Virus record (IMG/VR): IMGVR_UViG_3300027708_000012
Coordinates: 1-64,000 of that record
Strand: one strand, 5' to 3'
Length of the DNA: 64,000 nucleotides
Source: a virus
Within the stretch, counting starts at the first letter, position 1. Every line of letters begins with the position of its first letter. The notes beneath the pieces are model-generated. The model was given only the letters and a program-made list of their open reading frames with translations, did no database searches and was not told the DNA's origin. This document shows positions 1 through 64,000 of this stretch, piece after piece. The translations under genes were made by a program, and so were the position numbers.

Positions 1-7
1 AGCACAA

Positions 8-172
8 ATGAAAACATTTTATTACAAGCAGACTGTAGAGCTTACGCTAGAGGTACAAGCGGAAACAGCTGAAGAGGCAGATGCTATTGCTAACGCAACT
101 GACATAACTGATGCGGGCGTTATAGCAACGGAATACGGCTGGGAAGAAGACGGCTACGCAGATGTTGACTAA
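8..172 (+). CDS. Small hypothetical early protein (54 aa)
   Basis: A 54-residue reading frame begins MKTFYYKQTVELTLEVQ and continues with an Ala/Glu-rich stretch (AETAEEADAIANA), ending GYADVD. The pattern of a beta strand followed by an acidic alpha helix resembles small proteins of the type 'xxVxVxVEAxTxEEA', but I cannot name a family. The AGCACAA just before the start is the tail of the AGGAGC-type ribosome site seen on neighbouring genes, the rest being outside the window. It is the first of a run of small plus-strand early genes; the next gene has its own promoter at 185-213. Confidence 0.6.
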   Translation: MKTFYYKQTVELTLEVQAETAEEADAIANATDITDAGVIATEYGWEEDGYADVD

Positions 173-184
173 AGTGTAGGGTTA

Positions 185-213
185 TTGACATTTTGGCTAG
201 CTTATTGTATAAT
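185..213 (+). promoter_or_regulatory. Sigma70-type early promoter
   Basis: TTGACA at 185-190 and TATAAT at 208-213, separated by exactly 17 bp: a perfect consensus. It drives the gene at 233, whose ribosome site AAGGAG lies at 222-227. Confidence 0.9.
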
Positions 214-232
214 ACAATTTTAAGGAGCTAGT

Positions 233-463
233 ATGTGTACATGCATGCAATTGTCAAGTGCCACTCGTAATAAATTTACAGTACTGTACTGCTATCACCC
301 GCACCGACCGCCCGGTAACACGGAAGTTAGCATGCAGGAGTATGCTAGCATGACACTTGTAGCACACACCCCTATGGAAGCTATTGTCAACGCACAAAAA
401 TTGTGTTTTGTCAAGCACCCGGGCCTACAATGTGTAGTGTACAATGCTTTCGTAACGGAATAA
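233..463 (+). CDS. Hypothetical early protein (76 aa)
   Basis: The product starts MCTCMQLSSATRNKF and has five cysteines, two in an N-terminal CTC. I recognise no family. A middle part rich in Val/Ala (TLVAHTPMEAIVNAQKL) could form a strand followed by a helix. The start is fixed by AAGGAG seven nt upstream and a perfect promoter before it. A short hairpin (AGCCC/GGGCT, about 470-484) follows the stop, then the promoter of the next gene, so it is a monocistronic unit. Confidence 0.65.
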   Translation: MCTCMQLSSATRNKFTVLYCYHPHRPPGNTEVSMQEYASMTLVAHTPMEAIVNAQKLCFVKHPGLQCVVYNAFVTE

Positions 464-496
464 CCCTACAGCCCGTAAGGGCTTATTACAGCGCAT

Positions 497-525
497 TTGA
501 CAGAGAGCTCAAAATGCGTTATAAT
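497..525 (+). promoter_or_regulatory. Sigma70-type early promoter with overlapping inverted repeat
   Basis: TTGACA 497-502, TATAAT 520-525, 17 bp spacer. A 7-bp inverted repeat (CGCATTT 492-498 / AAATGCG 512-518) overlaps the -35 box and the spacer, a likely operator. AAGGAG follows at about 534-539. Confidence 0.88.
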
Positions 526-544
526 AAGTTTTTAAGGAGCTAGA

Positions 545-808
545 ATGTTAGAAGTTACACAGTTTGCAAACAACAGTTTTCATGCACAAAATTCGGATGT
601 ACGCAATTGCGAAGCTATTGTATTTGCCGAAAGCGTCCGTTCGGGTCGCACTATGTTGCAAGTTATTAATTATGTGCTAGAAGAAGACGATTCGGACACT
701 AACTTGTTGTGCGCTTGCGAAACACTGCAAGAAACTATTGTTAACGCATATAAAAAGCAAATTATCTCAGAATACTTAGACAATCTGTTGTACGAGAACA
801 ACAAATAA
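545..808 (+). CDS. Hypothetical early protein (87 aa)
   Basis: Begins MLEVTQFANNSFHAQNSD; acidic overall, with a C-terminal half that looks helical (ETLQETIVNAYKKQIISEYL). No family recognised. The NAQ/NAY 'ETIVNA' patch recalls 'EAIVNA' of the previous gene product, so the two may be distant relatives. It has its own promoter and an AAGGAGCT ribosome site five nt before ATG. The stop is followed at once by GGTGTAGGG/CCCTAC repeats that belong to the next promoter. Confidence 0.65.
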   Translation: MLEVTQFANNSFHAQNSDVRNCEAIVFAESVRSGRTMLQVINYVLEEDDSDTNLLCACETLQETIVNAYKKQIISEYLDNLLYENNK

Positions 809-827
809 CCCTACAAGGTGTAGGGAC

Positions 828-856
828 TTGACGTCCCTACATTTTGGCGCTATAAT
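828..856 (+). promoter_or_regulatory. Sigma70-type early promoter, -35 box flanked by perfect 8-bp inverted repeat
   Basis: TTGACG 828-833 and TATAAT 851-856 with 17 bp between. GTAGGGAC (820-827) and GTCCCTAC (833-840) form a perfect 8-bp inverted repeat that brackets the -35 hexamer; CCCTAC at 809-814 could pair with GTAGGG instead, giving a competing hairpin. Confidence 0.88.
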
Positions 857-888
857 ACTAACATCAACACACAAAAGGAGCGACACTT

Positions 889-1089
889 ATGTATGATATC
901 GTAAAGAACCCAATCCCAAAGACCGGTCTGTTCGCAACACCAGAGTCATTTGAACAGTTGATGGAATACTGCCAACGGTTCAGTGGACAAGAGCGTATCA
1001 TCGCTATCACAGTGGCCACAATGGCCCTGAACTTGGCACACAATGTAGTTGAGAAAGAAATCCTGTCTAAAGAAATCTTTGCACAATAA
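889..1089 (+). CDS. Hypothetical early protein (66 aa)
   Basis: Sequence MYDIVKNPIPKTGLFATPESFEQLMEYCQRF continues into a hydrophobic helix (IIAITVATMALNLAHNVV). The helix contains a His and ends in charged residues, so it may be amphipathic rather than membrane-spanning. No family recognised. AAAGGAGCG precedes the start. The downstream gene follows after nine nt with its own AAGGAG and no new promoter, so the two form a two-gene unit. Confidence 0.7.
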   Translation: MYDIVKNPIPKTGLFATPESFEQLMEYCQRFSGQERIIAITVATMALNLAHNVVEKEILSKEIFAQ

Positions 1090-1098
1090 GGAGCACTT

Positions 1099-1356
1099 AT
1101 GCAAGTTAAAGAATTGATTGAGATGTTGCAGGGCCTGGACCCTGAGGCTCAAGTGCATTATGCCTACAACTATGGCGACCACTGGCGCACAGAGGTTGCC
1201 CCAAAGGTTGATAGGGTTGATGTGGGTGCAGTGGTCTACAGTGAGTACCATCGCATGGACAAGATGGTTGAGAACGAATACGACACAGAATTCGACGAGG
1301 AAACGGGTGAAGAGATTGTTGATGAAACCCTGCGTCGAGTAGTGGTATTGAGTTGA
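1099..1356 (+). CDS. Conserved phage hypothetical protein (85 aa)
   Basis: Begins MQVKELIEMLQGLDPEAQVHYAYNYGDHWR, an arrangement (V.ELI..L...DP.A.V...) frequent in small phage and plasmid proteins of unknown role. A very acidic segment (EYDTEFDEETGEEI) precedes the C-terminus VVVLS. It is translated with the gene at 889. The stop codon at 1354-1356 lies inside the -35 box of the next promoter, showing how tightly the region is packed. Confidence 0.75.
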   Translation: MQVKELIEMLQGLDPEAQVHYAYNYGDHWRTEVAPKVDRVDVGAVVYSEYHRMDKMVENEYDTEFDEETGEEIVDETLRRVVVLS

Positions 1357-1381
1357 CAGGTGCGCCGAAAGGCGCTATAAT
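1353..1381 (+). promoter_or_regulatory. Sigma70-type early promoter with hairpin in spacer
   Basis: TTGACA 1353-1358 (overlapping the TGA of the preceding gene) and TATAAT 1376-1381; 17 bp spacer. The spacer contains GCGCC-GAAA-GGCGC (1362-1375), a perfect 5-bp inverted repeat. Confidence 0.9.
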
Positions 1382-1411
1382 TAAGACTTAAACAACACAT
1401 AGGAGCGAAAC

Positions 1412-1753
1412 ATGGGTTATTTTACAGATTGCGATTTCGACAGCACACACGAGATGCTGGACTGTATCAATGAAGTGATCGAGCGCAACATCCGCAACAA
1501 CTTCGTACAGCATCCCGCCTCGGACTTGGGACTGGACATCCGCTGTGGACGATTGCTAGTGGATGCGGCAGATGAGATCATTGCTGTGCCCAATCACAAC
1601 TTGCGTGGGCTTGACTACTACGGCGGGTTCGAGTACATTGAAGAAGGCGACGGGCGCCAAACAGTGGGCGACTACACTTTCTTTACCTGTGTGAACGAGC
1701 GGGTGCAAGACTGCTTTGATGCGTTGCGCTCTAGTGTAGCGGTTGACGAGTAA
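1412..1753 (+). CDS. Hypothetical early protein (113 aa)
   Basis: MGYFTDCDFDSTHEMLDCINEV is followed by a mixed, acidic sequence with a Tyr/Gly patch (GLDYYGGFEYIEEGDG). No catalytic motif or family is recognisable. The length, strong promoter and GGAGCG ribosome site make it a real gene. Its C-terminal codons overlap the -35 box of the next promoter. Confidence 0.7.
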   Translation: MGYFTDCDFDSTHEMLDCINEVIERNIRNNFVQHPASDLGLDIRCGRLLVDAADEIIAVPNHNLRGLDYYGGFEYIEEGDGRQTVGDYTFFTCVNERVQDCFDALRSSVAVDE

Positions 1754-1771
1754 GCGTTTTGGCTGTATAAT
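1743..1771 (+). promoter_or_regulatory. Sigma70-type early promoter
   Basis: TTGACG 1743-1748, TATAAT 1766-1771, 17 bp spacer. The -35 box lies within the last codons of the upstream gene. Confidence 0.88.
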
Positions 1772-1800
1772 TAAGACTTAAACACACACAGGAGCACACA

Positions 1801-2292
1801 ATGGGTACACGTTCAATGATTGCTATTCAAAACCCTTACAACAAAACAGTTCGCGCAGTCTACTGCCACTGGGACGGTTACTTGGAGCACAACGGCGCTA
1901 TCTTGCAGAAGCATTACGCAGAAAGCTCTAAAGTCAATCATTTGGTTGCTATGGGCGACTTGAGTAGCTTGGGCACACAGATTGGCGAAGCACATCCCTT
2001 CAGCCCGCACGGTAGCAAAGAAGACGAGGCTTTGTACGAACACGCTAAGGATCAGGGCTATTGCACTTTTTACAAGCGCGACAGAAGCGAGTCAGACGTT
2101 GACTTTAAAGTGTTCAACACTCTGAAGCAAGCTGAAGATCACTACACTTGGAGCGACTATTACTATGTCTTCAAGTACTCAAAAGCAGACGACTATCAGT
2201 CAGGCGAGTGGTTCTACAAAAAGGCGGGCGAGCGTTGGAAGAAGCTGGCTCCCGCTATTAAGAAACTTAACGCAGAGGAGTGCGCAGGATGA
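1801..2292 (+). CDS. Conserved phage protein, MGTRS-type (163 aa)
   Basis: The N-terminus MGTRSMIAIQNP followed by VYCHWDGYLEHNGAIL belongs to a family of uncharacterised proteins that occurs widely in phages and plasmids (pattern MGTRS...YCHWDGY..H.G). The second half is rich in Tyr and Trp (YTWSDYYYVFKYS). Function is unknown. It starts a unit of four overlapping genes (1801, 2289, 2579, 2722), each linked by ATGA or TAATG stop/start overlaps, which implies translational coupling. Confidence 0.8.
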   Translation: MGTRSMIAIQNPYNKTVRAVYCHWDGYLEHNGAILQKHYAESSKVNHLVAMGDLSSLGTQIGEAHPFSPHGSKEDEALYEHAKDQGYCTFYKRDRSESDVDFKVFNTLKQAEDHYTWSDYYYVFKYSKADDYQSGEWFYKKAGERWKKLAPAIKKLNAEECAG

Positions 2293-2579
2293 CCGGATTT
2301 CAAAGCAAACGGGCTATGGCCCTTGCCCGCCTTGAGGCTCTAAGGGAAAGCCCTAGCCTCAGCGTCAGGGACGAAATAGAGATCAGTCGCTTGGAAGAGG
2401 CTGTGGATCAACTGCCCGATCTGGTAGATCTAGTCATGGAGCAGATCCGCATAGACATTGAGAATGGTGATCTTACAGCAATAGAAGAACTGTTGGGTCA
2501 TGTGCCCGAAGACATCCTCAAAGGCTTTCTCTCAGAAGACACAGTAATGGATATCAACAACACCGGAGGTAAATGGTAA
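2289..2579 (+). CDS. Hypothetical early protein, helical (96 aa)
   Basis: MTGFQSKRAMALARLEALRE and the rest is charged and helix-prone (SVRDEIEISRLEEAVDQL; LVMEQIRIDIENGDL), a likely small helical bundle. The ATG at 2289 is chosen over an in-frame GTG at 2280 because AGAGGAG at 2274-2280 is optimally spaced for it and the ATGA overlap with the upstream stop (2290-2292) is typical. Family unknown. Confidence 0.7.
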   Translation: MTGFQSKRAMALARLEALRESPSLSVRDEIEISRLEEAVDQLPDLVDLVMEQIRIDIENGDLTAIEELLGHVPEDILKGFLSEDTVMDINNTGGKW

Positions 2580-2725
2580 TGAGTAAAGAACTTCAATCAA
2601 TTGTTAATGGATATAACGATCTTATTATCCGATGCGCAGAGTTGACTGACAAGACTCTCTTGGCAGAGGTATTAGCCTCTGTGGATGAAACTCAAGTTCA
2701 AATTTCAAAAGGACTACTACGATGA
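2579..2725 (+). CDS. Hypothetical small protein (48 aa)
   Basis: Starts MSKELQSIVNGYNDLIIR and ends VQISKGLLR. The ATG overlaps the preceding stop by one base (TAATG) behind GGAGG at 2566-2570, and its own stop overlaps the next start (ATGA). The coupling on both sides and the clean reading frame support it despite the short length. Predicted to be a helical hairpin; function unknown. Confidence 0.6.
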   Translation: MSKELQSIVNGYNDLIIRCAELTDKTLLAEVLASVDETQVQISKGLLR

Positions 2726-2898
2726 GCAAGATGGCAGAACTTGATTGGGAAATTGAATACCGTGCCTGTGATGAGGGTATGAGTGCAGAGGACATTGCCA
2801 AAGACTTGAACTGTCCCATTGAGATTGTCAATGCTTGGTTCAAAGGTGCAGGTATTTGGGACGAGGAGCTCAGCCCTTACGCTACCAGCAACAGCTGA
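2722..2898 (+). CDS. Small helix-turn-helix-like protein (58 aa)
   Basis: MSKMAELDWEIEYRACDEG is followed by MSAEDIAKDLNCPIEIVNAW, which has the spacing of a helix-turn-helix (helix, Asp/Leu-Asn-Cys turn, recognition helix ending W-F-K). At 58 residues it could be a compact DNA-binding regulator, or just a similar fold. It is the last gene of the 1801-2898 unit, and a hairpin (2899-2916) follows directly. No family name can be given. Confidence 0.6.
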   Translation: MSKMAELDWEIEYRACDEGMSAEDIAKDLNCPIEIVNAWFKGAGIWDEELSPYATSNS

Positions 2899-2922
2899 TG
2901 TTGTAAAAATACAACACCTTTT
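2899..2922 (+). terminator. Hairpin terminator, TGTTGTA/TACAACA type
   Basis: TGTTGTA (2899-2905), AAAA loop, TACAACA (2910-2916), then CCTTTTG. It ends the four-gene unit and lies just before the promoter at 2926. A longer version of the same hairpin follows the tRNA (5364-5393). Confidence 0.65.
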
Positions 2923-2925
2923 GAG

Positions 2926-2954
2926 TTGACAATTTGGGCTCTCTGCGCTATAAT
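2926..2954 (+). promoter_or_regulatory. Sigma70-type early promoter
   Basis: TTGACA 2926-2931, TATAAT 2949-2954, 17 bp spacer, immediately after a hairpin terminator. Confidence 0.9.
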
Positions 2955-2977
2955 AATGACATAGTAAGGAGAGCGCA

Positions 2978-3121
2978 ATGAAGATTGTAATAAAAATCAA
3001 ACCCAAGCATAGAGAGCATTATGTTCTCTTTGCCCAAAATACGCCCTTCAAGCAGAAGGTTGTAGAGAGCAAGATTAAATACAAACGTCAACCCAAACAC
3101 AAAGGAAAGCACAATGATTGA
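2978..3121 (+). CDS. Small basic hypothetical protein (47 aa)
   Basis: MKIVIKIKPKHREHYVLFAQ is followed by NTPFKQKVVESKIKYKRQPK. The product is very basic (Lys, Arg, His) and ends KHKGKHND, so it may bind nucleic acid, but that is inference. AAGGAGAGCGCA precedes the ATG and a perfect promoter precedes that. Its 3' end overlaps the next gene by eight nt. Confidence 0.6.
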   Translation: MKIVIKIKPKHREHYVLFAQNTPFKQKVVESKIKYKRQPKHKGKHND

Positions 3122-3332
3122 GATCCTGGGATTCAACCCAAAGCAAATGGCCTTAGCAGACATCATGTGGGGCATCAATAGCAAGGAAGGTGTGGATGCC
3201 TTTATTCGAACCCTGCCCGCTGTAGAGCAACGCGAGTGCAAGACCATCATCCAAATGATGCTGTTGGCGTTCGCTGACGAGTGCAACGATACCCATGAAG
3301 CTGACATGGTTATTGACAAGTTCAGACTTTGA
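3114..3332 (+). CDS. Conserved phage hypothetical protein (72 aa)
   Basis: MIEILGFNPKQMALADIMWG followed by a helical region (GVDAFIRTLPAVEQRE; IIQMMLLAFADEC). The 'P.QMA.AD..W' opening recurs in small phage proteins of unknown role. AAAGGAAAG upstream serves as ribosome site inside the end of the preceding gene. Confidence 0.7.
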   Translation: MIEILGFNPKQMALADIMWGINSKEGVDAFIRTLPAVEQRECKTIIQMMLLAFADECNDTHEADMVIDKFRL

Positions 3333-3341
3333 CAGTATAAT
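3313..3341 (+). promoter_or_regulatory. Sigma70-type early promoter
   Basis: TTGACA 3313-3318 and TATAAT 3336-3341 with 17 bp spacing. The -35 box lies inside the coding sequence of the previous gene and the -10 box just past its stop. Confidence 0.9.
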
Positions 3342-3371
3342 ACATACATACAGACACACAAAGGAGTAAAG

Positions 3372-3638
3372 ATGAACATTAGCACACTAGAAGCCTATGT
3401 GGCACAGAAGAACCAGTGGACCCGCATTTTCAAAGGCAAGGAACTGAGCTTGTTGAACGCTAAGGATCGCCAGCGTATCGCTGACATGATTGATGCAGAC
3501 ATGAGCCCTGAGAACCTTACCTGCGATGGCGAATTGCCACGCGATGTAGTGCGTGACAAGGTGCGCCGTTTGAGCCGTTGTGCTGAGGAACTCCTCAGCA
3601 TTGATCCTTCAGTAACCTTTTACGAAATGGGAGTTTAA
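3372..3638 (+). CDS. Hypothetical early protein (88 aa)
   Basis: MNISTLEAYVAQKNQWTRIF, then basic/acidic helical segments (AKDRQRIADMIDADMSPENL; VVRDKVRRLSRCAEEL). No motif known to me. AAGGAG precedes the start by six nt. The next start lies two nt after the stop, so it is co-expressed with the YubB-like gene. Confidence 0.7.
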   Translation: MNISTLEAYVAQKNQWTRIFKGKELSLLNAKDRQRIADMIDADMSPENLTCDGELPRDVVRDKVRRLSRCAEELLSIDPSVTFYEMGV

Positions 3639-3639
3639 C

Positions 3640-4287
3640 ATGCCTAATTGGTGCAACAACTATCTTGTCTTAGAACACGAAGACCCAGCAATGATCGAGC
3701 GGGCCAAGAAGGCCTTTGCTGATGGCAAACTGTTGAATGAGTTTTGCCCAGTGCCCGATGACTTGCACATTGTGGCAGGTCGTGTGGGTGATGACGAAGA
3801 TCAAAAGCAAAAGGATCTTGTAGCACAGGAAGAAGTCAATGTGGCCAAGCATGGCTACGCCAATTGGTATGACTACTGTGTGAATGAATGGGGCACCAAG
3901 TGGGATGTGGGCGGTGAGGGTGATCAAGCCAGCCAGGACAGTCCTACAGACTTACGCATGAACTTTGATAGTGCATGGGCTCCGCCTATTGCGGCTATGG
4001 AGAAGTTCCAGGACTTGGGCTTTAAGGTCAAGCTCATCTATTGGGAATCGGGTATGTGCTATTGTGGTCTGTTCGACGAGAATGGCGACGACTACATGGA
4101 CTATACAGATATGACAGCGGCACAAGTGGCTGAGTATATCAACCCTGAAGTTGACGAGTGCATGTGCATCGTTGAGAACTTGGAAGAGTGGGAAGAACAG
4201 AACTCGGAAGACGAGGAAAACATCGACATCGATCTTGATGGCGGTTTGAGTGCGGTAAACGAACAGGAACAACATGAAAACAAATAA
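3640..4287 (+). CDS. YubB/DUF1281-like ferredoxin-fold protein (215 aa)
   Basis: The opening MPNWCNNYLVLEH (pattern MPNWC.N.L...) is the hallmark of the DUF1281/YubB ferredoxin-like family found on plasmids and phages. WYDYCVNEWGTKWDV (about residues 73-87) and FDSAWAPPIAAMEKF (108-122) match the conserved W-G-TKW and W.PP blocks, and YWESGMCYCGLF follows. The C-terminal 50 residues are strongly acidic (EEWEEQNSEDEENIDIDLD). The biochemical role of the family is not known; on plasmids it accompanies anti-restriction and conjugation genes. Confidence 0.82.
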   Translation: MPNWCNNYLVLEHEDPAMIERAKKAFADGKLLNEFCPVPDDLHIVAGRVGDDEDQKQKDLVAQEEVNVAKHGYANWYDYCVNEWGTKWDVGGEGDQASQDSPTDLRMNFDSAWAPPIAAMEKFQDLGFKVKLIYWESGMCYCGLFDENGDDYMDYTDMTAAQVAEYINPEVDECMCIVENLEEWEEQNSEDEENIDIDLDGGLSAVNEQEQHENK

Positions 4288-4405
4288 AGAAAAGAACCTA
4301 GAGCATGATGCTCGCGAGCAATCGCGTGTTCGTCCTGCACCAAAAGACTATGATTTCAAAGCTCTTGAGGCTGTCATCCGATCCTGGATAACAGAAAGCA
4401 AATGA
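4274..4405 (+). CDS. Small hypothetical protein (43 aa)
   Basis: MKTNKEKNLEHDAREQSRVR followed by PAPKDYDFKALEAVIRSWIT and ESK. The start lies inside the end of the YubB-like gene, behind GGAACAAC, and the stop overlaps the next ATG (ATGA). The dual overlap suggests translational coupling. Function unknown. Confidence 0.5.
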   Translation: MKTNKEKNLEHDAREQSRVRPAPKDYDFKALEAVIRSWITESK

Positions 4406-4653
4406 GCCGATTAGCATTGTTTGGCAGGCCTTATGTAGTCTTTAATGCGAACAACAAGGAACACAGACGTTGGTTTGCAGACTTCAATAGAAAGCTGACA
4501 TGGGCAGACTGTCCAGTCCGTTTTGTAGTGGATGATGATCACGGCGATTTGGTTACAATGATCCAGCGTAACCTGATTCAATACTATGTGGACAAAGAGT
4601 TTGGCAAGTTAGAAAATCCAAAGATTCGTCCAAAACCAAAGAAAAATGGTTGA
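4402..4653 (+). CDS. Hypothetical early protein (83 aa)
   Basis: MSRLALFGRPYVVFNANNKE then HRRWFADFNRKLTWADCPVR; ends with a Pro/Lys tail (IRPKPKKNG). It looks like a small alpha/beta protein with a basic C-terminus. No family assigned. Linked to the previous gene by an ATGA overlap; its stop lies in the -35 box of the next promoter. Confidence 0.65.
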   Translation: MSRLALFGRPYVVFNANNKEHRRWFADFNRKLTWADCPVRFVVDDDHGDLVTMIQRNLIQYYVDKEFGKLENPKIRPKPKKNG

Positions 4654-4678
4654 CAACTAACCAAAATAGTTGTATAAT
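4650..4678 (+). promoter_or_regulatory. Sigma70-type early promoter with inverted repeat
   Basis: TTGACA 4650-4655, TATAAT 4673-4678, 17 bp spacer. ACAACT (4653-4658) and AGTTGT (4668-4673) form an inverted repeat joining the two hexamers. A 5-bp repeat, TGAAC/GTTCA, follows in the leader (about 4685-4699). Confidence 0.9.
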
Positions 4679-4734
4679 TAGAACATGAACAAGGCGTTCA
4701 TACTTTTAAAACACACACAGAAGGAAACTTTAAA

Positions 4735-5085
4735 ATGGCTACAGATAAAACTTTTTCGGTTGCAGGTATTTCTAAATTGAACGGTTCTTACAAGATTCGT
4801 TTTGCCAATGACATCATGCGTATCAAGGTGCTCGCTAAGAGTGGCCATGAAGACATCCGCTTGGCTGATCTCGAGGGTGAGTTCTCCAAGATGGAAGCGG
4901 CTAAGATGCTCTTGACGCTTGAAGACTTTGCTGATGCTACAGCCCAGGCAACCATCACAGAGTACATTGAAGACAACACTCCTAAGACAGCCGCTCCTAA
5001 GGCTAAGACAGCTCCTGTGAAGGCAGTTGCTCCTAAGGCTCCTAAGGCTGTTAAGGTTGTTGAGAACGAGGATGCTCCTTTCTAA
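4735..5085 (+). CDS. Ala/Pro/Lys-tailed protein with SSB-like acidic C-terminus (116 aa)
   Basis: Residues 1-80 form a compact domain (MATDKTFSVAGISKLNGSYK; FANDIMRIKVLAKSGHEDIR). Residues 81-105 are a flexible linker of repeated Ala-Pro-Lys units (APKAKTAPVKAVAPKAPKAV). The protein ends ENEDAPF, resembling the acidic tip of bacterial SSB proteins (DDDIPF) that recruits replication partners. I do not recognise the N-terminal domain, so SSB mimicry is inference. Leader of about 55 nt after the promoter; AAGGAAAC before the ATG. Confidence 0.75.
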   Translation: MATDKTFSVAGISKLNGSYKIRFANDIMRIKVLAKSGHEDIRLADLEGEFSKMEAAKMLLTLEDFADATAQATITEYIEDNTPKTAAPKAKTAPVKAVAPKAPKAVKVVENEDAPF

Positions 5086-5099
5086 ACAATGGTATCAAA

Positions 5100-5282
5100 A
5101 TGAGCTTTATCCAGTTTGAAGTCTGGGGCCTATACGAGGGGCATGAAGAGCTCCTCGAGTGCGTCCCAACCCTTAAAGAAGCAGAGAAGGTTGCACAAGA
5201 CCTTCTTGAGTTTAACGAAGAGATTTGGATCCTAGAGGATACAGACGATGATCTGAGAGAAGTGCGAAGGTATACGAATTAG
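5100..5282 (+). CDS. Hypothetical early protein (60 aa)
   Basis: MSFIQFEVWGLYEGHEELLE then an acidic helix (TLKEAEKVAQDLLEF) and a tail with EDTDDDLREVRR. The arrangement resembles small proteins that read back sensor-like values, but no family is clear. The stop codon's last base is the first base of the tRNA, so the tRNA is probably processed from the same transcript. Confidence 0.65.
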   Translation: MSFIQFEVWGLYEGHEELLECVPTLKEAEKVAQDLLEFNEEIWILEDTDDDLREVRRYTN

Positions 5283-5358
5283 GGCCTATAGCTCAGTTGG
5301 TTAGAGCAGAGGACTCATAATCCTTTGGTCCCTGGTTCGAGTCCAGGTGGGCCCACCA
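5282..5358 (+). tRNA. tRNA with CAU anticodon (Ile2 or Met type)
   Basis: A 77-nt cloverleaf with encoded CCA. Acceptor stem GGGCCTA/TGGGCCC, D-arm GCTC...GAGC, anticodon stem GAGGA/TCCTT with loop CTCATAA (anticodon CAT), and T-arm CCTGG-TTCGAGT-CCAGG. CAT can be elongator Met or the lysidine-modified tRNA-Ile2 that reads AUA. The anticodon arm and variable loop (GACTCATAATC, TTGGTC) look closer to bacterial Ile2, which would suit the AUA-rich late genes. Charging cannot be decided by eye. Confidence 0.93.
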
Positions 5359-5363
5359 CATAT

Positions 5364-5393
5364 GAAAGGTGTTGTAGAAATACAACACCTTTC
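5364..5393 (+). terminator. 13-bp GAAA-tetraloop hairpin after the tRNA
   Basis: GAAAGGTGTTGTA (5364-5376), loop GAAA, TACAACACCTTTC (5381-5393): a perfect 13-bp stem. There is no long T-run after it, so it may act as a terminator or as an RNase-resistant 3' end for tRNA maturation. The core TGTTGTA/TACAACA repeats that at 2899-2916. Confidence 0.75.
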
Positions 5394-5396
5394 GTC

Positions 5397-5425
5397 TTGA
5401 CTGACTCTAGGATCTCAGCTATAAT
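5397..5425 (+). promoter_or_regulatory. Sigma70-type early promoter
   Basis: TTGACT 5397-5402, TATAAT 5420-5425, 17 bp spacer. It is followed only 72 bp later by a second promoter, with no obvious gene of its own between. Confidence 0.85.
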
Positions 5426-5431
5426 CAAACT

Positions 5432-5500
5432 TCGAAGGCAACGGGATGGACGGCAAGGCTGGGCAACCCAATAAAGACCTTTCAGAAAGAAAGGTTGTTG
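5432..5500 (+). ncRNA. Possible short leader RNA between two promoters
   Basis: The promoter at 5397-5425 would start a transcript near 5432. The next 70 nt contain GGGCAACCC and a hairpin ACCTTTC-AGAAA-GAAAGGT (about 5478-5496), after which the next promoter begins. This could be a small RNA, or a leader for the next gene; an open frame from ATG 5446 also continues in frame into the 5557 gene. Low confidence in any single reading. Confidence 0.3.
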
Positions 5501-5526
5501 ACAGTTTGGCAAATCCTTGCTATAAT
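5498..5526 (+). promoter_or_regulatory. Sigma70-type early promoter
   Basis: TTGACA 5498-5503, TATAAT 5521-5526, 17 bp spacer. ACAAGGAGCATAAG leads to the ATG at 5557. Confidence 0.9.
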
Positions 5527-5556
5527 AGAGACATACAGACACACAAGGAGCATAAG

Positions 5557-5931
5557 ATGGAAGATTTCAAAAGCTGGGAAGAGATGTCCGTGCTAGAGCA
5601 ATATGCCTGCCAATACTGGGATATGTACAAGGATGCCTACGGCGTTCGCCCACGTGGTATTGATACCACCAACTGGACTGAAGCAGACTTTGAAGCTGAG
5701 TTCGTTCAGTTGGCTCGTGTTATCGATCAAGAGAACACTCTGCGTGAAGAGCGTGAAGCAATCGCCGCACACGAGTTCGAAATGCGTATGCAGGACTTGA
5801 TGCGTTCGGGTGCTAAGACTCGTGAGATGGCCATGCGCTGGGTTCACGAGGCAGAAGGTAGTGATGGCGACGACGAGTACCTTTGCTTCTTGTTGGGCTT
5901 GCCCTATCGTTATTTTAAGGAGATGGTATAA
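5557..5931 (+). CDS. Conserved hypothetical protein (124 aa)
   Basis: MEDFKSWEEMSVLEQYACQY continues WDMYKDAYGVRPRGIDTTNW, then a long charged helix (QENTLREEREAIAAHEFEMR). The 'YGVRPRG' segment recurs in phage proteins that I know only as hypothetical. The ATG at 5557 is preferred over an in-frame ATG at 5446 because a perfect promoter and the AAGGAG ribosome site lie just before it. The last codons overlap the next ATG (TAATG). Confidence 0.75.
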   Translation: MEDFKSWEEMSVLEQYACQYWDMYKDAYGVRPRGIDTTNWTEADFEAEFVQLARVIDQENTLREEREAIAAHEFEMRMQDLMRSGAKTREMAMRWVHEAEGSDGDDEYLCFLLGLPYRYFKEMV

Positions 5932-6182
5932 TGTTATTAGAAGATCAATTTTGCCGTATAGAGTACAAGGGTCAAGTCTACGATAGCCGCCATGGTGGAC
6001 CCTTTGATCGTGGCTCAGCAGACAGCTGGTATAGCCGTCCTTTCAACCCTCACTACTACGAGGGTGGCTCCTACGATTCAGAGCCCATTCAAGCCCAGGA
6101 CATGACTCCTGCAGAGATCGTGGCCTATGCCGCTGGATACGAGTACAATGAACAACATGGTGGCAAGAAAGATTGGGATTAA
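5931..6182 (+). CDS. Conserved phage hypothetical protein, YDSRHGGPFDRG type (83 aa)
   Basis: Starts MLLEDQFCRIEYKGQVYDSR and carries HGGPFDRGSADSWYSR followed by NPHYY. This aromatic, Gly-rich block is typical of a small phage protein family of unknown function that usually sits next to the preceding type of gene. The C-terminus holds a short helix (TPAEIVAYAAGYEYNEQ). Coupled to the upstream gene; AAGGAG at about 5918-5923. Confidence 0.75.
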   Translation: MLLEDQFCRIEYKGQVYDSRHGGPFDRGSADSWYSRPFNPHYYEGGSYDSEPIQAQDMTPAEIVAYAAGYEYNEQHGGKKDWD

Positions 6183-6185
6183 CGG

Positions 6186-6214
6186 TTGACGCCCAGCCTA
6201 AAAGGCGTTATAAT
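6186..6214 (+). promoter_or_regulatory. Sigma70-type early promoter with inverted repeat
   Basis: TTGACG 6186-6191, TATAAT 6209-6214, 17 bp spacer; ACGCC (6189-6193) and GGCGT (6204-6208) form an inverted repeat spanning the spacer. Confidence 0.9.
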
Positions 6215-6245
6215 ACTTACATCAACAACGAACTTGGAGCGAAAC

Positions 6246-6947
6246 ATGTTCAAACTGCTTTCTACAGCGAATCCCAAAATCCAAAAGGGCACGAAGCTTG
6301 GCTATCTATCATTCATCCTACACCTTGCACCATCCACCCTTAGCGGGCGCAACACCTGCCCAAAGGCCACACCTGGTTGCATCGCATCATGTCTTAACAC
6401 CGCAGGCCGTGGCGGTATGTTCAAGCGCGGTGAGAACACCAACACTATTCAGCGAGCCCGCATCCGCAAGACGAATTATTTCTACGAACAGCGTCAGGAC
6501 TTCATGCTTGATTTGAAGAAGGACATTGAGAAGGGCATTAAGATGGCTACCAAGCTGGGCCTGACTCCTGTGTTTCGTCTTAACGGCACGAGCGATTTGA
6601 GCTGGGAGAAATACGATATGCTCCCTGGCTTGAATGTATTCGAGTGCTTCCCTACAGTACAGTTCTATGACTATACAAAGATCCTGGGTCGTAAGGTCAA
6701 AGGCATTGCCAACTACCACTTGACCTTCTCTAAGGCAGAGAACAACGACAGCGATGTGGCAGAAGCACTCTTGCAAGGCATGTCAGTGGTTGCTGTCTAC
6801 GACAAGATCCCAGAGGGTGTTCCATCCGCTGACGAGACAGACTTGCGCTTCTTAGACCCTAAGGGCACAATGCTTGGATTGAAGGCTAAGGGTCGTGCAA
6901 AAAAAGACTATTCAGGCTTCGTAATTCGGTTGACTGAAGTGGCTTAA
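6246..6947 (+). CDS. GP88-family protein (233 aa)
   Basis: MFKLLSTANPKIQKGTKLGY is followed by LSGRNTCPKATPGCIASCLN (about residues 35-54), the Cys-rich signature (TCP.A.PGC...CL) of the Gene-product-88 family of phages, then GRGGMFKRGENTNTIQRARI. FRLNGTSDLSWEK and NYHLTFSKAENN are further conserved blocks. The family function is not established; the clustered cysteines could bind metal or an Fe-S cluster. The ATG at 6246 follows GGAGCGAAAC and lies downstream of the promoter, so longer starts are excluded. Confidence 0.85.
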   Translation: MFKLLSTANPKIQKGTKLGYLSFILHLAPSTLSGRNTCPKATPGCIASCLNTAGRGGMFKRGENTNTIQRARIRKTNYFYEQRQDFMLDLKKDIEKGIKMATKLGLTPVFRLNGTSDLSWEKYDMLPGLNVFECFPTVQFYDYTKILGRKVKGIANYHLTFSKAENNDSDVAEALLQGMSVVAVYDKIPEGVPSADETDLRFLDPKGTMLGLKAKGRAKKDYSGFVIRLTEVA

Positions 6948-6958
6948 GACGTTATAAT
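6930..6958 (+). promoter_or_regulatory. Sigma70-type early promoter
   Basis: TTGACT 6930-6935, TATAAT 6953-6958, 17 bp spacer; the -35 box is in the last codons of the GP88-family gene. Confidence 0.88.
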
Positions 6959-6991
6959 TACAACATCAACAGCAAATAAGGAGCGAAACTT

Positions 6992-7177
6992 ATGTCAGAT
7001 AAACTATATGCATTCTGCGACGCAGTCGTAGCATTCGTAGGATTTTTCCTAGTGTACGGAGTGTCAGGTACAATTGACACAGCCCCAGACAGCCAACTCT
7101 TGCCATTGTGCGGTATTGCACTCTGCGGATTGGCCCTGTTCTTTGCAGGCGTTAACGGCTTGACAACCCGCCGCTAA
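6992..7177 (+). CDS. Small two-helix membrane protein (61 aa)
   Basis: Residues 8-25 (FCDAVVAFVGFFLVYGVS) and about 36-56 (LLPLCGIALCGLALFFAGVN) are hydrophobic and of transmembrane length, joined by an acidic loop (GTIDTAPDSQ). The tail is basic (LTTRR). Probably an inner-membrane protein of the infected cell; superinfection exclusion or holin-like roles are possible but not shown. Own promoter, and AAGGAGCG ribosome site. Confidence 0.72.
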   Translation: MSDKLYAFCDAVVAFVGFFLVYGVSGTIDTAPDSQLLPLCGIALCGLALFFAGVNGLTTRR

Positions 7178-7188
7178 GACAGTATAAT
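7160..7188 (+). promoter_or_regulatory. Sigma70-type early promoter
   Basis: TTGACA 7160-7165, TATAAT 7183-7188, 17 bp spacer, beginning inside the end of the membrane-protein gene. Confidence 0.9.
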
Positions 7189-7220
7189 TACTACTTCAAC
7201 AACACAATAGGAGCGACACT

Positions 7221-7541
7221 ATGGTAACAGCAAATCAGATTCAAGCAGGTTTTGTGCTAGCCCACTTGGCAGGCGTTGAGATGTATCAAAAGATTGGCGA
7301 GCGTGATGCATGCGGTTTTGGTTGGGTGGATGTGTACGTGGACCGTACCAACAGCAAGCAGGCCAAAGAGCTGATTGCAGCTGGCTTCCGCAAGGACTAC
7401 AAACCCAAGTGCTTGAGCTATTGGGATCCAGCAAAGATTCCAACTCAGTCAGTATCAGTCAAAGAAGCTGGCGCAGAGGCTCTGGCCACTTACTTGCAAA
7501 GCCTGGGCTTGAAGGCTTATGCAGGCTCGAGATTAGACTAA
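7221..7541 (+). CDS. Hypothetical early protein (106 aa)
   Basis: MVTANQIQAGFVLAHLAGVE is followed by ACGFGWVDVYVDRTNSKQAK and a C-terminal helix (AGAEALATYLQSLGLKAYAG). It looks like a small alpha/beta protein; the middle 'GFGWV.VYV' strand is conserved-looking. No family is recognised. Monocistronic: own promoter upstream, another promoter right after. Confidence 0.72.
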   Translation: MVTANQIQAGFVLAHLAGVEMYQKIGERDACGFGWVDVYVDRTNSKQAKELIAAGFRKDYKPKCLSYWDPAKIPTQSVSVKEAGAEALATYLQSLGLKAYAGSRLD

Positions 7542-7550
7542 CCAAAAGAC

Positions 7551-7579
7551 ATGACAGGATGGCAACATCCTGTTATAAT
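7551..7579 (+). promoter_or_regulatory. Sigma70-type early promoter with inverted repeat in spacer
   Basis: ATGACA 7551-7556, TATAAT 7574-7579, 17 bp spacer. AGGATG (7556-7561) and CATCCT (7566-7571) form a 6-bp inverted repeat with GCAA loop, filling the spacer. Confidence 0.86.
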
Positions 7580-7609
7580 GTAAATATTAATTAACCAAAG
7601 GAGCGACGA

Positions 7610-8491
7610 ATGGCGAAAGTAGTTACATCAAAGATGCTGATGGCCCTGCAATCTGAAGTCACAACCAAGAGCTTGGAAGTGGAGTCAGTCAAGAAAGATT
7701 TGAGTAAAGAGACAGACGCTGAGATCATGGATCGTATGCGTGATCGTTTTGAGATCCTCGATGACATGACCCGTGCGGTTAAGAGCGGCAAAGTCCGTGC
7801 TATGATTGTCACAGGCCCTCCAGGTGTTGGCAAGAGCTTTGGTGTAGAGAAAGTACTGTCAAAGCATGATGTCTTCGCTGACGTGGCTAACGATCAGAAG
7901 CTGAAGAAGTATGAAGTGGTCAAGGGCGCAATGAGCGCATTGGGCTTGTACAGTAAGCTCTACCACTACAAGGATGCTAAGAACATTCTAGTGTTTGATG
8001 ACTGTGACTCAGTACTGTTAGATGACTTGAGCTTGAACATTCTCAAAGCGGCACTGGACACATCCAGTAAGCGTATGATCCATTGGAACACTGACTCACA
8101 TCTATTGCGTCGTGAAGGCGTGCCAGATAGCTTTGAGTTCAAAGGTGGTGCTATCTTCATTACCAACATCAAGTTTGATCACGTTAAGAGCAAGAAGCTG
8201 CGTGACCACTTGGAAGCCCTGGAGAGCCGTTGCCACTACTTGGATCTCACTATTGATACTGAGCGCGAGAAGCTCTTGCGTATTGAGCAAGTGGTAGCTG
8301 AGTGCGGCATGTTGGACAAGTATGAGTTTGAAGACTACCAGAAGATGGAAGTGGTAGACTTTGTTAAGGCCAATGTGCCACGCCTACGTGAGCTGAGCCT
8401 GCGTACAGTCCTTAAGGTAGCAGACTTGAAGCACGGCTTCCCGGACAAGTGGAAGGCAGTAGCAGAGGTAACGTGTATGCGCAACAGGTAA
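7610..8491 (+). CDS. AAA+ ATPase (293 aa)
   Basis: Walker A GPPGVGKS at residues 69-76 and Walker B ILVFDDCD at about 126-133 are intact; FITNIKF near 183 fits sensor 1. An N-terminal helical region (1-60) precedes the ATPase core, and the C-terminal 70 residues form a helical lid-like part. Such stand-alone ATPases occur in early regions of many phages, where the partner is generally unknown; it is not recognisably the clamp loader gp44. It is the largest early gene and the last one before the region's terminator, with a long structured 3' tail (8491-8620). Confidence 0.85.
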   Translation: MAKVVTSKMLMALQSEVTTKSLEVESVKKDLSKETDAEIMDRMRDRFEILDDMTRAVKSGKVRAMIVTGPPGVGKSFGVEKVLSKHDVFADVANDQKLKKYEVVKGAMSALGLYSKLYHYKDAKNILVFDDCDSVLLDDLSLNILKAALDTSSKRMIHWNTDSHLLRREGVPDSFEFKGGAIFITNIKFDHVKSKKLRDHLEALESRCHYLDLTIDTEREKLLRIEQVVAECGMLDKYEFEDYQKMEVVDFVKANVPRLRELSLRTVLKVADLKHGFPDKWKAVAEVTCMRNR

Positions 8492-8539
8492 GCTGTGCGC
8501 CACAGTACAGTAAGCAGCAGCATAGCTGTAGGCTGTACA

Positions 8540-8620
8540 GGACATGCCCAACGATTCGCTCCCGGCAAGTGTGTCCATGAAAAGGTCTTGTAAGCCCGAA
8601 TCGCTCCCGGCAAGACCTTT
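8540..8620 (+). ncRNA. Tandem stem-loops with a repeated GAWTCGCTCCCGGCAAG element
   Basis: Two adjacent hairpins share 16 of 17 bases: GATTCGCTCCCGGCAAG (8553-8569) and GAATCGCTCCCGGCAAG (8598-8614). The first folds by GGACA/TGTCC plus TGCC/GGCA (8540-8576). The second has a perfect 10-bp stem AAAGGTCTTG/CAAGACCTTT (8581-8590 / 8611-8620). They sit in the 3' untranslated part of the ATPase transcript, before an intrinsic terminator. A structured RNA or protein-binding element is likely; no known family was recognised. Confidence 0.5.
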
Positions 8621-8623
8621 TGT

Positions 8624-8666
8624 ATCCCCAGACTGATTAAATTCTTTCTGGGGATTTTTTTCTTTT
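8624..8666 (+). terminator. Intrinsic terminator ending the early region
   Basis: TCCCCAGA (8625-8632) pairs with TCTGGGGA (8647-8654) and is followed by TTTTTTTCTTTTT. It is the strongest plus-strand terminator in the window and closes the early gene block. Confidence 0.88.
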
Positions 8667-8868
8667 TGATATCGGTGGGGGACATATAAAATAATCATCG
8701 AGAGGGTGGGGGCACCCAGGCATGAATTTTATAAAACTGTTGCTATAGCGCAACAGCGCATGGGTACCGAAGTATTTTCACCCCTCTTTTTCTACAAGTA
8801 CTTCTTTATATTTTTTTTCGAGCAAGAAATTCTTGAGACGCAGGACCCTTTCGGGTAAATAATAGTAT
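8667..8868. other. Non-coding interval between early region and HNH gene
   Basis: About 200 bases with no convincing gene. It holds G-rich runs (GGTGGGGG, GAGGGTGGGGGCACCC), a small hairpin GTTGC-TATA-GCGCAAC near 8741-8756, T-rich runs, and TAAATA just before the HNH start. Nothing else is supported. Confidence 0.5.
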
Positions 8869-9573
8869 ATGAAAACCTGTACCAAATGTTGCCAATCCAA
8901 GCCCTTTGATGCGTTCTACGTTAAAGGCACCAATCCCCGCACTGGGCATACTCAATACCTTAGCCAATGCAGAGCGTGTACACTTGCTGCTTATGTGCCA
9001 AAAACACCCAAACCCAAACCTCCACCCCGTACTGAAAAAACTTGCCGTGTGTGTGCTGCCACTAAAAATCTGTCTGAATTCTACAATCACACGTTGACTT
9101 GTAGAGCATGTATCAGCGATAAGAATCGTGCCAATCGTGTGTGTAAACCCACACCTCCATTAAAGAACACACCAAGAGCCATGTACATGCGTGAACGTCG
9201 CCGTTCTAACCCTTTGGCCAAGTTGCGTGCCAATGTAGGTACACTTATAGCCAATGTATTAAGTAATCAAGGATATAAGAAAACTACAAAATCTGCCAGT
9301 ATACTAGGATGTTCTTTTGATGAGTTCTCTGCTCATATTGAAAGTCAGTTCTTGCACGGTATGTCATGGTCCAACCGTGCGCTTTGGCACATTGATCACA
9401 TAGTACCTGTTAAGCTAGCCCGTAACGAACCGGAACTGTTATTGCTCAATCACTACTCTAATCTTCGTCCATTATGGAAAGAACTCAATCAAACCAAAGC
9501 TAGCACACTAACACAAGACAGCTTGAATCATCCGCTATATAAACAAATCTTGGAAAACAGAATCTCAGGTTGA
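8869..9573 (+). CDS. HNH endonuclease with zinc-ribbon N-terminus (234 aa)
   Basis: Paired cysteines (CTKC at 4-7; later C.AC, CRVC, CRACI) suggest two zinc-binding modules in the first 85 residues. The C-terminal half carries WHIDHIVPVKLA (about 170-181), then LNHYSNLRPLWKELNQTKAS, the H-D-H...N signature of free-standing phage HNH nucleases. Such genes behave as mobile homing endonucleases and often sit at module borders, as here. No SD-like sequence better than AATAATAGT is seen; the upstream TAAATAATA is late-promoter-like. Confidence 0.85.
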   Translation: MKTCTKCCQSKPFDAFYVKGTNPRTGHTQYLSQCRACTLAAYVPKTPKPKPPPRTEKTCRVCAATKNLSEFYNHTLTCRACISDKNRANRVCKPTPPLKNTPRAMYMRERRRSNPLAKLRANVGTLIANVLSNQGYKKTTKSASILGCSFDEFSAHIESQFLHGMSWSNRALWHIDHIVPVKLARNEPELLLLNHYSNLRPLWKELNQTKASTLTQDSLNHPLYKQILENRISG

Positions 9574-9707
9574 ATTTTTTTGCGCAGGTATTTTTTTTAC
9601 CCTGCAGAACCCATTCTCAACAGTGACAGCATTAACTGGCAGTTTAATCAGGGTGGGAAAATTTTTCCGCTGGGCTTCGCCGAAAAATCTGCTTTCCGCT
9701 TCGCGAA
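9574..9707. other. Short non-coding interval
   Basis: No gene is supported here. The sequence contains GGGCTTCGCC- and GCTTCGC-type short hairpins (about 9670-9705), perhaps marking the convergent ends of the HNH gene and the minus-strand gene at 9708. Confidence 0.4.
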
Positions 9708-9914
9708 TCACATCTGCTTGAACCTAGCACCCGAGTTGGCCCAGGAACCACTTGCGGGACCGGCACCTATGCTGTAGCCAATGTTGTCCTTGAGTTTGCG
9801 ATTGTGCTTGCGAGTGCGGGGTTTTTCCAATAATCGTTGATCTTGGCTTCGTTCAGAGCCAGCACCCATGTGTGCGTTGCCCACGTAGTTTTCAGTAATT
9901 TCTTTAATTCGCAT
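9708..9914 (-). CDS. Small basic hypothetical protein (68 aa)
   Basis: MRIKEITENYVGNAHMGAGS followed by a basic segment (RLLEKPRTRKHNRKLK) and a Gly/Ser/Ala-rich end (IGAGPASGSWANSG). The M-x-IKEITEN opening is like the N-termini of several structural-region proteins in this window (for example MKKITESEL). It starts 40 bp from, and divergent to, the gene at 9956, with ACTAAATAA upstream. No family known. Confidence 0.5.
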   Translation of the reverse strand: MRIKEITENYVGNAHMGAGSERSQDQRLLEKPRTRKHNRKLKDNIGYSIGAGPASGSWANSGARFKQM

Positions 9915-9930
9915 TGTTTATTTAGTGACG

Positions 9931-9937
9931 ATAAATA
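9931..9937 (+). promoter_or_regulatory. T4-type late promoter box
   Basis: ATAAATA within CGATAAATAAAT, 18 nt before the ATG at 9956; AGAGGA serves as ribosome site between. Confidence 0.7.
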
Positions 9938-9955
9938 AATCATAGAGGATCAATA

Positions 9956-10936
9956 ATGACTAACTTGGCACAACAAATACGCGAACTAAGCGATCGACTG
10001 GTAGCAATCAACGAACGTGGGGAAGACTTGGATGTTCAACACAATGAACCGCCATTAAAGATAGGTGATGTAGATCCACGCAACGGACAGAAGATTCTCA
10101 GTGCTGCTACTGATGGTTCGGGCAATGTGATTCGCAGTCGCTTTGGTGATATTTACAATGTCAAATACGGTCCAGCAGATGCTCCAGCACCCACGCCAAC
10201 TCCGAGCCCAGCACCAGAGCCAACGCCCGCACCTGGTCCTAGTCCAGAACCTACGCCTGCTCCGGTTCCCGATGTTATTGCTCCTATGCCCACTCCTGAC
10301 CCAGCGCCCGTGAACCCTACTGAGCCATGCGGTCCTGAACTCAAAGCCAAACTTAGACTCATGCCTTCTTTTAACAAGGCCTATGCTGCGGCCAAACAGG
10401 GCGGATGTAGTGATTTTGAATGGTGCCAGATCATTGATGTTCCAAATATTGCACCCATGCCATCCAAGCCAGCTGACAAGAAAGTAGACTGGCTCGGACA
10501 AGCTGATCCCTTAGGTGGTACTATGGCTAATCCAATGGGTTTTGGTGCCAACAGTAACTTTGGCGCAGAAAGTCTTGACGATCGAGCTGCTCTACTGGAA
10601 AATGAAGAATTGAATCGTTGGAGAAAGATTGCTGGACTAAAAGAAGCTGAAAGTAAAACAGGAAGTCCTGCGCCCGCAGCTGGCGGTGATTTGCCAGAAA
10701 TCAAAGCGGCCAGTAAGAGTGCTGCTATTGCTCAAGCTCGTAAGAAAGGCATCAAACGCTTTCGCTGGTGTAGCATGTACAAGGTCACAGATGCCAAGAA
10801 GAAACCGCCAAACATTGCACCAATGCCATCCAAGCCAGCTGACAAGAAAGTAGACTGGCTCGGACAGCAAACACCCTTAGGTGGTACAATGGATAATCCA
10901 ATGAGCTTTGCGCCTAACAGTAACTTTGGTGCTTGA
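9956..10936 (+). CDS. Proline-rich protein with a duplicated segment (326 aa)
   Basis: Residues 1-75 are a charged N-terminal domain (MTNLAQQIRELSDRLVAINE). Residues 76-122 are a Pro/Ala/Thr linker of (P-x) repeats. A block PNIAPMPSKPADKKVDWLGQ plus PLGGTM.NPM.F..NSNFGA occurs twice (about 163-203 and 286-326). A FRW/FEWC motif precedes each copy (SDFEWCQI; KRFRWCSMYKV). The late promoter and position suggest a virion or head-assembly protein, but I recognise no T4 counterpart. The two copies are also near-identical in DNA, pointing to recent duplication. Confidence 0.75.
   Translation: MTNLAQQIRELSDRLVAINERGEDLDVQHNEPPLKIGDVDPRNGQKILSAATDGSGNVIRSRFGDIYNVKYGPADAPAPTPTPSPAPEPTPAPGPSPEPTPAPVPDVIAPMPTPDPAPVNPTEPCGPELKAKLRLMPSFNKAYAAAKQGGCSDFEWCQIIDVPNIAPMPSKPADKKVDWLGQADPLGGTMANPMGFGANSNFGAESLDDRAALLENEELNRWRKIAGLKEAESKTGSPAPAAGGDLPEIKAASKSAAIAQARKKGIKRFRWCSMYKVTDAKKKPPNIAPMPSKPADKKVDWLGQQTPLGGTMDNPMSFAPNSNFGA
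10448..10567 (+). repeat. Direct repeat copy 1 within the proline-rich gene
   Basis: About 120 bp, highly similar to 10814-10933, encoding the IAPMPSKPADKKVDWLGQ block. Confidence 0.85.
10814..10933 (+). repeat. Direct repeat copy 2 within the proline-rich gene
   Basis: Partner of 10448-10567. The first 55 or so bases differ at a single site, whereas the end diverges more, so the repeat forms the very C-terminus of the protein. Confidence 0.85.
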
Positions 10937-11380
10937 TTATTCTTTAAAGTAGTATTCGTAGTTAACAGTGTCTTTGTTAGTCTTACGAATCTTAGCGCCA
11001 TTTTTCAAATGAAAACGTTCGGCCATTTGAGTTTGAGGACTTAGGGTAACTATACCTGTTAGTGTTTCAAACTCTGATTTTAGCCAGTTTGCCGCTTGTT
11101 GTAGTAAACTTGCTCCGGCTCCTGGACTATAACTCCAAATAGTATAGAACACAGCCACATTGTGGTCTTTGCTCATACTAACTAGATCTTCTTCAGATTC
11201 AGGAACATCGGCTAACCATTGCATACAAGTGGCCGCTAGCACTTCATCACCTCGGCGTAGTATTAGTATTTCACTGTTGTTGGAAATACGTTGTTCAAGA
11301 GGAATGTGAGGACGAACTGGATCGTCCTTCATCAAGTGAGTTAACGGGTCGTTAATATCTCGTATGCGGTAAAGTTCCAT
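10937..11380 (-). CDS. GNAT-like acetyltransferase (147 aa)
   Basis: The sequence fits a small GNAT fold: MELYRIRDINDPLTHLMKDD, a central strand (AATCMQWLAD), an acceptor-type strand/loop/helix with SPGAGASLLQQAANWL (about 89-104, the acetyl-CoA-binding region), and the C-terminal FHLKNGAKIRKTN, as in 'fyek.GF' endings. The Q/R-x-x-G-x-G/A motif is degenerate, so the assignment is moderate. Its stop abuts the proline-rich gene's stop (convergent). Possible target: a host or virion protein. Confidence 0.6.
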   Translation of the reverse strand: MELYRIRDINDPLTHLMKDDPVRPHIPLEQRISNNSEILILRRGDEVLAATCMQWLADVPESEEDLVSMSKDHNVAVFYTIWSYSPGAGASLLQQAANWLKSEFETLTGIVTLSPQTQMAERFHLKNGAKIRKTNKDTVNYEYYFKE

Positions 11381-11444
11381 GATTTCCTGGTAGTTATTAT
11401 ATGTGTACTTATCTCATTGTTAAAAAAATAGCATTACACGAAGA

Positions 11445-12923
11445 TTACAAGTCGTCACTTGGCAAGTTATTCAACAGTTCTCTAAGTTTGCTTGACTCTA
11501 CATTGGCCTTAACCTTGGGCTTGGCTAGGTCAAATCCTTCTTTAGGGCTTGCACGTTCCCAACCGGTATCTTCTGTAGTTACAGTCTGTCGTTGTTTAAT
11601 ACTGTTTAGTAAAGTAGATCCTGCACTTTGACTGTTATGATTTCCATAACCATCTTCCTCACTTAGATCACTAATGCGTAGTGTGTCCACATTAAAATCC
11701 AAATCAATCTTCATACCAACACCGCTCGAGCTACGTGTTTTCATTAACTGGATTTGATAACGTCCACGCTCACGCATTGCACGACTTGTAAAGATACCAA
11801 ACACATTATCTGCTGTCTGAATCTTACTAAGTCCACCCGAGATATGACTGTGATCAAACTCAACTTCTTCAACAGCACCTCGATTCAACTGTGCCGCTGT
11901 AACAAACACACAGTTCTTTTCCACCGCCAAATTACGCAGTTCTTCACTCACATACTTGTCTTTGACAAACAAGTTTTCAGCACTAATACGCTTGCTCAAA
12001 GGTAGTAGCAAGTCCATGTAGTCAACTAACAGTACGTCAATCTTACGTCCCATTTTGATTTCATACTCTTTCATATAAGCACGAATATCGTTTGCTGTCT
12101 TACCACTTGGCATATACTTGACTTGGAACTGGCCAGACTTCTTGCCAATCATTTTAACTTTCATTTCAACATCATCGATGCTCTTGAAAATCTCTCTTGT
12201 AGGTATTCCAGTTACCATTGCATCCACACGCAAGCTAACTAATTCTTCACTCAACTCTAGTGTGAGATACAATACATTGTGACCAGCAAGGGCATAGTTA
12301 ACACCAAGGTTAGCCAAAAACAAGCTCTTACCAGCACCAGAGCCGCCAGCCCAGATATTAAGCTCACCGCGATTAAATCCTCCATACAACTTATCATCAA
12401 TGCTTTTCCAGCCTGTAGATATTTGTCCATTTTTATCCTTGATCTTCATAAGACGTGCTCTAGGATCAGCAAAGTAATCTGTGCCCATGTCACGTTGTAG
12501 TCCTACTTGTACTGCTTGTTTAATCTTTTCTTCCACCGGACCATACTCGCCTTTTTCCAACAAGTCCGCCGATTCTAAGATTGCTCGCTCAAGTCCTTTG
12601 TGACGAGTAAACGTTTCAAAGTCGTTGAGTAGCCATTCAAAATGTTCTTCACGCAAATCTGTGGCGGCTTTTAAATTTGATCCTGTGGCCGCATTAATAA
12701 TATCTGGCGTGGGCAATACATTATTTTCGCTTACATATTTGGTTAAAAACTCCGCGGAATCCTGTAGTCTGCGATCAAATAGTTTACTATCAAAAATACT
12801 TTGACAGCGTACAAATGTACCAGCATCTGCCAACATCATCTCTAAATAGACACGCTGAATATCGTAGCCATAGTCTACGTTTTGTCTTGCTTTATCTTTC
12901 TTGTTATCGTTATAATCACTCAT
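11445..12923 (-). CDS. gp41: Replicative DNA helicase, DnaB/gp41 type (492 aa)
   Basis: A DnaB-like hexameric helicase of the T4 gp41 family that moves 5'-3' on the lagging strand with primase. Residues 1-145 form the N-terminal helical domain. The RecA-like motor carries Walker A GGSGAGKS (193-200), Walker B VLLVDYMDLL (about 300), and FVTAAQLNRG followed by SKIQTADNVFGIF, the conserved motif of DnaB walker/arginine-finger regions. The C-terminal 60 residues are polar, as in phage homologues. A sigma70-like promoter (12929-12957) lies just upstream, and the primase gene is close by in the same orientation. Confidence 0.95.
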   Translation of the reverse strand: MSDYNDNKKDKARQNVDYGYDIQRVYLEMMLADAGTFVRCQSIFDSKLFDRRLQDSAEFLTKYVSENNVLPTPDIINAATGSNLKAATDLREEHFEWLLNDFETFTRHKGLERAILESADLLEKGEYGPVEEKIKQAVQVGLQRDMGTDYFADPRARLMKIKDKNGQISTGWKSIDDKLYGGFNRGELNIWAGGSGAGKSLFLANLGVNYALAGHNVLYLTLELSEELVSLRVDAMVTGIPTREIFKSIDDVEMKVKMIGKKSGQFQVKYMPSGKTANDIRAYMKEYEIKMGRKIDVLLVDYMDLLLPLSKRISAENLFVKDKYVSEELRNLAVEKNCVFVTAAQLNRGAVEEVEFDHSHISGGLSKIQTADNVFGIFTSRAMRERGRYQIQLMKTRSSSGVGMKIDLDFNVDTLRISDLSEEDGYGNHNSQSAGSTLLNSIKQRQTVTTEDTGWERASPKEGFDLAKPKVKANVESSKLRELLNNLPSDDL

Positions 12924-12928
12924 ACGCT

Positions 12929-12957
12929 ATTATACTCTCTTTATACATTAATTGCAA
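12929..12957 (-). promoter_or_regulatory. Sigma70-type promoter for helicase
   Basis: Read on the minus strand: TTGCAA (12952-12957), 17 bp, TATAAT (12929-12934), with the ATG at 12923. It overlaps the 3' end of the carbamoyltransferase gene. Confidence 0.8.
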
Positions 12958-13888
12958 TGTGTTTGACAAGATCCCACTTATAATCCCATACTCTCTGTTT
13001 GGTATGATATAATACCGCTCCAATGCTACTACTAGGATCTCCTGGGTTAGGTAAACTCCATCGATATTTAAATTTAGATTCAACTACGTTTTTGTTGGCT
13101 TGACTATTCATAGCACAACCTCCCATGTAGACTAGACAGTCGGCGTTGGTTAGTTGTTTAGCTTTGAGCATGATACCAGATACTTGCTCCTCAAACACTA
13201 GTTGTACTGCGGCCGCCAGGTCACATTGTTCCTGTAAGGTAGTTAATTCATTAAGGTTCCAATTAAGGACTCCCTGATGAAAATTAGTATTACAGCGCAA
13301 TTCACCTGCATCAAAGTAACTTCTAACATACTGTAAAAATTTGTAAGGATCGCCTTGCTCTGCCATTTTTTGTAATAAGTATTCATCCTTGATAGGAGTC
13401 AAGCCAACAAATTGTGTAAAGGCACTATAAAATAATCCTAGACTATGTGGATAACTTCTGCTCCACACTTTCTTCATTTCACCGTGTAGCCCTTGCCATA
13501 TGGTAGCACATTCAAATTCTCCGATCGCATCGAGCACAACAATCGCACAATGATTAAACGGGCTTGTATAATAGCCAGCGGCAGCGTGACTACTATGATG
13601 AGGAGTATAAGAAACTTTTGCATATTTAAATTGTTTAAGATGACGTTTTGGTAGTGTAGACATATCAAACGCTGTACGATATTGTCCAGCATACAATTGT
13701 CTTGCTTTTTTAATCCACGGACGTTCGTACCAAAAAATACGATCCGGACTTCCATAGTTTAATGCTGGCACAGTTTGCGAACTATCTAGTTCGTCGTACT
13801 TGCTAATAGTCTGTGATACTAGTTTACCCTCTTTGAATACAGCAAGACTTGAGCCGTGATTAAGAGCATTTATCCCCCAGTGTATCAT
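12941..13888 (-). CDS. Short carbamoyltransferase-like protein (NodU/TobZ N-domain, 315 aa)
   Basis: MIHWGINALNHGSSLAVFKE matches the start of the NodU/CmcH/TobZ family, and YTPHHSSHAAAGYY (94-107) holds the HHxxHA motif that binds the metal and acyl-adenylate. LDAIGEFECATIW, LQKMAEQGDP and VYMGGCAMNSQANK are further family blocks. The YrdC-like C-terminal domain with its GPRALG motif, present in the second homologue at 62501, is missing: the frame ends after the first domain, at about half the usual length. Such one-domain forms would transfer carbamoyl but need another source of activated carbamoyl-AMP. Its start overlaps the 37-aa gene (ATGA). Confidence 0.85.
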   Translation of the reverse strand: MIHWGINALNHGSSLAVFKEGKLVSQTISKYDELDSSQTVPALNYGSPDRIFWYERPWIKKARQLYAGQYRTAFDMSTLPKRHLKQFKYAKVSYTPHHSSHAAAGYYTSPFNHCAIVVLDAIGEFECATIWQGLHGEMKKVWSRSYPHSLGLFYSAFTQFVGLTPIKDEYLLQKMAEQGDPYKFLQYVRSYFDAGELRCNTNFHQGVLNWNLNELTTLQEQCDLAAAVQLVFEEQVSGIMLKAKQLTNADCLVYMGGCAMNSQANKNVVESKFKYRWSLPNPGDPSSSIGAVLYHTKQRVWDYKWDLVKHIAINV

Positions 13889-13998
13889 TTGTAGATAAAT
13901 GGATCGCGTTTACGTAGTTCTTCTAGACGCTTTTTCCATGCCTTACGTTCTTTATACCATTTGATAGGATTTTGTAAAAAATTCCAAAATTCATACAT
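13885..13998 (-). CDS. Conserved 37-aa protein between primase and carbamoyltransferase
   Basis: MYEFWNFLQNPIKWYKERKA then WKKRLEELRKRDPFIYK. It is aromatic at the N-terminus and very basic, an amphipathic single helix. Its stop overlaps the carbamoyltransferase start (ATGA) and its start lies in the last codons of primase, which supports translation. I recall similar mini-proteins with a '..RDPFIYK' ending in T4-like aquatic phages, but no function. Confidence 0.65.
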   Translation of the reverse strand: MYEFWNFLQNPIKWYKERKAWKKRLEELRKRDPFIYK

Positions 13999-14989
13999 TG
14001 TCTATATCCTTAAACCATTGTTTAGCTCGTAATCTGATCTTAAGAGCATTTGATTCTTTAGCACTTACTATTAACCATAATGTTGCCAACCGACCTATTT
14101 TTATTACAGCATCATTTACATCTTTAACGCCTTCCGGCCAGTTGGGCATACTAACCGACCATCCATATTCTATAGCTTGTTCGATAGTCCGTGGGCCTTC
14201 GTGATCCTTGTCTGGCACTAAGACTAATTCTTTGCCCAACTGTTTAAGTAACCAGTTTTGACTATCTTTAATTTCTGCTCCAAGTATGGCGCAGGCATCA
14301 ATACTTAGCGCATCAAAGGGTCCTTCACATACAATTACGAGATCCCTATCGTCTGATTGATTATCAAGATTAAACACATAGCCAGGCTGTTGTTCGCTTA
14401 AATATTTTGGTTTTGCATCGCTAACTGAACGGGCGGTCCATCCTACTACTTCGCCCTTGTATAAGAAAGGAATTATAATTCTATTACTAAATCCTATTTT
14501 AGGAGTCCAGTAAAACGGATAACTTTTTGGATCTATATTTCTATCCAATAGATACTGAATGCATTTTTGAAAGTTTTCAGGAACTGAAAAATCAGATTCT
14601 GCAATTTGCTCTGCCCATTCAATCATACTAAGTGAATCCATTGGCAATGCACGAGAATCAAATTTAGGAATGATGCTACGGATTTCTGTAGTACTATTGT
14701 TATCTAGTCTAAGAGCCTCTAATCGTAACTGAGCAATTGTATCATCCGGAATGTTTAGATTCCGCATAAATTGATTCATCTTTTGACTAATGTGCCTGCC
14801 AGGTTGCCAAGAGCATTTGAATCCGCAATTGAAACAGTGATAGCTTACAGCATCTCCGCCATTAACAATGAATCCACCACGACCTCTATCATCATCACAA
14901 CAAACCGCGTTGAAGCTAATCCAACCGCTCGGAGTTGTTTTTCGCTTTCCGGGTAAGTAGTTTAATAGTGTGCTGGCAATAAGACTCAT
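13991..14989 (-). CDS. gp61: DNA primase, gp61 type (332 aa)
   Basis: T4-type primase that makes lagging-strand primers with gp41. An N-terminal zinc-binding module is formed by CC at 30-31, then YHCFNCGFKC (50-59). The TOPRIM core shows VIVCEGPFDALSID (glutamate motif, about 218-231) and LVLVPDKDHEG (DxD-type motif, about 255-265). Length is normal for the family. The promoter (14995-15023) sits immediately upstream. The downstream 37-aa gene and carbamoyltransferase are coupled to it. Confidence 0.93.
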   Translation of the reverse strand: MSLIASTLLNYLPGKRKTTPSGWISFNAVCCDDDRGRGGFIVNGGDAVSYHCFNCGFKCSWQPGRHISQKMNQFMRNLNIPDDTIAQLRLEALRLDNNSTTEIRSIIPKFDSRALPMDSLSMIEWAEQIAESDFSVPENFQKCIQYLLDRNIDPKSYPFYWTPKIGFSNRIIIPFLYKGEVVGWTARSVSDAKPKYLSEQQPGYVFNLDNQSDDRDLVIVCEGPFDALSIDACAILGAEIKDSQNWLLKQLGKELVLVPDKDHEGPRTIEQAIEYGWSVSMPNWPEGVKDVNDAVIKIGRLATLWLIVSAKESNALKIRLRAKQWFKDIDNV

Positions 14990-14994
14990 GCCTT

Positions 14995-15023
14995 ATTATA
15001 GCATCTATTACGAGTTAGATCAA
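14995..15023 (-). promoter_or_regulatory. Sigma70-type promoter for primase
   Basis: Minus strand: TTGATC (15018-15023), 17 bp, TATAAT (14995-15000), ATG at 14989. Confidence 0.8.
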
Positions 15024-16129
15024 CAGAGCATTTCACCATAAGATACTGTTACAGTATCAACAGATCCAAACGGTAGCAACGGATTTTGTTGACTACCATA
15101 TTGCCAAACATCAGGATATGTCCAGCTAATTCTTAGATAATTGTAGTTATCGACCGGAACATCCGTAAACGTTAAAGTAGTAGTAGTTGCTGTTGAATAT
15201 GAATGGCTTTGTATCTTTTTAGCATTTCGAAATGATTCAACGGCAATTGTACTATCTTCTGTTCCTTCTATGAATATTTCACCAATGAAGTTTTTCAAAG
15301 TGACTATAAATGTTAAAGTTGAGGTTGGTGTAGCTTCGTAATATTTACAAGGAATAGCACTAGTGTGATTAGTAACATTACCCATAAAATTAATTTCACC
15401 GGTAAATCTATCGTATATTCTATCCTTACGTATTTTAGGAACAGCACTAGTTACTAGTTCCATAGTTCCTACAGCACTAAATCTACTGTCGGTGTATAAT
15501 GGAATATTAGCTCCTTGGGGATCGATAGCGGTAATGCTATATTTTAAATTTTGATATACTAAATCATAAAGATCGTCTTCTGGTATAATAGCTTTTCCAA
15601 GTCCATTCAATATACCTCTTATTGTTAGGTTACTAGCAGACGGCACCGTTTGTTTTGTAAATGCAATACCAATAGTTGTTGTACCTGCATCAATATTTTG
15701 AGTTACTGAGGACACAGTAACTACTCCAATTAACGGAGTACCTAATATCTGTTGTGTCAGAACAAATGCCCCTGTTATGTTAGCTGTAAGAACTGTTATT
15801 GTTGTACTACTAGTAGGAGCAACTGGAAAAGGCGCAACTAATGTGGCGCTAGCTGTAGTAGAAGCTCCTGTAAAAATTGATATAGGGTAAGGACTTGTAG
15901 GTAATGCTTTGCCTGATTGGTCAAACACATTCATTTGTAAACTAGTCAAGGTTGTTAGATCTAGACGCTTTTGATCGGCATTTTGTATGTCGAATTCTAT
16001 GACGTTATCCACGCCTTGATATATTTTTACTGTTTTTGCATACACGACTGTGTTCTCCACGTTGAATCCTGCCAAATCGGCCAAGATGATTTGTCTGTTA
16101 GGATATAAATAACTTTGAATTTTTTGCAT
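15020..16129 (-). CDS. Virion structural protein, Thr/Ser-rich (369 aa)
   Basis: MQKIQSYLYPNRQIILADLA opens a protein rich in Thr, Ser and Val, with beta-strand patterns throughout, and ends with a beta-sandwich-like region (FIVTLKNFIGEIFIEGTE; YNYLRISWTYPDVWQYG). It resembles cyanophage virion structural proteins of unknown placement. A late box (16151-16157) and AAGGTCC ribosome site lie upstream. Probably tail- or fibre-associated, although it is located in the replication module. Confidence 0.7.
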   Translation of the reverse strand: MQKIQSYLYPNRQIILADLAGFNVENTVVYAKTVKIYQGVDNVIEFDIQNADQKRLDLTTLTSLQMNVFDQSGKALPTSPYPISIFTGASTTASATLVAPFPVAPTSSTTITVLTANITGAFVLTQQILGTPLIGVVTVSSVTQNIDAGTTTIGIAFTKQTVPSASNLTIRGILNGLGKAIIPEDDLYDLVYQNLKYSITAIDPQGANIPLYTDSRFSAVGTMELVTSAVPKIRKDRIYDRFTGEINFMGNVTNHTSAIPCKYYEATPTSTLTFIVTLKNFIGEIFIEGTEDSTIAVESFRNAKKIQSHSYSTATTTTLTFTDVPVDNYNYLRISWTYPDVWQYGSQQNPLLPFGSVDTVTVSYGEMLC

Positions 16130-16150
16130 TTGGCAAGGACCTTTATAAAG

Positions 16151-16157
16151 TATTTAT
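16151..16157 (-). promoter_or_regulatory. T4-type late promoter box
   Basis: CCATAAATACT on the minus strand, 21 nt before the ATG at 16129. It overlaps the first codon of the divergent gene at 16156. Confidence 0.7.
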
Positions 16158-16530
16158 GGCAAAATTAAGAGACAATATAGAACAAAATTTACCGTGGATT
16201 AGTGTAATTAACTACGGGGACAACGAATATGTTGGTATCATAATAAATCAGGACCAATATGTTACAAGTTTCTATGATTTAGACGCCATCAAAACTCCAG
16301 AAGAAAAATCTGCATTTTTAGAAATAGGTGAGATTTGGTGGTGGGAAAGCAATAGAACATTCCCAATTAATATTTTTTGTAGAGCTCAAATAGAACCGTT
16401 TTCTTACGCCATTAAAACTTTTAACAGCAAAGATACTCGCATTATATTAGGGCCTGTTGTAAATTTAATGAACTTAACATTAAAAAGAGTAAAGCGTAAA
16501 AGTGTACAATTAGTTAGAAAAGTTCGTTAA
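16156..16530 (+). CDS. Conserved T4-like phage hypothetical protein (124 aa)
   Basis: MAKLRDNIEQNLPWISVINY continues with GDNEYVGIIINQDQYVTSFY and EIGEIWWWESNRTFPINIF; the tail is basic (KRVKRKSVQLVRKVR). This pattern (..Y.GII.N.D....YD....EE...FLE.G..WWWESNR..PI.IFL) is common in T4-like aquatic phages with no known role. It is an isolated plus-strand gene among minus-strand neighbours; its stop overlaps the DnaE-like gene's stop by four nt. Confidence 0.75.
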   Translation: MAKLRDNIEQNLPWISVINYGDNEYVGIIINQDQYVTSFYDLDAIKTPEEKSAFLEIGEIWWWESNRTFPINIFCRAQIEPFSYAIKTFNSKDTRIILGPVVNLMNLTLKRVKRKSVQLVRKVR

Positions 16531-17102
16531 CTATATTCGTAACTTATTCGTTCGCAAATTAGATTCATCTGTACAACAATAGCATGGGCGTAACCAATAC
16601 TATGACTTTTCTTAAAACTATACTCTGCTGTCTTAGTCCAGATTTCATCGGCGATTGCCTGGAATCCTTTTTCCTTACATACTGGGATGAGGTGCTTTTT
16701 ACCAGGTCTGAGAAGTGCAAGGAACATGGCTAGCTCCTCAATATTTTTAGGTTTTAAATCTGCAATTAAATTATGATAGCCGTTTACATGGAATATCATA
16801 TCACAAAATTCTTTTTGTTCTAATAAATCCCACAGAGGTTCTTGATTTAATAATTGTGTCAAATGCTCTTTACTCTTGACACCTTCGTATACACTTACAT
16901 TTAAGAAATCAATCTTAAAATAGCCGCGATCTTCCGCTGTTTTATAATCTAATGTACTAATTCCATCAACAGGATTATACGGAATAGAAGTACAATATAT
17001 TCCAGTATTGTGTTTTTTAGAAATATCAATTCGTGCGTCGATATGCTTTAGTACATTTAAAGCTCGTGTTCTATCTGCAAAATCAATATCAATATCTGGC
17101 AT
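16527..17102 (-). CDS. Miniature DNA polymerase III alpha (DnaE)-like protein (191 aa)
   Basis: MPDIDIDFADR (1-11) is the PDIDxDF catalytic-aspartate motif of bacterial C-family polymerases. YFKIDFLNVSVYEG (61-74) matches the following 'KFDFLGLKTL' block carrying the third aspartate, LALLRPG (128-134) matches the 'aLyRPG' block and FKKSHSIGYAHA (163-174) matches 'FNKSHAxxYA'. The order is as in DnaE, but with only about 190 residues against roughly 1,160, so PHP, most fingers, beta-binding and OB parts are missing. It could be a mini-palm pseudo-polymerase or regulator. It overlaps the 59-aa gene upstream. Confidence 0.75.
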   Translation of the reverse strand: MPDIDIDFADRTRALNVLKHIDARIDISKKHNTGIYCTSIPYNPVDGISTLDYKTAEDRGYFKIDFLNVSVYEGVKSKEHLTQLLNQEPLWDLLEQKEFCDMIFHVNGYHNLIADLKPKNIEELAMFLALLRPGKKHLIPVCKEKGFQAIADEIWTKTAEYSFKKSHSIGYAHAIVVQMNLICERISYEYS

Positions 17103-17268
17103 TATCTATTTTCTTCCATTGGTACTTGCCTTCAGTTGTATGAGGCGTATAAGTTTCTCCAGTTTCTTTATCAATTAATATCCACTTAGCAGGACATTTA
17201 GTTTTAATTGTTAAAATTTTTGGTTTGTCTAGTTCATCAACAACAGTTCCATCTTGTAATGTTCTCAT
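17089..17268 (-). CDS. Conserved small protein (59 aa)
   Basis: MRTLQDGTVVDELDKPKILT then IKTKCPAKWILIDKETGETY and a tail with KYQWKKIDNARY. The 'CPAKW.L.D..TGE.Y' pattern occurs in small T4-like phage proteins. It is too short for many gene callers but both ends overlap neighbours (start inside the zinc-finger gene, stop 14 nt into the DnaE-like gene), as is usual in this operon. Confidence 0.7.
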   Translation of the reverse strand: MRTLQDGTVVDELDKPKILTIKTKCPAKWILIDKETGETYTPHTTEGKYQWKKIDNARY

Positions 17269-17966
17269 ATATTCGACTCTTTAACCACTTCTTTAACCAG
17301 TGCTGCATCTGCCGGCATTTTCTTAAATTTGTTTAACCAAAAAGATAAATCAATTATATTTTGTATATGTCCTAATTGCTCATCACTAAATTTCTTTAGC
17401 ATGTCTTTTCCATTGCTGCTGTTTAGTATTACCCAAGGACTAATTTTTCCATCTTTAATGTCATAGCATGCACGGCTTAAACTTACATATAAGAAATAAT
17501 GATTCCACGATGCGTTGTGTGCATCACCCCAATCCATCATTGTTTGGAGCGACCTTTGGAGGGCGGTTTCGACGGTTTCTCTTCTGATAAGGTCGAGGAC
17601 GTATTGTTCGTAGAGTTCGTCTCTGCACCAATGGTCCAGCTTGACTCCAGACGTGACCACATAGTCGATAAATTTTTCCGGGTAGAGAGGATTGACGTTA
17701 CTGACAAAACTACCAAACTTAATAAAAGCGTTATAATAAGGACTTTTACAAAAATCTTCATATGTTTTTTCCTGTGTGCTTTGAGGTTGTGCCCTACGAT
17801 AAAATCTTAGAAATGTATCGTATGCTAACACCACATGTCGTTCTTTACGTGCCAAAGCCCGACGTTTTTGTTCGCATATATGCACACCCAATGTAGTTTC
17901 TTTAGTAAAACCTACATTACAATAGCCACATATATAAGGTCTTGGTATAGTAACTAAACTCATCAT
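17265..17966 (-). CDS. C2H2-type zinc-finger protein of T4-like phages (233 aa)
   Basis: Residues 13-31 form a finger: CGYC, 11 residues, then HIC (CGYCNVGFTKETTLGVHIC), followed by a basic EQKRRALARKERHVVLAYDT. The rest is helical (YEQYVLDLIRRETVETALQR). This protein type (finger plus about 200 residues) is a core hypothetical of T4-like aquatic phages. A role in transcription or late gene control is possible but unproven. Coupled by ATGA overlap to the 2OG oxygenase upstream. Confidence 0.78.
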   Translation of the reverse strand: MMSLVTIPRPYICGYCNVGFTKETTLGVHICEQKRRALARKERHVVLAYDTFLRFYRRAQPQSTQEKTYEDFCKSPYYNAFIKFGSFVSNVNPLYPEKFIDYVVTSGVKLDHWCRDELYEQYVLDLIRRETVETALQRSLQTMMDWGDAHNASWNHYFLYVSLSRACYDIKDGKISPWVILNSSNGKDMLKKFSDEQLGHIQNIIDLSFWLNKFKKMPADAALVKEVVKESNI

Positions 17967-18490
17967 TTTTTAGTATTAAAATTAAAATTTATAACTATTC
18001 TTTTTTTATAACTAGTCGGAGAAGAACTAGCATGTTTAATACGTCCGTCAAATATTACTGCACGACCAGCAACTGGGTCAACTTGTTTGATAATTTCATT
18101 TTTATCATTGTAAAAATATGTCGGGCCATCGGAATCGATCACATAGTATAACATTACTAAATGTTCAGAGTCCCAGTCTATATGTGGATTATGTATTCGT
18201 TGTGATTCTTTTATTGTAAACAATCCTGCACGTATTCGTTCAACACTATGTACTGGAACATTTGCTTGTTCAGTTGCTATAAACAATATTGCCATCATTA
18301 TATCAGTCATAGGACTGTGGGTATTGATATCTTTAAAAACATGTGCCCAGCCTTCAGTTTGTACCTCTGCATTTATTCCGGCAATATCGTCAATATAAAA
18401 CCATGGTATTCCGTTATGCGTTAGAAAGATATCTTGTAGATATCTTTGTAAACTTTTAGGCACCGCATTATCAACTATACTAATCATCAT
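17963..18490 (-). CDS. 2OG-Fe(II) oxygenase (175 aa)
   Basis: A small 2-oxoglutarate/Fe(II)-dependent dioxygenase. The facial triad is visible as NPHIDWD (H103, D105) and RIKHASSS (H153), with R164 in KKRIVINF for 2OG binding; LYYVIDSDGPTYFYN gives the connecting strands. T4-like aquatic phages carry several of these, with unknown substrates (protein, nucleic acid or metabolite). It is embedded in a tightly overlapping operon, 19759 down to 16527. Relatives in this window: 40247-40765 (intact) and 55109-55690 (degenerate). Confidence 0.88.
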   Translation of the reverse strand: MMISIVDNAVPKSLQRYLQDIFLTHNGIPWFYIDDIAGINAEVQTEGWAHVFKDINTHSPMTDIMMAILFIATEQANVPVHSVERIRAGLFTIKESQRIHNPHIDWDSEHLVMLYYVIDSDGPTYFYNDKNEIIKQVDPVAGRAVIFDGRIKHASSSPTSYKKRIVINFNFNTKK

Positions 18491-18966
18491 TTTAATTTTT
18501 TTGCAATAGTGGCTTCATCCATACCGTGTGTTCGAGCAAGGTCTTTTATTTCTTTATCTGTGGACAGATTAGCCAATAATTCTAATTCATCTTGCTTACG
18601 ATTAGGATAAATTTCTTCTAAAAACTTCAACTTCTTTCCGCCTGTTCCGGTTTTTTTCTTATGCCCGATCCATTCGTGGAAGAATGTTTTCTCACCGTTC
18701 CAGCTGCACATACACAGCAACAACCACAGTAATTTAGGATGTTTTTGAATTTCATTCCAGTTTTTATTAAAATAGTTATTAACTGTTAGTACATAATGTT
18801 CTTGTACATCTCGTTTATTATCTTTTACACTGCTGATATATCTATTCAATATAAAATATTCGTTCTTAAGACTCTTGCGTTGATCTTCTGTCATTTCGTC
18901 CCAAGCCGCACGAACGTTCATATCAACAAATGCAATTTTTTCTTTAAGTTCGATTTTATCACTCAT
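18487..18966 (-). CDS. Conserved T4-like phage hypothetical protein (159 aa)
   Basis: Contains FILNRYISSVKDNK, NNYFNKNWNEIQKHPKLLWL, FHEWIGHKKK and DELELLANLSTDKEIKDLAR, all helical and charged. This pattern is recurrent in T4-like aquatic phages next to the 2OG oxygenase. The size and helical style recall the small clamp-loader subunit gp62, but I see no convincing gp62 match and leave it unnamed. ATGA-type overlaps on both sides. Confidence 0.72.
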   Translation of the reverse strand: MSDKIELKEKIAFVDMNVRAAWDEMTEDQRKSLKNEYFILNRYISSVKDNKRDVQEHYVLTVNNYFNKNWNEIQKHPKLLWLLLCMCSWNGEKTFFHEWIGHKKKTGTGGKKLKFLEEIYPNRKQDELELLANLSTDKEIKDLARTHGMDEATIAKKLK

Positions 18967-19253
18967 AGTTTATCTTTACTAAGTTTGTATATCATTATAG
19001 CACGATCCAATGCCTTTTGTAAAGTCACATTGGTACGTGCTTCTCGCCGAATATCGCCCCATAGTTTAGTTTCTTCAATATGTTCGTGCAATGGCCTGCC
19101 GTCGGGGGTTCGTCCATCAAATCTACGGGCTTCTTCCGGATCATTTACATTATAACCAATTAGTGTTCGTTCTTTCTCTCCAAACTCTCTGGCATATATA
19201 CTATCGCCATCGCGTTCGTAGACATATGTTGCACCAGGTTTGAGATTTCCCAT
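18963..19253 (-). CDS. Conserved T4-like phage hypothetical protein (96 aa)
   Basis: MGNLKPGATYVYERDGDSIY, then AREFGEKERTLIGYNVNDPE and a helical end (LWGDIRREARTNVTLQKALD). The 'PGATY.YER.....YARE.G...R..IG' opening recurs in T4-like phages. Function unknown. Overlaps neighbours at both ends. Confidence 0.72.
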   Translation of the reverse strand: MGNLKPGATYVYERDGDSIYAREFGEKERTLIGYNVNDPEEARRFDGRTPDGRPLHEHIEETKLWGDIRREARTNVTLQKALDRAIMIYKLSKDKL

Positions 19254-19759
19254 TATAGTAATCTATCTAATAAAATTATTTCGTTTTGTCTGCTAATTTC
19301 TTTTACAAAATAGGCACAATTAGGTTTTTCGCCGCCGCTAGTAGGAGTAGCTAATAGTTGACCATTTTTCATTTTAGGAAAATACCATTTAACATCGTTG
19401 TAAAAATTAATAATTTTAATTGGTTTAAATTCTAATCTAAAGCTACTTAACGGATTAAACACTAAGGCTTCAAATCCTCTGTCATTCAAACTAGTTAAGG
19501 GTAATATTTCTATTTCACAACTACTAGAGCTATCTCCAACAGCTATACACCAATCAAGTGGCATTGTTACTTCGTCGTTGCCTATTTGCAACACGATTGC
19601 TGGAGCATTAAAACTTTCTAAAAATATTAAAGGCATAAAGAAAAAGTCTGGTTCTTGCGGGTTACTATTATCTAGTACCGCAAATCTAGTATTTTCATCG
19701 ACTTCTTCTGGTAAGTTGTTTAATGAGAATGTCTTATTGTCTAATGTTAGTATCTGCAT
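19253..19759 (-). CDS. Conserved T4-like phage hypothetical protein (168 aa)
   Basis: A beta-rich protein with MPLIFLESFNAPAIVLQIGN, MPLDWCIAVGD, LPLTSLNDRGFEALVFNPLS and VKWYFPKMKNGQLLATP. These blocks are strongly conserved in T4-like aquatic phages; the role is not known to me. It starts the operon that runs down to the DnaE-like gene and lies just below uvsW. Confidence 0.75.
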   Translation of the reverse strand: MQILTLDNKTFSLNNLPEEVDENTRFAVLDNSNPQEPDFFFMPLIFLESFNAPAIVLQIGNDEVTMPLDWCIAVGDSSSSCEIEILPLTSLNDRGFEALVFNPLSSFRLEFKPIKIINFYNDVKWYFPKMKNGQLLATPTSGGEKPNCAYFVKEISRQNEIILLDRLL

Positions 19760-19765
19760 AAATCC

Positions 19766-21232
19766 TTATTTTTGCCAATCCGTTTTATCTAAAGTAAACG
19801 GATATTTGGCTTCCTTGTAAAATTTCTTACGTTCAGTAAGATGCCGTTTGGCCCATTTGCAGGTGCTAGTCAAGTCCCAAATTTGGACAAAGTCTTTGTC
19901 TTCTGCTTTTCTAATACCTCGCCCAATGCTTTGTATAACTCTAACAAAGCTCTTTCCGGGCTCCAGAAGAACCAGATTAAAAATACGAGGGATATTAATA
20001 CCAACAGCGGCCACACCAAAAGTCGCCACAATAACCTTGTTATTACTTGTTTTAATTTCATCGTATTCTTCTTTTCGATCTGTTGTTTTGACAGCACCTG
20101 ATATGAAGACAGCGTCTTCTAATTCATTTACTAAAAATTTGCCTGAGTCAATTCTATTTACGAGAACAAGTGTATTGCCTGAGTTGCTTATTGTTTTAAT
20201 TAATTTGCTAATGTATCTCATTCTATCTTCGTTAGTAACAAGATACTTTAATTCTTCTGGATATGTTTTAAATTCAGGTAAATCTATTAACTGAACTACA
20301 TTTACATGACAGTTAGACAGTACGCCTTTTTCCTGTAACTCATGTGCTTTAATGCCGCCTACGACTGGTCCAATGCTAGCAAATATTGGCTCAGCTTCAT
20401 AATCTGCTTTAGGAACAGTTCCAGTTAGTCCCCAACGAATTGGCGCATTACATAGATTTTGTGTGAGTAAATTTTTAAGTACATCTGCTTTAGCCATGTG
20501 TACTTCGTCGACAATTACTGTTTTAACATCTGCCAAAAATTCTGCAAGACTCATGATATCATATTCATGATTTTTACTTTTTTTATCAAATATGTTAAGA
20601 CTTTGCCATGTACAAATAGTATGTGTTTTATCAAGATTCTTTCGGTCGCCGTAGTAAACGCCCACATCTAATCCAACATTAATAAAATCTTCCTCTGTTT
20701 GTTCAACTAGACTTTTGTTAGGTACAATAGTTATTGTCCGGCCATATTTTTCAGCAAGGTGACTCAATGTTGCTGTAGTAATTGTTTTACCAGCGCCGGT
20801 AGCAATTTCTTGCAATGCTTGTGTATTGGTTAAAAATGTATTGATTGCATCAACTTGATAATCACGCAACATAATAGGTTGACCTTCTTGTTGGTGACCT
20901 TTTGGCCAAACTTTGCCTAAGTCGGCCCAGTAAGATTCTGTTACAGGCGCAAACTGAATCTTGCTAGTTGTTCGTAAATCTTCTAATTCGCCTACATCAA
21001 TATCCATGTCCCCAAGTATACCTAAACACTTCTCAAGTTGACTTAGGTACCCATTGCCGCCGAGGCCAAACATTGATACTTTGCCATCCCAACGGCCTAG
21101 TTGATAAGCTGGTCTATACCTTGCTGTAGGATCTAAATATTTAAAAGTTGCTGTTAATTTTTTACGGGCTTCTAGCGATAACCCTTCAAATTTAATATTA
21201 ACTTCGTCTTTGATTACTAGTTTTACAGTCAT
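19766..21232 (-). CDS. uvsW: UvsW recombination DNA/RNA helicase (488 aa)
   Basis: Superfamily 2 helicase of the T4 UvsW type, which resolves recombination intermediates and removes R-loops, switching off origin replication. Visible motifs: MLRDYQVDAI (Q-like), EIATGAGKT (Walker A, 142-150), VIVDEVHMAK (DEVH box, about 240), GLTGTVPK, and IQSIGRGIRK (motif VI). The N-terminal 100 residues (YQLGRWDGKVSMF) match the UvsW N-terminal domain. It overlaps the 21229 gene by four nt. Confidence 0.94.
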   Translation of the reverse strand: MTVKLVIKDEVNIKFEGLSLEARKKLTATFKYLDPTARYRPAYQLGRWDGKVSMFGLGGNGYLSQLEKCLGILGDMDIDVGELEDLRTTSKIQFAPVTESYWADLGKVWPKGHQQEGQPIMLRDYQVDAINTFLTNTQALQEIATGAGKTITTATLSHLAEKYGRTITIVPNKSLVEQTEEDFINVGLDVGVYYGDRKNLDKTHTICTWQSLNIFDKKSKNHEYDIMSLAEFLADVKTVIVDEVHMAKADVLKNLLTQNLCNAPIRWGLTGTVPKADYEAEPIFASIGPVVGGIKAHELQEKGVLSNCHVNVVQLIDLPEFKTYPEELKYLVTNEDRMRYISKLIKTISNSGNTLVLVNRIDSGKFLVNELEDAVFISGAVKTTDRKEEYDEIKTSNNKVIVATFGVAAVGINIPRIFNLVLLEPGKSFVRVIQSIGRGIRKAEDKDFVQIWDLTSTCKWAKRHLTERKKFYKEAKYPFTLDKTDWQK

Positions 21233-22425
21233 TTTACAGTTAACCTCTGGTCTATAATTGCAGGTTCACTCGACCACTCAACTATGAGATCACAACAATT
21301 TGAATAGACTGCTGTCTTGCCATGGCGTAGTCCCATACGACTATCTAATGTAATTACACTCATTGGTTTCCATGCAGTTTTTAAAAAGAATTTTGGAAGT
21401 TTACCACTAGATACACCAGCAACTTGTGTAGTGTTATCTAGCGGATAATTATATTTGTTGGATGCAATTAGTTTGTTAAAATCTCTACCAGAGTCATCAT
21501 TTGGTAGTCTAAAATAAATTCCTACATGATCGGTAATACTATTTGCAATCAATGCATCGGATAAAATTTGTAAATTTTCTTTGTATTTGTTATTAACTAT
21601 TGTATCAAATATAACGAGTAGTGGTAATCTTCTTAAACTGATAAGACTATTAATTACATCAGATAATGTGTGCTGATTTTTGTCAACCCATATTCTTGTT
21701 TTTGATCTGTTTGCAATATACTCGGTTAACTCTTCTCCAGTATTTTTAATTTCTGTTGAAAGATACTGATATCTAACGCTACGATCGTTAATAATATTTT
21801 TATCTAGTTTTGTTTCAATTCCAAGATCAGCGGTAATTGTCCTGTGAAAATTAGGATATTCAATATTTGTCAGTAAGAATTGATTACAAGTATCTGTCTT
21901 GGACCAAGATTTTATAGTAGCATAATGTGTGTGAAGTTGTTCATCAATATCAAAGTCATGCTCTGTTAATGTATCAATTAGCAATACTACATTTTTTTCA
22001 GTATAGTCAGCTGAATATTTTTTGCCGTTGTTTATTACAATCAAATTCTCACATACTTTGTCGATTGATTGTAATGATTTTCGAATTGCGGTATTGAATG
22101 TAAAGTCTATAGCGATGCAATATTCGCCATCAGTGTCTTTGTCTATATATAGTTTTTTTACTTGTTCAATACGTCTAAATGTTTTACTCCATACCGGAGT
22201 AATAATTGCTTGATTAATTTCTTCAGTGAACTCTGCTAGTTTCTCCGAATTATCTCTAAGAATTTTAATTGCAAGACGACTTTGATTTTCAGTAATAAAC
22301 AAATGACTGTTTACACTTGATGCTAGACTACGTAATACATTGCAATCACGCAAAGAAATAACTTCTTCAATGCGTAGAGAATTAAAATTTACAATTTTTA
22401 ATAACAGGTTATCGATATGTATCAT
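21229..22425 (-). CDS. Conserved hypothetical protein upstream of uvsW (398 aa)
   Basis: A low-GC, Asn/Ile-rich protein of about 400 residues with no Walker motif. Segments such as LLIDTLTEHDFDIDEQL, RSKTRIWVDKN and LPLLVIFDTIVNN suggest an alpha/beta domain, repeated perhaps twice. I do not recognise the family. The position, translationally coupled to uvsW and behind a promoter-like sequence (22433-22460), suggests a role in DNA metabolism. Confidence 0.7.
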   Translation of the reverse strand: MIHIDNLLLKIVNFNSLRIEEVISLRDCNVLRSLASSVNSHLFITENQSRLAIKILRDNSEKLAEFTEEINQAIITPVWSKTFRRIEQVKKLYIDKDTDGEYCIAIDFTFNTAIRKSLQSIDKVCENLIVINNGKKYSADYTEKNVVLLIDTLTEHDFDIDEQLHTHYATIKSWSKTDTCNQFLLTNIEYPNFHRTITADLGIETKLDKNIINDRSVRYQYLSTEIKNTGEELTEYIANRSKTRIWVDKNQHTLSDVINSLISLRRLPLLVIFDTIVNNKYKENLQILSDALIANSITDHVGIYFRLPNDDSGRDFNKLIASNKYNYPLDNTTQVAGVSSGKLPKFFLKTAWKPMSVITLDSRMGLRHGKTAVYSNCCDLIVEWSSEPAIIDQRLTVK

Positions 22426-22432
22426 ATGATTT

Positions 22433-22460
22433 ATTATACACTATTTTTTCTAAAAAGCAA
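22433..22460 (-). promoter_or_regulatory. Probable sigma70-type promoter
   Basis: Minus strand: TTGCTT (22455-22460), 16 bp, TATAAT (22433-22438), shortly before the ATG at 22425. Confidence 0.55.
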
Positions 22461-22467
22461 CCTCTTA

Positions 22468-22502
22468 GAAAAAAATAGGCCTTGTATTATTTAAGGCCTA
22501 TA
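22468..22502 (-). terminator. Intrinsic terminator after uvsY
   Basis: AAGGCCTA/TAGGCCTT 8-bp stem (22476-22483 / 22493-22500) followed on the minus strand by TTTTTTT. It separates the uvsX-uvsY unit from the uvsW unit. Confidence 0.85.
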
Positions 22503-22524
22503 GTGGGTATTTTGAGTAAATTAG

Positions 22525-22980
22525 TTATATACTTGCATCTTCCATGCCTGCAACACGTAACTTAACAATATTAGTAATTTGCCATTGTTTTTGATCAAGT
22601 GCTTTAGTAATACCTAACCATTTGTTTCGAAGTAAAGCAAACTCATTGATAATTTTTTCAAAGTCAACTACGTCTGCTTCTCCTTCTACATATTTTTCAA
22701 CATCTCTACTACTTAGAGCACGTTGATAGTTTTCTAAATATTTTCGAAAATGTTGACTTTTAAGTCTACGCAATTCAATGTTAAGGTATTCTAATATTGC
22801 TTCAATTTCTTGTAGCTGACTAAATCGTTGCTCTACTACACCGGGCATATTTGCGGCAGCTCTTTCAACATTTCCAATAATTTTTACTTCTGTTCTGGCA
22901 ACATCTAACTCGCCTTCAAAATGTAAAATTGCATCAGGAATGTAAGAAATGTCTTTAGCAATATTAGTATACCAACCCAT
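22525..22980 (-). CDS. uvsY: UvsY recombination mediator (151 aa)
   Basis: A helical protein: IIGNVERAAANMPGVVEQRF, LNIELRRLKSQHFRKYLEN, LSSRDVEKYVEGEADVVDFE, LLRNKWLGITKALDQKQWQI and NIVKLRVAGMEDASI match the UvsY family of T4-like aquatic phages. UvsY loads the UvsX recombinase on gp32-coated ssDNA. It ends the uvsX-76aa-uvsY unit, in agreement with that role. Confidence 0.9.
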   Translation of the reverse strand: MGWYTNIAKDISYIPDAILHFEGELDVARTEVKIIGNVERAAANMPGVVEQRFSQLQEIEAILEYLNIELRRLKSQHFRKYLENYQRALSSRDVEKYVEGEADVVDFEKIINEFALLRNKWLGITKALDQKQWQITNIVKLRVAGMEDASI

Positions 22981-23210
22981 TAAAACTCCAGTTCTTGAGT
23001 ATCGTCGTAATCTTCGTCGTCGTTAAGATAATAATCAATAGCTTGATCTAATGATTCGTCTACACCTTTGGCATCTTTTAAAACTCGATCGCTTACTCCA
23101 AAATCTGCAAGCAAATCAATATAACGTTCTGCTACGGTCTCTAGTTGTTTCTTATCTAGATATTCAACAAAGTTTAACCAGATATCGCCTACTTGTGTTT
23201 CATTCAACAT
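22980..23210 (-). CDS. Small acidic protein between uvsX and uvsY (76 aa)
   Basis: MLNETQVGDIWLNFVEYLDK, then VAERYIDLLADFGVSDRVLK and an acidic end (YYLNDDEDYDDTQELEF). Such a small gene of this type is regularly found beside uvsX/uvsY in T4-like aquatic phages. It overlaps uvsX by 11 nt and uvsY by one, so the three are surely co-translated. Confidence 0.8.
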   Translation of the reverse strand: MLNETQVGDIWLNFVEYLDKKQLETVAERYIDLLADFGVSDRVLKDAKGVDESLDQAIDYYLNDDEDYDDTQELEF

Positions 23211-24255
23211 TTTCTTCTGTCTCCTCAGGAATGGTAGTTGTTAAAGGTTTAACATGATAATTCTTCATTATCATATCTAATTTATCATCTTTCCATTCTT
23301 TTCGGTAGAAAAGAAATTCTTCACCGGAGGTTGGATCTACATACTTTAGTCTGTTGCCTTGTTGAACAAGCATACCTTGCTTTTCCAACATATCAACCAT
23401 GCCACTATAAGGGTTCATACCTGTTTCGTATGGTATCTTAATTTGTACAGTTTCAAAAGGTTTACTGTATCGTGTCTTCATGATCTTACAAGCGGCACGA
23501 ATACCCATTACATCTGATACTTTATTGCCATCCTCATCCTCTTTAAGTTTGAGTTTTTTCATGGCAACAACAATACTACTTGCATAAACAAAACCTTGTC
23601 CGCCACTAATTTTATCGTCTGGGTCAAACATATCTTGGCTTGCGTATGTGTGATTTGTACAAACCATACCCACATTGTAACTACCAAACATATTAACACA
23701 ATTGCGAACAAGACTTGTCAATGCTTTAGGCTTACGGCCCATGTCTCCCTTCATATCACCAGCTTCGAACTGGTTAATGTCAGTAGGGGTAAGCAACATA
23801 CCCAATGAGTCTATGACAAATAAAACTTTAGGACGTTCTGCCATTGCTTTATATTCTTTCATAAACTCGCTAATGGTTTTTGCTACGTCATCAATCATAG
23901 CCATATTGAGTTTAAGAAGTTTATCTTCTGTTGTATCTACACCTAAATCGTGTAACCATTTTTCGTCAAGTGCATTTTCACTATCAATCAAGATAACATA
24001 GATACCTTGTTGTTGTGCGTTACGCACTAAGTTTCCTGAACAGATAAAGCTCTTTCCTGCGCCAGACTCGCCAGCGAATACAGTAACTTTACCTAGTGGA
24101 ACACCTTTGTGGAAATCTCCACTGATTAGATAGTTAAGCGTATAATTGCCTGTACTAATCCAATCTGTTGGGTCGTTAAACCCAACACCAAGTCCATCAA
24201 TCGACTTGGTCAAAGTCTTTCTAAACTTTGATAAATCAAAGGCTTTTGTAGCCAT
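23200..24255 (-). CDS. uvsX: UvsX RecA-like recombinase (351 aa)
   Basis: RecA-family strand-exchange protein. Walker A is GESGAGKS (62-69), Walker B VLFVIDSLG (about 144-152), and GMVCTNHTYAS plus KISGGQGFVYASS give the later motifs (ATP gamma-phosphate sensing and DNA-binding L2). The acidic C-terminus (PEETEENVE) is typical. AGGAG ribosome site (CCTCCTAAAT complement) eight nt upstream; the gp32 gene lies just before it. Confidence 0.96.
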   Translation of the reverse strand: MATKAFDLSKFRKTLTKSIDGLGVGFNDPTDWISTGNYTLNYLISGDFHKGVPLGKVTVFAGESGAGKSFICSGNLVRNAQQQGIYVILIDSENALDEKWLHDLGVDTTEDKLLKLNMAMIDDVAKTISEFMKEYKAMAERPKVLFVIDSLGMLLTPTDINQFEAGDMKGDMGRKPKALTSLVRNCVNMFGSYNVGMVCTNHTYASQDMFDPDDKISGGQGFVYASSIVVAMKKLKLKEDEDGNKVSDVMGIRAACKIMKTRYSKPFETVQIKIPYETGMNPYSGMVDMLEKQGMLVQQGNRLKYVDPTSGEEFLFYRKEWKDDKLDMIMKNYHVKPLTTTIPEETEENVE

Positions 24256-24277
24256 ATATTTCTCCTAAATGAAAGAA

Positions 24278-24310
24278 CCCGGGCGTACAACTAAGTTGCA
24301 TTGGCCCGAG
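24278..24310 (-). terminator. Hairpin between gp32 and uvsX
   Basis: Minus strand: CTCGGGC...GCCCGGG with an inner GCAAC-TTA-GTTGT stem. The tail is only weakly T-rich (TTCTTTCATT), so it may be a partial terminator or processing site that lowers uvsX expression relative to gp32. Confidence 0.55.
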
Positions 24311-24322
24311 CCGTGTTTTGCT

Positions 24323-25318
24323 TTATGCTTTTTGACGATTGCGAATCATTGCCAAGATGTCTTGGGCACGTGAATCGCCACCTGCACTTGCTTCAGCTTT
24401 CGATGCTGATGCAGGTGTGGCCTTTGGTGCTGGAGCAGGAGTGTCATCTTCTGCGTCGTCGTGTGCTACTGGAGCACTTGCTTTAGGAGTTGATCGATTA
24501 GGATCACCAGTGTTTTGTGACATACCGGCTGGTTTGAAATACTGTCCCCAACGATCCATATCATATGGTTCGCCATCAACACTTGCTTCAAACATTTCTT
24601 TCATAACCTTTAATTCAACTTCACCTGGTTTCTTAGGCAAAAAGTCTGACAAATTGTACAAGCCATGTTGTTTAATTGCCGCTTGTTCGCTGTCGCTTAG
24701 TGGACGTTCACGACGTGCCCAGCTTGATGTTGAATAGTCAGCATAGCCGCCTTTTGAACCTTTCTTCATACGATAGTCCAAACCATGTACAAAGTCAGTT
24801 GGCAAATCTTCCAACTCTGGATCAACCAAAGCTGCACGGATGCTTGTAAAGATTTGTGGGCCAATGATGAAACGGCGGATTGGATTTTCTGGTTGTTCAT
24901 CAGTCTTTTCGCCAAGTCCGTCTTCAACAACGAAACCTTGGAAAATGTATGAACGCTTTTTCCAGTACTTACGCCCCATATCTTCTAGTGCTGGGTCTTT
25001 GAACCATGCGCGAACCTCTGAAAGGATTGGGCAAGTTGAACCATCGTTGTACATTTCTACGCAAGGTACTTGTACTGTAATGTTTTTGCTTTCTGATTCA
25101 CCTTTGATTCCAGAGAATGGCAATTTGATCATTGCTCGTTCTACCCAGAAAAAAGTGTTGTCGGTGTTACCATCTGGTAAGAATCGCATAACGGATTCGC
25201 CACCTTCTTTAAGATTCCAAAACGGATAAATTGATTTATCTCCGCCGGAACGTTGATTGTCTGAACCTTTCGATTCCGATGCCTTGAGCTTTGCTCTAAT
25301 TTCTGCCAAAGTTGCCAT
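24323..25318 (-). CDS. gp32: Single-stranded DNA-binding protein gp32 (331 aa)
   Basis: MATLAEIRAKLKASESKG is the basic N-terminal cooperativity region; SIYPFWNLKEGGESVMRFLP and TFFWVERAMIKLPF are the conserved core. Metal-binding residues fit VPCVEMYNDGSTCPI. The tail is Ala/Pro-rich (DDTPAPAPKATPASASKAEA) with the acidic part DDAEDD, then a basic end (MIRNRQKA). It coats ssDNA and contacts UvsX, UvsY and the replisome. AGGAG lies seven nt before ATG. Confidence 0.95.
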   Translation of the reverse strand: MATLAEIRAKLKASESKGSDNQRSGGDKSIYPFWNLKEGGESVMRFLPDGNTDNTFFWVERAMIKLPFSGIKGESESKNITVQVPCVEMYNDGSTCPILSEVRAWFKDPALEDMGRKYWKKRSYIFQGFVVEDGLGEKTDEQPENPIRRFIIGPQIFTSIRAALVDPELEDLPTDFVHGLDYRMKKGSKGGYADYSTSSWARRERPLSDSEQAAIKQHGLYNLSDFLPKKPGEVELKVMKEMFEASVDGEPYDMDRWGQYFKPAGMSQNTGDPNRSTPKASAPVAHDDAEDDTPAPAPKATPASASKAEASAGGDSRAQDILAMIRNRQKA

Positions 25319-25385
25319 AATAATCTCCTATTGTTAGCCTTTGTTTACTACTATTTTGCCTATAATTACTTTACACCCTTGCAAA

Positions 25386-25418
25386 GTAAAAAACGCATAC
25401 ATGTTATTGTATACGTTT
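25386..25418 (-). terminator. Intrinsic terminator upstream of gp32
   Basis: Minus strand: AACGTATACA, six-base loop, TGTATGCGTT, then TTTT. One G-U pair makes the stem complete only on this strand. It ends the 26388-25471 transcript before the gp32 promoter region. Confidence 0.8.
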
Positions 25419-25470
25419 TTATTTAGCTTTGCAAGAGAAATCTTGCCTAGAATATGAGTATTTTACTCAA

Positions 25471-26388
25471 TTATCTATGATGCACCAAGCTAATAATTCT
25501 ACTCAATTCATCATTTTTAAAGTTAGTGCTTTCCATTGTGGCACCAGCACCTAAACCGTTTGTCCCAGCTGCTGGAGCGGCAGGTGCCGCCGCAGGTGCC
25601 GCCGCAGGTGCCGCCGCAGGTGCTGGTGGAATAAATCCTGTTGGTTTTTGGAATTCTCCTTTACCTTGCAATTTATTACTTATAGTATTCAATACACCTT
25701 TGTTTTGTGGCAAGTTAGGATTGCTTCCTGGCATGTATTGTTTGCCGTCTGGACCAACAACCATTGTGCTACCGTCTGGACGGGTAATAGTTGTATTGCC
25801 CTCGTCATCGCCAACCGCTGTCATTCCTGGTGCAGGTGCTGCGGCAGGAGCTGCAGGTGCTGCAGGTGCCGCAGGCGTTGTTGCTGGGGCGGCTGGCGTT
25901 GCTGTTGGTTTTGCTTGGTTAGCTGGATTTTCTAAACCACCTGTTGGAATTGCTGTTGCAGCATTTGTAGTACCAACTGGATTTTTTGCGGCATCACCTG
26001 CTGGTGCTGCGGGTGTTGTTGTTCCAGTCGGTGCTGCCGCAGGTGCTGGTTGTGCACCTCCGTATTGTTTGATAGCAGCTTGTGTCGCCGGACCCATGAT
26101 ACCATCAGCTTTAATTTTTGCACCTTTAGCAATTAAATCTTGTTGTTGTTTTAAAACAGCTGGATCTGATTTTGCTGCTGGCTTTGCAGCCGGAGCAGGT
26201 GCTGCCGCATTGGCTTTATTTGCAATGGCCGCGCCGCCTGCTGCCGCGCCGCCGAGGCCCAATGCGCCACCGACCCACTTTGCCGCATCACCAAAAGCGC
26301 CTTCTGTTTGCTGATTTTCAACAGCAGCAATATACTCTCTGAGTTTTGCTGAGCGATTTCTTAGTTCTGATTCTGTAATTTTTTTCAT
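25471..26388 (-). CDS. Ala/Pro-rich protein with peptidoglycan-binding-like segment (305 aa)
   Basis: Residues 1-30 (MKKITESELRNRSAKLREYI) are helical and shared in style with other structural-region proteins here. Residues 74-112 contain LIAKGAKIKADGIMGPATQA, the D-G-I-x-G-P-x-T core of PG_binding_1 domains. Long Ala/Pro runs surround it (PAAPAAPAAPAAAPAPG; three near-identical PAPAAAPAAA units near residue 260). A Gly-rich hydrophobic stretch (about 40-60) may insert in membranes. Possibly a virion protein acting on the cell wall. RBS AAGGAA. Confidence 0.7.
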   Translation of the reverse strand: MKKITESELRNRSAKLREYIAAVENQQTEGAFGDAAKWVGGALGLGGAAAGGAAIANKANAAAPAPAAKPAAKSDPAVLKQQQDLIAKGAKIKADGIMGPATQAAIKQYGGAQPAPAAAPTGTTTPAAPAGDAAKNPVGTTNAATAIPTGGLENPANQAKPTATPAAPATTPAAPAAPAAPAAAPAPGMTAVGDDEGNTTITRPDGSTMVVGPDGKQYMPGSNPNLPQNKGVLNTISNKLQGKGEFQKPTGFIPPAPAAAPAAAPAAAPAAPAAGTNGLGAGATMESTNFKNDELSRIISLVHHR

Positions 26389-26400
26389 AATATTTCCTTA

Positions 26401-28869
26401 TTATCTTAAACCTGCAATTTTTAACATTGCTGTTAGTTCAGTTGACTCTTCAAAATTAAAATCTGTATTACTGACTCTACGATTGCCGCCAGTTTGTTGT
26501 TGACGAACCGCTGGATCCCAAGATACCTTTGGTGCTTGTCGTTGTTTTAACATTTGTTGAGCTTTACCTAGCTCTGGATGCTGTGCCATAAATGCATCAT
26601 GCTCTGCTTTGTTAACCGACTTACCGTTAACTGTATAGCTTGATGAGTTAGACCCGCCTTGTGGCATCTGCGGCATATCAGGCATTTTTGGCATATTCAT
26701 ACCTTTCATCATTCCGCCCATATCAGGCATATCAAACCCGCTTTCGTCTGCTACTTGGTTGTGCATACCGGCTAAATGTCGAATGTGACCTAATTCGCTA
26801 CTAGTGTCGCCACTTGGATCCATTTTATCAATCATATGTAATACTTGTTGCAAATCTTCTTCGCTAGCATTACCAAACTCACCATTTTTAAAATCTTTAA
26901 CTACTTTAGTCTTAGCACGAGTTCCGCCGATAGTAAAGTTTTTAGCTTCTTTATTCCAGAATCCTGAAATACTTTTTAACATTTGATCTACACCACTTTC
27001 ATTCTCATCTTGGCCGAATCCAAAATCTTTTGGATCCATACCGCATTCAATAATACAGTCGTGTAATGTTTTTTCTTTGTCGCCAAAATCTAGTGTTGTA
27101 TCTAATTGAGCACCGTGTTTTTTAGCTGTATGAATAGCTTTAATTAAACCAGCTCTAGCTAAATGTCGAGCTGTGCTATAACCTTGTCCATGTTTGCCAG
27201 CTTTGGCAATGGGGTTTTTTCTTGGAGGATCTGGATCGAATGGAGGATCTTCATCACTACCTTCTGCAACTGGAGCTGGTTGTTCAGGAGCAGGAGCTGC
27301 TGCCGCAGGAGCTTCTGGTGCTGGTGCTGGTGCCGCAGGAGCTTCTGGTGCAGGCGCTGGTGCTGCTGCCGCAGGAGGAACTTCTTCCCCACCAACTGGT
27401 GTTTCATTTCCTGCAGAATCTAACGATTTACTGGCTACTATACCCTGTGCAATATCTTTAATATCACCAATATCTGCACCTTGAATACTGTCATCAGTAA
27501 TTTTTCCTGTAGCTAAATCTTGAAAATATTTCTTTACCATTGTTCCGACATCGTCATTATCTGACATGCCGTCTAAATAATCGCTAGCAAATAATGGACT
27601 ATCGATAATGCCTTTTAAACTTAAAGATGCATTGACTCCGTCTACACCTGGTTTTAAATCACCGGCAATTAAACTTTTTAATTTGTTAAGAGCCTTAGAT
27701 TGTTTGTCCATATCGGCGCTGAATATTTCGTTCTCGCCTTCTTGTTCCCCATCTTCAACAATACTATTAATAAAGTTTTCAAATTGATCTTCTGGATCTT
27801 CGCTTACTTTTTTTGCTTTCTTTTTGGCAATCGCAATAGCTGCTTGCTGTGCTGGACTACCTGCTTCGTCTAATAAATCATCTGCCGATAATTCTTTAAC
27901 GGCTATATTCTCGCCAACTAGGCGATAGATATAAGGAAATGCTGTTTTTAATTCTTCATTGAATGTACGAATTGTTAAACGATCAATCCAATCATTTAAT
28001 ATTTCTTCTGGAATTTCTTGAGATTCGTTTGCTGTAAAACTTTCTGCAAATTGTTGATAGTAAGTAGGACGTTGCAAACTTTGTACTTCTTTCTTTACTG
28101 ATTCAATGCGTTCATTAACACGACCGTTGATATCGTCCATAGCTTCTGACAATGTAGCATTACGTCCAACATAATTTTTAAATTTACGTAGTTGTGCTAG
28201 TTCTTCACTTAGGCTAGTAATATGTTGACCAATACCGTCATAAGGATTGCCACCAGCTTTTAAATGTTCTGCTAGAGCGCGAGCACCATTTAAATGTTTA
28301 TAAGGATACTTGAAACGTTCGCCGTCTGCATTTTCAACCCAAATACCTTCAATATGCATTGTGCGGCCAGCAGCTAAATCTACGTTAATAGGTTGACTAT
28401 GTTTAACAATTAACTTAGCCTCTCCTAAATCCTGATAACTCATACGGGCTGTGCCATACATCTTACTTTCCATCATTGGTTCCATGGTTTCTTCCTTGGG
28501 TTTTGCTTGAAATGCGTAATCGCGCTTGTCTAACTCGCTTTTTCCTATATTTTGTATATCAAATTTAAGTAATCGGTCTTTGGCAAACGATCTAAAACTT
28601 CTAATGAATCTAAATGCTCCGTGATGTTTGCTATCTGCAAGATTACCGCTAATTTGTACAACAACACCGTCATCTTCATCTAACGTAATAGCTACATTAC
28701 CTAAACTTTTACCGTTATCAGTATATTCAAACTCAAAGAATCGTGCCTTAGGTATATCAGTTTTTTTACTAAGTACCTCGGCGTTTTCATCTCCTATTTT
28801 TACATTAGGAAAGCGGGTTTCTATCTTGCCATAAAGGTCTAAAGCAATTTTATCTAGATTCGTATTCAT
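26401..28869 (-). CDS. Large structural protein with Ala/Pro hinge (822 aa)
   Basis: Begins MNTNLDKIALDLYGKIETRF. The first 300 residues look globular, with KMYGTARMSYQDLGEAKLIV near 140. A Pro/Ala/Glu linker (PAPAPEAPAAPAPAPEAPAA) lies near residue 510. The C-terminal third contains HLAGMHNQVADESGFDMPDM and Met/Pro/Gly repeats (MPKMPDMPQMPQGG). It lies directly downstream of the terminase gene, where T4-like aquatic phages carry large virion proteins of unknown role. The late box 28874-28880 is only four nt from the ATG and there is no SD. Confidence 0.75.
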   Translation of the reverse strand: MNTNLDKIALDLYGKIETRFPNVKIGDENAEVLSKKTDIPKARFFEFEYTDNGKSLGNVAITLDEDDGVVVQISGNLADSKHHGAFRFIRSFRSFAKDRLLKFDIQNIGKSELDKRDYAFQAKPKEETMEPMMESKMYGTARMSYQDLGEAKLIVKHSQPINVDLAAGRTMHIEGIWVENADGERFKYPYKHLNGARALAEHLKAGGNPYDGIGQHITSLSEELAQLRKFKNYVGRNATLSEAMDDINGRVNERIESVKKEVQSLQRPTYYQQFAESFTANESQEIPEEILNDWIDRLTIRTFNEELKTAFPYIYRLVGENIAVKELSADDLLDEAGSPAQQAAIAIAKKKAKKVSEDPEDQFENFINSIVEDGEQEGENEIFSADMDKQSKALNKLKSLIAGDLKPGVDGVNASLSLKGIIDSPLFASDYLDGMSDNDDVGTMVKKYFQDLATGKITDDSIQGADIGDIKDIAQGIVASKSLDSAGNETPVGGEEVPPAAAAPAPAPEAPAAPAPAPEAPAAAAPAPEQPAPVAEGSDEDPPFDPDPPRKNPIAKAGKHGQGYSTARHLARAGLIKAIHTAKKHGAQLDTTLDFGDKEKTLHDCIIECGMDPKDFGFGQDENESGVDQMLKSISGFWNKEAKNFTIGGTRAKTKVVKDFKNGEFGNASEEDLQQVLHMIDKMDPSGDTSSELGHIRHLAGMHNQVADESGFDMPDMGGMMKGMNMPKMPDMPQMPQGGSNSSSYTVNGKSVNKAEHDAFMAQHPELGKAQQMLKQRQAPKVSWDPAVRQQQTGGNRRVSNTDFNFEESTELTAMLKIAGLR

Positions 28870-28873
28870 CTTA

Positions 28874-28880
28874 TATTTAT
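28874..28880 (-). promoter_or_regulatory. T4-type late promoter box, 4 nt from ATG
   Basis: Minus strand GATAAATATAAG then ATG at 28869. Transcription would begin at or after the start codon, suggesting a leaderless message or a box that is not used. Confidence 0.5.
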
Positions 28881-30478
28881 CACATTCCCGTTGATATATA
28901 GATCGGTAAGGGCGGTTCCCAATCTTCTCCGTCTATTTCGCTAGCAATTCTCATAAGTTCAAATACAGCAGGATCCCATTCAGCTAGTAGCAGACTCATA
29001 CGAACTATTAGTAATAACGATGCTACTAAATCGTCATGTTGCCCTTCTTTAGCTTTGAAACTTGTTCCTGCCGCAATATAAGTCTTTAATTCGCTGATTA
29101 AAGGGCGACTATTCAGCTTCATTTTATCTTCTTCTATAAGATATTTAACTTTTGCACAGGTTGATATTTTAGATCCAAACGTAGTATTAAATCCTTTGCG
29201 GAATTTTTTAACATGTCCTTTGCGCATTGGCTCACTTAAAAATAATCCTGGAAATGTTTCTTCTCCTAGATTATCAATGACAACTAATGCACTTTCACCT
29301 ACTGTATTATTTTCTACACTCCAGTAAATCTGATTAAAACTATCGCCGCCGAGTTCGTTAGATATGTATATGAGAATATCTCGTAATATTTTAACTTGTT
29401 GTTGTATTGGTGTAATATTATGTTGCCACTCTGCTATCTGTGTCATACTTGGCATTTCAAATACTTCAATGGCACCATAGTCTCCGCCTGTTCCTAAGCT
29501 AGGATCTAATGCAATAAGATATACATTACCTGCTTCTGGCTTTTTCCACCAACGGACTTGTCCTTGTTTAAATGCAGGTTCTCTACCGTTAAGTTCAACT
29601 AGTTTAAGTGAATTAATAAGTGTTTCATCAAACACCAAGAACTCGCAACCGTACTCACGACGAAAACGTTCTTCACCAATACGTCCCATTTCAGTGCGTT
29701 TCCATTCTTCGTCACGATCCGGATGTTCGTGCCATTCAGCACGGAATCCGTGGAATCCATTGCGACCTGTTCCGTCTTCTTTTTCATCGCCATATTCGTC
29801 AAACTTGTCCTGACTATCTTTCCAAATTATTGCGAATTCGTCTTCATCACTGTTCGGAGTGCTTGTAATGATTGCTCGTCCACCCGTTGCCAGGGTTGGC
29901 GATATTGATGTCCAAAATTCAGTTGCAATGTTAGGTTGTACGAAAGCAAACTCATCGCAATATAGTAAGGATATGGACATACCACGACCGGTATTACCAG
30001 TAGTAGTAGCTGATACAATTCTTGATCCGTTGTCAAATTCTATACTCCCTTTGTTGTAGTTGACCACTCCGGAACGAATATAATCGTCACAGAGTTCGTA
30101 TCCATAACGAATACGTTGCATAATTTCCTGCGAGCCCGTGTACTTGTGTGCGGCAACCAGAATTGTTTGATCTGGGTGAAACATAGCATACCATAGCAAG
30201 TATGCACTTGCACAGGTTGTTTTTCCACTTTGTCGCGGCAACATGTTAATGTTGAAACGATAATTGTGATACGCTTGCAACAATCTTATCTGATAATCAA
30301 AAGGCTCAAATTTAACTTTACCTTTGACAGGATGCTGAATATGAAAGAAGTGTTTGGCAAAATGCAAATAGCCTTCTTTGGGGTCAGCACATGCCAACAA
30401 GTGTTTAACTTGTTCCTCTGTGAACTTTTCTTTTGTGTGCGCCTTTTTGGTCAGTACGCCATCTAAACTTTTTGCCAT
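28880..30478 (-). CDS. gp17: Terminase large subunit (532 aa)
   Basis: DNA-packaging motor. The ATPase part shows PRQSGKTT (81-88, Walker A), LLYCDEFAFV (about 172-181, Walker B plus catalytic Glu) and ITSTPNSDED (motif III). The nuclease part shows LIALDPSLGTGGDYGAI (about 330) and SVENNTVGESALVVID. Length is slightly below T4 gp17 (610). N-terminal residues 12-40 (HTKEKFTEEQVKHLL) fit the usual start. Its stop is only 10 nt from the 822-aa gene. Confidence 0.95.
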   Translation of the reverse strand: MAKSLDGVLTKKAHTKEKFTEEQVKHLLACADPKEGYLHFAKHFFHIQHPVKGKVKFEPFDYQIRLLQAYHNYRFNINMLPRQSGKTTCASAYLLWYAMFHPDQTILVAAHKYTGSQEIMQRIRYGYELCDDYIRSGVVNYNKGSIEFDNGSRIVSATTTGNTGRGMSISLLYCDEFAFVQPNIATEFWTSISPTLATGGRAIITSTPNSDEDEFAIIWKDSQDKFDEYGDEKEDGTGRNGFHGFRAEWHEHPDRDEEWKRTEMGRIGEERFRREYGCEFLVFDETLINSLKLVELNGREPAFKQGQVRWWKKPEAGNVYLIALDPSLGTGGDYGAIEVFEMPSMTQIAEWQHNITPIQQQVKILRDILIYISNELGGDSFNQIYWSVENNTVGESALVVIDNLGEETFPGLFLSEPMRKGHVKKFRKGFNTTFGSKISTCAKVKYLIEEDKMKLNSRPLISELKTYIAAGTSFKAKEGQHDDLVASLLLIVRMSLLLAEWDPAVFELMRIASEIDGEDWEPPLPIYISTGM

Positions 30479-30491
30479 AACACTATTTAAT

Positions 30492-30522
30492 CAAAAAAAT
30501 AGACCCCGAAGGGTCTATTTGG
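30492..30522 (-). terminator. Intrinsic terminator
   Basis: AGACCC-CGAA-GGGTCT hairpin followed on the minus strand by ATTTTTTTGA. It ends the transcript from 31762-30536, upstream of the terminase gene. Confidence 0.88.
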
Positions 30523-30535
30523 CACCTTGATAAAC

Positions 30536-31762
30536 TTATCCGTTTAATCGCTTGTTCAGTGCCAACATTTGGGATACAGATTCGTCTAGTCTGCCATCTG
30601 CTTCTGCTGATTTTAGCAAATCTGCACGATCTTTATAGCTACCAGGCATGCGATGTCCTTTGGCTGTATTAGCGCCTGGTTCACTTTTTATGTAAGCATC
30701 GGCTTTCTTATATTCGCTAGGTTTGCCTGCTCTCTTATCTATCCCATGTTGTATTCTACTTCCTTGATTTGCATAATCATATGTGGCATTATGATTGTCA
30801 TCATAGTAATTCTTGTTCATCATGGTGTCTGCTTTTTTTACCGCTCGTTTTATCAACTGAGGACTTAGTTCATCTAATCTGCCATCTGCTTCGGCTGATT
30901 TTAACAAATCAGCACGATCTTTATAACTGCCAGGTTTGATATCTTTTGCAGCTTCTTTCTCGCCTTTTGTAGGATTCTTGATGTGCTTTAGTGTTTGTTT
31001 TGCAGCATATGCTTTTTCTTTTCGGTCGGTATCTTTATCTTTAAATGCACCTTCTTCCATGTCTTCATAATCTTTAGGATCATGTTCCTCATAATGGTAA
31101 TACTCTAATGCTTCTTGGCGGCTCCATCCGTATTTTCGCATCAAGTGTCGAATCTTTTTCTCCTCGTCGTCATGATGAGCATTTTCTTTAATTGTTTCAT
31201 ACATTGCTGTCAATTTATCAACTAGTGATTCGTGCATCGGGTGGCGCATTGCATTTGTTCCAGGTGCGCGAGCTAACGGACTTAGTTTGCCTTTGCTATT
31301 CATATCGTCGCCGCTGAATGTGACAGCATCAACACCGTGTGTATGTGCGCCAGCATCGCCGTGTACGCTGTTAGCCCAAGTTTCTCCAACATCATCTTGC
31401 ACTTCTTCCATGCTTTCTTCGGGGCCTTGTTCTTCTTCGTGAGCCATGTGCGCAACCATATCACCAATAAGTGGCTCGTCATCATCGTGACCTACAGTTG
31501 TTGCAGGACCGTCCTCAATGTCACGTAAAATTCTCATTAAGTCTTTTACACCACCTGCGCCTGAACCATTTAGACTTACATTCATTGTAACATTATCAGG
31601 CTGCTTTGGAGGTTCGTCGTGGCTCATGCTCATCATTCCTGGCATAGGTAAAGATATACCCATCATTTCTTCTGTCGCTGGACCATCAGTGTGTACAGGA
31701 GCAACAGGCGCGGCATTTTCTTCAATTGCCTGTAGTCTAGTCATCAAATCTTTAAAATTCAT
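30536..31762 (-). CDS. Structural-region protein with repeated SYKDRADLLKSAEADGRLDE (408 aa)
   Basis: Starts MNFKDLMTRLQAIEENAAPV. Residues 20-130 are Met/Pro/Asp/Glu-rich and low in complexity, with His-rich clusters (HGDAGAHTHG). The sequence PGSYKDRADLLKSAEADGRL occurs at about 281-300 and again at about 375-394, near the C-terminus. RHLMRKYGWSRQEALEYYHY (about 207-226) is a predicted helix-turn-helix-like pair. Probably a prohead or virion protein made with gp16/gp17, but no T4 homologue is recognisable. One-base overlap with the upstream gene. Confidence 0.7.
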   Translation of the reverse strand: MNFKDLMTRLQAIEENAAPVAPVHTDGPATEEMMGISLPMPGMMSMSHDEPPKQPDNVTMNVSLNGSGAGGVKDLMRILRDIEDGPATTVGHDDDEPLIGDMVAHMAHEEEQGPEESMEEVQDDVGETWANSVHGDAGAHTHGVDAVTFSGDDMNSKGKLSPLARAPGTNAMRHPMHESLVDKLTAMYETIKENAHHDDEEKKIRHLMRKYGWSRQEALEYYHYEEHDPKDYEDMEEGAFKDKDTDRKEKAYAAKQTLKHIKNPTKGEKEAAKDIKPGSYKDRADLLKSAEADGRLDELSPQLIKRAVKKADTMMNKNYYDDNHNATYDYANQGSRIQHGIDKRAGKPSEYKKADAYIKSEPGANTAKGHRMPGSYKDRADLLKSAEADGRLDESVSQMLALNKRLNG

Positions 31763-32280
31763 TATTTTGCTCCTTGAAACAACTTGTCATTAACACCTTT
31801 AACTTCTGTGCCTGCATGTTTGTCTTTGTTTAATTCTTTTAGAAAACTCATGTTATATTTTTCACCGTACATGTTGCTATTATTTTCTGGCTCGTAGTCA
31901 GTTCCTACAATAGCTTCTCCTGTAGGTGTATCGTGTTGATGATTAATAACATATTCAGCTTCTTCACCTAATGTTTTTACTTTAACATTGGCTTGTCCCA
32001 TTCCTAATCCGCTAGCAATTCTTTCTCGGACTTGCATACTATTTGCTGGGTAATCCAATGTAACATCAAATATTGTCATTTGAATATTTTTGTGTTCAGG
32101 GAATTCACTATGACGTTCCTGAATAGGAGTACGTCTAGGTGCGCTGACACCAGTTACGTGAAATTCAGCTAATGCAGCTTTGATCTGTTGTCCGCAATCT
32201 TTTGGACATTCTCCAGCAATTTTTACTTTAAATTCGTAAATTTTCTTGCTTTCTGTTAAGTAGTTTTTAAATGATTTCAT
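31762..32280 (-). CDS. Conserved T4-like phage protein (172 aa)
   Basis: MKSFKNYLTESKKIYEFKVK then IAGECPKDCGQQIKAALAEF and VSAPRRTPIQERHSEFPEHK, a typical order in a hypothetical protein conserved beside the terminase genes of T4-like aquatic phages. Two cysteines (CPKDC) may bind metal. The C-terminal 60 residues are polar (YEPENNSNMYGEKYNMSFLK). Preceded by a late box at a normal distance of 17 nt, with GGATCC-like weak SD. Confidence 0.75.
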   Translation of the reverse strand: MKSFKNYLTESKKIYEFKVKIAGECPKDCGQQIKAALAEFHVTGVSAPRRTPIQERHSEFPEHKNIQMTIFDVTLDYPANSMQVRERIASGLGMGQANVKVKTLGEEAEYVINHQHDTPTGEAIVGTDYEPENNSNMYGEKYNMSFLKELNKDKHAGTEVKGVNDKLFQGAK

Positions 32281-32297
32281 AATAGGATCCAGTATTG

Positions 32298-32304
32298 TAT
32301 TTAT
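32298..32304 (-). promoter_or_regulatory. T4-type late promoter box
   Basis: Minus strand GAAATAAATACAATAC, 17 nt before the ATG at 32280. It lies in the end of the gp16-like gene. Confidence 0.65.
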
Positions 32305-32783
32305 TTCATATTCTTTAATTTCTCAAGGAGGCTGTTACGATCTGTGATAATAACACCGTCGCCTTGGATATCGATACTATTATCCACTCCTAGTGCGTCC
32401 TGGTCAATTTTTTGTTTTTTCAGTTGCAAATCAATCATTTTAAGTTTTTTGTCTAGTTTGGCACTTTTAGCACTGATAGCATGCCCTAGCATACTGGCCG
32501 CCACTTCAAAAAGTCGACCGCTGTAACGTGCTTCTACGTTCATACCTAAGTCCATGATGTCTTCGTAAGCATCTTTGGCTTTTTGTGCTAGTTCGTCTAG
32601 TTCGGCATCTCCAGCATCTCCTAAGCCTTTAACTTGTGGTAATGCCGCTGATATTTTATCAAATTCTGACATGTCGCGGATAAACGGCTGAGCTATTTCA
32701 GCTTTGCGCTGTTCTTTTGCTTCCTGCTTAACAATCTTCTTGCTTTCAGGTAAATCGAGGATTTCTTCTAATCGTTTAGTCAT
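32301..32783 (-). CDS. gp16: Terminase small subunit-like protein (160 aa)
   Basis: MTKRLEEILDLPESKKIV is the usual opening of gp16 in T4-like aquatic phages. A long coiled-coil-like central region (NVEARYSGRLFEVAASMLGH; KSAKLDKKLKMIDLQLKKQK) and the C-terminal ITDRNSLLEKLKNMK fit the ring-forming small subunit that recognises concatemer DNA and stimulates gp17. The gene lies three genes upstream of gp17 in the same transcript direction. Confidence 0.78.
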   Translation of the reverse strand: MTKRLEEILDLPESKKIVKQEAKEQRKAEIAQPFIRDMSEFDKISAALPQVKGLGDAGDAELDELAQKAKDAYEDIMDLGMNVEARYSGRLFEVAASMLGHAISAKSAKLDKKLKMIDLQLKKQKIDQDALGVDNSIDIQGDGVIITDRNSLLEKLKNMK

Positions 32784-32797
32784 ACACTTACTTATTC

Positions 32798-33229
32798 TCA
32801 GACTTGGCTGAATATATCATTTTCGTTAAGAATGCGAAATTTTATACCTTGTTGCTGACACCACATATTTGCAGCTTTCCATTTAGCTTGATTTTTAATA
32901 AACTGTGCTTGATTGTATTTGTTTTTGCCAACACGTTCTAATATAGTTTGGCTAGCTGGTTTTATTTCAATTAGCTCAGTAATCATACGTCCTCTTTTAT
33001 CAAGATATTGGATAAAAAAATCTGGAACGTATACAGTTTGTCTAGCTGTTAGTGGATCTCTATAGGGTATTTGTATTGCTTCGCTGGCCCATTTAATTAT
33101 GCTTTTATTGTTGTCACAAAAGTTCATAAATGTCCATTCCCAACTACTACGATATGTTGGCGTTTTGGTACCAACGTATTTTTCAGGATGTTTTATGGCA
33201 AACTTGCCACGTGCAAATTTGCTGGACAT
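32798..33229 (-). CDS. gp4: Head completion protein gp4 (143 aa)
   Basis: MSSKFARGKFAIKHPEKYVG then YRSSWEWTFMNFCDNNKSI, IPYRDPLTARQTVYVPDFFI and ITELIEIKPASQT match T4 gp4 (gp50), with the nuclease-like core W.E, PDF, E.KP of the TnsA/restriction-endonuclease-like fold. It acts in head maturation before tail joining. FIKNQAKWKAANMWCQQQG is the final helix. Two nt from the next gene upstream. Confidence 0.9.
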   Translation of the reverse strand: MSSKFARGKFAIKHPEKYVGTKTPTYRSSWEWTFMNFCDNNKSIIKWASEAIQIPYRDPLTARQTVYVPDFFIQYLDKRGRMITELIEIKPASQTILERVGKNKYNQAQFIKNQAKWKAANMWCQQQGIKFRILNENDIFSQV

Positions 33230-33230
33230 A

Positions 33231-33596
33231 TTAGACTAAGATATTTCTAGATTCAAATGTATTGTCAACAGTAGCAGTTCGATATCCTAACAAACTTGTT
33301 TTATCTCTGCTTGCATTTAAAACTTGTGCTACAATTTGACTTAGTTGTATATCTGTTAGACTCTTAACTGAGTCTAATAATTTAAAAACATCTACACCTT
33401 CAGATCTTGCCTGATTCAACAATACAATAGCAACTGATCCTGCTGATGCTTGGTCAAATCCTCGTCTTACAAAAAATGCAACTGTTGCATCAATCTGCTC
33501 AGCTGGAAAACTTACTGTTTTAGTAAATGAATTATTAAAAAACGTTTTTACATTACTGAACGATTCTTTTGGTTGTGGTAGATTAGTTGTTGTCAT
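33231..33596 (-). CDS. Conserved virion protein of T4-like phages (121 aa)
   Basis: FPAEQIDATVAFFVRRGFDQ, then SVAIVLLNQARSEGVDVFKL, LTDIQLSQIVAQVLNASR and LLGYRTATVDNTFESRNILV form a block that recurs in T4-like aquatic phages between gp4 and the tube-like gene. Its role is unknown to me; position suggests a neck, tail or baseplate component. It ends two nt before the gp4 gene begins. Confidence 0.78.
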   Translation of the reverse strand: MTTTNLPQPKESFSNVKTFFNNSFTKTVSFPAEQIDATVAFFVRRGFDQASAGSVAIVLLNQARSEGVDVFKLLDSVKSLTDIQLSQIVAQVLNASRDKTSLLGYRTATVDNTFESRNILV

Positions 33597-33598
33597 GA

Positions 33599-34771
33599 TT
33601 AAAAGTCATAAGAATAGTCTGCGGTATCTTGATCTTCGGCACTACTAGGGTTGTCTGGTGTACCAACTGGTGCTTCAGTGTCCTCTGGTGTTGCTTCAGT
33701 GTTCTCGTCGCCGGTGTTTGGAGAAGCATTATCGTATCCGCTAGTTTCATCATTTGACGGATCTTCGCCAATATTTGCAGAATCTGTTCCTGCGGTTCCT
33801 GCTTGTGTGTTACCACTATTAGTTGAACTTGCACCCGGGAAACTAAATCCAGATAAACCGCTTACAGCACTACCTATTAGTTTAGCGCCAATACTAACAG
33901 CTGCGCCTACTGCAAGCGATCCTAAAATAAGACCAGTAGGATTTTGATAATTTCCAACGGTGTTAATTACATTATTAAGAATTCCACCGCCTAGTGAGTT
34001 CAGTGCTGTTTGTCCAGCAAAACTTACATTATTTCCTGCTGGGCCGCCTGCTATAGGGCTCGGTGTATGATCGTAATGACTGGTGCCAAATCCTTCAGGG
34101 TTTCCGTTGCCAATATCACCGGCATCGTAACTTACAGCTTCGTACATAATTTTCATATCAAAATCGTGTACACCTGTTTCGGAGTACGCTACTTTATTAT
34201 GATTAAAACTAGTTATCATAGGATTCCATAACTGATGTAACACATACTCGTGTCGAGCCATTTGATAAATTTTTATATAATTAAAAAATGGTCGTGTGCT
34301 TCCGTTATCAAAACCATAATTTCCTGGCATTGCTGAAGAATACGCCTTTGTTGCATTTCTTTCATATGCCCCTGGAGTCCATGCCGTTGTTGGATCGGCA
34401 TAGTAATATTTGTAATAGGCTTGCCATAACTGATTAATTACACCTAAATTATCATCGTGAAATTTGATTCCAATTTCACCAGGTGTATGTGATGTTTGTA
34501 CAAGTTTTTTTCTGTTGTACTGATTAAGCATCTGCGTGTTAATTTTATAGTTAGGTAAATCAATACTTTTAACTAACATGTTTATTTCTTCACTGTGTCT
34601 TTGCACTAGTGTAGCATTACCTAATGCTACTCGATTAATTCCAAATGCTACATGGAATAAAAAACTATGCTTGGGTGCAAGTCTAAATTGATCAACATTA
34701 AACAGATGGTCAGCATGTTGCTGATCTCGTAAAATTGCTGTTCCTTTTGATGAAGAGTTGTATGATGCCAT
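33599..34771 (-). CDS. Tail-tube-like structural protein, gp48/gp54 type (390 aa)
   Basis: The first 220 residues look like a tail-tube fold: LAPKHSFLFHVAFGIN, HSEEINMLVKSIDLPNYKIN, NRKKLVQTSHTPGEIGIKFH and NQLWQAYYKYYYAD. T4 tube-initiator proteins gp48/gp54 are the best functional comparison. After residue 250 come a Gly/Ala hydrophobic region (LGSLAVGAAVSIGAKLIGSA) and a long acidic Thr/Ser/Pro/Asp tail (ATPEDTEAPVGTPDNPSSAE). The late box is five nt from ATG, with no SD visible. Confidence 0.75.
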   Translation of the reverse strand: MASYNSSSKGTAILRDQQHADHLFNVDQFRLAPKHSFLFHVAFGINRVALGNATLVQRHSEEINMLVKSIDLPNYKINTQMLNQYNRKKLVQTSHTPGEIGIKFHDDNLGVINQLWQAYYKYYYADPTTAWTPGAYERNATKAYSSAMPGNYGFDNGSTRPFFNYIKIYQMARHEYVLHQLWNPMITSFNHNKVAYSETGVHDFDMKIMYEAVSYDAGDIGNGNPEGFGTSHYDHTPSPIAGGPAGNNVSFAGQTALNSLGGGILNNVINTVGNYQNPTGLILGSLAVGAAVSIGAKLIGSAVSGLSGFSFPGASSTNSGNTQAGTAGTDSANIGEDPSNDETSGYDNASPNTGDENTEATPEDTEAPVGTPDNPSSAEDQDTADYSYDF

Positions 34772-34776
34772 AACTT

Positions 34777-34783
34777 TATTTAT
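34777..34783 (-). promoter_or_regulatory. T4-type late promoter box, 5 nt from ATG
   Basis: Minus strand CGATAAATAAAGTT then ATG at 34771. There is no room for a leader with SD. Confidence 0.6.
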
Positions 34784-34819
34784 CGATTAAAATAAAGTGA
34801 GTACTTAATGAATAGTCGT

Positions 34820-34846
34820 AAAAAAACCCACCTAAGTGGGTTTTTA
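34820..34846 (-). terminator. Intrinsic terminator after gp19
   Basis: CCCAC-CTAA-GTGGG stem with AAAA/TTTT flanks and a T-run (TTTTTTT) on the minus strand, directly after the tail tube gene. Confidence 0.88.
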
Positions 34847-34851
34847 AGCTA

Positions 34852-35481
34852 TTAGCTACCTAATATACTAGTTCCGCCTGGGAATTTTTGTACTGTTTGT
34901 GCTGCGCCAAGACCTTTTGTTGGTGTAGTCTGGATTGCGTTATCAAATCTAATTGTTAAATCAATCATTGCTGCGCCAGCTTCGCTATACTTGATATCAT
35001 TGTAGTTTGTTTTTTCAACGTAGCAACCGTAACATTCCCATACTTCTAAACTAGTAGGAGTTGTTGAGCCGTTGCCGCCGTCTAACATTTCAATACGCAT
35101 AGTGAACTTATAATCTAAGCCGCTAGCTGCACTGCTTTGTTCAAAGAAGTCAAATTGTTTTTGTACTTGTTCGCCAACTAGTGTAGTTACAGCATTAGTA
35201 GAATCGTCACGTAGTTTAACTGTGATTGGTTCCCATGTGTACTTACCAGCATAGTTAATTTTGCTGTTGTAAACATCAATAACTGTATTAGCGAATGAAA
35301 CGCTTGGTCTTACTGCTTCACTTACTTGTTTAGTAAGTTCAGTTGTTGAACCACTTACGCCAAAATTTTCAAAACTAATTCTAAAACGATATTTTAGTTT
35401 TGGCATTAGCATACCTTGAGAGCTTGCGCTCTGGTCGGATGCTAATGGTACTGTAAAGTTTGATAGAGATGCGATTGCCAT
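34852..35481 (-). CDS. gp19: Tail tube protein gp19 (209 aa)
   Basis: MPKLKYRFRISFENFGVSG, VRPSVSFANTVIDVYNSKIN, GKYTWEPITVKLRDDSTNAV and LEVWECYGCYVEKTNYNDIK followed by IDLTIRFDNAIQT are the classic features of T4-like tail tube subunits. The protein polymerises inside the sheath to form the DNA conduit. It sits 14 nt below the sheath gene, is read with it, and ends in a terminator. Confidence 0.93.
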   Translation of the reverse strand: MAIASLSNFTVPLASDQSASSQGMLMPKLKYRFRISFENFGVSGSTTELTKQVSEAVRPSVSFANTVIDVYNSKINYAGKYTWEPITVKLRDDSTNAVTTLVGEQVQKQFDFFEQSSAASGLDYKFTMRIEMLDGGNGSTTPTSLEVWECYGCYVEKTNYNDIKYSEAGAAMIDLTIRFDNAIQTTPTKGLGAAQTVQKFPGGTSILGS

Positions 35482-35495
35482 TTAAATTCTCCTAA

Positions 35496-38400
35496 TTATT
35501 TGCCAAGGCCTTTGATTGCCCCAGTGTTCTCTAAACGCAATGGAATGTAAATAAACTCCACAGATTTTACTGGTTCAATGGCTATGTCGACGTGTAACTC
35601 GTTACGGTCGATTCTAGCTGGTGTGTTATTACTTGCATCACAAACTACAAGATAATCATAAAGTGCTCGTTGGCCAACTAAGCCCAACAAGAACGCTTCG
35701 ACTTGCTGTTTGATTTCATTACGTGTAATAGTATCGTTTGGTTCAAATATAAACGGTTTAGCAATTTGATTTAATTGATAACGCATATAAATTACCAATC
35801 TTGCAACGTTGATACGATCCAATGAACTTGGTACAAGTTGACGGGTTTTTTGTCCGTATACAACAAGTCCTGTTCCGGCAAGATATGTAATTGGATTAAC
35901 GTGTACAGCTGCAAGCGTATCGCGTTGTCCAACGTTCAATGCTACTGTGTGGAACTCACCAGTGGCACCATCTACATAACCAACTGAGCTAGCATTTGTT
36001 ACACCGCCACGGCGTACACCGGCTGGTGCAAACCATGGATAGCTAACTTGGTCACTTAGTGCAATTGTGCGCAACATGATATGGCTTGGAGGAACAACAA
36101 TGTTATTACCTGTCAAGTCTGTTGTGTATGCCCAAGGATAATAAACAGCACTATAGCTATTTGTAGCAATTAGACCAGTTTCGTCATCAATTGCTGCACC
36201 AGCAGTGTTGTTACCCCAGTTGCTTAATGTTGTAGCATCTGGTGTTAAACGTGCTGGAGGATCCATAACGATAAATGCTGATATGCCGTTATCTGTATTT
36301 AATCCTACTAGTGCGCTGTATGTTTCCAAGTAACCTGGGCAAGCTAACAAGTTATAGATAACTGTGTCAGGTTGACGAATACCTTGGTTTGACATAATAG
36401 TAGCTTCAAGTGCTTTTAATACTACTGCACGTTGAGCCTTACGTCCAAACTGTCCAACACCTTTCAAATCGTTAGGAGCATCGGACACCCAGCGATCTGG
36501 GAAATAACCAGTCATTGGCTCGCCTGCTGGGTATACATCGCCTGCTGTATAGTGTGTATTCACCGCTGTAGTATCAATGTGGTTAACAACATATTTCTTA
36601 ACGTTAAATCCGCTGCGACGTAGATTAAACAACAATGTACCTTTTGGATACAATGCTGGATCCGGACAATCTGGATCAACAAAATTGTATGTTAATAGTT
36701 TAGCAATTGGATCTGGAACGATATCATCGCCAGCACCACTCCAACGTGCGTCGGCAAATACAATACCTTGGTTAGTTGTTTGATCTGTATTGTCAATCAA
36801 TACCCACTTCTGAGTTAATCCGTTGAATTTGTAAATTGTTGGATATTCTTCTAAGTTGTGTGGGTTAACCCAAATGTCACCGTTGGCCAATATTCCACCA
36901 GTACTTTGTAGTGTTGGCATTGAGCTGCTAATTATTGGACCATTAGGATCAGTTACAACTGCACCACCGGATGGATAAACTGATTGGTTGTATGCTTGAG
37001 CTGTTGTATCTAGATAACCAGTCCACATAGTTCCATTATTAAACATGATATCAATATCTTCTAACGAAGTATTGTACCATAATGTACCATCTGCTGGTTT
37101 TGTTGATGGAGGAACTGAACTTGGAATTGCAAATCCTTCGCCTGACATGCCAACAGTACTTGCCCACAAGCTGGCAATGTATACTGAACTATCCGCCCAA
37201 GTAATTCCGCTTTCTTGATTTTCATCTATAACAGCTGCTGAAACATTGTAGTATGGTGTAGTTCCAACTGTAAATAATTTACCAAGTGTGTAACCATCAT
37301 CCATAAACATAATATCGCCACCAGTTGTATGAGTAAGTGTGATACTGTTATTTGGATTTAATGTTGCTGTAACATAAGTGCCTTCTAACATTGATTGCAA
37401 TTCTGTAACCAATGTAATTGCATCATTTGCACCATTACCAGTTCCAGTAAAATCAATTAAGATTGAGTCAGATAATGTGCTTGATCCTGGGCTTGTTAGC
37501 TTCATCATAAATGCATATGCGCTGCCGCCATCGTCACCTGTAGGTGTAAACGATGAATTAGTAATGATTGAACTAGTAATAGCTGTTGCACCAGATGCCG
37601 CACGATAGTACAGTTTAAAATCTGCATAAGGTGTATCTGGATGCTCGTCATCATTGTACTTGACAAACACTGTATTAACTGGAAGGTTAATACCGCCACC
37701 TTTTGGATCTAATGCGGCTAGTGCTGTGTATGTATCAGGGAACATTTTAATTGGTTGTTTGATCCAGCTGTTTGAAGCAGCATTATAGCGTTTGAGTGTC
37801 CACTCTGCTCCTAAGTTTACTGGAGTTGTTTTAATCCAAACACTTCCTGTAGGATTACCATTAGCTGTTCCTGCATTGTTATATGTGCCATATTCAGGTA
37901 CTGAAGTATGTGCGCTGATTGTTAGTGCAGGTGATAGGTAAACATTATTAACTGTGTTAAAACCAAGTTTAGTAGCTGTTGTACCGCTCAGTGTCAAGCT
38001 ACCCATTGGTGCACCGTCGTAACCATTGCCAGTACCATCAGAATATAAATTTAATTTGCCATTGATGTTAGCAGCTCTGATATCAGGATCTTCAGCAAGA
38101 TTAATTGCTGTTACTAACTGGTTAATAGTAGTTACGCCGCCGATTGAAACACCATTGATAACTAGTGTATCGCCTGGGGGTGTTAACGTTCCGGATAGGC
38201 CATTTAATGCAAGATCTGGTCCGCTAATAATTAAACCTAAGTCGCCATTTGCTCCAGTAATAGTGTGTCCGTCAAGAGCAGTACCTGTTCCTGAAATAAC
38301 CCAATCGCTAATATGTAATGTGCTCAGGCTATACATACTTCCATAGTTACCAGAAGTAATGTGTAACGTAGTACCAGACGACCCACTGTAACCACCAGTG

Positions 38401-39188
38401 CCTGGTGTATCATCTACATACCCAGTAAACGATAATGGACTAGCTTCTGAACCAGGAATTAATGTTACGTTGGCGTTACTAGCTGTTGCTGTTGGCCAAG
38501 CTAATGACCAGTTTGGATCTCCAACTTTTACCCAAGTTCCGCCTGGAGTATTAGTTGTATATTTTTTGTGCCATAAAATGTTTAAAGTAGTAACGCTAAC
38601 CATTGCATAGTCACCTGCTGTGCCTACTGTAGGAAGCGGTGCATATGTACTAGTATTAACTAGTGCAATGTCTGTTATAACTGTAACTTTTTGATGTTGG
38701 AATGTTTGGCCATCGCCTGCGCCAGCTGGAGTTGAATTCCACTGAAATACTCCAAGGTTTGTAGCACTTGTATCCAACCACCATGTGCCATCTACTGGTA
38801 AACCTTTTGGAGCTGTTGCTGTACCAATTAGTTGTTTAGTGTCTACATCAGCACGTACTACGTATGCCTGATTACTTACTCCCAAGAAGCTATAAGCAGC
38901 TTGTAGTCCGTATTCATTGATCTCGCCTGCGTGTACAGGATTATTTTCTGCGTCAGTTTGGAAATAAGGAATACCAAAAGTACTTCCTAAATCTGCTTGA
39001 CTTGTTAGCAAGTATACTTTGCCAGCATTTGTTGCCATCGTGCCAGGAGCGATTCCAGTACCAGCTGAATTTTCTTTATCTTGTTGGCTAGCAACAATGA
39101 TCAAAGGTACAGTTCCTGGGGCTGCTGGAGTGTAAAACGATTCGTCTACTACTGATACGCTTACACCGGGTGAACTTAATTGTGCCAT
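35496..39188 (-). CDS. gp18: Tail sheath protein gp18, greatly enlarged (1230 aa)
   Basis: N-terminus MAQLSSPGVSVSVVDESFYT and the last 330 residues (RAVVLKALEATIMSNQGIRQ; IVPPSHIMLRTIALSDQVSY; FAPAGVRRGGVTNASSVGYV; RLVIYMRYQLNQIAKPFIFE) are those of contractile sheath proteins. T4 gp18 has 659 residues; here about 550 extra residues are inserted after residue 120. The insert contains Ser/Thr/Gly-rich beta domains with repeated 'PADGTLWYNTSLEDI'-like units (GLPVDGTWWLDTSATNL; GTPDGSVW-like), resembling fibre or carbohydrate-binding decorations on the sheath surface. Confidence 0.92.
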   Translation of the reverse strand: MAQLSSPGVSVSVVDESFYTPAAPGTVPLIIVASQQDKENSAGTGIAPGTMATNAGKVYLLTSQADLGSTFGIPYFQTDAENNPVHAGEINEYGLQAAYSFLGVSNQAYVVRADVDTKQLIGTATAPKGLPVDGTWWLDTSATNLGVFQWNSTPAGAGDGQTFQHQKVTVITDIALVNTSTYAPLPTVGTAGDYAMVSVTTLNILWHKKYTTNTPGGTWVKVGDPNWSLAWPTATASNANVTLIPGSEASPLSFTGYVDDTPGTGGYSGSSGTTLHITSGNYGSMYSLSTLHISDWVISGTGTALDGHTITGANGDLGLIISGPDLALNGLSGTLTPPGDTLVINGVSIGGVTTINQLVTAINLAEDPDIRAANINGKLNLYSDGTGNGYDGAPMGSLTLSGTTATKLGFNTVNNVYLSPALTISAHTSVPEYGTYNNAGTANGNPTGSVWIKTTPVNLGAEWTLKRYNAASNSWIKQPIKMFPDTYTALAALDPKGGGINLPVNTVFVKYNDDEHPDTPYADFKLYYRAASGATAITSSIITNSSFTPTGDDGGSAYAFMMKLTSPGSSTLSDSILIDFTGTGNGANDAITLVTELQSMLEGTYVTATLNPNNSITLTHTTGGDIMFMDDGYTLGKLFTVGTTPYYNVSAAVIDENQESGITWADSSVYIASLWASTVGMSGEGFAIPSSVPPSTKPADGTLWYNTSLEDIDIMFNNGTMWTGYLDTTAQAYNQSVYPSGGAVVTDPNGPIISSSMPTLQSTGGILANGDIWVNPHNLEEYPTIYKFNGLTQKWVLIDNTDQTTNQGIVFADARWSGAGDDIVPDPIAKLLTYNFVDPDCPDPALYPKGTLLFNLRRSGFNVKKYVVNHIDTTAVNTHYTAGDVYPAGEPMTGYFPDRWVSDAPNDLKGVGQFGRKAQRAVVLKALEATIMSNQGIRQPDTVIYNLLACPGYLETYSALVGLNTDNGISAFIVMDPPARLTPDATTLSNWGNNTAGAAIDDETGLIATNSYSAVYYPWAYTTDLTGNNIVVPPSHIMLRTIALSDQVSYPWFAPAGVRRGGVTNASSVGYVDGATGEFHTVALNVGQRDTLAAVHVNPITYLAGTGLVVYGQKTRQLVPSSLDRINVARLVIYMRYQLNQIAKPFIFEPNDTITRNEIKQQVEAFLLGLVGQRALYDYLVVCDASNNTPARIDRNELHVDIAIEPVKSVEFIYIPLRLENTGAIKGLGK

Positions 39189-39221
39189 ATTTTTATCTCC
39201 ATGAGTACATGTTCTTGTATG

Positions 39222-39228
39222 TATTTAT
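39222..39228 (-). promoter_or_regulatory. T4-type late promoter box for gp18
   Basis: Minus strand CTATAAATACATAC, which gives the full TATAAATA of T4; 33 nt before the ATG at 39188, with GGAGATAAAA as ribosome site. Confidence 0.85.
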
Positions 39229-39292
39229 AGTATTTTGAGTTTTTATATGACTTATAGCATACGAAAAGGTTACGAAAAGGCTTAAATAAAAT

Positions 39293-39619
39293 ATGAGACC
39301 ATTATGTTCGTGCGGCCGAGGGCCGGTTGCTATCAATTATTATAAAGAAGGTGTGGCTTTTTATAGAAGCCAGTGCGGCCCGTGTTTACGGGGTGTAAAA
39401 GTTGCCCGCTGGCAACGGGCTGGCTATAAACAAAAATCGCAATGTGAAAAATGTGGGTTTAAATCACTCCACACCGAGGTGTTCAGTGTGTTTCATGTTG
39501 ACGGCGACTTAAACAATTGTAGACCAGCAAATTTAAAAACTGTATGTTCTAACTGTGCTAGGGTGTTGCATAAAGAAGGTGTTAAGTGGCGGCAAGGGGA
39601 CTTAGTTGCTGATTTATAA
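39293..39619 (+). CDS. Zinc-ribbon HNH / endonuclease VII-like protein (108 aa)
   Basis: Cysteine pairs CSC (5-7), CGPC (28-31), CEKC (51-54) and CSNC (85-88) suggest two zinc knuckles. VFHVDGDLNNCRPANLKTVC (67-85) matches the H-x-D-G/N-x-x-N/N...NL core of HNH nucleases in T4-like aquatic phages. Could be a homing nuclease or a recombination nuclease. Its last 38 nt overlap the dNMP kinase gene in a convergent arrangement, so both termini are under double coding constraint. Confidence 0.75.
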   Translation: MRPLCSCGRGPVAINYYKEGVAFYRSQCGPCLRGVKVARWQRAGYKQKSQCEKCGFKSLHTEVFSVFHVDGDLNNCRPANLKTVCSNCARVLHKEGVKWRQGDLVADL

Positions 39620-40238
39620 TAGTCAATACTTGCTCATATAAAGCATCGATGGTAGAATTGTTATCTAGTACCGCATCAAATTCTGTTCCAACCCATGCAG
39701 TTTCGCTAGCGTGAATTTTTAAGCGTTTAATACGTTCGCTACTGATAGCATAACTCATATTTCTGTCGCCTGCGTTCATATTGATTGCGTCATCGTACCA
39801 GTCAGGCTCAGGGCCTCGAACAACCCGCACTACAATGCCTCCGGCATCTTTAATTGATTTAATTTCGTTAGGAAAACGGCAATCACTGATAACAATGTCA
39901 TCAGTACTATTACGGAGTTTATTTTCTAGACTTGCAATCCATATATCGTCGTGGAATGCTTTGCGGCATACTTCCGTACCCCAATATTGTAGTACCCAAC
40001 GTGGTGTTAGATTAGGCATGTTTAAGCGTTCTGCCCACCATGGATCCACTTGTTCACGCCATTCGCGGGCTTGTTTTGTACGCCCTTCTAACATAGTACG
40101 GTCCCAACCAAAAACGTAAGCTACCGCATCTTTTAACGAGTTGGCAAAACTTTCACGTCGGTAACCGTGAAAATTAGTAAGATAATCCGCAATAGTGTCT
40201 TTGCCAGAGCCAATAAAACCGCACACACCTATAATCAT
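39582..40238 (-). CDS. gp1: Deoxynucleoside monophosphate kinase, gp1 type (218 aa)
   Basis: MIIGVCGFIGSGKDTIADYL carries the P-loop GFIGSGKDT (7-15). ESFANSLKDAVAYVFGWDR, LQYWGTEVCRKAFHDDIWI and IVISDCRFPNEIKSIKDAGG are the dNMP kinase blocks seen in T4 gp1. The enzyme phosphorylates dNMPs, including modified ones, for phage DNA synthesis. It shares a promoter with the oxygenase at 40247. This pairing hints at nucleotide metabolism for the oxygenase, but is not evidence. Confidence 0.9.
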   Translation of the reverse strand: MIIGVCGFIGSGKDTIADYLTNFHGYRRESFANSLKDAVAYVFGWDRTMLEGRTKQAREWREQVDPWWAERLNMPNLTPRWVLQYWGTEVCRKAFHDDIWIASLENKLRNSTDDIVISDCRFPNEIKSIKDAGGIVVRVVRGPEPDWYDDAINMNAGDRNMSYAISSERIKRLKIHASETAWVGTEFDAVLDNNSTIDALYEQVLTIINQQLSPLAAT

Positions 40239-40246
40239 AAAAACCT

Positions 40247-40765
40247 CTAAATATAATTAAAATTTATTACCATACGATATTGTTGATCAGTACAACTAGT
40301 ACCACTGTGTTTTTCGTTTGCTGAAAATATTAACATACGATTTGCTACACTAGATACAATTTGTTTATCGTTTTCAAAAATAGTATATCCATCATTATCA
40401 TTGATATAAAACACAGCGGTTTTTGATATAGTTGTTACATCATCATATGGTATATCTGTATGGTATCCGTGAATTTGAACACTATCAGTTCTTGGATTTA
40501 TATTAGCTTTTATTTTTATAATGAGCCTAGGCGTCGGTTGAATTCTTGCTAACAGCGGTTCTATTAAATCAAAAGATTGAGTGTGCTGTCTAGGTGTTTT
40601 ATAAAAAGCGTGACAAAGTTGCCAGTTGTTGATTGCACCTGTTAGTATTGTATATGGTTCTTCCAATACAGCGTCGAGGAACCAAGGAAACATATTAGAC
40701 GTCATTACCTGTTGAATTTTTTCAAATTCAGCAACAGGAAGGAAGTTATCAATTATTTGTCTCAT
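40247..40765 (-). CDS. 2OG-Fe(II) oxygenase (172 aa)
   Basis: GYHTDIPYDD gives H102 and D104, EKHSGTS gives H153 and QQYRMVINF gives R164: a complete facial triad plus 2OG-binding arginine. AVFYINDNDGYTIFEND are the core strands. It has the same fold plan as 17963-18490, and the two are paralogues in size and motif spacing. It is the first gene after a sigma70-type promoter (40771-40799), thus probably expressed early or middle, and is followed nine nt later by dNMP kinase. Confidence 0.87.
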   Translation of the reverse strand: MRQIIDNFLPVAEFEKIQQVMTSNMFPWFLDAVLEEPYTILTGAINNWQLCHAFYKTPRQHTQSFDLIEPLLARIQPTPRLIIKIKANINPRTDSVQIHGYHTDIPYDDVTTISKTAVFYINDNDGYTIFENDKQIVSSVANRMLIFSANEKHSGTSCTDQQYRMVINFNYI

Positions 40766-40770
40766 AGTCT

Positions 40771-40799
40771 ATTATATAACAAATAGACTACAAGGTCAA
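40771..40799 (-). promoter_or_regulatory. Sigma70-type promoter for 2OG oxygenase and dNMP kinase
   Basis: Minus strand: TTGACC (40794-40799), 17 bp, TATAAT (40771-40776), ATG at 40765. An early-type signal inside the structural module. Confidence 0.83.
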
Positions 40800-40807
40800 G
40801 AAATTTA

Positions 40808-41593
40808 TTAGCCAGTTATGAAATAATACCCAGTTCCGCCAGCGGTAAAATCTAATAATTCTTTGTCAAGGCGCTCAAAATCTTCTTTAGCACTAGATTT
40901 CAAATCGTTGCCGTTCATCTGGATTGAGCTTCCTGGACCAGCTATTGATGCAAACTTTCCGCGAGCTTCTCCTAGCATCATTTTACAAGTTGCCAGAGCA
41001 TAGTCTTTCAACCATTGTTTTGCATATATATCTTGCAACAGCACCCAGTCTGGTCTATAGTTGTAGCTTTGTACAAGTATTTGCTCGCCCTGTGCAAACG
41101 GACGTTGTAAAATATCTAGTATATGACTGGTTGGTTTCCAGTTAAATTCTATGTAACTACCAAACATACGTCCTACTAGTTTTTGATAACCAGCAAAGGC
41201 ATCGTATGTTGCTAACCCGCCCATCATACTTCCTGACATCAAATATGTATTTGTATAAGCTAGGTTAAACGGCTCAAATAACGTACCACCCGCACCAATT
41301 CCACTTCTTGAGCCAATAGCTCTACGAAACACTTGACGCACTGTGATGATTTCATCAGGTAATCTATATTCATTTTGATCCTGTATAAGTTCCAAAAAAC
41401 TGTAACTTTCTTCTACAGCATTTGGGCTACGTTGTCTGTATCGGGTAAGTGCTCTATCTAATCCAGTTTCTAAATGGATAGGATCTAGCTCTACTTCGAT
41501 CATGCCGTCGCCCAGCATTGTTTTAATGTATTGAAATACATTATTTCTTTCTATAGTACTGTTTGATTGGGTACTTGATGCTAAATCATCCAT
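40808..41593 (-). CDS. gp13: Neck protein gp13 (261 aa)
   Basis: VFQYIKTMLGDGMIEVELDP, LETGLDRALTRYRQRSPNAV, QNEYRLPDEIITVRQVFRRA and WVLLQDIYAKQWLKDYALAT match T4 gp13, the head-completion/neck protein that forms the head-tail connection with gp14. Divergent from gp14, with late boxes facing both ways in the 42-bp intergenic region. AGGAGATC ribosome site. Confidence 0.9.
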   Translation of the reverse strand: MDDLASSTQSNSTIERNNVFQYIKTMLGDGMIEVELDPIHLETGLDRALTRYRQRSPNAVEESYSFLELIQDQNEYRLPDEIITVRQVFRRAIGSRSGIGAGGTLFEPFNLAYTNTYLMSGSMMGGLATYDAFAGYQKLVGRMFGSYIEFNWKPTSHILDILQRPFAQGEQILVQSYNYRPDWVLLQDIYAKQWLKDYALATCKMMLGEARGKFASIAGPGSSIQMNGNDLKSSAKEDFERLDKELLDFTAGGTGYYFITG

Positions 41594-41610
41594 ATTTTGA
41601 TCTCCTATGA

Positions 41611-41617
41611 TATTTAT
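41611..41617 (-). promoter_or_regulatory. T4-type late promoter box for gp13
   Basis: Minus strand AAGATAAATATCATAGG, 17 nt before the ATG at 41593. Confidence 0.75.
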
Positions 41618-41623
41618 CTTACC

Positions 41624-41630
41624 ATAAATA
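41624..41630 (+). promoter_or_regulatory. T4-type late promoter box for gp14, 5 nt from ATG
   Basis: CCATAAATACTATC then ATG at 41636. The box is back-to-back with the gp13 late box, 6 bp between the two. There is no SD between box and start. Confidence 0.65.
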
Positions 41631-41635
41631 CTATC

Positions 41636-43096
41636 ATGCCAAGACTTTCATTATACAAACCCGAACGGGGTCCTGATTACAAATTTATTGACCGACAAGT
41701 GTCTGAAATGTTCCAAGTAGGGGGCACGGATGTTTATTGGCACAAATATCTAGGTTCAAACAACGATCCTAGCATGGCTACGGCTGATAAGCCTAACTAT
41801 GCTAATACAAATCCTTCAAATATTCAAGATTTGTTGCTGTTAGAAAACCGAGACAGGACCTACGATAAAACAATTTATAAAATAAGAGGTTTATATAATG
41901 TACAAAATATTGACTTTAATTTAAGTCAATTTGGTTTGTTTATTGATAATGATACATTGTACATGACTGTGCATATTAATGATTTTATACATTATCTTGG
42001 TCGTAAACCTATCAGTGGGGATGTAATAGAGTTACCTCATTTACGTGATGATTTTGCGTTAAATGAGTTTGATATTGGTATGCCGCGATATTATGTTGTA
42101 GAAGATGTAGGTCGTGCCAGCGAGGGATTTAGTGTTACTTGGTATGCGCACTTATATAGATTAAAACTAAAACGCATTACAGATAGTCAACAATTTCAAC
42201 AAATTTTTGACCAGCCTGCTAAAGATGCTAACGGCGATCCTACTAATCAGACATTACGTGATCTGATGAGCACGTACAATGCTGAGTTGGCAATCAACGA
42301 CGCTGTTATTAGACAAGCCGAAGCGGATGCCCCATTAAGCGGTTACGAAACCAGACAATTTTACACACTGGGAATAGATCCTGCCAACGGGACTCCAGTT
42401 ATACAAACAGCAGACCAAGATACAATCGATGCAAGTATTGCCAGCCAACTTGCTTCGGGTACATACGGGGTTGGACAAAAAACAGGTTATCAAGGATACC
42501 TAGTAGGCGACGGTTATCCTGTTAACGGGTATACATTTGGTTTTGGAATTAATTTTCCTACTAGTCCAGGTCCCGACGATTTCTTTTTAAGAGTTGATTT
42601 TTTACCTAATAGGTTGTTTAGATTTGATAGCGATTTAAATTCGTGGGTTGCTGTAGAAGATGCTGTTAGAATGACAATGACTCAAACTAACACTCGTAGT
42701 ACATTAAAAACTGGATTTATTAATAATGACGTATGGACATATAACGATGTTGTTACTACTGATTTTGCTACTCTAACAACTGGACAAACTACTATAGACA
42801 CACAGATTCCAGTTACGGTTACTGCAATGTATATTGTACTAAAGATAGGTATGCCAATGCAAGGTGTAACCGAGTACGATTACTCAATTGCAGACACTCG
42901 AGGACTCTTAACATCGTATCAATACACAAACAAATTAGGTATAACTAGTCTTAAATATAGAATTAATTTACCAGTAATTGATAATGTCCAGCAAACAATA
43001 CCATATGACGGGCAATGGACTATAACTATGTATAACCACAGAGAACGACAACGTCAAAGTCTTAGCAAAGTTCTCCGACCTAGTGCAGATTTTTAA
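41636..43096 (+). CDS. gp14: Neck protein gp14, enlarged (486 aa)
   Basis: GGTDVYWHKYLG, DLLLLENRDRTYDKTIYKIR, LYMTVHINDFIHYLGRKPIS and VIELPHLRDDFALNEFDIGM match gp14 of T4-like phages, the neck ring that closes the head. T4 gp14 has 256 residues; here a second half (about 230-486) adds a beta-rich extension with FDSDLNSWVAVEDAVRMTMT. MPRLSLYKPERG at ATG 41636 is preferred to an upstream in-frame start at 41597 that would run through the promoter boxes. gp15 follows after 11 nt. Confidence 0.88.
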   Translation: MPRLSLYKPERGPDYKFIDRQVSEMFQVGGTDVYWHKYLGSNNDPSMATADKPNYANTNPSNIQDLLLLENRDRTYDKTIYKIRGLYNVQNIDFNLSQFGLFIDNDTLYMTVHINDFIHYLGRKPISGDVIELPHLRDDFALNEFDIGMPRYYVVEDVGRASEGFSVTWYAHLYRLKLKRITDSQQFQQIFDQPAKDANGDPTNQTLRDLMSTYNAELAINDAVIRQAEADAPLSGYETRQFYTLGIDPANGTPVIQTADQDTIDASIASQLASGTYGVGQKTGYQGYLVGDGYPVNGYTFGFGINFPTSPGPDDFFLRVDFLPNRLFRFDSDLNSWVAVEDAVRMTMTQTNTRSTLKTGFINNDVWTYNDVVTTDFATLTTGQTTIDTQIPVTVTAMYIVLKIGMPMQGVTEYDYSIADTRGLLTSYQYTNKLGITSLKYRINLPVIDNVQQTIPYDGQWTITMYNHRERQRQSLSKVLRPSADF

Positions 43097-43107
43097 GGAT
43101 AATTAAA

Positions 43108-44640
43108 TTGGAATTCTTTTATGATGGTCAGATAAGACGCTATATTACACAGACTATTCGTGTGTTTAGTAATTTTGTTGTTCAATACGGTGACGGAAGT
43201 CTTCATCGTATACCGGTCATGTACGGTGATCCTGATAGACAAGTTGCTAATATTATTAGTCAAAATAGTTTAGGAAACAAAGTTAATAGTGTGCCAAGAA
43301 TTGCTATCTATGTTAAATCATTTGCCTTAGACAGAGAGCGTTTATCCGACTCAACATTTGTTGGAAAAATGCATATTCGTGAAAGAGACATGCAACTTGA
43401 TGAGACGGTTGGAAGTCCTACTTACGGACAAATGATTTATAATCAACAACAAGGGCGCAATTATACTATTGAAAGGTTGATGCCGACTCCATTTAAATTA
43501 ACCATGAGTTGTGATATATGGTCAAGTAGTACTGAACAAAAATTACAAATAATGGAACAAATTTTAGTTTTATTCAATCCTAGTTTAGAAATACAAACTA
43601 CCGATAATTATATAGACTGGACAAGTTTAAGCGTACTAAACTTAAACGATATAAATTGGTCAAGTCGAAGCGTACCAGTAGGTAATGATACGCCTATTGA
43701 AGTTGCTACTATAACTTTAGATACACCGGTGTGGATCAGCCCGCCAGTTAAAGTTAAACGCTTAGGTATTACTACAAAAATTGTAGCTAGTATTTGGAAT
43801 AATACTTCACAATCTAATGATAACTACATAGACGGTATTGCTTTTGATCCAATAGGCCCAACATCTGTATTTGATGCTGGAATAACTACCCTAGCTGGTA
43901 CTATAACAAATAACAATATAGAAGTTTATGCAAACAATGTAATATTATTAAATCCAGCAGAAAGTTTGGTTCCCCGAGAACCGACACTCGATGCGGTTCC
44001 TAAGCGTCAAGGCACACGACTTAGCTGGTTACCATTCTTATCTTCTACAAATGGAAAATATGTACCGGGAGCAAGTGCAATTTATCTTACGCAACCCGAC
44101 GGCACTTATGTCGTAGGCACATTTGTTGTTAACAGTCTTGATGAAGGCATATTAACTGTAGAATGGAACCCCGATACGCTTGTATCAAATACCGGTCTAG
44201 ACAGTAATGGCATTTTAGAAAATCAACCTGGGTATAATTTAGCCGTTAGTAATAGGCCTAATAGCCCTGGAACTATTGATGCTATCATAAATCCATTGAC
44301 ATTTAATCCTAGAAAATCTGGCGATCCTACTATAGGAACAAGATATCTTATTATTGAAGATGTAGGATTTGCCGGTGCTCCAGCAAACCCAATTACAGGT
44401 GCTCCAGCTGTTCCTGCTACTGAGACAGAAGCATGGGGATTATTATTAGCCAAGGCTAATGATATTATAGAATGGAATGGTACTGAGTGGAATGTTATAT
44501 TTGCATCTAGTCAGTATCCGCATACCATGATCTGGCAAACGAATATATATACTGGAGTTCAGTACAAGTGGAACGGTGTTTCCTGGTTAAAGAGCTTTGA
44601 AGGTGAATATACTCCAGAACTATGGAAAATCGTATTGTAA
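43108..44640 (+). CDS. gp15: Tail sheath terminator gp15, enlarged (510 aa)
   Basis: Residues 1-220 match gp15 closely: EFFYDGQIRRYITQTIRVFS, YGDPDRQVANIISQNSLGNK, RERLSDSTFVGKMHIRER, ERLMPTPFKLTMSCDIWSSS and NPSLEIQTTDNYIDWTSLS. It caps the contractile sheath at the neck. The last 290 residues are an added beta-rich extension (T4 gp15 has 272 residues), with WNGTEWNVIF and YKWNGVSWLKSF units like those on fibre proteins. The start is TTG at 43108, behind AAGGATAATT; no ATG fits. Confidence 0.9.
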   Translation: MEFFYDGQIRRYITQTIRVFSNFVVQYGDGSLHRIPVMYGDPDRQVANIISQNSLGNKVNSVPRIAIYVKSFALDRERLSDSTFVGKMHIRERDMQLDETVGSPTYGQMIYNQQQGRNYTIERLMPTPFKLTMSCDIWSSSTEQKLQIMEQILVLFNPSLEIQTTDNYIDWTSLSVLNLNDINWSSRSVPVGNDTPIEVATITLDTPVWISPPVKVKRLGITTKIVASIWNNTSQSNDNYIDGIAFDPIGPTSVFDAGITTLAGTITNNNIEVYANNVILLNPAESLVPREPTLDAVPKRQGTRLSWLPFLSSTNGKYVPGASAIYLTQPDGTYVVGTFVVNSLDEGILTVEWNPDTLVSNTGLDSNGILENQPGYNLAVSNRPNSPGTIDAIINPLTFNPRKSGDPTIGTRYLIIEDVGFAGAPANPITGAPAVPATETEAWGLLLAKANDIIEWNGTEWNVIFASSQYPHTMIWQTNIYTGVQYKWNGVSWLKSFEGEYTPELWKIVL

Positions 44641-45071
44641 AAGAAGCTATTGTTTGTAGTGGTGCATTATTTTATGCTAAATCCACTCGAAGATTTTTGT
44701 TATTACAAAAAGCATCAGGTAAACATGAAGGCACATGGGGCCTAGTTGGTGGCACTAATATTACTGGCGAAACACCATGGCAAGGGTTACAACGAGAAGT
44801 AGCTGAAGAAATAGGAACAATTCCTACTATATTAAAAACTATTCCTTTAGAAACATTTGTATCTAACGATCGAGTGTTTAATTTTCACACATACTTGTGT
44901 GTGATCAAAGATGAATTTGTTCCTGTATTAAGTGACGAGCACCAAGGATGGGCGTGGGCAACAATAGATCGTGCGCCTAAACCACTACATCAAGGATTAC
45001 GTAATAGTTTTTCAAGTAAAACTATTCGTACTAAATTACAAACCGTATTTGATCTTGTTGATCTAATATAA
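44622..45071 (+). CDS. Nudix hydrolase (149 aa)
   Basis: The Nudix box G-x5-E-x7-REVAEEIG is complete at 44-65 (GTNITGET, then PWQGLQREVAEEIG). CSGALFYAKSTRRFLLLQKA is the preceding strand pair and DEHQGWAWATIDRAP the C-terminal part typical of small MutT-like enzymes. It would hydrolyse a nucleoside diphosphate-linked substrate; phage homologues clean up or recycle nucleotides. It overlaps gp15 by 19 nt, so it is expressed late with structural genes. Confidence 0.9.
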   Translation: MENRIVKEAIVCSGALFYAKSTRRFLLLQKASGKHEGTWGLVGGTNITGETPWQGLQREVAEEIGTIPTILKTIPLETFVSNDRVFNFHTYLCVIKDEFVPVLSDEHQGWAWATIDRAPKPLHQGLRNSFSSKTIRTKLQTVFDLVDLI

Positions 45072-45098
45072 AAAAAGCCGCATAAAGCGGCTTTTTTG
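45071..45098. terminator. Bidirectional intrinsic terminator
   Basis: AAAAAAGCCGC-ATAAA-GCGGCTTTTTT: GC-rich 5-bp stem extended by A/T pairs, with T-runs on both strands, between convergent Nudix and giant structural genes. Confidence 0.92.
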
Positions 45099-45111
45099 TC
45101 TTTGTAACCTC

Positions 45112-48100
45112 TTACGCTTGAGCTTCACCCCAACGTAGAACCAAGTTCTGGTTAATTGGTGATCCTTGTGTAATGTAAGCATTAACAAACAAGATATCAC
45201 AACCGTTTGGATAACAACCACGTCCGCCGATCGGAGTGTTAGTCAATTCCTTGAATGATGTTAAATCCAATGAGTCTTTGTTAGCTGGTGAGTTAATGTA
45301 CGAGAATACAGTTTCGCCTGGTAATGCGTATGTTCCGCGAGTAAGTTGAACCGTACCATTTTGAATAGCAGCATATGTTGGCTGATTTGTTACTATTCCG
45401 GTAAGTGTACCGGTTGTGCTTTGACTAGCAAATGTTGTTGCTACGTTAACTGCATATGTACCAATGTTACCTAATGCATTACCTGTAAATGTTGATGTTA
45501 GCTGAATAGTAATGTATTGGTTTACACCAGCATTACCACCGCTCAATATCATACCTGAAGTGATAATTCCGCTTGCTACTGCATTAACAGTTAATGTGTA
45601 CAATGTACCAGTTGCTGCAACTGATTGAATTGTTTGCGCACTACTAACTTGCCAAGTTGAGTTAACACTTGTTCCTGTACCTGATATGTTAGAAACAATA
45701 TAACTACCAGCGTTAATACCTGTGCCTGATAAAATCATACCTGGAACAATTGTTCCTGAACCCGGTGCAACTGTAACTGTCATTATGCCACCAACAATAG
45801 AAGCTGTAAATGTTACACCGCTTCCAGCTGTTATTGCTCCAGTAAATGTTGCTGTACTGTTGTTAAAACTGGCAATTTTTGTTAATCCGTATAAGCTACC
45901 GGTATTGTTAGTAAAGAAGATGTCGTCACTAACTTGTGCTCCTGCGCTACTTGCATTTGCAGTTAATGGTATTAAAGTTGCACCAGCTTGAATAGCAACC
46001 GGTACTGATAAAATTGTAGTATTACTATTGGCAAACACCATACTTGATCCCGGAGCAACTTGACTGAAACTTGGTTGGCCAGTTGGGTTAGCTAGACTAC
46101 TCAAACTGTTAAATGTAATGTTGGTTAATGCTGGCATATTACTAGGATTAATAATACCTTCAATAACTAGTGCAGCATTGGTGCCGCCTGCTCCTGAACT
46201 TGATTCAAGAGCATTAAGCAAGAAACTCGCACGATTAATAAGTTCACGGCCGCCCAAGTCGCCAGTTAGTGCGTTTGATACACTAGGTGCTAGACGCACA
46301 GCAAACGCTGTTGTCTTTTTAGAACTAATAAAAACGTTGGTAACCTGATAGTTAAAAATGTATGAACGATCTGAGTCAAAACCGCCGTCTTCAATAAATG
46401 CCGCACCCCAATGACTTACAATGGGGCTAGCCGAACCGTTAACTAGCAACACTCCGGTTGTTACAGTATGTGTTGCAGCAGCACCGGCCGTGAACGTTCT
46501 ATATCCACCAGTAGCCCATGGGGTAATTGTTGTACCTCTACTTAGTCCAGTAAATGCAGCTGTAGTCATGCTACCAGCAGTAACTGTAGCAGCTACTTGT
46601 GTCATCACAGTTGCAAGATTACTTTGTGTAGACAATTGAATTAGACCGTTTGCTCCAGATTGAAGAATTTGATATATCCAATATGTTGTTCCAGATAGAA
46701 TATTTCCTAGTGGAGATCCATTACTGATATTTGTAAACACTATCTGTTGCCCAACCGCCATGTTTGTTGTATTGCTAACGGTAACTGTGTTTGAATAACT
46801 TCCGTTAGTTGCTGCTGAAGCTGTTGCGTATGCATTTACTTTTGTAGTATATGTTATAAATTCGTTATCAATATACAATGTTATTGGATATCCCGATGCA
46901 GGTGTTGGGAAGAATGTGTTATCTAATACACTAATAACAGGATCAGATACGCCAACTGAGCTTGTTCCAACTATCTGGCTTCTAGCACTTTCATTTAGAA
47001 CTTCGTAACGCACTGGCAAGTTACCAGAGCGCATCCACGCTTCATTGTTCACGTTGTTATTACGCAAACGATGCACTGTGATGTACTTGCCCTCAGGACC
47101 ACGTAGCATCCAATCAATAAATCCAGCGCCATACCATGTCCATTGTACCGCAACCATCTGCATCTTAATGGGAATTATTCGATATCCACTAGGATTAAAT
47201 GCATCATTTGATCCATCGCAACGATCTACATTCCATTTACTCTGCGGGACTGAGTAATCAATTGTTTTAGCTGCTTTAATACCGCTGATTGATGCATATC
47301 CACGATATTGCGGATTAACATACATTAGTGTGTCATTACTAACTTGCGTTACAATGTGACTCATACCGCGTATAACTATGCGATCGCCTGCTGCCAGTTG
47401 TGTAGTAAATCGTGTGTTAATACCAACAATTTGTCCAGAACCTACAACTACGTTAATTGTACCTGCCAATTGAAATGTTGAACTGCGTTTAACAGCAGAT
47501 ATAATTTGGCCGTCGTATTGGAAAAATACACCGTTTTGTTCATCGTACGTTCCGCTACGTACACTTGCTCCATACCAGTTACTTAAACTTAAAAAGCAAG
47601 GATCTGAAATTGCAGCAGATCCAGCTGCGCCCAATGTTTGATTTGCAACAACTGTAAGTGTACGCTCATCAATAATGTTACCAACAGTATATGTTCCGTT
47701 GTATCCAGATGTTATAACTCCAGTTAGTGTAATAGTTGCACCTACTTGAGCACCGTGATCAACGTCATCTGTTGTAATAGTAATTGTTGCACCAATATTT
47801 GTGCTGGATGCTACTACAGATCTTACATCGTAATTTGGAGCCATTAACAAGCCAGTATTAAAGTTAATTGATTTACCAGATTGATAACGAATATACTTTT
47901 TACTCATACGTATTGCTTGAGCACCATGACTTGGTAAACTTGTACCTAAACTTACTCCACCGTCAAACGGTCTATGAGAATAAAAGCTGTCACTTCTTGC
48001 ATATAACGCTGCTACAATAGGTGTGCCTGTTTGTATAAATCCAGGACTACGTGCAGTGTAAGTCATCTGATTAGCAATAACTTGGCCAGCTACTGTATTT

Positions 48101-50052
48101 GTACTTACGCTTTCTACAAAGTACGGACCAGCCACAAACAAATGGTTATTTGTTCCCGTGTCTGAAGTTACGTAAGTTAGTAGTGTACTTCCTGGAAGTA
48201 ATCCGTGGGGCGCATTGCCCGTGTTAACAGTGACTACGCAGAATCCATTTGTACTAATAAAAGTTGCGGTAGATCCAATACTACTAGTGGTGTTAAGCTG
48301 ATATGTTCCAGTTTGTCCTGTAGTACCTGTAAGCTGACTTACAATTGATGTTAAACTTGGCACTGTATTATTTGCACTTAGTGCAATGCCCTGCCCTGGT
48401 GCTAAAGTACCACTTTGAACTTGTGTAACTGTTAGTACTGTTCCAGTAATAGAAGCGGTAAAGCTACAACTTGTAACCGGGGTGCTGACTGTATAAGTTG
48501 GGTTGCTGATTGCAACTCCAAACAAGTAACCAGTATTTGTACCTGCGGTTAATGGAATTGCACTGCCCACAGCTGCAGTCATAGACCCTGTTGCGGTTGT
48601 TTGAATCATCACAGAAAGAGTTGCTGAGGTGCTTAAAATAGCATTTCTACTATCAATGATCTGATACACATAATATGTGGTTGCTTGTAAGTTACCAAAT
48701 GTACTACCAGAAAGAGCAACAGCTTCACCTACAGTCATGTTATTAGTTGTGGTAAAGGTCACTGAATTATTAATAGCGTTTGTTGCGGTAACTGTAGCGT
48801 TATAATTAATATTATTACTCAATGTTAGTGTGGTACCACTAGGTATACTGGCAATATAATATTGTGTTCCTGCAACCAAGCCACCAAAACTTGCGCCACC
48901 AGTAACATACATATTGCCGCCCGTTGTTGTAGTTAATACTGGATTAGTTGAGCCGCTTGAAACTGTCACAACTGTAATTGTTTTTGTATCAATGATACTT
49001 TGTACGTAGTAAGTACTACCAGTAGTCAATCCACCAAAACTAGTTCCCGAGAACAGTAATGGCATGTTAGCATACATACCTATGGTAGATCCCACCGTGA
49101 TATAATTAGTTGAATTATTAGTTGCAACAGCGTTGGTAATAATTTGATTAACAGTGAATGGTGATCCCACTGACATACCAGTTGTGCTTGTTACCGTTAC
49201 TACGTTGCCAGTACCGTTAGTTCCAGTAACTGTACAATTAATAACTGCATTAATAGCAGATCCTGAATAGTAACCGCCTGCACGTAATTGAATGAATGGA
49301 GTATAGATACTATCGCCGTTACTAAAACCTACTTTACCTTTGGCAATAAAAGTAAATTGTGTTGAGTTTACAACTGTGTATACAAAGAAAGATCCCTCAG
49401 CACGGTCGAAACCTGTAATAGCTGGATTAAATCCTTTGATAGTAATTGGCTGTCCTGCAATATAATTATGCGCAGAAGCTGTGGTAATTGTGATAATACT
49501 TTCTGCTGTGGAAGAGCCGCCAGATTGTGTGCTGGCATCTGAAGTTGCAGCTGAAACAGTTATGTCAGTGCCTGGAATTTCATAAATGCTAGGTATACCA
49601 CGTTGTTGACTAACAGTCAACCATTTGGTTGGTTGCATACCATATTCAAAGTCAGCATCAAGTAAACTTTGCGGAGCCGCTACACGCATACGCTCAAACG
49701 CATCTGTACCAATTTCTGGACTTCTTACATATTGAAATGGACTTTCGTAAAAAATCTGTATTGCATCACTGCTGATAATACTATTAGTTGAAATACTAGT
49801 TATTGTGGCAGCATTTAACTGGATAATAGTATTACCGTCGGTATTGTCCAATGCTGTTATAAAATTTGTGTCGTTTGCACGGACGAATGATACAGAAGTT
49901 CCTAAATAGGAAGGATCTGCAAAATTATAAAGTATAACGTTCTTAGTAGTATCGGTAATAACTAATAATTGTTGTAAATCTATCTTACCAGGTACTTCAA
50001 TTTGCCCTAGTGCTGCATTAAAAACGTACTGTCTAAGTTGACTCTTTGCCAT
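45112..50052 (-). CDS. Giant virion structural protein (1646 aa)
   Basis: MAKSQLRQYVFNAALGQIEV, then LLVITDTTKNVILYNFADPS, GTDAFERMRVAAPQSLLDAD and FEYGMQPTKWLTVSQQRGIP mark a very large structural protein conserved in T4-like aquatic phages. The middle (about 280-640 and 1000-1550) is built of Thr/Ser/Gly-rich beta repeats (units like 'GxTTGSTYYVxxIIDxxTITV'; 'NNMTVGEAVALSGSTFGNL'). A conserved block, ALVIEGIINPSNMPAL, lies near 1300. Probably a tail-fibre or baseplate-attached component. Late box and GGAGAATG-type ribosome site upstream. Confidence 0.85.
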   Translation of the reverse strand: MAKSQLRQYVFNAALGQIEVPGKIDLQQLLVITDTTKNVILYNFADPSYLGTSVSFVRANDTNFITALDNTDGNTIIQLNAATITSISTNSIISSDAIQIFYESPFQYVRSPEIGTDAFERMRVAAPQSLLDADFEYGMQPTKWLTVSQQRGIPSIYEIPGTDITVSAATSDASTQSGGSSTAESIITITTASAHNYIAGQPITIKGFNPAITGFDRAEGSFFVYTVVNSTQFTFIAKGKVGFSNGDSIYTPFIQLRAGGYYSGSAINAVINCTVTGTNGTGNVVTVTSTTGMSVGSPFTVNQIITNAVATNNSTNYITVGSTIGMYANMPLLFSGTSFGGLTTGSTYYVQSIIDTKTITVVTVSSGSTNPVLTTTTGGNMYVTGGASFGGLVAGTQYYIASIPSGTTLTLSNNINYNATVTATNAINNSVTFTTTNNMTVGEAVALSGSTFGNLQATTYYVYQIIDSRNAILSTSATLSVMIQTTATGSMTAAVGSAIPLTAGTNTGYLFGVAISNPTYTVSTPVTSCSFTASITGTVLTVTQVQSGTLAPGQGIALSANNTVPSLTSIVSQLTGTTGQTGTYQLNTTSSIGSTATFISTNGFCVVTVNTGNAPHGLLPGSTLLTYVTSDTGTNNHLFVAGPYFVESVSTNTVAGQVIANQMTYTARSPGFIQTGTPIVAALYARSDSFYSHRPFDGGVSLGTSLPSHGAQAIRMSKKYIRYQSGKSINFNTGLLMAPNYDVRSVVASSTNIGATITITTDDVDHGAQVGATITLTGVITSGYNGTYTVGNIIDERTLTVVANQTLGAAGSAAISDPCFLSLSNWYGASVRSGTYDEQNGVFFQYDGQIISAVKRSSTFQLAGTINVVVGSGQIVGINTRFTTQLAAGDRIVIRGMSHIVTQVSNDTLMYVNPQYRGYASISGIKAAKTIDYSVPQSKWNVDRCDGSNDAFNPSGYRIIPIKMQMVAVQWTWYGAGFIDWMLRGPEGKYITVHRLRNNNVNNEAWMRSGNLPVRYEVLNESARSQIVGTSSVGVSDPVISVLDNTFFPTPASGYPITLYIDNEFITYTTKVNAYATASAATNGSYSNTVTVSNTTNMAVGQQIVFTNISNGSPLGNILSGTTYWIYQILQSGANGLIQLSTQSNLATVMTQVAATVTAGSMTTAAFTGLSRGTTITPWATGGYRTFTAGAAATHTVTTGVLLVNGSASPIVSHWGAAFIEDGGFDSDRSYIFNYQVTNVFISSKKTTAFAVRLAPSVSNALTGDLGGRELINRASFLLNALESSSGAGGTNAALVIEGIINPSNMPALTNITFNSLSSLANPTGQPSFSQVAPGSSMVFANSNTTILSVPVAIQAGATLIPLTANASSAGAQVSDDIFFTNNTGSLYGLTKIASFNNSTATFTGAITAGSGVTFTASIVGGIMTVTVAPGSGTIVPGMILSGTGINAGSYIVSNISGTGTSVNSTWQVSSAQTIQSVAATGTLYTLTVNAVASGIITSGMILSGGNAGVNQYITIQLTSTFTGNALGNIGTYAVNVATTFASQSTTGTLTGIVTNQPTYAAIQNGTVQLTRGTYALPGETVFSYINSPANKDSLDLTSFKELTNTPIGGRGCYPNGCDILFVNAYITQGSPINQNLVLRWGEAQA

Positions 50053-50071
50053 TTCATTCTCCGTGGTTCTA

Positions 50072-50078
50072 TATTTAT
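50072..50078 (-). promoter_or_regulatory. T4-type late promoter box
   Basis: Minus strand GCATAAATATAG, 19 nt before the ATG at 50052. Confidence 0.75.
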
Positions 50079-50153
50079 GCTTATATTAACGTCACTGTAC
50101 ATGTAATGATATGTGAAGTTAGCACAAGACTGCCCAGTATATTATCTATAGTG

Positions 50154-50160
50154 TATTTAT
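50154..50160 (-). promoter_or_regulatory. Possible second late promoter box
   Basis: Minus strand TCATAAATACACTATAG between the sedolisin stop and the giant structural gene, 101 nt before that gene's ATG. Confidence 0.45.
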
Positions 50161-50182
50161 GACGCTTGTGTATACGACTTAG

Positions 50183-51418
50183 TTAACGGACACCAGTGGT
50201 TTTTCTTGGGTAAGTTTGTCCTGTTACTGGGCGAAATCCGTAATTTTGTTTAGGAAATGTAGAACCAGTATGTATTGATTTATAAATGCTAGTTCCGTTA
50301 GGTGGTCCTAAGCCGGTTACAGCATCCCAGCCAACAGTTCCTGCGTATCCACTATTAATTACGGTATTATTTGTTCCTACAGTTATATCATAAAAAGCAC
50401 TGGTATTACCATATGCTATAGTATTCCAGTCAGCACTAGTTCGTCGAACTCCGGTGAGTTGTTGAAATCTAGCAAGCATACCTGCCATAGTTGGGCTTGA
50501 TAAACTAGTACCGCCATAGCCAGAAATTGATCCGTTATAATATAAAGCGTAAGCGTTCATAGGAGCTGAAAAATCAGGAGCACCTCGATTAGACAATGCT
50601 GTAGGACTACCTGTTACTCCGCTAGTAATAGGAGTATAGAATAAACCAGATTGCCAACTAGGTAATGAAAATACTGTACTTACGCCACCGCCACCGCCCC
50701 ATGTACTACCAAACGCACTGTCTCTATTATCATCGGTTTCTGTTAAACGTCCATTGCTACCATTTAGAGTAAGTTTAGTACCACCGACAGATATAACATT
50801 AGGGCTAGATGCTGGATAGCACAATCCAATAGTGCTACCAGTTGTTCCTACCACTGAACCCCAGTCACCCGACGCTGCAAGTACTGTTATTCCAGCATTA
50901 GTTGCATTGGTAAAATATTGTTCGTCCGATGTGTATTCATTAGTAGCCCAACTAATTGTAATAATGTGCATACCATCAGCAATTGCTTGTGTTAGCATAC
51001 TTTGGTATGTACTACCTATGTAGATAGTAATGCTAGCTTGCGGAGCCATAGTGGCCGCACAAAAAATATCTACAGTATTTTCTCCGCTTGCGCCATCGTG
51101 GAATGTATTTCCTCTTGAAAAAACACCAGTCTGACCGTCTAGTAATACTTGTGTAACTGTTGGTACTGCGTATGCTGAAGATAGTAGACCGGCTGATTGT
51201 AAGTCTGCCCATGATTTATTAAGATCAGATTGTAAAAATCCACCGCCAAAGCTGAGAATTCCGATCTTTACACCAAACCCAGAAGAACTAGGAATATTGT
51301 ATGCTATTGCAATTTGAGGAGGAGTAAGTCGGCCAGCAACTGGTAACGCAGATGGTGCTTGCCCTGTTGCGGGATCAATTAAATCTACTTCAAATAAATG
51401 TGCTGATTGAGCTTCCAT
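50183..51418 (-). CDS. Sedolisin-type (S53) serine-carboxyl peptidase (411 aa)
   Basis: All S53 active-site motifs are present: SGENTVDIF (E113, D117), AASGDWGS (oxyanion D185) and YGGTSLSSPT (nucleophile S305). The calcium site is suggested by FYDITVG (D344) and VGWDAVTGLG (D365). LTPPQIAIAYNIP (31-43) is the typical beginning of the mature catalytic domain, so the usual ~190-residue propeptide is missing; only 30 residues precede it. No secretion signal is seen. Placement between fibre genes and the giant structural protein suggests a virion-associated protease for host-surface proteins or for fibre maturation. Confidence 0.9.
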   Translation of the reverse strand: MEAQSAHLFEVDLIDPATGQAPSALPVAGRLTPPQIAIAYNIPSSSGFGVKIGILSFGGGFLQSDLNKSWADLQSAGLLSSAYAVPTVTQVLLDGQTGVFSRGNTFHDGASGENTVDIFCAATMAPQASITIYIGSTYQSMLTQAIADGMHIITISWATNEYTSDEQYFTNATNAGITVLAASGDWGSVVGTTGSTIGLCYPASSPNVISVGGTKLTLNGSNGRLTETDDNRDSAFGSTWGGGGGVSTVFSLPSWQSGLFYTPITSGVTGSPTALSNRGAPDFSAPMNAYALYYNGSISGYGGTSLSSPTMAGMLARFQQLTGVRRTSADWNTIAYGNTSAFYDITVGTNNTVINSGYAGTVGWDAVTGLGPPNGTSIYKSIHTGSTFPKQNYGFRPVTGQTYPRKTTGVR

Positions 51419-51453
51419 ATTAATTGCTTACCTAATGTTGATCAGCCAATATT

Positions 51454-52743
51454 TTAAGATTCTGTTTGTAATATAGTAAGTGTTACAGTTATAACTGAAG
51501 CAGATGCTCCGTTATTATAAATTTTAAGAGGAATACTAGTTGTAGGTGTTGCTTCACTACTATATCCCACAATTGCTGGACTAAAATATTGTGTAGTTCC
51601 TGTTGTTGAAATCATTTCTGCAATGACTCCTGAACCAGGAGTTGGATCAGTAGTAATAGCTCTGGATGCATCTGAAGTTCTTGCTGCGGTACTAGAATAA
51701 ACAGTAACCCAGGCACCATATGAAGTTTGAATACTATACAACATATAGCCTTTATAGCCAGTTATGGTATAGTTGGCACTAGATCCTGCCGCAATACTAC
51801 TAGTTGTGACTGATACAGATGTTCTACTAGCAGCAACAACCGTTACAGTTTGCGTTACCCAACTTAAAGATCCAGAACCGTTAGTAGTTAATACTTGCCC
51901 AGCTGTTCCTCCAGTTATTGATAAATTTCCAACAGGACCTAAATTAGTGGATCCAGTAAACGTGGTTTGACTATTAAATGTTACTGCATTACCAAATGAT
52001 AAAGCACCGCTAAAAGTTGCTCCGGCACTGAATGTAATAGCAGAACTAAAAATTGCACTTGAATTAAAAGTTACTGAAGAACTAAATGTAGTTGACCCGC
52101 TTACAGTTCCGCCAGTGAACAGTGGAATAACAGGTGGAGTAAATGTAAAAACACCAGATAAGTTATTATAAGATAAACCACCGCTTCCGCTTGCGGTTGC
52201 TGTAGACACACTAAGAGCTGTTAGCTGAATTCCCGACACCGCATTGCCAACTAAGTCTGCAGAAGGTATCCATTTTCCTTGAGATGTACTATATTTTAAT
52301 ACTTGACCGTCTGAAGGGCTTGTAATATTAACATCGGTCAATCCTGATAATGTAGTTGAACCGTTAATTGTAGTGCCGCCGCCGCCGCTTACTGTTGCCC
52401 AACTTAAAACACCATTCCCGTCAGTAGTTAATACTTGACCAGCGGTTCCTCCGGCAATCGTAACATTACTAATCAATCCTAAATTAGTTGTTCCTGTGTT
52501 CGATAACGGGCCAGAAATTGTCAATCCAGTTAGTGTTCCAAGTATATTAACAACACTAGAACCCAGTGTGGTCTGAGATAGTAAAGTTTGTCCAGCTGTG
52601 GTTATTTTTGCTCCGGATACTAGTTCAATCCTATTACCAGCCACTGTTAAGGTTTGCGTAATAAGATTTCCCGAAACGTCTACTAAAAAATACGGACTAG
52701 TAAATCCAGAGTCTGATCTAAATAATTTTGAAATAACAGTCAT
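51454..52743 (-). CDS. Tail-fibre-like protein (429 aa)
   Basis: MTVISKLFRSDSGFTSPYFL and repeated GGTAGQVLTTDGNGVLSWAT / GGTAGQVLTTNGSGSLSWVT units (two copies, about residues 97-116 and 280-299), plus a Phe/Ser-repetitive beta-helix (FSSSVTFNSSAIFSSAITFS). C-terminal 110 residues (GYKGYMLYSIQTSYGAWVTV) look like a compact tip domain. Trimeric fibre architecture is likely. It reads in the same direction as the two fibre genes upstream. Confidence 0.8.
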   Translation of the reverse strand: MTVISKLFRSDSGFTSPYFLVDVSGNLITQTLTVAGNRIELVSGAKITTAGQTLLSQTTLGSSVVNILGTLTGLTISGPLSNTGTTNLGLISNVTIAGGTAGQVLTTDGNGVLSWATVSGGGGTTINGSTTLSGLTDVNITSPSDGQVLKYSTSQGKWIPSADLVGNAVSGIQLTALSVSTATASGSGGLSYNNLSGVFTFTPPVIPLFTGGTVSGSTTFSSSVTFNSSAIFSSAITFSAGATFSGALSFGNAVTFNSQTTFTGSTNLGPVGNLSITGGTAGQVLTTNGSGSLSWVTQTVTVVAASRTSVSVTTSSIAAGSSANYTITGYKGYMLYSIQTSYGAWVTVYSSTAARTSDASRAITTDPTPGSGVIAEMISTTGTTQYFSPAIVGYSSEATPTTSIPLKIYNNGASASVITVTLTILQTES

Positions 52744-52758
52744 AGGTATACGATGCCT

Positions 52759-53442
52759 TTAAGCCAGGGCTACTGCAAATGCGGCTGCAATTTTTGTAGC
52801 ATATTGCACAGTTACTGCACTTGAATTACCTGCTGGTGCTGAAGACATCGACACTGAAGTAAATGTGCCGGGCGCAGGAGTGGTGCCACCAATTGCCACG
52901 TTGTTCATAGTCCCAGTAGCTGCACTTGTTATACTGATCACTCCGCTACCTGTTGTTGATAAACTGATATTATTTGCACCTGCTGCAAGTGTTACTTGGC
53001 CGCTTGTTGCTGACAAACTAGTAAACGCTCCGGACGCCGGGGTTGTTCCACCGATTGACATATTATTAATTGAACCGGTTGTTCCTGGATTAATAGTCAC
53101 CGATCCTGATCCGGTTGGAGAAATTGTAACACTGGCATTGGCTGGGCTAATTGAAACTGTAGAAGTTGCAGTTAATGTAGTAAAATTGCCAGGCTTTGGA
53201 GTTGATGCGCCAATAGTTACGTTATCTAATGTTCCAGCAACTGCTGGATTGATAAACACTGAGTTAGTAACCACAAGATTTGGTGTTGAAAAGTTGCTTT
53301 GTGACCCAATTGTCAGTGTATTAGTCAGCGGATTTGTTGAAATTGTAATACCGTTATTACCAACAACAGTTAATGTGTTGTTGGTAGCATTTAAGCTAAT
53401 TTGCGATTGGCTGGGCGAAGCAATGTATGTATATCCGTTCAT
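52759..53442 (-). CDS. Tail-fibre-like repeat protein (227 aa)
   Basis: Consists almost wholly of beta repeats with the motif NxxIGGTTPAPGTFTSVSM (copies at about residues 76, 129 and 190), alternating with 'ISTTGSGVISI'-like strands. MNGYTYIASPSQSQISLNAT starts it. It ends with a short hydrophobic segment (ATKIAAAFAVALA). Overlaps the upstream gene by four nt; a fibre shaft subunit by inference. Confidence 0.75.
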   Translation of the reverse strand: MNGYTYIASPSQSQISLNATNNTLTVVGNNGITISTNPLTNTLTIGSQSNFSTPNLVVTNSVFINPAVAGTLDNVTIGASTPKPGNFTTLTATSTVSISPANASVTISPTGSGSVTINPGTTGSINNMSIGGTTPASGAFTSLSATSGQVTLAAGANNISLSTTGSGVISITSAATGTMNNVAIGGTTPAPGTFTSVSMSSAPAGNSSAVTVQYATKIAAAFAVALA

Positions 53443-54632
53443 GCTGCTATTACTCCAAGTAATAATTTTGTTAAGTTACCTACTGTTATAAGACTAGTAG
53501 GAGTTGTTCCGGGATTGGTAATTTGTAAAGTAGTAAATGCACCACTTCTAGGTGTTGAGTTGCCTACTGTTATATTATTCATAGATCCGCGTGTACCAGA
53601 AGATGCACTAAATGTTGAACTACCAGTGGTTGATATTGTAAAATTTTGATTAGTCGAAACTAAACTTGTTGCATTGTTGGATGACAATGCGGTAAATGCC
53701 GCTGATTTTGCAGAGTTGGCACCTATTGTCATACTATTAATCGATCCTGTTGCACCGGATGACATTACCACAGCGCCTGTTCCTGTTGGAGATATTGTAA
53801 TCAACTGATTAACGCCAGTAGCAATTACAGTGCTGGATGACAGCGACGTAAACGTAGCTGGTTTTGCAACTAGAGATCCAATTGTGGTATTATCAATACT
53901 GGATGTACTAACAGCCGTTATGTTTATAGAATTATTAACAGTCAAGTTAGGAATGTTGCCCAACGTGGTAAATGTTATAGTATTTGTACTAGTATTAGTT
54001 GTAATACCAATACTGGTATCGGTATTTACAAAATTAATAGTGTCTAATATAAAACCTGCTGACAGGATTGCTTGCCCTGGTACTATTACTTGTGCAATAT
54101 TACTGAGAAATACACGGCCATAACTGTCAAGAGTTACACCAGGTAATGCGCTGCCAGTCCAATTAAGCCCAGTGCCTATTTGGCCTCCGGTACTGTCTGT
54201 TTCACCTGTGGTAGAATGTATTTCTAAGTTATTAACCCGCTGACTGTATGTTGCGTTTAGTACAAGATTGACACCTAATAATGGTGTAGTGCCGTTGGCA
54301 GCATAATACGGGCTTGCTATCAAATTCACTACTGAATTAGTAACTGTTGCAGTATATTGAACTAGATCTCTTCCTAAATTTGTGCGACCGTATACAGTTA
54401 TTGACGCTTGATCGTCCCTTGCAGATAGTAATATTTCTACATGTTCTATATCATCTTTACCGTATTCTACTGCTATTTTATAACTTGCACTTTTAAAGTC
54501 TTGGAGATACCAACTATCTATTACAGTATTTGGTGCAATAGAGAACATCTTTCCTTGGAAGGAAAATCCGGTCCTGTCTCTAAATTTTAGAGTATTACCC
54601 AGGCCTTTTATAAAATAATCAGTAAAATTCAT
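53439..54632 (-). CDS. Tail-fibre-like protein with structured N-domain (397 aa)
   Basis: Residues 1-170 form a distinct domain (MNFTDYFIKGLGNTLKFRDR; WYLQDFKSASYKIAVEYGKD), like attachment domains of aquatic phage fibres. Residues 200-397 contain 'IGxxxxxxxxFTxL' repeats (TTIGSLVAKPATFTSLSS; MTIGANSAKSAAFTALSS; ITVGNSTPRSGAFTTLQI) shared with the gene at 52759. Late box upstream at normal distance. Confidence 0.8.
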   Translation of the reverse strand: MNFTDYFIKGLGNTLKFRDRTGFSFQGKMFSIAPNTVIDSWYLQDFKSASYKIAVEYGKDDIEHVEILLSARDDQASITVYGRTNLGRDLVQYTATVTNSVVNLIASPYYAANGTTPLLGVNLVLNATYSQRVNNLEIHSTTGETDSTGGQIGTGLNWTGSALPGVTLDSYGRVFLSNIAQVIVPGQAILSAGFILDTINFVNTDTSIGITTNTSTNTITFTTLGNIPNLTVNNSINITAVSTSSIDNTTIGSLVAKPATFTSLSSSTVIATGVNQLITISPTGTGAVVMSSGATGSINSMTIGANSAKSAAFTALSSNNATSLVSTNQNFTISTTGSSTFSASSGTRGSMNNITVGNSTPRSGAFTTLQITNPGTTPTSLITVGNLTKLLLGVIAA

Positions 54633-54652
54633 GTCTGCTCGCTATGATCATA

Positions 54653-54659
54653 TATTTAT
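54653..54659 (-). promoter_or_regulatory. T4-type late promoter box for fibre operon
   Basis: Minus strand TTGAATAAATATATG, 20 nt before the ATG at 54632; likely start of transcription for the fibre genes and sedolisin. Confidence 0.72.
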
Positions 54660-54690
54660 TCAATCTGGACCTTGTTTGCATCCAGTCAAA

Positions 54691-54719
54691 ACACTAGCAT
54701 ACTAGTGTAAAATATGCTA
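54691..54719. promoter_or_regulatory. Overlapping inverted repeats upstream of cupin gene
   Basis: ACACTAG-CATA-CTAGTGT (54691-54708) is a perfect 7-bp inverted repeat. Overlapping it, TAGCATA (54695-54701) can pair with TATGCTA (54713-54719). The two foldings exclude each other. The site lies between the divergent fibre operon and the cupin gene, and could be an operator or an RNA switch in the cupin leader. Confidence 0.5.
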
Positions 54720-54747
54720 AATTAACACACTATATCAAGGAACAAGT

Positions 54748-55137
54748 ATGAGCAGACAAGAAGGCATGGTTACTAAAGGTTGGGGGTATGAGCTTATTTG
54801 GGCTACTAACGATCATTATTGCGGCAAAATAATGGTTTTTACAGATGCAGGGTCAAAATTTAGTATGCATTTTCACAAAGAAAAAACTGAAACTTGGTTT
54901 GTAAATTCAGGTAAATTTATTCTAAGATACATAGATACAACAAATGGTGCTTTAATTGAGCGCAATCTTGATCAAGGAGATGTGTGGCACAATAATCCTT
55001 TGCAACCACACCAATTAGAAGCACTATTGCCCGGGAGTACAATTCTAGAAGTTAGTACAGCAGATTCTGTAGAAGACAATTATAGAATTGTGCCCGGCGA
55101 TAGTCAGCTTACGCCCGAGTTGAAAAATCAAAGTTAA
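54748..55137 (+). CDS. Cupin-domain protein (129 aa)
   Basis: Cupin motif 1 is HFHKEKTETWFVNSGKF (H-x-H-x4-E-x6-G, about residues 41-57) and motif 2 is GDVWHNNPLQPHQLEA (75-90). VTKGWGYELIWA near the start is typical of mannose-6-phosphate-isomerase-like cupins. The metal-binding His/Glu set is intact. It might isomerise or epimerise a sugar, or dioxygenate a small molecule; substrate unknown. It opens the tailoring cluster. AAGGAACAAGT precedes the ATG. The 3' end overlaps the convergent 2OG-like gene by 29 nt. Confidence 0.82.
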   Translation: MSRQEGMVTKGWGYELIWATNDHYCGKIMVFTDAGSKFSMHFHKEKTETWFVNSGKFILRYIDTTNGALIERNLDQGDVWHNNPLQPHQLEALLPGSTILEVSTADSVEDNYRIVPGDSQLTPELKNQS

Positions 55138-55690
55138 TAACTATTCTATAATCTTCTTCAGTCGGTGAAGAATCTGAATAATACTGAGCTCCGTCAAAAC
55201 AGACAAACCTGTTGGCTTTTGCTTCTACTTCTTTAGCTACTGTAGAGATACCGTTATATTTTTCCTTAAAACATCCATGACTAGCATCTTTAAAATCTTT
55301 GTATTTAGAAATATCTGTGTGAAAATCGTAAGTTTCGTTGAAGATTTTGGTAGATGCGGTCGAGTCTGTTAGATACAATATTGCCGATGTATGTGGAAAC
55401 GGAATATTGATAGTTGGATTATCTACATAAGGTTTATCAGTTTTAGTTTGCATAGTAACCTGTATCCTAAAAATCTCATCAACTTGCGCTCCGGTCTGTT
55501 CAACAGCTGCAAACAATAATGGTTCCAATGTACTGGCAAAGGGTGTATATTTTTGGCCGTTGTCTAAAGGTACATTTGTGAAAATAGCAGGTTTATTTTT
55601 ATTAAAGTTCCACGGAAATGAATGAAATTCCACAATGTCAGTAACCAGTTTAAACACCGATGATGAAAGTAAATTATCAATTATAATCAT
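55109..55690 (-). CDS. 2OG-oxygenase-fold protein with lost iron ligands (193 aa)
   Basis: ILYLTDSTASTKIFNETYDF, FVCFDGAQYYSDSSPTEED and YRIVINFDFS align well with the oxygenases at 17963 and 40247, and R182 of the 2OG site is kept. However, the distal histidine (H153 there) is Tyr171 here, and the first ligand position reads YVD (Y88-x-D90) or, in another alignment, TIN. An active Fe(II) centre is therefore doubtful. It is next to, and in the same direction as, two halogenase-like genes. It may be a partner or substrate-binding pseudoenzyme; it resembles the oxygenase-like proteins that accompany halogenase genes in some bacteria (DUF6445-like, low confidence). Confidence 0.75.
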   Translation of the reverse strand: MIIIDNLLSSSVFKLVTDIVEFHSFPWNFNKNKPAIFTNVPLDNGQKYTPFASTLEPLLFAAVEQTGAQVDEIFRIQVTMQTKTDKPYVDNPTINIPFPHTSAILYLTDSTASTKIFNETYDFHTDISKYKDFKDASHGCFKEKYNGISTVAKEVEAKANRFVCFDGAQYYSDSSPTEEDYRIVINFDFSTRA

Positions 55691-55700
55691 GTTATATCCT

Positions 55701-57185
55701 TTAGTTGTTTAAAATAGAGTCAACCCACTGTCTGTGATCTACAGGATTTTGGTGTACACTATTTTTTATTTGTTGATTTGTGTGAGATACTTGTTCAGCA
55801 TATTTTTGTAACCACTTAGTGGTTAAATATTTTTTTATATTTTCTTGATTATCATATTTTCCATGACCGTAAGCAATACAGTTAAAATTCATGGATGTAA
55901 ACATTTTTACATCTGAAGTAGATATACTATCAAAATTATTTAAATAACTTGTTGACATTTTTTCTTCTAAATCTAATAACCAGTCTGGTTTATTGTTGGT
56001 TAAATATCTCCAAAATTCAGAATCTGTTCTATTGGTATTATAAAAATGCCTTACATATTCAAAACTATTTGTATACACATCCTGAAGTACTTTATTGTAA
56101 GATCTACGATCCATTGGTAACGGACTAAAATTGTTAAGTTTGGTCATAATATCTAATTGAAGATATGTATGATGTAAACTAGTAGCCTCTAACGGCTCCA
56201 CAAACCCGCTGGCTAGTCCGATTGCAACACAATTTCCAATCCAAGATTCTTTAAAATAACCATTATTAAATTTAATAACTCTGTCTGATTGTAATTCAAC
56301 ATTGTGATTTTTTAATAACCATGCGTTAAAATCTATTTTAGCTTCTTCGTCGGTCATGAACTTACTTGAATAAACATAGCCAGTGCCTCGACGATTACTT
56401 AACGGAACATCTAATATCCAGCCATTTTTAGTAGCTTCAGCTGTTGTGTAGGGTGGAATATAATCATAATGTTTAAATATTGGGTTAGGAATTGTTCTAT
56501 CTGTGGGTAATTGTTCAGATATATCAATCCATTCGGGATTAAGTTGGCTAATCAATGCTCGTTGATATCCTGTACAATCTACAAATAAATCGGCTGTGAT
56601 AATTTCGCCAGTGTTTAATCTAATACTTTTAATATTATTATTTTCTACTTCAACGTTTTCTACAATAGCATCAATTGTTTTAATACGGTCTTTAAATTTT
56701 TTCTCAATATATCTTCCAACTAATGTAGCATCTACATGCAATGCATGACGATATAATAAATTATTAGCATCAGGAATTACATTATTTTCAAAATAAAATT
56801 TACTATAACCTTGTCCGCCATCATAAGTTCCATTAGCCATGTCGTAAGCGTCTAGTAAATTAAATTGTTGTGCTACTCTGTCAAGCCGATTCATGCATTC
56901 GTTAACAGGAAAATTATGAAACCACCAATGATCAGGTTTAGTCCAATTTTTAAATTTTAATCCTAATTTAATTGTAGCATTACAATGCTTAACTAATTCT
57001 ACTGTTGTAACTCCAACTCCCCTGAGGTAATTATCAAACATCATAGTAAGGCTTTCGCCAACGCCAATTCCTGGTTTACTATGATCGTAAATAGACACTA
57101 CTTCAACTAATTCGCCCCAATAACTTTTAAAATAAGTCGACGCCATTACTCCGGCTGTGCCTCCACCGATGACTACTATTTTCAT
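55701..57185 (-). CDS. Flavin-dependent tryptophan-halogenase-like protein A (494 aa)
   Basis: MKIVVIGGGTAGVMASTYFK is the FAD-binding GxGxxG. GVGESLTMMF and NATIKLGLKFKNW (catalytic-type lysine K73) are family motifs, as is AIGLASGFVEPLEATSLHHT. The diagnostic WxWxIP motif is altered to WILDVP (256-261). Tryptophan halogenases chlorinate or brominate aromatic rings with FADH2, oxygen and halide; the altered motif leaves halogenation uncertain and monooxygenation possible. Length is normal. It overlaps halogenase-like B by four nt (ATGA), and the pseudo-oxygenase follows. Confidence 0.88.
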   Translation of the reverse strand: MKIVVIGGGTAGVMASTYFKSYWGELVEVVSIYDHSKPGIGVGESLTMMFDNYLRGVGVTTVELVKHCNATIKLGLKFKNWTKPDHWWFHNFPVNECMNRLDRVAQQFNLLDAYDMANGTYDGGQGYSKFYFENNVIPDANNLLYRHALHVDATLVGRYIEKKFKDRIKTIDAIVENVEVENNNIKSIRLNTGEIITADLFVDCTGYQRALISQLNPEWIDISEQLPTDRTIPNPIFKHYDYIPPYTTAEATKNGWILDVPLSNRRGTGYVYSSKFMTDEEAKIDFNAWLLKNHNVELQSDRVIKFNNGYFKESWIGNCVAIGLASGFVEPLEATSLHHTYLQLDIMTKLNNFSPLPMDRRSYNKVLQDVYTNSFEYVRHFYNTNRTDSEFWRYLTNNKPDWLLDLEEKMSTSYLNNFDSISTSDVKMFTSMNFNCIAYGHGKYDNQENIKKYLTTKWLQKYAEQVSHTNQQIKNSVHQNPVDHRQWVDSILNN

Positions 57186-58654
57186 AATGTATTTTCTCTT
57201 ATAAATGTCAATGCTTTTTTATGTGATATAACTTCAGAATTATCAGCTTTATAGTATTCAGTAAGCTCGTCTATAATCCGATCAGCTCGATTTTTAATTT
57301 CCTGATCTTGGGAGTCAAATTCTTTTAATATTGAATCAATATTAAATAATTTTAAACCATGCAATACTAATAGAAAATGTAATTCTTTAAACAGCACGTA
57401 TCTGCTAAGTCCTGAAAAATCTTCTCGTATGGGCAACTTAGTTTTCCAAACATTCATTTTTTGTTTTAGACTTTCCGGTAAAGGTACATTAGAAATTTTT
57501 TGCCAAAAAGCTGTATCTTGTCTCGGTGTTACAAAATGTAAAACAATAAAATCTCGAATATTTTCTATAATGTCATTAAAAGATTTATTATAATTTGCTA
57601 TTACAGTCTCATTATAATTTACTAATTTATGCATTAACATAAATGTTTGCTGGATAGTGGTACCAATGCTAGAAGCTTCTAGAGGCTCCACAAAGCTACT
57701 ACTGAGCCCGATTGCACAACAATTATTAATCCATGCTCGGTCCACGGAACCTGGGTCAAACTTAATATGTTTACCTAACGTAATCGGTGTTCCTAGAAAT
57801 TCTTCTACCTCTTGTTGGGCTTGTTCTGGAGTTAAGAACTCATCATCATAAATGTATCCGTTACCCCAACGACCGTATGTTGGAGTGCTGAACATCCACC
57901 CATATTTCATTGCTTGAGATAACGACCACATGTTATAGTTGTCTGTGTCAGACGTTTGAAATACAATTGCTGAATTAGTTTTTAAATACTTGCTATGGCT
58001 TATCCACTTTGCACCCATTTTAGAAATTAATATTTTTTTAAAGCCAGTACTATCTATATAAAAATTGCTTTTATAAGTAGAAGTAGTGCTAGCAATATAA
58101 TCTATTTCGCCAGCTTCATTTAAAATAACATCAGTTATTTCATCGTTGATAATTTCAATTCCTTTATCTGTAGCAATTTTAGATAAAAATTCATTTAACT
58201 TAAAAGTATTAAAATGGTATTGCGCCACTGGGGACTGGTTTTCTTTCAGGTAACGTGAATTTAATTTATTTTTCCAGAATGACTCTCCAGATAATTTACT
58301 AGATTCAAATCCTTGTGAAATTAACCTGCCGTAGATGTACGGGTATTCGCCCACTAGTTCATCGTATCCATTTTGAATGCTGTGCATATAATCAGGAACA
58401 CCCCAGTCTTTAAATACAATTCCAATTTTAAATGTTGCATCTGTTTGTTTAATCATGTCTGCAAGATTTATTCCTACAAAAGAAGCAAACTCGTGCCAGT
58501 GTTCAGTTGATCCTTCCCCTACTCCAATTATACCAATTTTTTTAGAGCAAATTATTGAAATATTATAATCTGGAAATCGTGTTTTTAAAATCAAAGCAGA
58601 AATCAACCCGGCAGTTCCGCTGCCGACTACATTGATTTTAAATTTTTCATTCAT
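57182..58654 (-). CDS. Flavin-dependent tryptophan-halogenase-like protein B (490 aa)
   Basis: INVVGSGTAGLISALIL is the dinucleotide-binding fold; GVGEGSTEHWHEF and DATFKIGIVFKDWG hold the catalytic-type lysine (K76); AIGLSSSFVEPLEASSIGTT is the conserved late motif. WxWxIP is changed to WMFSTP (253-258). It is about as distant from protein A as expected for old paralogues. The C-terminal 90 residues are charged and Leu-rich. It is first in the minus-strand unit (B, A, pseudo-oxygenase), divergent from halogenase C. A good -10 box (TATAAT) lies about 25 nt upstream. Confidence 0.88.
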   Translation of the reverse strand: MNEKFKINVVGSGTAGLISALILKTRFPDYNISIICSKKIGIIGVGEGSTEHWHEFASFVGINLADMIKQTDATFKIGIVFKDWGVPDYMHSIQNGYDELVGEYPYIYGRLISQGFESSKLSGESFWKNKLNSRYLKENQSPVAQYHFNTFKLNEFLSKIATDKGIEIINDEITDVILNEAGEIDYIASTTSTYKSNFYIDSTGFKKILISKMGAKWISHSKYLKTNSAIVFQTSDTDNYNMWSLSQAMKYGWMFSTPTYGRWGNGYIYDDEFLTPEQAQQEVEEFLGTPITLGKHIKFDPGSVDRAWINNCCAIGLSSSFVEPLEASSIGTTIQQTFMLMHKLVNYNETVIANYNKSFNDIIENIRDFIVLHFVTPRQDTAFWQKISNVPLPESLKQKMNVWKTKLPIREDFSGLSRYVLFKELHFLLVLHGLKLFNIDSILKEFDSQDQEIKNRADRIIDELTEYYKADNSEVISHKKALTFIRENTL

Positions 58655-58748
58655 CTTGATTTCCTGATTTTTGTATGCTATTATATAGTCATAACCTAGT
58701 AGGGTGCATAAAATTTATGATAATTACTTTACTAGAAAGGCAATCAAG

Positions 58749-60344
58749 ATGAGAACAAAAATCGACAAAATAGTTGTATTAGGAGGAGGATCTGCTGGTT
58801 GGATGACTGCCTCTACGCTTATTAATTTTTTTCCTGAAAGAGAAATTGTCGTAATCGAAAGTCCCGATATGCCTATTGTGGGCGTGGGAGAAAGCACTCT
58901 AGGAACTATAAGACATTGGATGTATTCACTAGGAATTGATGAAAAAGATTTCATGAAATACACTAATGCTTCTTACAAAATGAGTATTAAGTTTACTGAT
59001 TTTTATGAAAAAGATGCAGGATCTTTTCATTACCCGTTTGGAGCTCCAGTTTTAACAGATGCGCCAAACGGACTTCAGGAGTGGCAAGCTAAACGTGCGC
59101 TTTATCCAGATACACCTGTTGAAGATTATTGTAGAACTTATCTTTCTAACATGCCGTTAATCGAGTCTAATAAATTTAGTAAAAACGAGCATGGACTATT
59201 TGATGAGTATCGTCCAGAAATGCATGTTGCATATCACTTTGATGCGGTATTATTTGGTCGATGGCTTAAAGAAAGTTACAGTTTACCTAAGGGTGTAAAA
59301 TTAATTACAGGCACAGTTACTGATGTTTCAACATCTGAAATTGGTATTGATAAATTAACATTATCTGACGGAACAGAAGTTACTGCAGATTTATTTGTAG
59401 ATTGTACTGGCTGGAAAAGCATGTTGCTAGCAGGTGCATTGAAAGAACCGTTTAAATCTTATGCAGACATCTTGCCAAGTAATCGAGCATGGGCATGCCA
59501 GGTTCCGTATGTTGATAAGGAAAAAGAACTTGAACCGTATACTAACTGTACCGCAATTGGTCACGGTTGGTGCTGGAATATTCCATTATGGACTAGACTA
59601 GGAACAGGTTATGTATACAGCGATAACTTTATTTCTCCAGAAGATGCTAAAGAAGAATTTAAACAATATCTAATGAGTGATAAAATGGCTGTTCCTCGAA
59701 CACAGGAGCAAGTAGATACTTTAGAGTTTAGAGATATTCCTATGCGAGTTGGAATACACGAACGTACTTGGGTTAAAAATGTGGTGGCAATAGGGTTGAG
59801 TGCTGGATTTATTGAACCGTTAGAAAGTAATGGATTATATTCAGTACATGAATTTTTGTTATCTTTAGTATCTGTTTTACAAAGAACACATATTACCCAA
59901 TGGGATAGAGACGTTTATAATTCACAAGTCGGTGGTACATTTAATACATTTGCTGAATTTGTTTCTCTTCATTATGCATTGAGTATCAGAGACGATACTA
60001 ATTTCTGGGATAACATAACGTCAAAAACGTTTTGCCCAGGAATAGTAGACATGTCAATTAAAAGTACAAGTAATACTTTTTTTGATTTAGCCTGGAGGAA
60101 ACTTGCTGTTTTTAGGCATAACGAGCAGGGCGGTTTACAATATGTTGCAACAGGTATGCATTTTCATATAATGAGTAAATTGCAGTTATTGTATGCCGAG
60201 AGAGCGTTTAGGCAAAATCCCAAGAACGAAGTCAACGAATTTGTACGCAAACGTGCAATACTTCAAAAAAAATGGCAACGTGCAGCTGAATTGTGCCCTA
60301 GTTTATATCAATATTTAAAGGATAATGTACACAATGACGAGTGA
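58749..60344 (+). CDS. Flavin-dependent halogenase C with intact WxWxIP (531 aa)
   Basis: IVVLGGGSAGWMTASTL (GxGxxG), VGVGESTLGTIRHW, SYKMSIKFTDF (catalytic-type lysine K77), WCWNIP (274-279, full WxWxIP) and AIGLSAGFIEPLESNGLYSV are all present. It is therefore the best candidate in the cluster for a true halogenase. A cyanophage halogenase of this family (VirX1) has been shown to iodinate and brominate aromatic substrates. The ATG at 58749 is preferred to a GTG at 58704, because AAAGG at 58736-58740 is well placed. It overlaps the next gene. Confidence 0.92.
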   Translation: MRTKIDKIVVLGGGSAGWMTASTLINFFPEREIVVIESPDMPIVGVGESTLGTIRHWMYSLGIDEKDFMKYTNASYKMSIKFTDFYEKDAGSFHYPFGAPVLTDAPNGLQEWQAKRALYPDTPVEDYCRTYLSNMPLIESNKFSKNEHGLFDEYRPEMHVAYHFDAVLFGRWLKESYSLPKGVKLITGTVTDVSTSEIGIDKLTLSDGTEVTADLFVDCTGWKSMLLAGALKEPFKSYADILPSNRAWACQVPYVDKEKELEPYTNCTAIGHGWCWNIPLWTRLGTGYVYSDNFISPEDAKEEFKQYLMSDKMAVPRTQEQVDTLEFRDIPMRVGIHERTWVKNVVAIGLSAGFIEPLESNGLYSVHEFLLSLVSVLQRTHITQWDRDVYNSQVGGTFNTFAEFVSLHYALSIRDDTNFWDNITSKTFCPGIVDMSIKSTSNTFFDLAWRKLAVFRHNEQGGLQYVATGMHFHIMSKLQLLYAERAFRQNPKNEVNEFVRKRAILQKKWQRAAELCPSLYQYLKDNVHNDE

Positions 60345-60942
60345 AATCTATCCGTTATTTTCTAAACCTGTTTTTATATGCAACGAATATCTTGACAGAA
60401 AAAGATTTGATGCTGAGATTGACTATGTTAAAAATCTAGAATTTAGAACAAACGAAAACGGAAATTTGGCTAGTTTAGATACAGATATTTTAGAAAATAA
60501 AGAATTATGTGAAATTAAAAAAATTGTTGAATTTGCAATTAATGAATACACAAAAAAGATTATGTTTTGGGATGAAAATACATTTTATATAACTCAGTCT
60601 TGGGCAAATATTACTAAACCATCAACTAGTCACCATAAGCATTATCACTTTAATAGTTTAATCAGCGGAGTATTTTATCTAAGTACAATTAAAGAAGATA
60701 ACATTGTATTTTTTACCGATGATAAAAAGACTATTAGTTTAGAAAGCAGTAATTATGGAATATTTAACTCGACTAGTTTTAAAATTGCGATTAATAATAA
60801 TTCAGTAGTAGTATTTCCGTCTTCTCTTATACATGGTGTCGAAGTTAATAACACAGATGAAGAAAGAATTAGCATTGCGTTCAATGTATTTGTTAAAGGT
60901 GCATTAGGCTCAAAAGAAAAATTAACATATTTAGAAATATAA
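60334..60942 (+). CDS. 2OG-Fe(II) oxygenase, TIGR02466-like (202 aa)
   Basis: SWANITKPSTSHHKHYHFNS then LISGVFYLS is the 'SW.N......H..H.H.NS..SGV.Y' signature of the TIGR02466 family, and FPSSLIHGVEVNNTDEERIS holds the distal histidine and 2OG arginine. The start is ATG 60334 (MTSEIYPLF), inside the end of halogenase C; an ATG three codons earlier is possible. Paralogue: 61879. It may hydroxylate a product of the neighbouring enzymes. Confidence 0.83.
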   Translation: MTSEIYPLFSKPVFICNEYLDRKRFDAEIDYVKNLEFRTNENGNLASLDTDILENKELCEIKKIVEFAINEYTKKIMFWDENTFYITQSWANITKPSTSHHKHYHFNSLISGVFYLSTIKEDNIVFFTDDKKTISLESSNYGIFNSTSFKIAINNNSVVVFPSSLIHGVEVNNTDEERISIAFNVFVKGALGSKEKLTYLEI

Positions 60943-60946
60943 AATT

Positions 60947-61882
60947 ATGAAAAGAAATACAGCATTTTTTATTAACGGTGGTGCAGGAAGAATTATATGT
61001 TCAATTCCTGCGTTTGAACTGTACGAAAAAGAAAATCCGGATGACGATTTTATTATTATTATCGAGTATGGTATTGATCTCTTTAAGGGACATCCTACAT
61101 TATTCAAAAGATGCTATGACTATGCTCATAGAAATTTATTTCGAGACAAGTTAGTAGATATGAATTTTGTGTCGCCAGAGCCATACCAAGTCTGGGAATA
61201 TTATAATCAAAAAGCTAGTATTTCTCAAGCATTTGATTTGCTAATAAACAAAAAAGATCTCAGATATCTCCCTCCTCCTAAGCTAGTATTAAGCAATGAA
61301 GAATTGTTTGGCGGTATTGAAACTTTGAATACCGTCAAAAAAGAAAGTAAAAATAAGAAAGTTGTAATTTTTCAGCCTTTTGGTCGAGGATCTAATCTGA
61401 CTAAGGAGCAAACTACTCCTGATATTTACGGTAAATCTTTTATTATGGACGATGTTATATCAATAGTGCAAAAATTAGAAAAAAAATATACAGTAGTTGT
61501 CATGAGTGAAAATGCTATAGATTTTAAAAATATTTGTGGTCAGGATTTTAATCAAATCACAAATATTAACTTACGCAAATGGTTTGGATTAATAAACGCA
61601 GCTGATTATTTTTTAGGATGTGATAGTGTAGGACAGCATATTGCATATGCCCTTTCTAAACCTGCCACCGTGGTGCTTGGTTCGACATTTAAAGAAAATG
61701 TATCGTATCCTGGATGCGATAGATTTGATATAATTGATTTTGGTGAAAATCGAAGAATGTACAGTCCTATTCGTATGTCTCTTGACGAAGTAGCAGATTC
61801 AAATAATGAAAGCATGATGAGAGTTACTCCTGATCAAATCGAAACCGTAATTAATTCTGTTGTTAAAAATATATCCAAATGA
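60947..61882 (+). CDS. GT9-like (heptosyltransferase-fold) glycosyltransferase (311 aa)
   Basis: FFINGGAGRIICSIPAFELY resembles the N-terminal GT-B loop of ADP-heptose transferases (GD.ll..P.), and VVIFQPFGRGSN and LINAADYFLGCDSVGQHIAY followed by SKPATVVLGST fit the C-terminal donor-binding half ('..d s...H.A.a...p.v.lfG.t'). Roles could be modification of LPS, a protein or a small molecule. It is four nt after one oxygenase and overlaps the other by four, so all three genes are coupled. Confidence 0.75.
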   Translation: MKRNTAFFINGGAGRIICSIPAFELYEKENPDDDFIIIIEYGIDLFKGHPTLFKRCYDYAHRNLFRDKLVDMNFVSPEPYQVWEYYNQKASISQAFDLLINKKDLRYLPPPKLVLSNEELFGGIETLNTVKKESKNKKVVIFQPFGRGSNLTKEQTTPDIYGKSFIMDDVISIVQKLEKKYTVVVMSENAIDFKNICGQDFNQITNINLRKWFGLINAADYFLGCDSVGQHIAYALSKPATVVLGSTFKENVSYPGCDRFDIIDFGENRRMYSPIRMSLDEVADSNNESMMRVTPDQIETVINSVVKNISK

Positions 61883-62493
61883 TTAAACAATCTACTCTTT
61901 ATCCATTATTTCCTACTATAGTTTATAAGAGCTCATTAGGTAGAGAATTAACATCATCCGAGGTTACTGAAATTTATTCTACCGAGGTTCTTGAACAAGG
62001 ATTAGGCAATGATATATCTAACAATAGTTGGATACTTGATAACCCTATATTTTCAAATTTAAAAAACGAGTTAATGTTACACGTACATTCTTATATGAAA
62101 GAGTTAATGAAAATTGAAGTAGATCTGTACATGACTAATTCTTGGATTAATGTTACTGGTTTTCAAAAACAACATTCTGCGCACAGTCATACTAACAGTA
62201 TATTATCGGGTGTGTATTATTTTAAAACTAGCGATAGTCAACCAAGTATATCATTTAATCGATTAACTCCGCCATTTTTCTTAAACATGAAATCTACTGA
62301 ATATACACCTGCTAATTCTATTGAATGGACAGTACCGGTTGAAGACGGTGAGATTATTATATTTCCTAGTACTTGTTTTCATTATGTAAAACCAAACTTA
62401 ACACAGAATGAAAGAATTAGCATTGCATTTAATACATTTGCACGAGGAACGATTGGTTCTGAAGTTCCAGGCGCAGATTTAGAATTAAAATAA
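61879..62493 (+). CDS. 2OG-Fe(II) oxygenase, TIGR02466-like (204 aa)
   Basis: SWINVTGFQKQHSAHSHTNS, then ILSGVYYFKTS, gives the histidine cluster (H99, H102, H104), and FPSTCFHYVKPNLTQNERIS the distal histidine and arginine. It is clearly a paralogue of the protein at 60334, sharing the end pattern 'ISIAFN.F..G..GS'. Having two copies flanking a glycosyltransferase suggests two oxidation steps or two substrates. The next gene begins seven nt downstream. Confidence 0.85.
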   Translation: MIKQSTLYPLFPTIVYKSSLGRELTSSEVTEIYSTEVLEQGLGNDISNNSWILDNPIFSNLKNELMLHVHSYMKELMKIEVDLYMTNSWINVTGFQKQHSAHSHTNSILSGVYYFKTSDSQPSISFNRLTPPFFLNMKSTEYTPANSIEWTVPVEDGEIIIFPSTCFHYVKPNLTQNERISIAFNTFARGTIGSEVPGADLELK

Positions 62494-62500
62494 GGTTATT

Positions 62501-64000
62501 ATGAAAAAAACATCGTGGATTGCAGGAGTTACTCGAGGGCATAATGCTAGTGTATGCTTGCTCAAAGACGGAGAAATAGTATTTTCTATCGAAGAAGAAA
62601 GACTAAGTCGTAAAAAATACGACGGCGGCCCGTTTGCTGCAATGTTAAAAATACTTGATTATACAGATAAATTAGATTATATTGTAATTGCACATACACA
62701 AAGTTTAAAAGACACTGCTGGTAAAATTGATTTTACAGGCGATGACGTTTATACAGGCCTAGCACGTAAACTAGGATTAATTGATCGTAAAGCAGACATT
62801 TATAATCATCCACAAGTTATTGATTTAAGTCATATACATCATAAATTGCATGCAGCGTGTGCATTTTATCGATCTGGATTTACTGAAGCAGTTGCAGTAA
62901 TTGTTGATGGCGCTGGAACTTTTATTCCATTGAATCTAGGTAATGAAAATGTAACTGGATGGGAAACTGAAAGTATATACACTTGTAATTATCCAAGTAA
63001 ATTTAGTACGCTTTATAAGCATATTGGTGTACGTGGGCCGGCACCCGGTTACTTAATTCAAGATTTTGATAGCGGTTTGTACGATGAGCCGGGTAAGACG
63101 CATCACGCTTTAATTACAGATCGAGCAGGCATTACTAAAACATACGAAGCTGTAACTCAATATTGCGGTTGGAGTCCTATTGAAGCTGGTAAAACTATGG
63201 GGTTATTTCCTTATGGTAAAGATAATCCTGCAATACCTCCACTTTTTGATGATACAAGTATAGCACCTCTTGCTAATAGAAATATTGTAGTACCAACATA
63301 CCCTAACGGTGCATTGATTAATACTGGATTATTTGAATTTTTAGATCAACATAATAATGATGATTTGACAATGCTAGAAAATCGAAGAGATCTTGCATAT
63401 GCTTGCCAGACACAAACACAATCTCAAGTTGTTAAATTAATTCAACAAGCCGTAGATATAAGCGGACATAAAAATGTTGTGTTAAGCGGCGGGTATGGAT
63501 TAAATTGTGTTGCTAATTATCATTACCTACAAGCTCTTAAAGACAACGGTATTAATTTCTATGTAGAACCTATTAGTAATGATGCTGGTACCGCTATTGG
63601 AGCAGCTCTAATGCATTGGCATTCATTAACAGGAAATCGTACTCCAGCAAAACATGATACATTGTATTTAGGCCCAGCTCATAGTTACACAACGGAACAA
63701 GTTATCGATATATCAATGCAACATGATGTTGAAATACAAGATGCTACTTATAGTGATATTGTAGAGTTATTAACTAAGAAAAACATTGTCACATTATTCC
63801 AAGGCTCTAGCGAAAACGGGCCACGGGCATTAGGAAATAGAAGTGTATTATTTGATCCACGGTTTGAAGATGGAAAAGATTTTGTTAATGGTGTAAAACA
63901 TCGTGAATATTTCCGACCATTTGCTGGTAGTATTTTAGCAGAATATGCTAAAGAGTGGTTTGATTTACGTGGCATGGAAGACAGTCCTTTTATGATGTAT
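62501..64000 (+). CDS. Full-length carbamoyltransferase, partial at window edge (NodU/TobZ type)
   Basis: MKKTSWIAGVTRGHNASVCL, SHIHHKLHAACAFYRSG (HHxxHA, H113-H114-H117) and GLFPYGK belong to the catalytic domain. VLSGGYGLNCVAN and the YrdC-like C-domain motif ENGPRALGNRS (about 437-447), then FRPFAGSIL, are present, so ATP- and carbamoyl-phosphate-dependent carbamoyl transfer to a hydroxyl group is expected. 500 codons are seen with no stop; the usual length is 550-600. A strong start site is seen (TAAGGTTATT before ATG). It is the last gene of the plus-strand tailoring unit. Confidence 0.92.
   Translation, partial: MKKTSWIAGVTRGHNASVCLLKDGEIVFSIEEERLSRKKYDGGPFAAMLKILDYTDKLDYIVIAHTQSLKDTAGKIDFTGDDVYTGLARKLGLIDRKADIYNHPQVIDLSHIHHKLHAACAFYRSGFTEAVAVIVDGAGTFIPLNLGNENVTGWETESIYTCNYPSKFSTLYKHIGVRGPAPGYLIQDFDSGLYDEPGKTHHALITDRAGITKTYEAVTQYCGWSPIEAGKTMGLFPYGKDNPAIPPLFDDTSIAPLANRNIVVPTYPNGALINTGLFEFLDQHNNDDLTMLENRRDLAYACQTQTQSQVVKLIQQAVDISGHKNVVLSGGYGLNCVANYHYLQALKDNGINFYVEPISNDAGTAIGAALMHWHSLTGNRTPAKHDTLYLGPAHSYTTEQVIDISMQHDVEIQDATYSDIVELLTKKNIVTLFQGSSENGPRALGNRSVLFDPRFEDGKDFVNGVKHREYFRPFAGSILAEYAKEWFDLRGMEDSPFMMY

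Follow-up and report, generated by a model that had tools for sequence, protein, structure and literature searches.

What can a phage protein do with the motifs of a bacterial replicase in one sixth of its length? The question was raised by an ORF in the window, i.e. the 64,000-nucleotide stretch that covers positions 1-64000 of the 345,369-bp virus record G000, a T4-like jumbo phage as judged from its gene content. The product is referred to below as the C-half.

16527..17102, - strand: C-half of a split minimal DNA polymerase III (Pol III) alpha (P0001, phrog_11778), with D3/D5/D65, K63 and reduced fingers

A short DnaE-like ORF restricted to phages

The ORF possessed an ATG start codon, a purine-rich GGAAG shortly 5' of it, and the motifs PDIDIDF, KIDFLN, LRPG and FKKSHSIGYA in the order found in DnaE, as the initial annotation had read from the letters; the length given there, one sixth of DnaE, was also accurate (191 aa, compared to 1160 aa for E. 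coli DnaE). The protein matched phrog_11778, named 'DNA polymerase' (E 1e-58). With tblastn, 90 phage records were recovered, 88 of which covered at least 80% of the query, including PA5oct, Paride, RaK2, 121Q, GAP32, CBB, Atu_ph07, Phosso, XacN1 and SCTP-2, among others, and relatives were encoded on at least 554 IMG/VR stretches. Bacterial DnaE was reached from the C-half directly by tblastn (E down to 1e-8) and by profile-profile comparison with 33 DnaE sequences (E 1e-8); Pfam scores for the C-half alone were weak.

Positions D3, D5, D7, H31, G34, K63, D65, R132, P133, H167 and Y171 did not vary among 64 aligned relatives. D3, D5 and D65 aligned with D401, D403 and D555 of E. coli DnaE, the catalytic aspartates of that enzyme, so the complete set claimed for the ORF was present and has been retained in its homologues.

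Among the best 80 cellular genome-contig matches, 34 were extracted, of which 33 were full-length DnaE or long stretches of it; a cellular origin or a wide bacterial presence of the short form was rejected on this basis. The only stand-alone short C-half among these extracted matches was located on a 6.8-kb contig in a Bacteroidales MAG (L126; JAHEYR010000170.1), probably a phage contig binned with its host.

The first palm segment is encoded by a distant gene

When the complete virus record was searched for PF07733, the DnaE palm family, a second gene came to light, the N-half, outside the window and about 175 kb from the C-half.

G000:192532-193041, - strand: N-half of the split Pol III alpha, 169 aa, phrog_11127

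Its match to PF07733 (profile 19-95 at G000:192535-192765; positions 18-94, E 8e-12, for the protein) was stronger than that of the C-half, which was weak and covered profile positions 98-114. The N-half carries the part of the DnaE palm directly upstream of PDIDIDF, including the nucleotidyltransferase motif 'GRGSS', which was found in no C-half. It ends in ...VGRGSSVASFVLYLLGVHQIDSVKYNLDWQEFLR and the C-half begins with MPDIDIDF, while in E. coli DnaE the stretch across this junction is a single chain. Nearly all of the 80 N-half ORFs ended at the same [DE]F[LFM]R. The C-half as a self-sufficient miniature polymerase was rejected, as the GS motif and the first palm segment sit in another gene. 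Joining of the halves by intein trans-splicing was likewise rejected: the N-half stops at ...EFLR, the C-half starts with MPDIDIDF, and no intein sequence is present. The earlier suggestion of a reduced palm working with other subunits was right in essence, with the amendment that the missing palm part and GRGSS lie in this second gene.

In profile alignments with 33 full-length DnaE, residues 50-169 of the N-half corresponded to E. coli DnaE 257-393 (E 1.5e-12), residues 49-140 of the C-half to 539-649 (E 1.3e-8) and residues 135-182 of the C-half to 724-774, with MPDIDIDF at 399-406. The two proteins together tile positions 257-393 plus about 399-774, and they are therefore consecutive, non-overlapping segments of DnaE. 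The pair has no counterpart to residues 1-256 (PHP domain), about 410-510 (thumb for the most part), about 650-723 (the finger stretch with YQEQ and RRAMGKK) or anything C-terminal to 774. No PHP, HHH_6 or further finger fragment was found elsewhere in G000, and PF17657, sought in the other 14 genomes with both halves, matched only in the C-half itself, apart from marginal hits.

In profile searches of the PDB, the N-half and the C-half each hit Pol III alpha chains and nothing else, and the residues matched by one complemented those matched by the other. AlphaFold models, built from natural alignments as single chains, reached a pLDDT of 87.9 for the N-half and 77.8 for the C-half. In the latter, the fingers were confident (mostly 80-97) and the palm strands uncertain (50-65), as is expected if this part of the palm needs a partner. 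The first 12 Foldseek matches of each model against the PDB were exclusively C-family polymerases, none with an E-value below 0.001; for the C-half all 12 were Pol III alpha, in line with the fold proposed at the outset.

Both halves were present in all 15 near-complete genomes tested, namely 11 complete reference phage genomes, G000, and the IMG/VR records above 200 kb that were tested (G001, G004 and G010); records below 175 kb had only one half each, as expected of fragments. The distance between the halves ranged from 15 to 224 kb, and no fusion or adjacency within 6 kb was detected across 80 N-half and 91 C-half loci. Of 60 C-half records listed from the phage collection, at least 46 also occurred among the N-half records, of which 60 of 140 were listed. 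Identity of the G000 proteins to those of the other 14 paired genomes was 26-51% for the N-half and 37-68% for the C-half. Divergence of the two halves was correlated (mirror-tree r = 0.92), a value obtained with no control gene, which shared ancestry alone would give and which was not counted as evidence of interaction. Both genes are under purifying selection at an omega of about 0.1 (median 0.11 for the C-half and 0.12 for the N-half).

A chance resemblance or a decaying fragment of full-length DnaE would be compatible with the short length and with the weak Pfam scores of the C-half alone, but it is refuted by the hundreds of relatives of the same length, the purifying selection, the fixed junction and the profile E-values, which leave it next to no probability.

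Membership in a described family

A split minimal Pol III alpha of group 2.2 jumbo phages has been described from genome comparison by Iyer, Anantharaman, Krishnan, Burroughs and Aravind, with no other Pol III domains and with a B-family polymerase alongside (Iyer et al. 2021, Viruses 13:63, PMC7824862). Atu_ph07, named there as a group 2.2 phage (PMC7824862), carries the same gene pair. The G000 pair (PHROGs 11127 for the N-terminal and 11778 for the C-terminal protein) differs from the described system in nothing essential: the C-terminal protein holds the aspartates, the N-terminal NTP-binding protein is encoded separately and far away, a B-family polymerase is present and other Pol III alpha domains are absent. 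It is a member of this family. No experimental follow-up was found among open-licence papers.

A B-family polymerase was found in all 15 paired genomes. That of G000 is a complete gp43-like protein of 889 aa with an exonuclease (phrog_262, E 1e-197).

Both genes reside among replication genes

The C-half lies in a block with the order uvsW, several small genes, a small ORF, the C-half, a convergent small ORF, a structural gene, primase and DnaB-like helicase. This order was conserved among the annotated phages examined, with XacN1 departing downstream. In the window, it includes:

11445..12923, - strand: DnaB-like replicative helicase, T4 gp41 type
13991..14989, - strand: DNA primase (Toprim), phrog_47
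16156..16530, + strand: convergent ORF of 124 aa, phrog_11637; its 3' end overlaps that of the C-half by 4 nt
17089..17268, - strand: ORF of 59 aa directly upstream of the C-half, matching the C-terminus of phrog_4098
19766..21232, - strand: UvsW-like DNA helicase, phrog_16, the upstream border of the block

A small ORF directly preceded the C-half in most relatives, and in G000 the last 14 nt of the 59-aa ORF are shared with the start of the C-half; the two are likely translationally coupled. Each of the 11 annotated phages examined had a convergent small ORF after the C-half, separated from it in XacN1 by one additional ORF; the position recurs in distant jumbo phages.

Two neighbouring products drew attention on their own account. 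The protein encoded at 17963-18490 (-) carries the PHROG 274 name 'DNA endonuclease V', which looks wrong, as Pfam and an HxD...H...R pattern pointed to a 2OG-Fe(II) oxygenase. The gene at 12941-13888 (-), which lies between those of the DnaB-like helicase and the primase, encodes a carbamoyltransferase N-terminal domain (PF02543, E 1e-28; phrog_1601).

The N-half is followed by an ORF of about 100 aa, a GroES-like gene and then, directly or after one small ORF, the gp44 clamp loader. The order was the same in G000, and the gp44 neighbour held wherever it was identified; the chaperonin gene of PA5oct is followed by one annotated only as hypothetical. Several neighbouring PA5oct products bear a mass-spectrometry note and neither half does, so there is no sign that the halves are virion proteins. 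A search for expression data on the halves found none. Elsewhere in G000, a 389-aa Na+/H+ exchanger (G000:165090-166259, corresponding to L090:7090-8259, -; PF00999, E 2e-23), unusual for a phage, was encoded, with genes for a UDP-glucose dehydrogenase-like protein and an oxidoreductase nearby.

Active-site conservation and possible activities

Active-site positions were compared by aligning the 15 phage pairs together with 33 bacterial DnaE. In E. coli numbering, all 15 pairs kept G359, R362, G363 and S364 in the N chain, and D401, D403, D405, H511, P527, K553, D555, L557, P625, R639, P640, H760 and Y764 in the C chain. All 15 also lacked the thumb and Y686, Q687, E688, Q689, D706 and R709, and three further positions were changed (N757 to K/R, P642 to K, and R390 to E or D). 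Given the active-site residues that are kept and the thumb and finger residues that are lost, the chemistry of the pair is therefore probably intact, and the grip on the duplex and some nucleotide and template contacts are probably changed. Because the finger residues and thumb are absent and N757, R390 and P642 are replaced, the pair may differ from DnaE in its use of substrate or template.

Bacterial DnaE (PDB 2hnh, 2hpi, 3e0d, 4iqj, 5lew, 7pu7) shares with the pair the palm motifs GRGS, DxDxD and KxDFL and the finger motifs RPG and KSHxxxYA. It is a single chain of 1160 aa, whereas the phage proteins are two chains of about 360 aa in total, with no PHP, thumb, YQEQ...RRAMGKK, OB, clamp-binding or tau-binding parts. 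The PHP, thumb, complete fingers, clamp-binding and C-terminal domains are absent from both chains, and a Pol-beta-type palm with a GS motif and three catalytic Asp is obtained only from both chains jointly.

On these grounds, the pair very probably forms a two-chain nucleotidyltransferase core of minimal C-family (DnaE) type with an assembled Pol-beta-type site. The N-half would supply the first palm segment with the phosphate-binding GRGSS motif, and the C-half DxDxD, KxDFL and what is left of the fingers; as a heterodimer, they would fold into one palm and catalyse two-metal nucleotidyl transfer. Less surely, the heterodimer may be an accessory enzyme of the T4-like replisome, next to its B-family polymerase, clamp loader, primase and helicase, synthesising short stretches, for example to extend primers that the B-family polymerase then takes over, or to fill gaps or lesions. 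A two-chain nucleotidyltransferase or short-tract polymerase serving this replisome is the most likely reading overall. A processive replicase is unlikely, since the pair has neither thumb nor PHP and none of the parts that bind clamp or tau.

If the two-chain core is accepted, templated synthesis of short DNA tracts within the phage replisome, whether to extend primers or to fill gaps or lesions, is the activity that we favour with some confidence, and non-templated or other nucleotidyl transfer is rather improbable. The latter would make of the two chains a nucleotidyltransferase that reuses the DnaE palm and no longer copies a template, adding tails to DNA or RNA ends or modifying a small substrate. 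The loss of the thumb and of YQEQ...RRAMGKK in all 15 pairs with the catalytic residues kept, the complete B-family polymerase with exonuclease that the phage already owns, and new invariant residues absent from DnaE, e.g. K135 in place of P642, would all suit such an enzyme. However, the finger elements R639-P640, H760 and Y764, together with K553, are kept in 15 of 15 pairs and both genes lie among replication genes, and taken as a whole this alternative appears unlikely. An enzyme derived from the palm with a new activity, as also raised in the initial annotation, is conceivable.

The initial annotation had also raised the possibility of a dominant-negative mimic of host Pol III alpha. A regulatory or decoy protein of this kind, or a non-catalytic binding module, could account for the large missing parts of the enzyme, and host replication is a target of many small phage proteins. 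The data lend the idea no support: a mimic would keep the host-binding surfaces and lose catalysis, and the pair presents the opposite, with the metal-binding aspartates, the GS motif and other active-site positions invariant at an omega of about 0.1, and with the PHP domain and the DnaE segments beyond 774 missing, among them those contacted by the host clamp, by tau and by the proofreading subunit epsilon. The family is moreover restricted to phages, its synteny with replication genes is conserved, and the N-half partner gene would be left unexplained. A decoy is thus highly improbable, and the two-chain enzyme is retained below.

Origin of the split

The motifs of the phage halves are of DnaE type and not of PolC type. 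In a maximum-likelihood tree of 300 columns, the halves branched, with a very long stem, next to full-length phage DnaE-like polymerases, grouping with the type of Lactobacillus phage Nyseid and Bacillus phage SPbetaL7 (UFBoot 97), the nearest neighbours in the tree, with long branches. Placing the halves with PolC outside all DnaE was mildly rejected (p-AU 0.03) and another grouping was not (p-AU 0.22), both tests being subject to an IQ-TREE warning of too few replicates. The tree leans towards an origin of the halves by reduction.

A polymerase gene resembling the SPbeta type was found interrupted in Staphylococcus phage SpP (L310; PP468606.1:26864-31773). The interruption of this DnaE-type gene lies between ...AIDYDLPYWR and ...LNKDRPEMADIDID, just before MADIDID, no more than about ten residues from the junction in the jumbo phages. 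It holds an annotated intron-associated endonuclease ORF, classed as GIY-YIG by visual inspection, and a region that weakly matches a group I intron (RF00028, E 1.3e-4, below the Rfam gathering score). In SpP, the polymerase parts are neighbours separated by the apparent intron and its endonuclease gene, whereas the jumbo-phage halves are distant from each other. A Met precedes PDIDIDF in 24 of 34 DnaE and supplies a ready start codon. Since the SpP interruption is near the same junction and this start codon is available, breakage by a mobile intron is a plausible route to the split gene.

Iyer et al. (2021; PMC7824862) instead interpret the split, in evolutionary terms, as a relic of an ancestral two-protein polymerase that predates the assembly of DnaE. 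The pair consists of little more than the core nucleotidyltransferase and template-binding parts, and it is phage-specific with a B-family polymerase as partner (PMC7824862), as a relic might be. The tree placement with full-length phage DnaE, for all its long branches and 300 columns, the mild rejection of the PolC grouping at few replicates with another grouping left standing, the DnaE-type motifs and the apparent intron near the same junction in an SPbeta-type staphylococcal phage gene all speak against it, and we regard an ancestral relic as doubtful. The alternative that we put forward, tentatively, is a working polymerase or nucleotidyltransferase with an active site assembled in trans from two separately encoded chains, which arose when an intron or homing endonuclease broke a phage DnaE at Met-PDIDIDF, followed by loss of the thumb and other domains, and that would now serve a B-family replisome as a dedicated partner for primer extension or gap filling.

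Significance

The question of the split Pol III alpha dates from the 2021 genome survey. Added here are the exact junction, the linkage of the halves to the clamp-loader and helicase-primase loci, the SpP gene with an apparent intron near the junction, and a tree that leans to reduction. If active, the pair would be a C-family polymerase core whose catalytic centre is divided between chains and, to our knowledge, the smallest such core. Such an enzyme would reveal which tasks the replicase palm of bacteria can perform once thumb, PHP and clamp-binding parts are gone, and for what reason giant phages maintain a C-family enzyme alongside their B-family one.

Follow-up and report, generated by a model that had tools for sequence, protein, structure and literature searches.

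Related systems in phages and bacteria

A similar tailoring gene cluster was published in 2021 for cyanophage S-SSM6a and was proposed to represent a secondary-metabolite pathway (PMC7824862). The LPS-type sugar genes of cyanophages were read by the respective authors as acting on the host surface (PMC7824862, PMC7029224). The second cluster of S-SSM6a and S-SSM7 shares carbamoyltransferases, a halogenase, a 2OG oxygenase, a cupin, sugar-nucleotide genes and the phrog_8954 glycosyltransferase with the locus described here (PMC7824862), and in S-SSM7 it is located beside the fibres, ahead of gp13. Among the single enzymes, TibC, a bacterial autotransporter heptosyltransferase, provides a solved precedent for the heptosylation of adhesins (PMC4358343), and WapO is a putative carbamoyltransferase for the LPS heptose of Pseudomonas (PMC8005017). 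Viral halogenases have so far been studied as biocatalysts, and no natural substrate was found for them in the literature consulted.

The DNA analysed here originates from a freshwater giant phage with a record of 345 kb, and the window is the whole stretch of 64,000 nucleotides at the beginning of this record. Its gene island combines a carbamoyltransferase, a halogenase, a 2OG oxygenase and a cupin in one cluster, as in the definition used for cyanophages (PMC7824862). S-SSM6a and S-SSM7 belong to another phage lineage, possess one halogenase in their cluster compared to four plus one elsewhere in the source phage, and carry the heptose genes inside the cluster, whereas these are located approximately 200 kb away in the source phage. 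Tandem halogenases were also detected in the cyanophages syn9 and S-RIM44. The novelty that the original prediction saw in the presence of several halogenases thus finds no support, and a gene set unique to the source phage was rejected. Similar clusters are already known in phages of ocean cyanobacteria; what is new here is the heptosyltransferase reading of phrog_8954.

Layout and conservation of the gene island

Nine open reading frames of the window and their predicted families were confirmed by profile searches against Pfam, PHROGs and NCBIfam. The tailoring island extends beyond the end of the window, a halogenase-like gene (D) following the carbamoyltransferase gene, and is bordered by fibre genes on both sides. 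The left flank (50183..54632, minus strand; repeat composition, PF00082) comprises an S8 peptidase-like gene (50183-51418, PF00082) and three repeat fibre proteins (51454-54632, repeat composition), and on the right the fibre array starts again past halogenase D (stretch L007, 15523 onward, then L008). The predicted tight packing was borne out by overlaps of 1 to 20 nt (halogenases B and A, 4 nt; halogenase C and oxygenase 1, 20 nt; glycosyltransferase and oxygenase 2, 4 nt; carbamoyltransferase and D, 1 nt) and by gaps of 4 nt (oxygenase 1 to glycosyltransferase) and 7 nt (oxygenase 2 to carbamoyltransferase). A late promoter TATAAATA was looked for ahead of the island operons and rejected: the motif is absent there and occurs only twice in the whole window, which is fewer than expected by chance.

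The assignment to a T4-like phage holds loosely: the terminase shares 52% identity with those of the Paride/PA5oct group, which are jumbo phages of Pseudomonas, and 33% with that of one cyanophage. The nearest cultured relatives according to the terminase are accordingly phages of Gram-negative hosts. No near-identical DNA was found among phage records.

The core operon, consisting of halogenase C, 2OG oxygenase, glycosyltransferase, 2OG oxygenase and carbamoyltransferase, was found in ten other IMG/VR contigs with its order kept and with approximately 60% identity. Since these contigs repeat the gene order and halogenases A to C are 54-67% identical to their orthologues in other freshwater phages, a chance arrangement can be excluded; co-occurrence in related phages had been named beforehand as a refutation test for the predicted coordinated module of halogenation, hydroxylation, glycosylation and carbamoylation beside fibre genes, and both the co-occurrence and the module find support here. 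A fibre-like gene is located at a distance of at most 5 kb from halogenase C in 21 of 46 cases, from single-halogenase loci in 11 of 15 and from the glycosyltransferase in 26 of 32, compared to 0/25 for the terminase and 0/42 for NrdA as controls. The family searches were single-pass; iterated profiles (FERRO, HAD122) had drifted and were replaced.

Flavin halogenases

Five PF04820 proteins (A to E) are encoded in the 345-kb record. The three predicted halogenases of the window were confirmed as the halogenase-like proteins A (55701..57185, minus strand; PF04820, 1.4e-84), B (57182..58654, minus strand; 3.1e-84) and the VirX1-like C (58704..60344, plus strand; 9e-107), the true start of which is probably the ATG at 58749. 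The window does not hold the complete set, as D (record 64291-65475) lies beyond it and E (record 308497-309642) adjoins a second carbamoyltransferase elsewhere. The PF04820 scores of A, B and C range from 284 to 358 bits (cut-off 21), and the FAD-binding GxGxxG motif is present together with the PF04820 domain in all five proteins.

In the alignment the catalytic lysine (Lys79 of PrnA) is conserved in 141 of 141 halogenases, including all five of this record, and the catalytic glutamate (Glu346 of PrnA) in 133 of 141, including A, B, C and E. D carries a phenylalanine at this position and therefore may not halogenate. The nearest solved relative and best PDB match of C is VirX1, a marine viral halogenase (6qgm, E 2e-99); Lys92, Glu374 and GWCWNIP are intact in C, and the lysine, the Glu-Ser pair and GWxWNIP are common to both proteins. 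In contrast to VirX1, A and B possess an alanine after the glutamate and altered GWxWxIP motifs, and D lacks the glutamate.

A, B and C share only 24-26% identity with each other, whereas A is 54-60% identical to its orthologues in 10 other contigs and B 61-66% to its own. They thus appear to be old, separately kept enzymes, and a recent duplication was rejected. A profile search for the flavin reductase domain PF01613 gave no match in the 345-kb record; FADH2 would have to be provided by the host.

Oxygenases and cupin

The two 2OG-Fe(II) oxygenases of the island (oxygenase 1, 60325..60942, plus strand, 1.2e-19; oxygenase 2, 61879..62493, plus strand, 6.5e-21) were assigned to PF13759 with 71 and 75 bits (cut-off 27), and oxygenase 1 scores slightly below the TIGR02466 cut-off (61.7 vs 62.5). 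The candidate metal ligands H106, H108 and H170 of oxygenase 1 are conserved in 100% of the 62 PF13759 members and R181 in 93%.

For the predicted oxygenase-fold protein (phrog_274; 55109..55690, minus strand) the fold was confirmed by an AF2 model (pLDDT 94.5) matching prolyl hydroxylases. The iron site is lost, with T93, N95 and Y171 in place of the H/D/H ligands; HDHR is kept in 55 of 56 relatives. Judged by its sequence, the protein probably lacks iron oxygenase activity. Based on the model, the label of phrog_274, DNA endonuclease V, is corrected here to a 2OG-oxygenase fold. The cupin (phrog_7851; 54748..55137, plus strand; PHROG E 1.6e-35) belongs to a family that also occurs in the heptose clusters of P-SSM2, S-CAM1 and L087 and is possibly of the sugar-isomerase type.

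Glycosyltransferase, predicted heptose supply and carbamoyltransferase

The GT9-like transferase of the original prediction (phrog_8954; 60947..61882, plus strand) gave no match to the Pfam GT9 domain, yet a weak NCBIfam match to an RfaQ-like heptosyltransferase (1.3e-4) and the predicted fold agree with this assignment. A phmmer search against the PDB sequences returned zero matches, and relatives were obtained by the fold search alone. The AF2 model (pLDDT 90.2) has a GT-B heptosyltransferase fold and matched TibC (1.5e-9), WaaF (2.4e-9), GT9 3tov (3.3e-9) and WaaC (3.6e-8) in Foldseek, the first 30 matches all being TibC, WaaF, GT9 or WaaC chains. Its motif CDSxGQH resembles the GT9 motif DSGxMH. 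The protein, listed as T4-GC 302 and annotated as hypothetical, thereby gains a probable function as a heptosyltransferase of the ADP-heptose type, as judged from the model.

TibC is the best fold match (approximately 13% identity in the fold alignment), and the likeness extends to adhesin-like neighbours and ADP-heptose genes in the phage record. However, TibC possesses an N-terminal beta-barrel and a four-Cys iron finger (PMC4358343), neither of which is present in the phage protein of 311 aa, in which C225 is the only near-invariant cysteine and the model secondary structure shows no N-terminal barrel. Membership in the TibC family was thus rejected. The GT9 LPS heptosyltransferases WaaC, WaaF and RfaQ resemble the phage protein in the GT-B fold and the weak NCBIfam matches, but its family is almost confined to phages: a search for cellular relatives as a clue to the acceptor revealed 8 places in 84,980 species genomes (bacterial and archaeal assemblies), several of them on phage-looking contigs.

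HldE/HldD-like genes for ADP-heptose were detected at 261-263 kb of the same record (TIGR02197, 7.7e-61; TIGR02198, 5.6e-44; TIGR02199, 4e-38), with matches falling below the NCBIfam equivalog cut-offs; the isomerase GmhA was looked for in addition and not found. In cyanophages the ADP-heptose genes adjoin phrog_8954. The HldE adenylyltransferase (>100 bits) was detected in 18 of 27 contigs with the glycosyltransferase and in 0 of 15 without it (Fisher 1.4e-5, a P value that overstates independence, as many of the contigs are related).

The O-carbamoyltransferase of the NodU/TobZ type (62501..64000, continuing to record 64291, plus strand; PF02543 and PF16861) has a full length of 596 aa (stretch L007, 12502-14292). 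It belongs to the same two-domain family as TobZ, GdmN and NodU, with HHxxH and the C-domain residues conserved. The likeness to WapO is by description, the sequence comparison being limited to TobZ, GdmN and NodU. The glycosyltransferase gene is located at most three genes away from a carbamoyltransferase gene in 40 of 42 cases. Since the glycosyltransferase is probably of the ADP-heptose type, a carbamoylated heptose would be the expected product. Most marine loci of this pair lack halogenases within the stretch retrieved, and halogenation and glycosylation may thus serve different targets.

Proposed role of the tailoring enzymes

We tentatively favour, at slightly less than an even chance, the reading that the island is a virion-tailoring module by which fibre proteins receive O-carbamoyl-heptose, hydroxylation and halogenation. 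The module would be expressed together with the structural genes, and ADP-heptose would be provided by the HldE/HldD-like enzymes, with the host filling the missing steps. The phrog_8954 enzyme would transfer the heptose onto the acceptor, most likely the tail-fibre or adhesin proteins of the phage itself, and the NodU/TobZ-type enzyme would carbamoylate a sugar hydroxyl, comparable to the putative role of WapO. The 2OG oxygenases may hydroxylate side chains, perhaps creating acceptor hydroxyls, and halogenases A to C may halogenate or oxidise aromatic residues using FADH2 from the host. The outcome would be fibres with changed receptor binding, stability or shielding. The identity of the sugar, the order of the steps, the fibre as acceptor, the late expression and the biological effect are what we infer here.

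That aquatic phages decorate their tail fibres by means of their own ADP-heptose supply, a phage-only heptosyltransferase, a carbamoyltransferase, several divergent flavin halogenases and 2OG oxygenases, so that fibre proteins carry O-carbamoyl-heptose and their residues are halogenated and hydroxylated, seems rather doubtful at present. If true, it would hand the viral halogenases their natural substrate, and since we know of no earlier case of virion protein halogenation, such fibres would be the first. With the fibre association and the ADP-heptose link, the question of the substrate becomes directly accessible to mass spectrometry of virions from cyanophages in culture.

The main rival, which we consider unlikely though the strongest of the alternatives, is that the host LPS receives carbamoyl-heptose from the heptosyltransferase-carbamoyltransferase pair during infection, which would prevent superinfection or binding of phages to debris. 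The oxygenases and halogenases would then modify the LPS as well or further molecules of the surface. The fold matches to WaaF and WaaC, the putative LPS carbamoylation by WapO (PMC8005017), the Gram-negative hosts of the terminase relatives and the published view of LPS-type genes in such phages (PMC7824862, PMC7029224) are consistent with it. However, the glycosyltransferase family is almost without cellular members in LPS clusters, the genes are located in the fibre region, and LPS offers no obvious target for aromatic halogenation.

It appears less probable still that no single pathway exists and that the fibre/neck boundary is an insertion-tolerant hot spot with each tailoring enzyme acting alone. 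In cyanophages this region varies and holds the enzymes in many combinations; the carbamoyltransferase shares 64% identity with its S-SSM7 counterpart compared to 44% for the glycosyltransferase, so that parts may move separately; and the structural-gp15-Nudix order is also present in Paride, where the annotation lists no tailoring genes at that place. On the other hand, the conserved order of the five-gene core and the pairing of the glycosyltransferase with the carbamoyltransferase argue against independent insertions.

Equally improbable is an antibiotic-like or small-molecule pathway, as raised in the original prediction. Here an amino acid or sugar taken from the host would serve as the scaffold of a secondary metabolite that is halogenated and carbamoylated, in line with the proposal for S-SSM6a (PMC7824862): antibiotics are tailored by the same enzyme classes (structures of TobZ, GdmN and the decarbamoylnovobiocin carbamoyltransferase), but profile searches of the 345-kb record revealed neither the NRPS condensation domain PF00668 nor the ketosynthase domain PF00109, the packed operons leave almost no space for a precursor-peptide gene, and phages with a lone halogenase still show the proximity to fibre genes.

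Composition and extent of the gene island

According to the gene calls and comparisons with Pfam and PHROGs, the region 54748-64000 encodes a cupin, a 2OG-oxygenase-fold protein, three flavin halogenase-like proteins (PF04820), two oxygenases of family PF13759, a protein resembling glycosyltransferases and a carbamoyltransferase, as had been proposed from the sequence alone. The tight packing noted on both strands was likewise recovered as two divergent, tightly packed runs. The original count of three halogenases holds for the window (A, B and C), the first 64 kb of a viral record of 345,369 bases, but the set is incomplete there: a fourth halogenase-like gene (D, record 64291-65475, plus strand) continues the plus-strand run, after which the minus-strand fibre array starts again, and a fifth (E, record 308497-309642) adjoins a second carbamoyltransferase gene. 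The latter pair (L009 8498-11660, record 308.5-311.7 kb) is located between HesB-like/IscU-like genes and nrdAB; among 80 NrdA loci fetched, both genes were detected at nrdA only in the closest relative (L219).

A 10-gene cluster comprising carbamoyltransferases, a halogenase, 2OG oxygenases and a cupin has been described in S-SSM6a (PMC7824862, section 3.4.10), with a proposed role in capsule decoration or in forming a halogenated secondary metabolite (PMC7824862). Furthermore, prnA and carbamoyltransferase genes of cyanophages have been tabulated, some with two prnA copies (PMC3037559), and the role of the halogenase was described as speculative (PMC2984593). Compared with the S-SSM6a-type cluster, the present island is a larger member of the same kind in another lineage. 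The present analysis contributes the recognition that the divergent halogenases form orthologous sets, the assignment of the glycosyltransferase as a probable heptosyltransferase with its connection to ADP-heptose, the fibre-proximity test against controls and the loss of the iron site in the phrog_274 copy.

Conservation and halogenases

We compared 80 IMG/VR loci that contained relatives of halogenase C or were reached via the glycosyltransferase. The suggested synteny in viromes was borne out, the order halogenase C-oxygenase-glycosyltransferase-oxygenase-carbamoyltransferase being kept in ten further contigs, of which one has an additional oxygenase and two possibly represent one phage. 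In most of these A, B and D are also nearby. A, B and C share only 24-26% identity with each other and 54-67% with their counterparts in the ten contigs, and the orthologues of A and of B form fully supported clades; D is less conserved (37-40%). The catalytic lysine was present in all 141 distinct halogenases and the glutamate in 133. Both are kept in A, B, C and E, and in D phenylalanine replaces the glutamate. The nearest solved structure to C is VirX1.

2OG oxygenases

The PF13759 pair retains the conserved histidine and arginine residues of its family. Members of PHROG 274 show the HxD-H-R pattern and fold typical of 2OG oxygenases. In the phrog_274 protein at 55109-55690 (minus strand) Thr, Asn and Tyr occupy the His, Asp and His positions kept by 55 of 56 relatives, and its structural model (pLDDT 94.5) matches prolyl hydroxylases. 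Judging from the model and these replacements, the family label DNA endonuclease V looks wrong and this copy is probably inactive as an iron oxygenase. There are also intact paralogues (e.g. window 40247-40765, minus strand).

Glycosyltransferase and sugar supply

No Pfam or PDB-sequence match was obtained for the phrog_8954 glycosyltransferase (60947-61882). Its model (pLDDT 90.2) has its best fold match in the adhesin heptosyltransferase TibC, followed by WaaF, GT9 and WaaC, and NCBIfam gave weak matches to RfaQ and heptosyltransferase III. At record 261.0-263.0 kb homologues of heptose-7-phosphate kinase, heptose-1-phosphate adenylyltransferase and ADP-heptose 6-epimerase were detected, which score under the NCBIfam equivalog cut-offs yet are the top matches of their class. 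A search of the record for GmhA gave no match. In the cyanophages P-SSM2, S-CAM1 and S-SSM7 these same heptose genes adjoin phrog_8954 and the carbamoyltransferase. The adenylyltransferase (>100 bits) was present in 18/27 contigs with and 0/15 without the glycosyltransferase, a comparison weakened by the kinship and incompleteness of contigs. Glycosyltransferase and carbamoyltransferase lie at most three genes apart in 40 of 42 cases, and in Pseudomonas LPS heptose carries a carbamoyl group, with WapO as the putative enzyme (PMC8005017). Based on the fold, the ADP-heptose genes, this pairing and the Pseudomonas precedent, we infer that the two enzymes form carbamoyl-heptose.

The heptose genes are interspersed with 27 tRNA genes and about nine 2OG-oxygenase-like genes (L136 5014-18900, record 261-275 kb).

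Potential acceptors

A fibre-like gene was found within 5 kb in 21/46 halogenase C loci, 11/15 lone-halogenase loci and 26/32 glycosyltransferase loci, compared with 0/25 terminase and 0/42 NrdA control loci. Seed matches were accepted only when the seed came from another locus; since the seeds were picked from halogenase or glycosyltransferase neighbourhoods, the contrast is larger than a blind test would yield. Independently, PHROG profiles identify tail fibre proteins as neighbours of lone halogenases in four contig stretches (L069, L077, L056 and L088). Among 84,980 species genomes the glycosyltransferase had only eight matches, seven with a carbamoyltransferase beside or near it and five on contigs also carrying fibre-like genes (L298-L302), which look like misbinned phage contigs despite assembly names of archaea or bacteria. 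The phrog_8954 genes in assemblies labelled in this way comprise L298-L304.

The LPS of the host is a possible acceptor, but since the glycosyltransferase is almost phage-only and adjoins fibre genes, a virion target is the better-fitting candidate. A small-molecule pathway is also possible; the Pfam families of NRPS condensation domains, ketosynthases and flavin reductases were absent from this record, which may be incomplete.

A fibre-like protein near D (L007 16175-17971, minus strand), Gly/Cys/Tyr-rich in its C-terminal part, is a candidate substrate by position only. Two further fibres of about 2000 aa (L008 3-11906, minus strand) carry aromatic G-D-x-V-x-Y-G-G modules in repeated copies, similar to carbohydrate-binding repeats, and an S8 subtilase-like protein is encoded amid the fibre genes (50183-51418, minus strand).

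Phage lineage and probable module transfer

The large terminase shares 52% identity with those of the Paride/PA5oct group of Pseudomonas jumbo phages and 33% with that of cyanophage S-RIM44. As the terminase is thus nearest to the Paride/PA5oct group and the carbamoyltransferase is 64% identical to its counterpart in the marine cyanophage S-SSM7, the sequences suggest that the tailoring module was probably transferred between phage lineages. In Paride (Arenbergviridae) structural gene, tail-sheath stabiliser and Nudix gene follow one another locally as they do here but, unlike in this phage, no tailoring genes are annotated at that place.

Apart from the island, the window encodes a 315-aa protein (12941-13888, minus strand) that has, of the carbamoyltransferase, the N-terminal domain alone (PF02543, 1.4e-28). 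Its gene lies between those of a DnaB-like helicase and a primase-like protein, and it is possibly involved in DNA or nucleotide modification.
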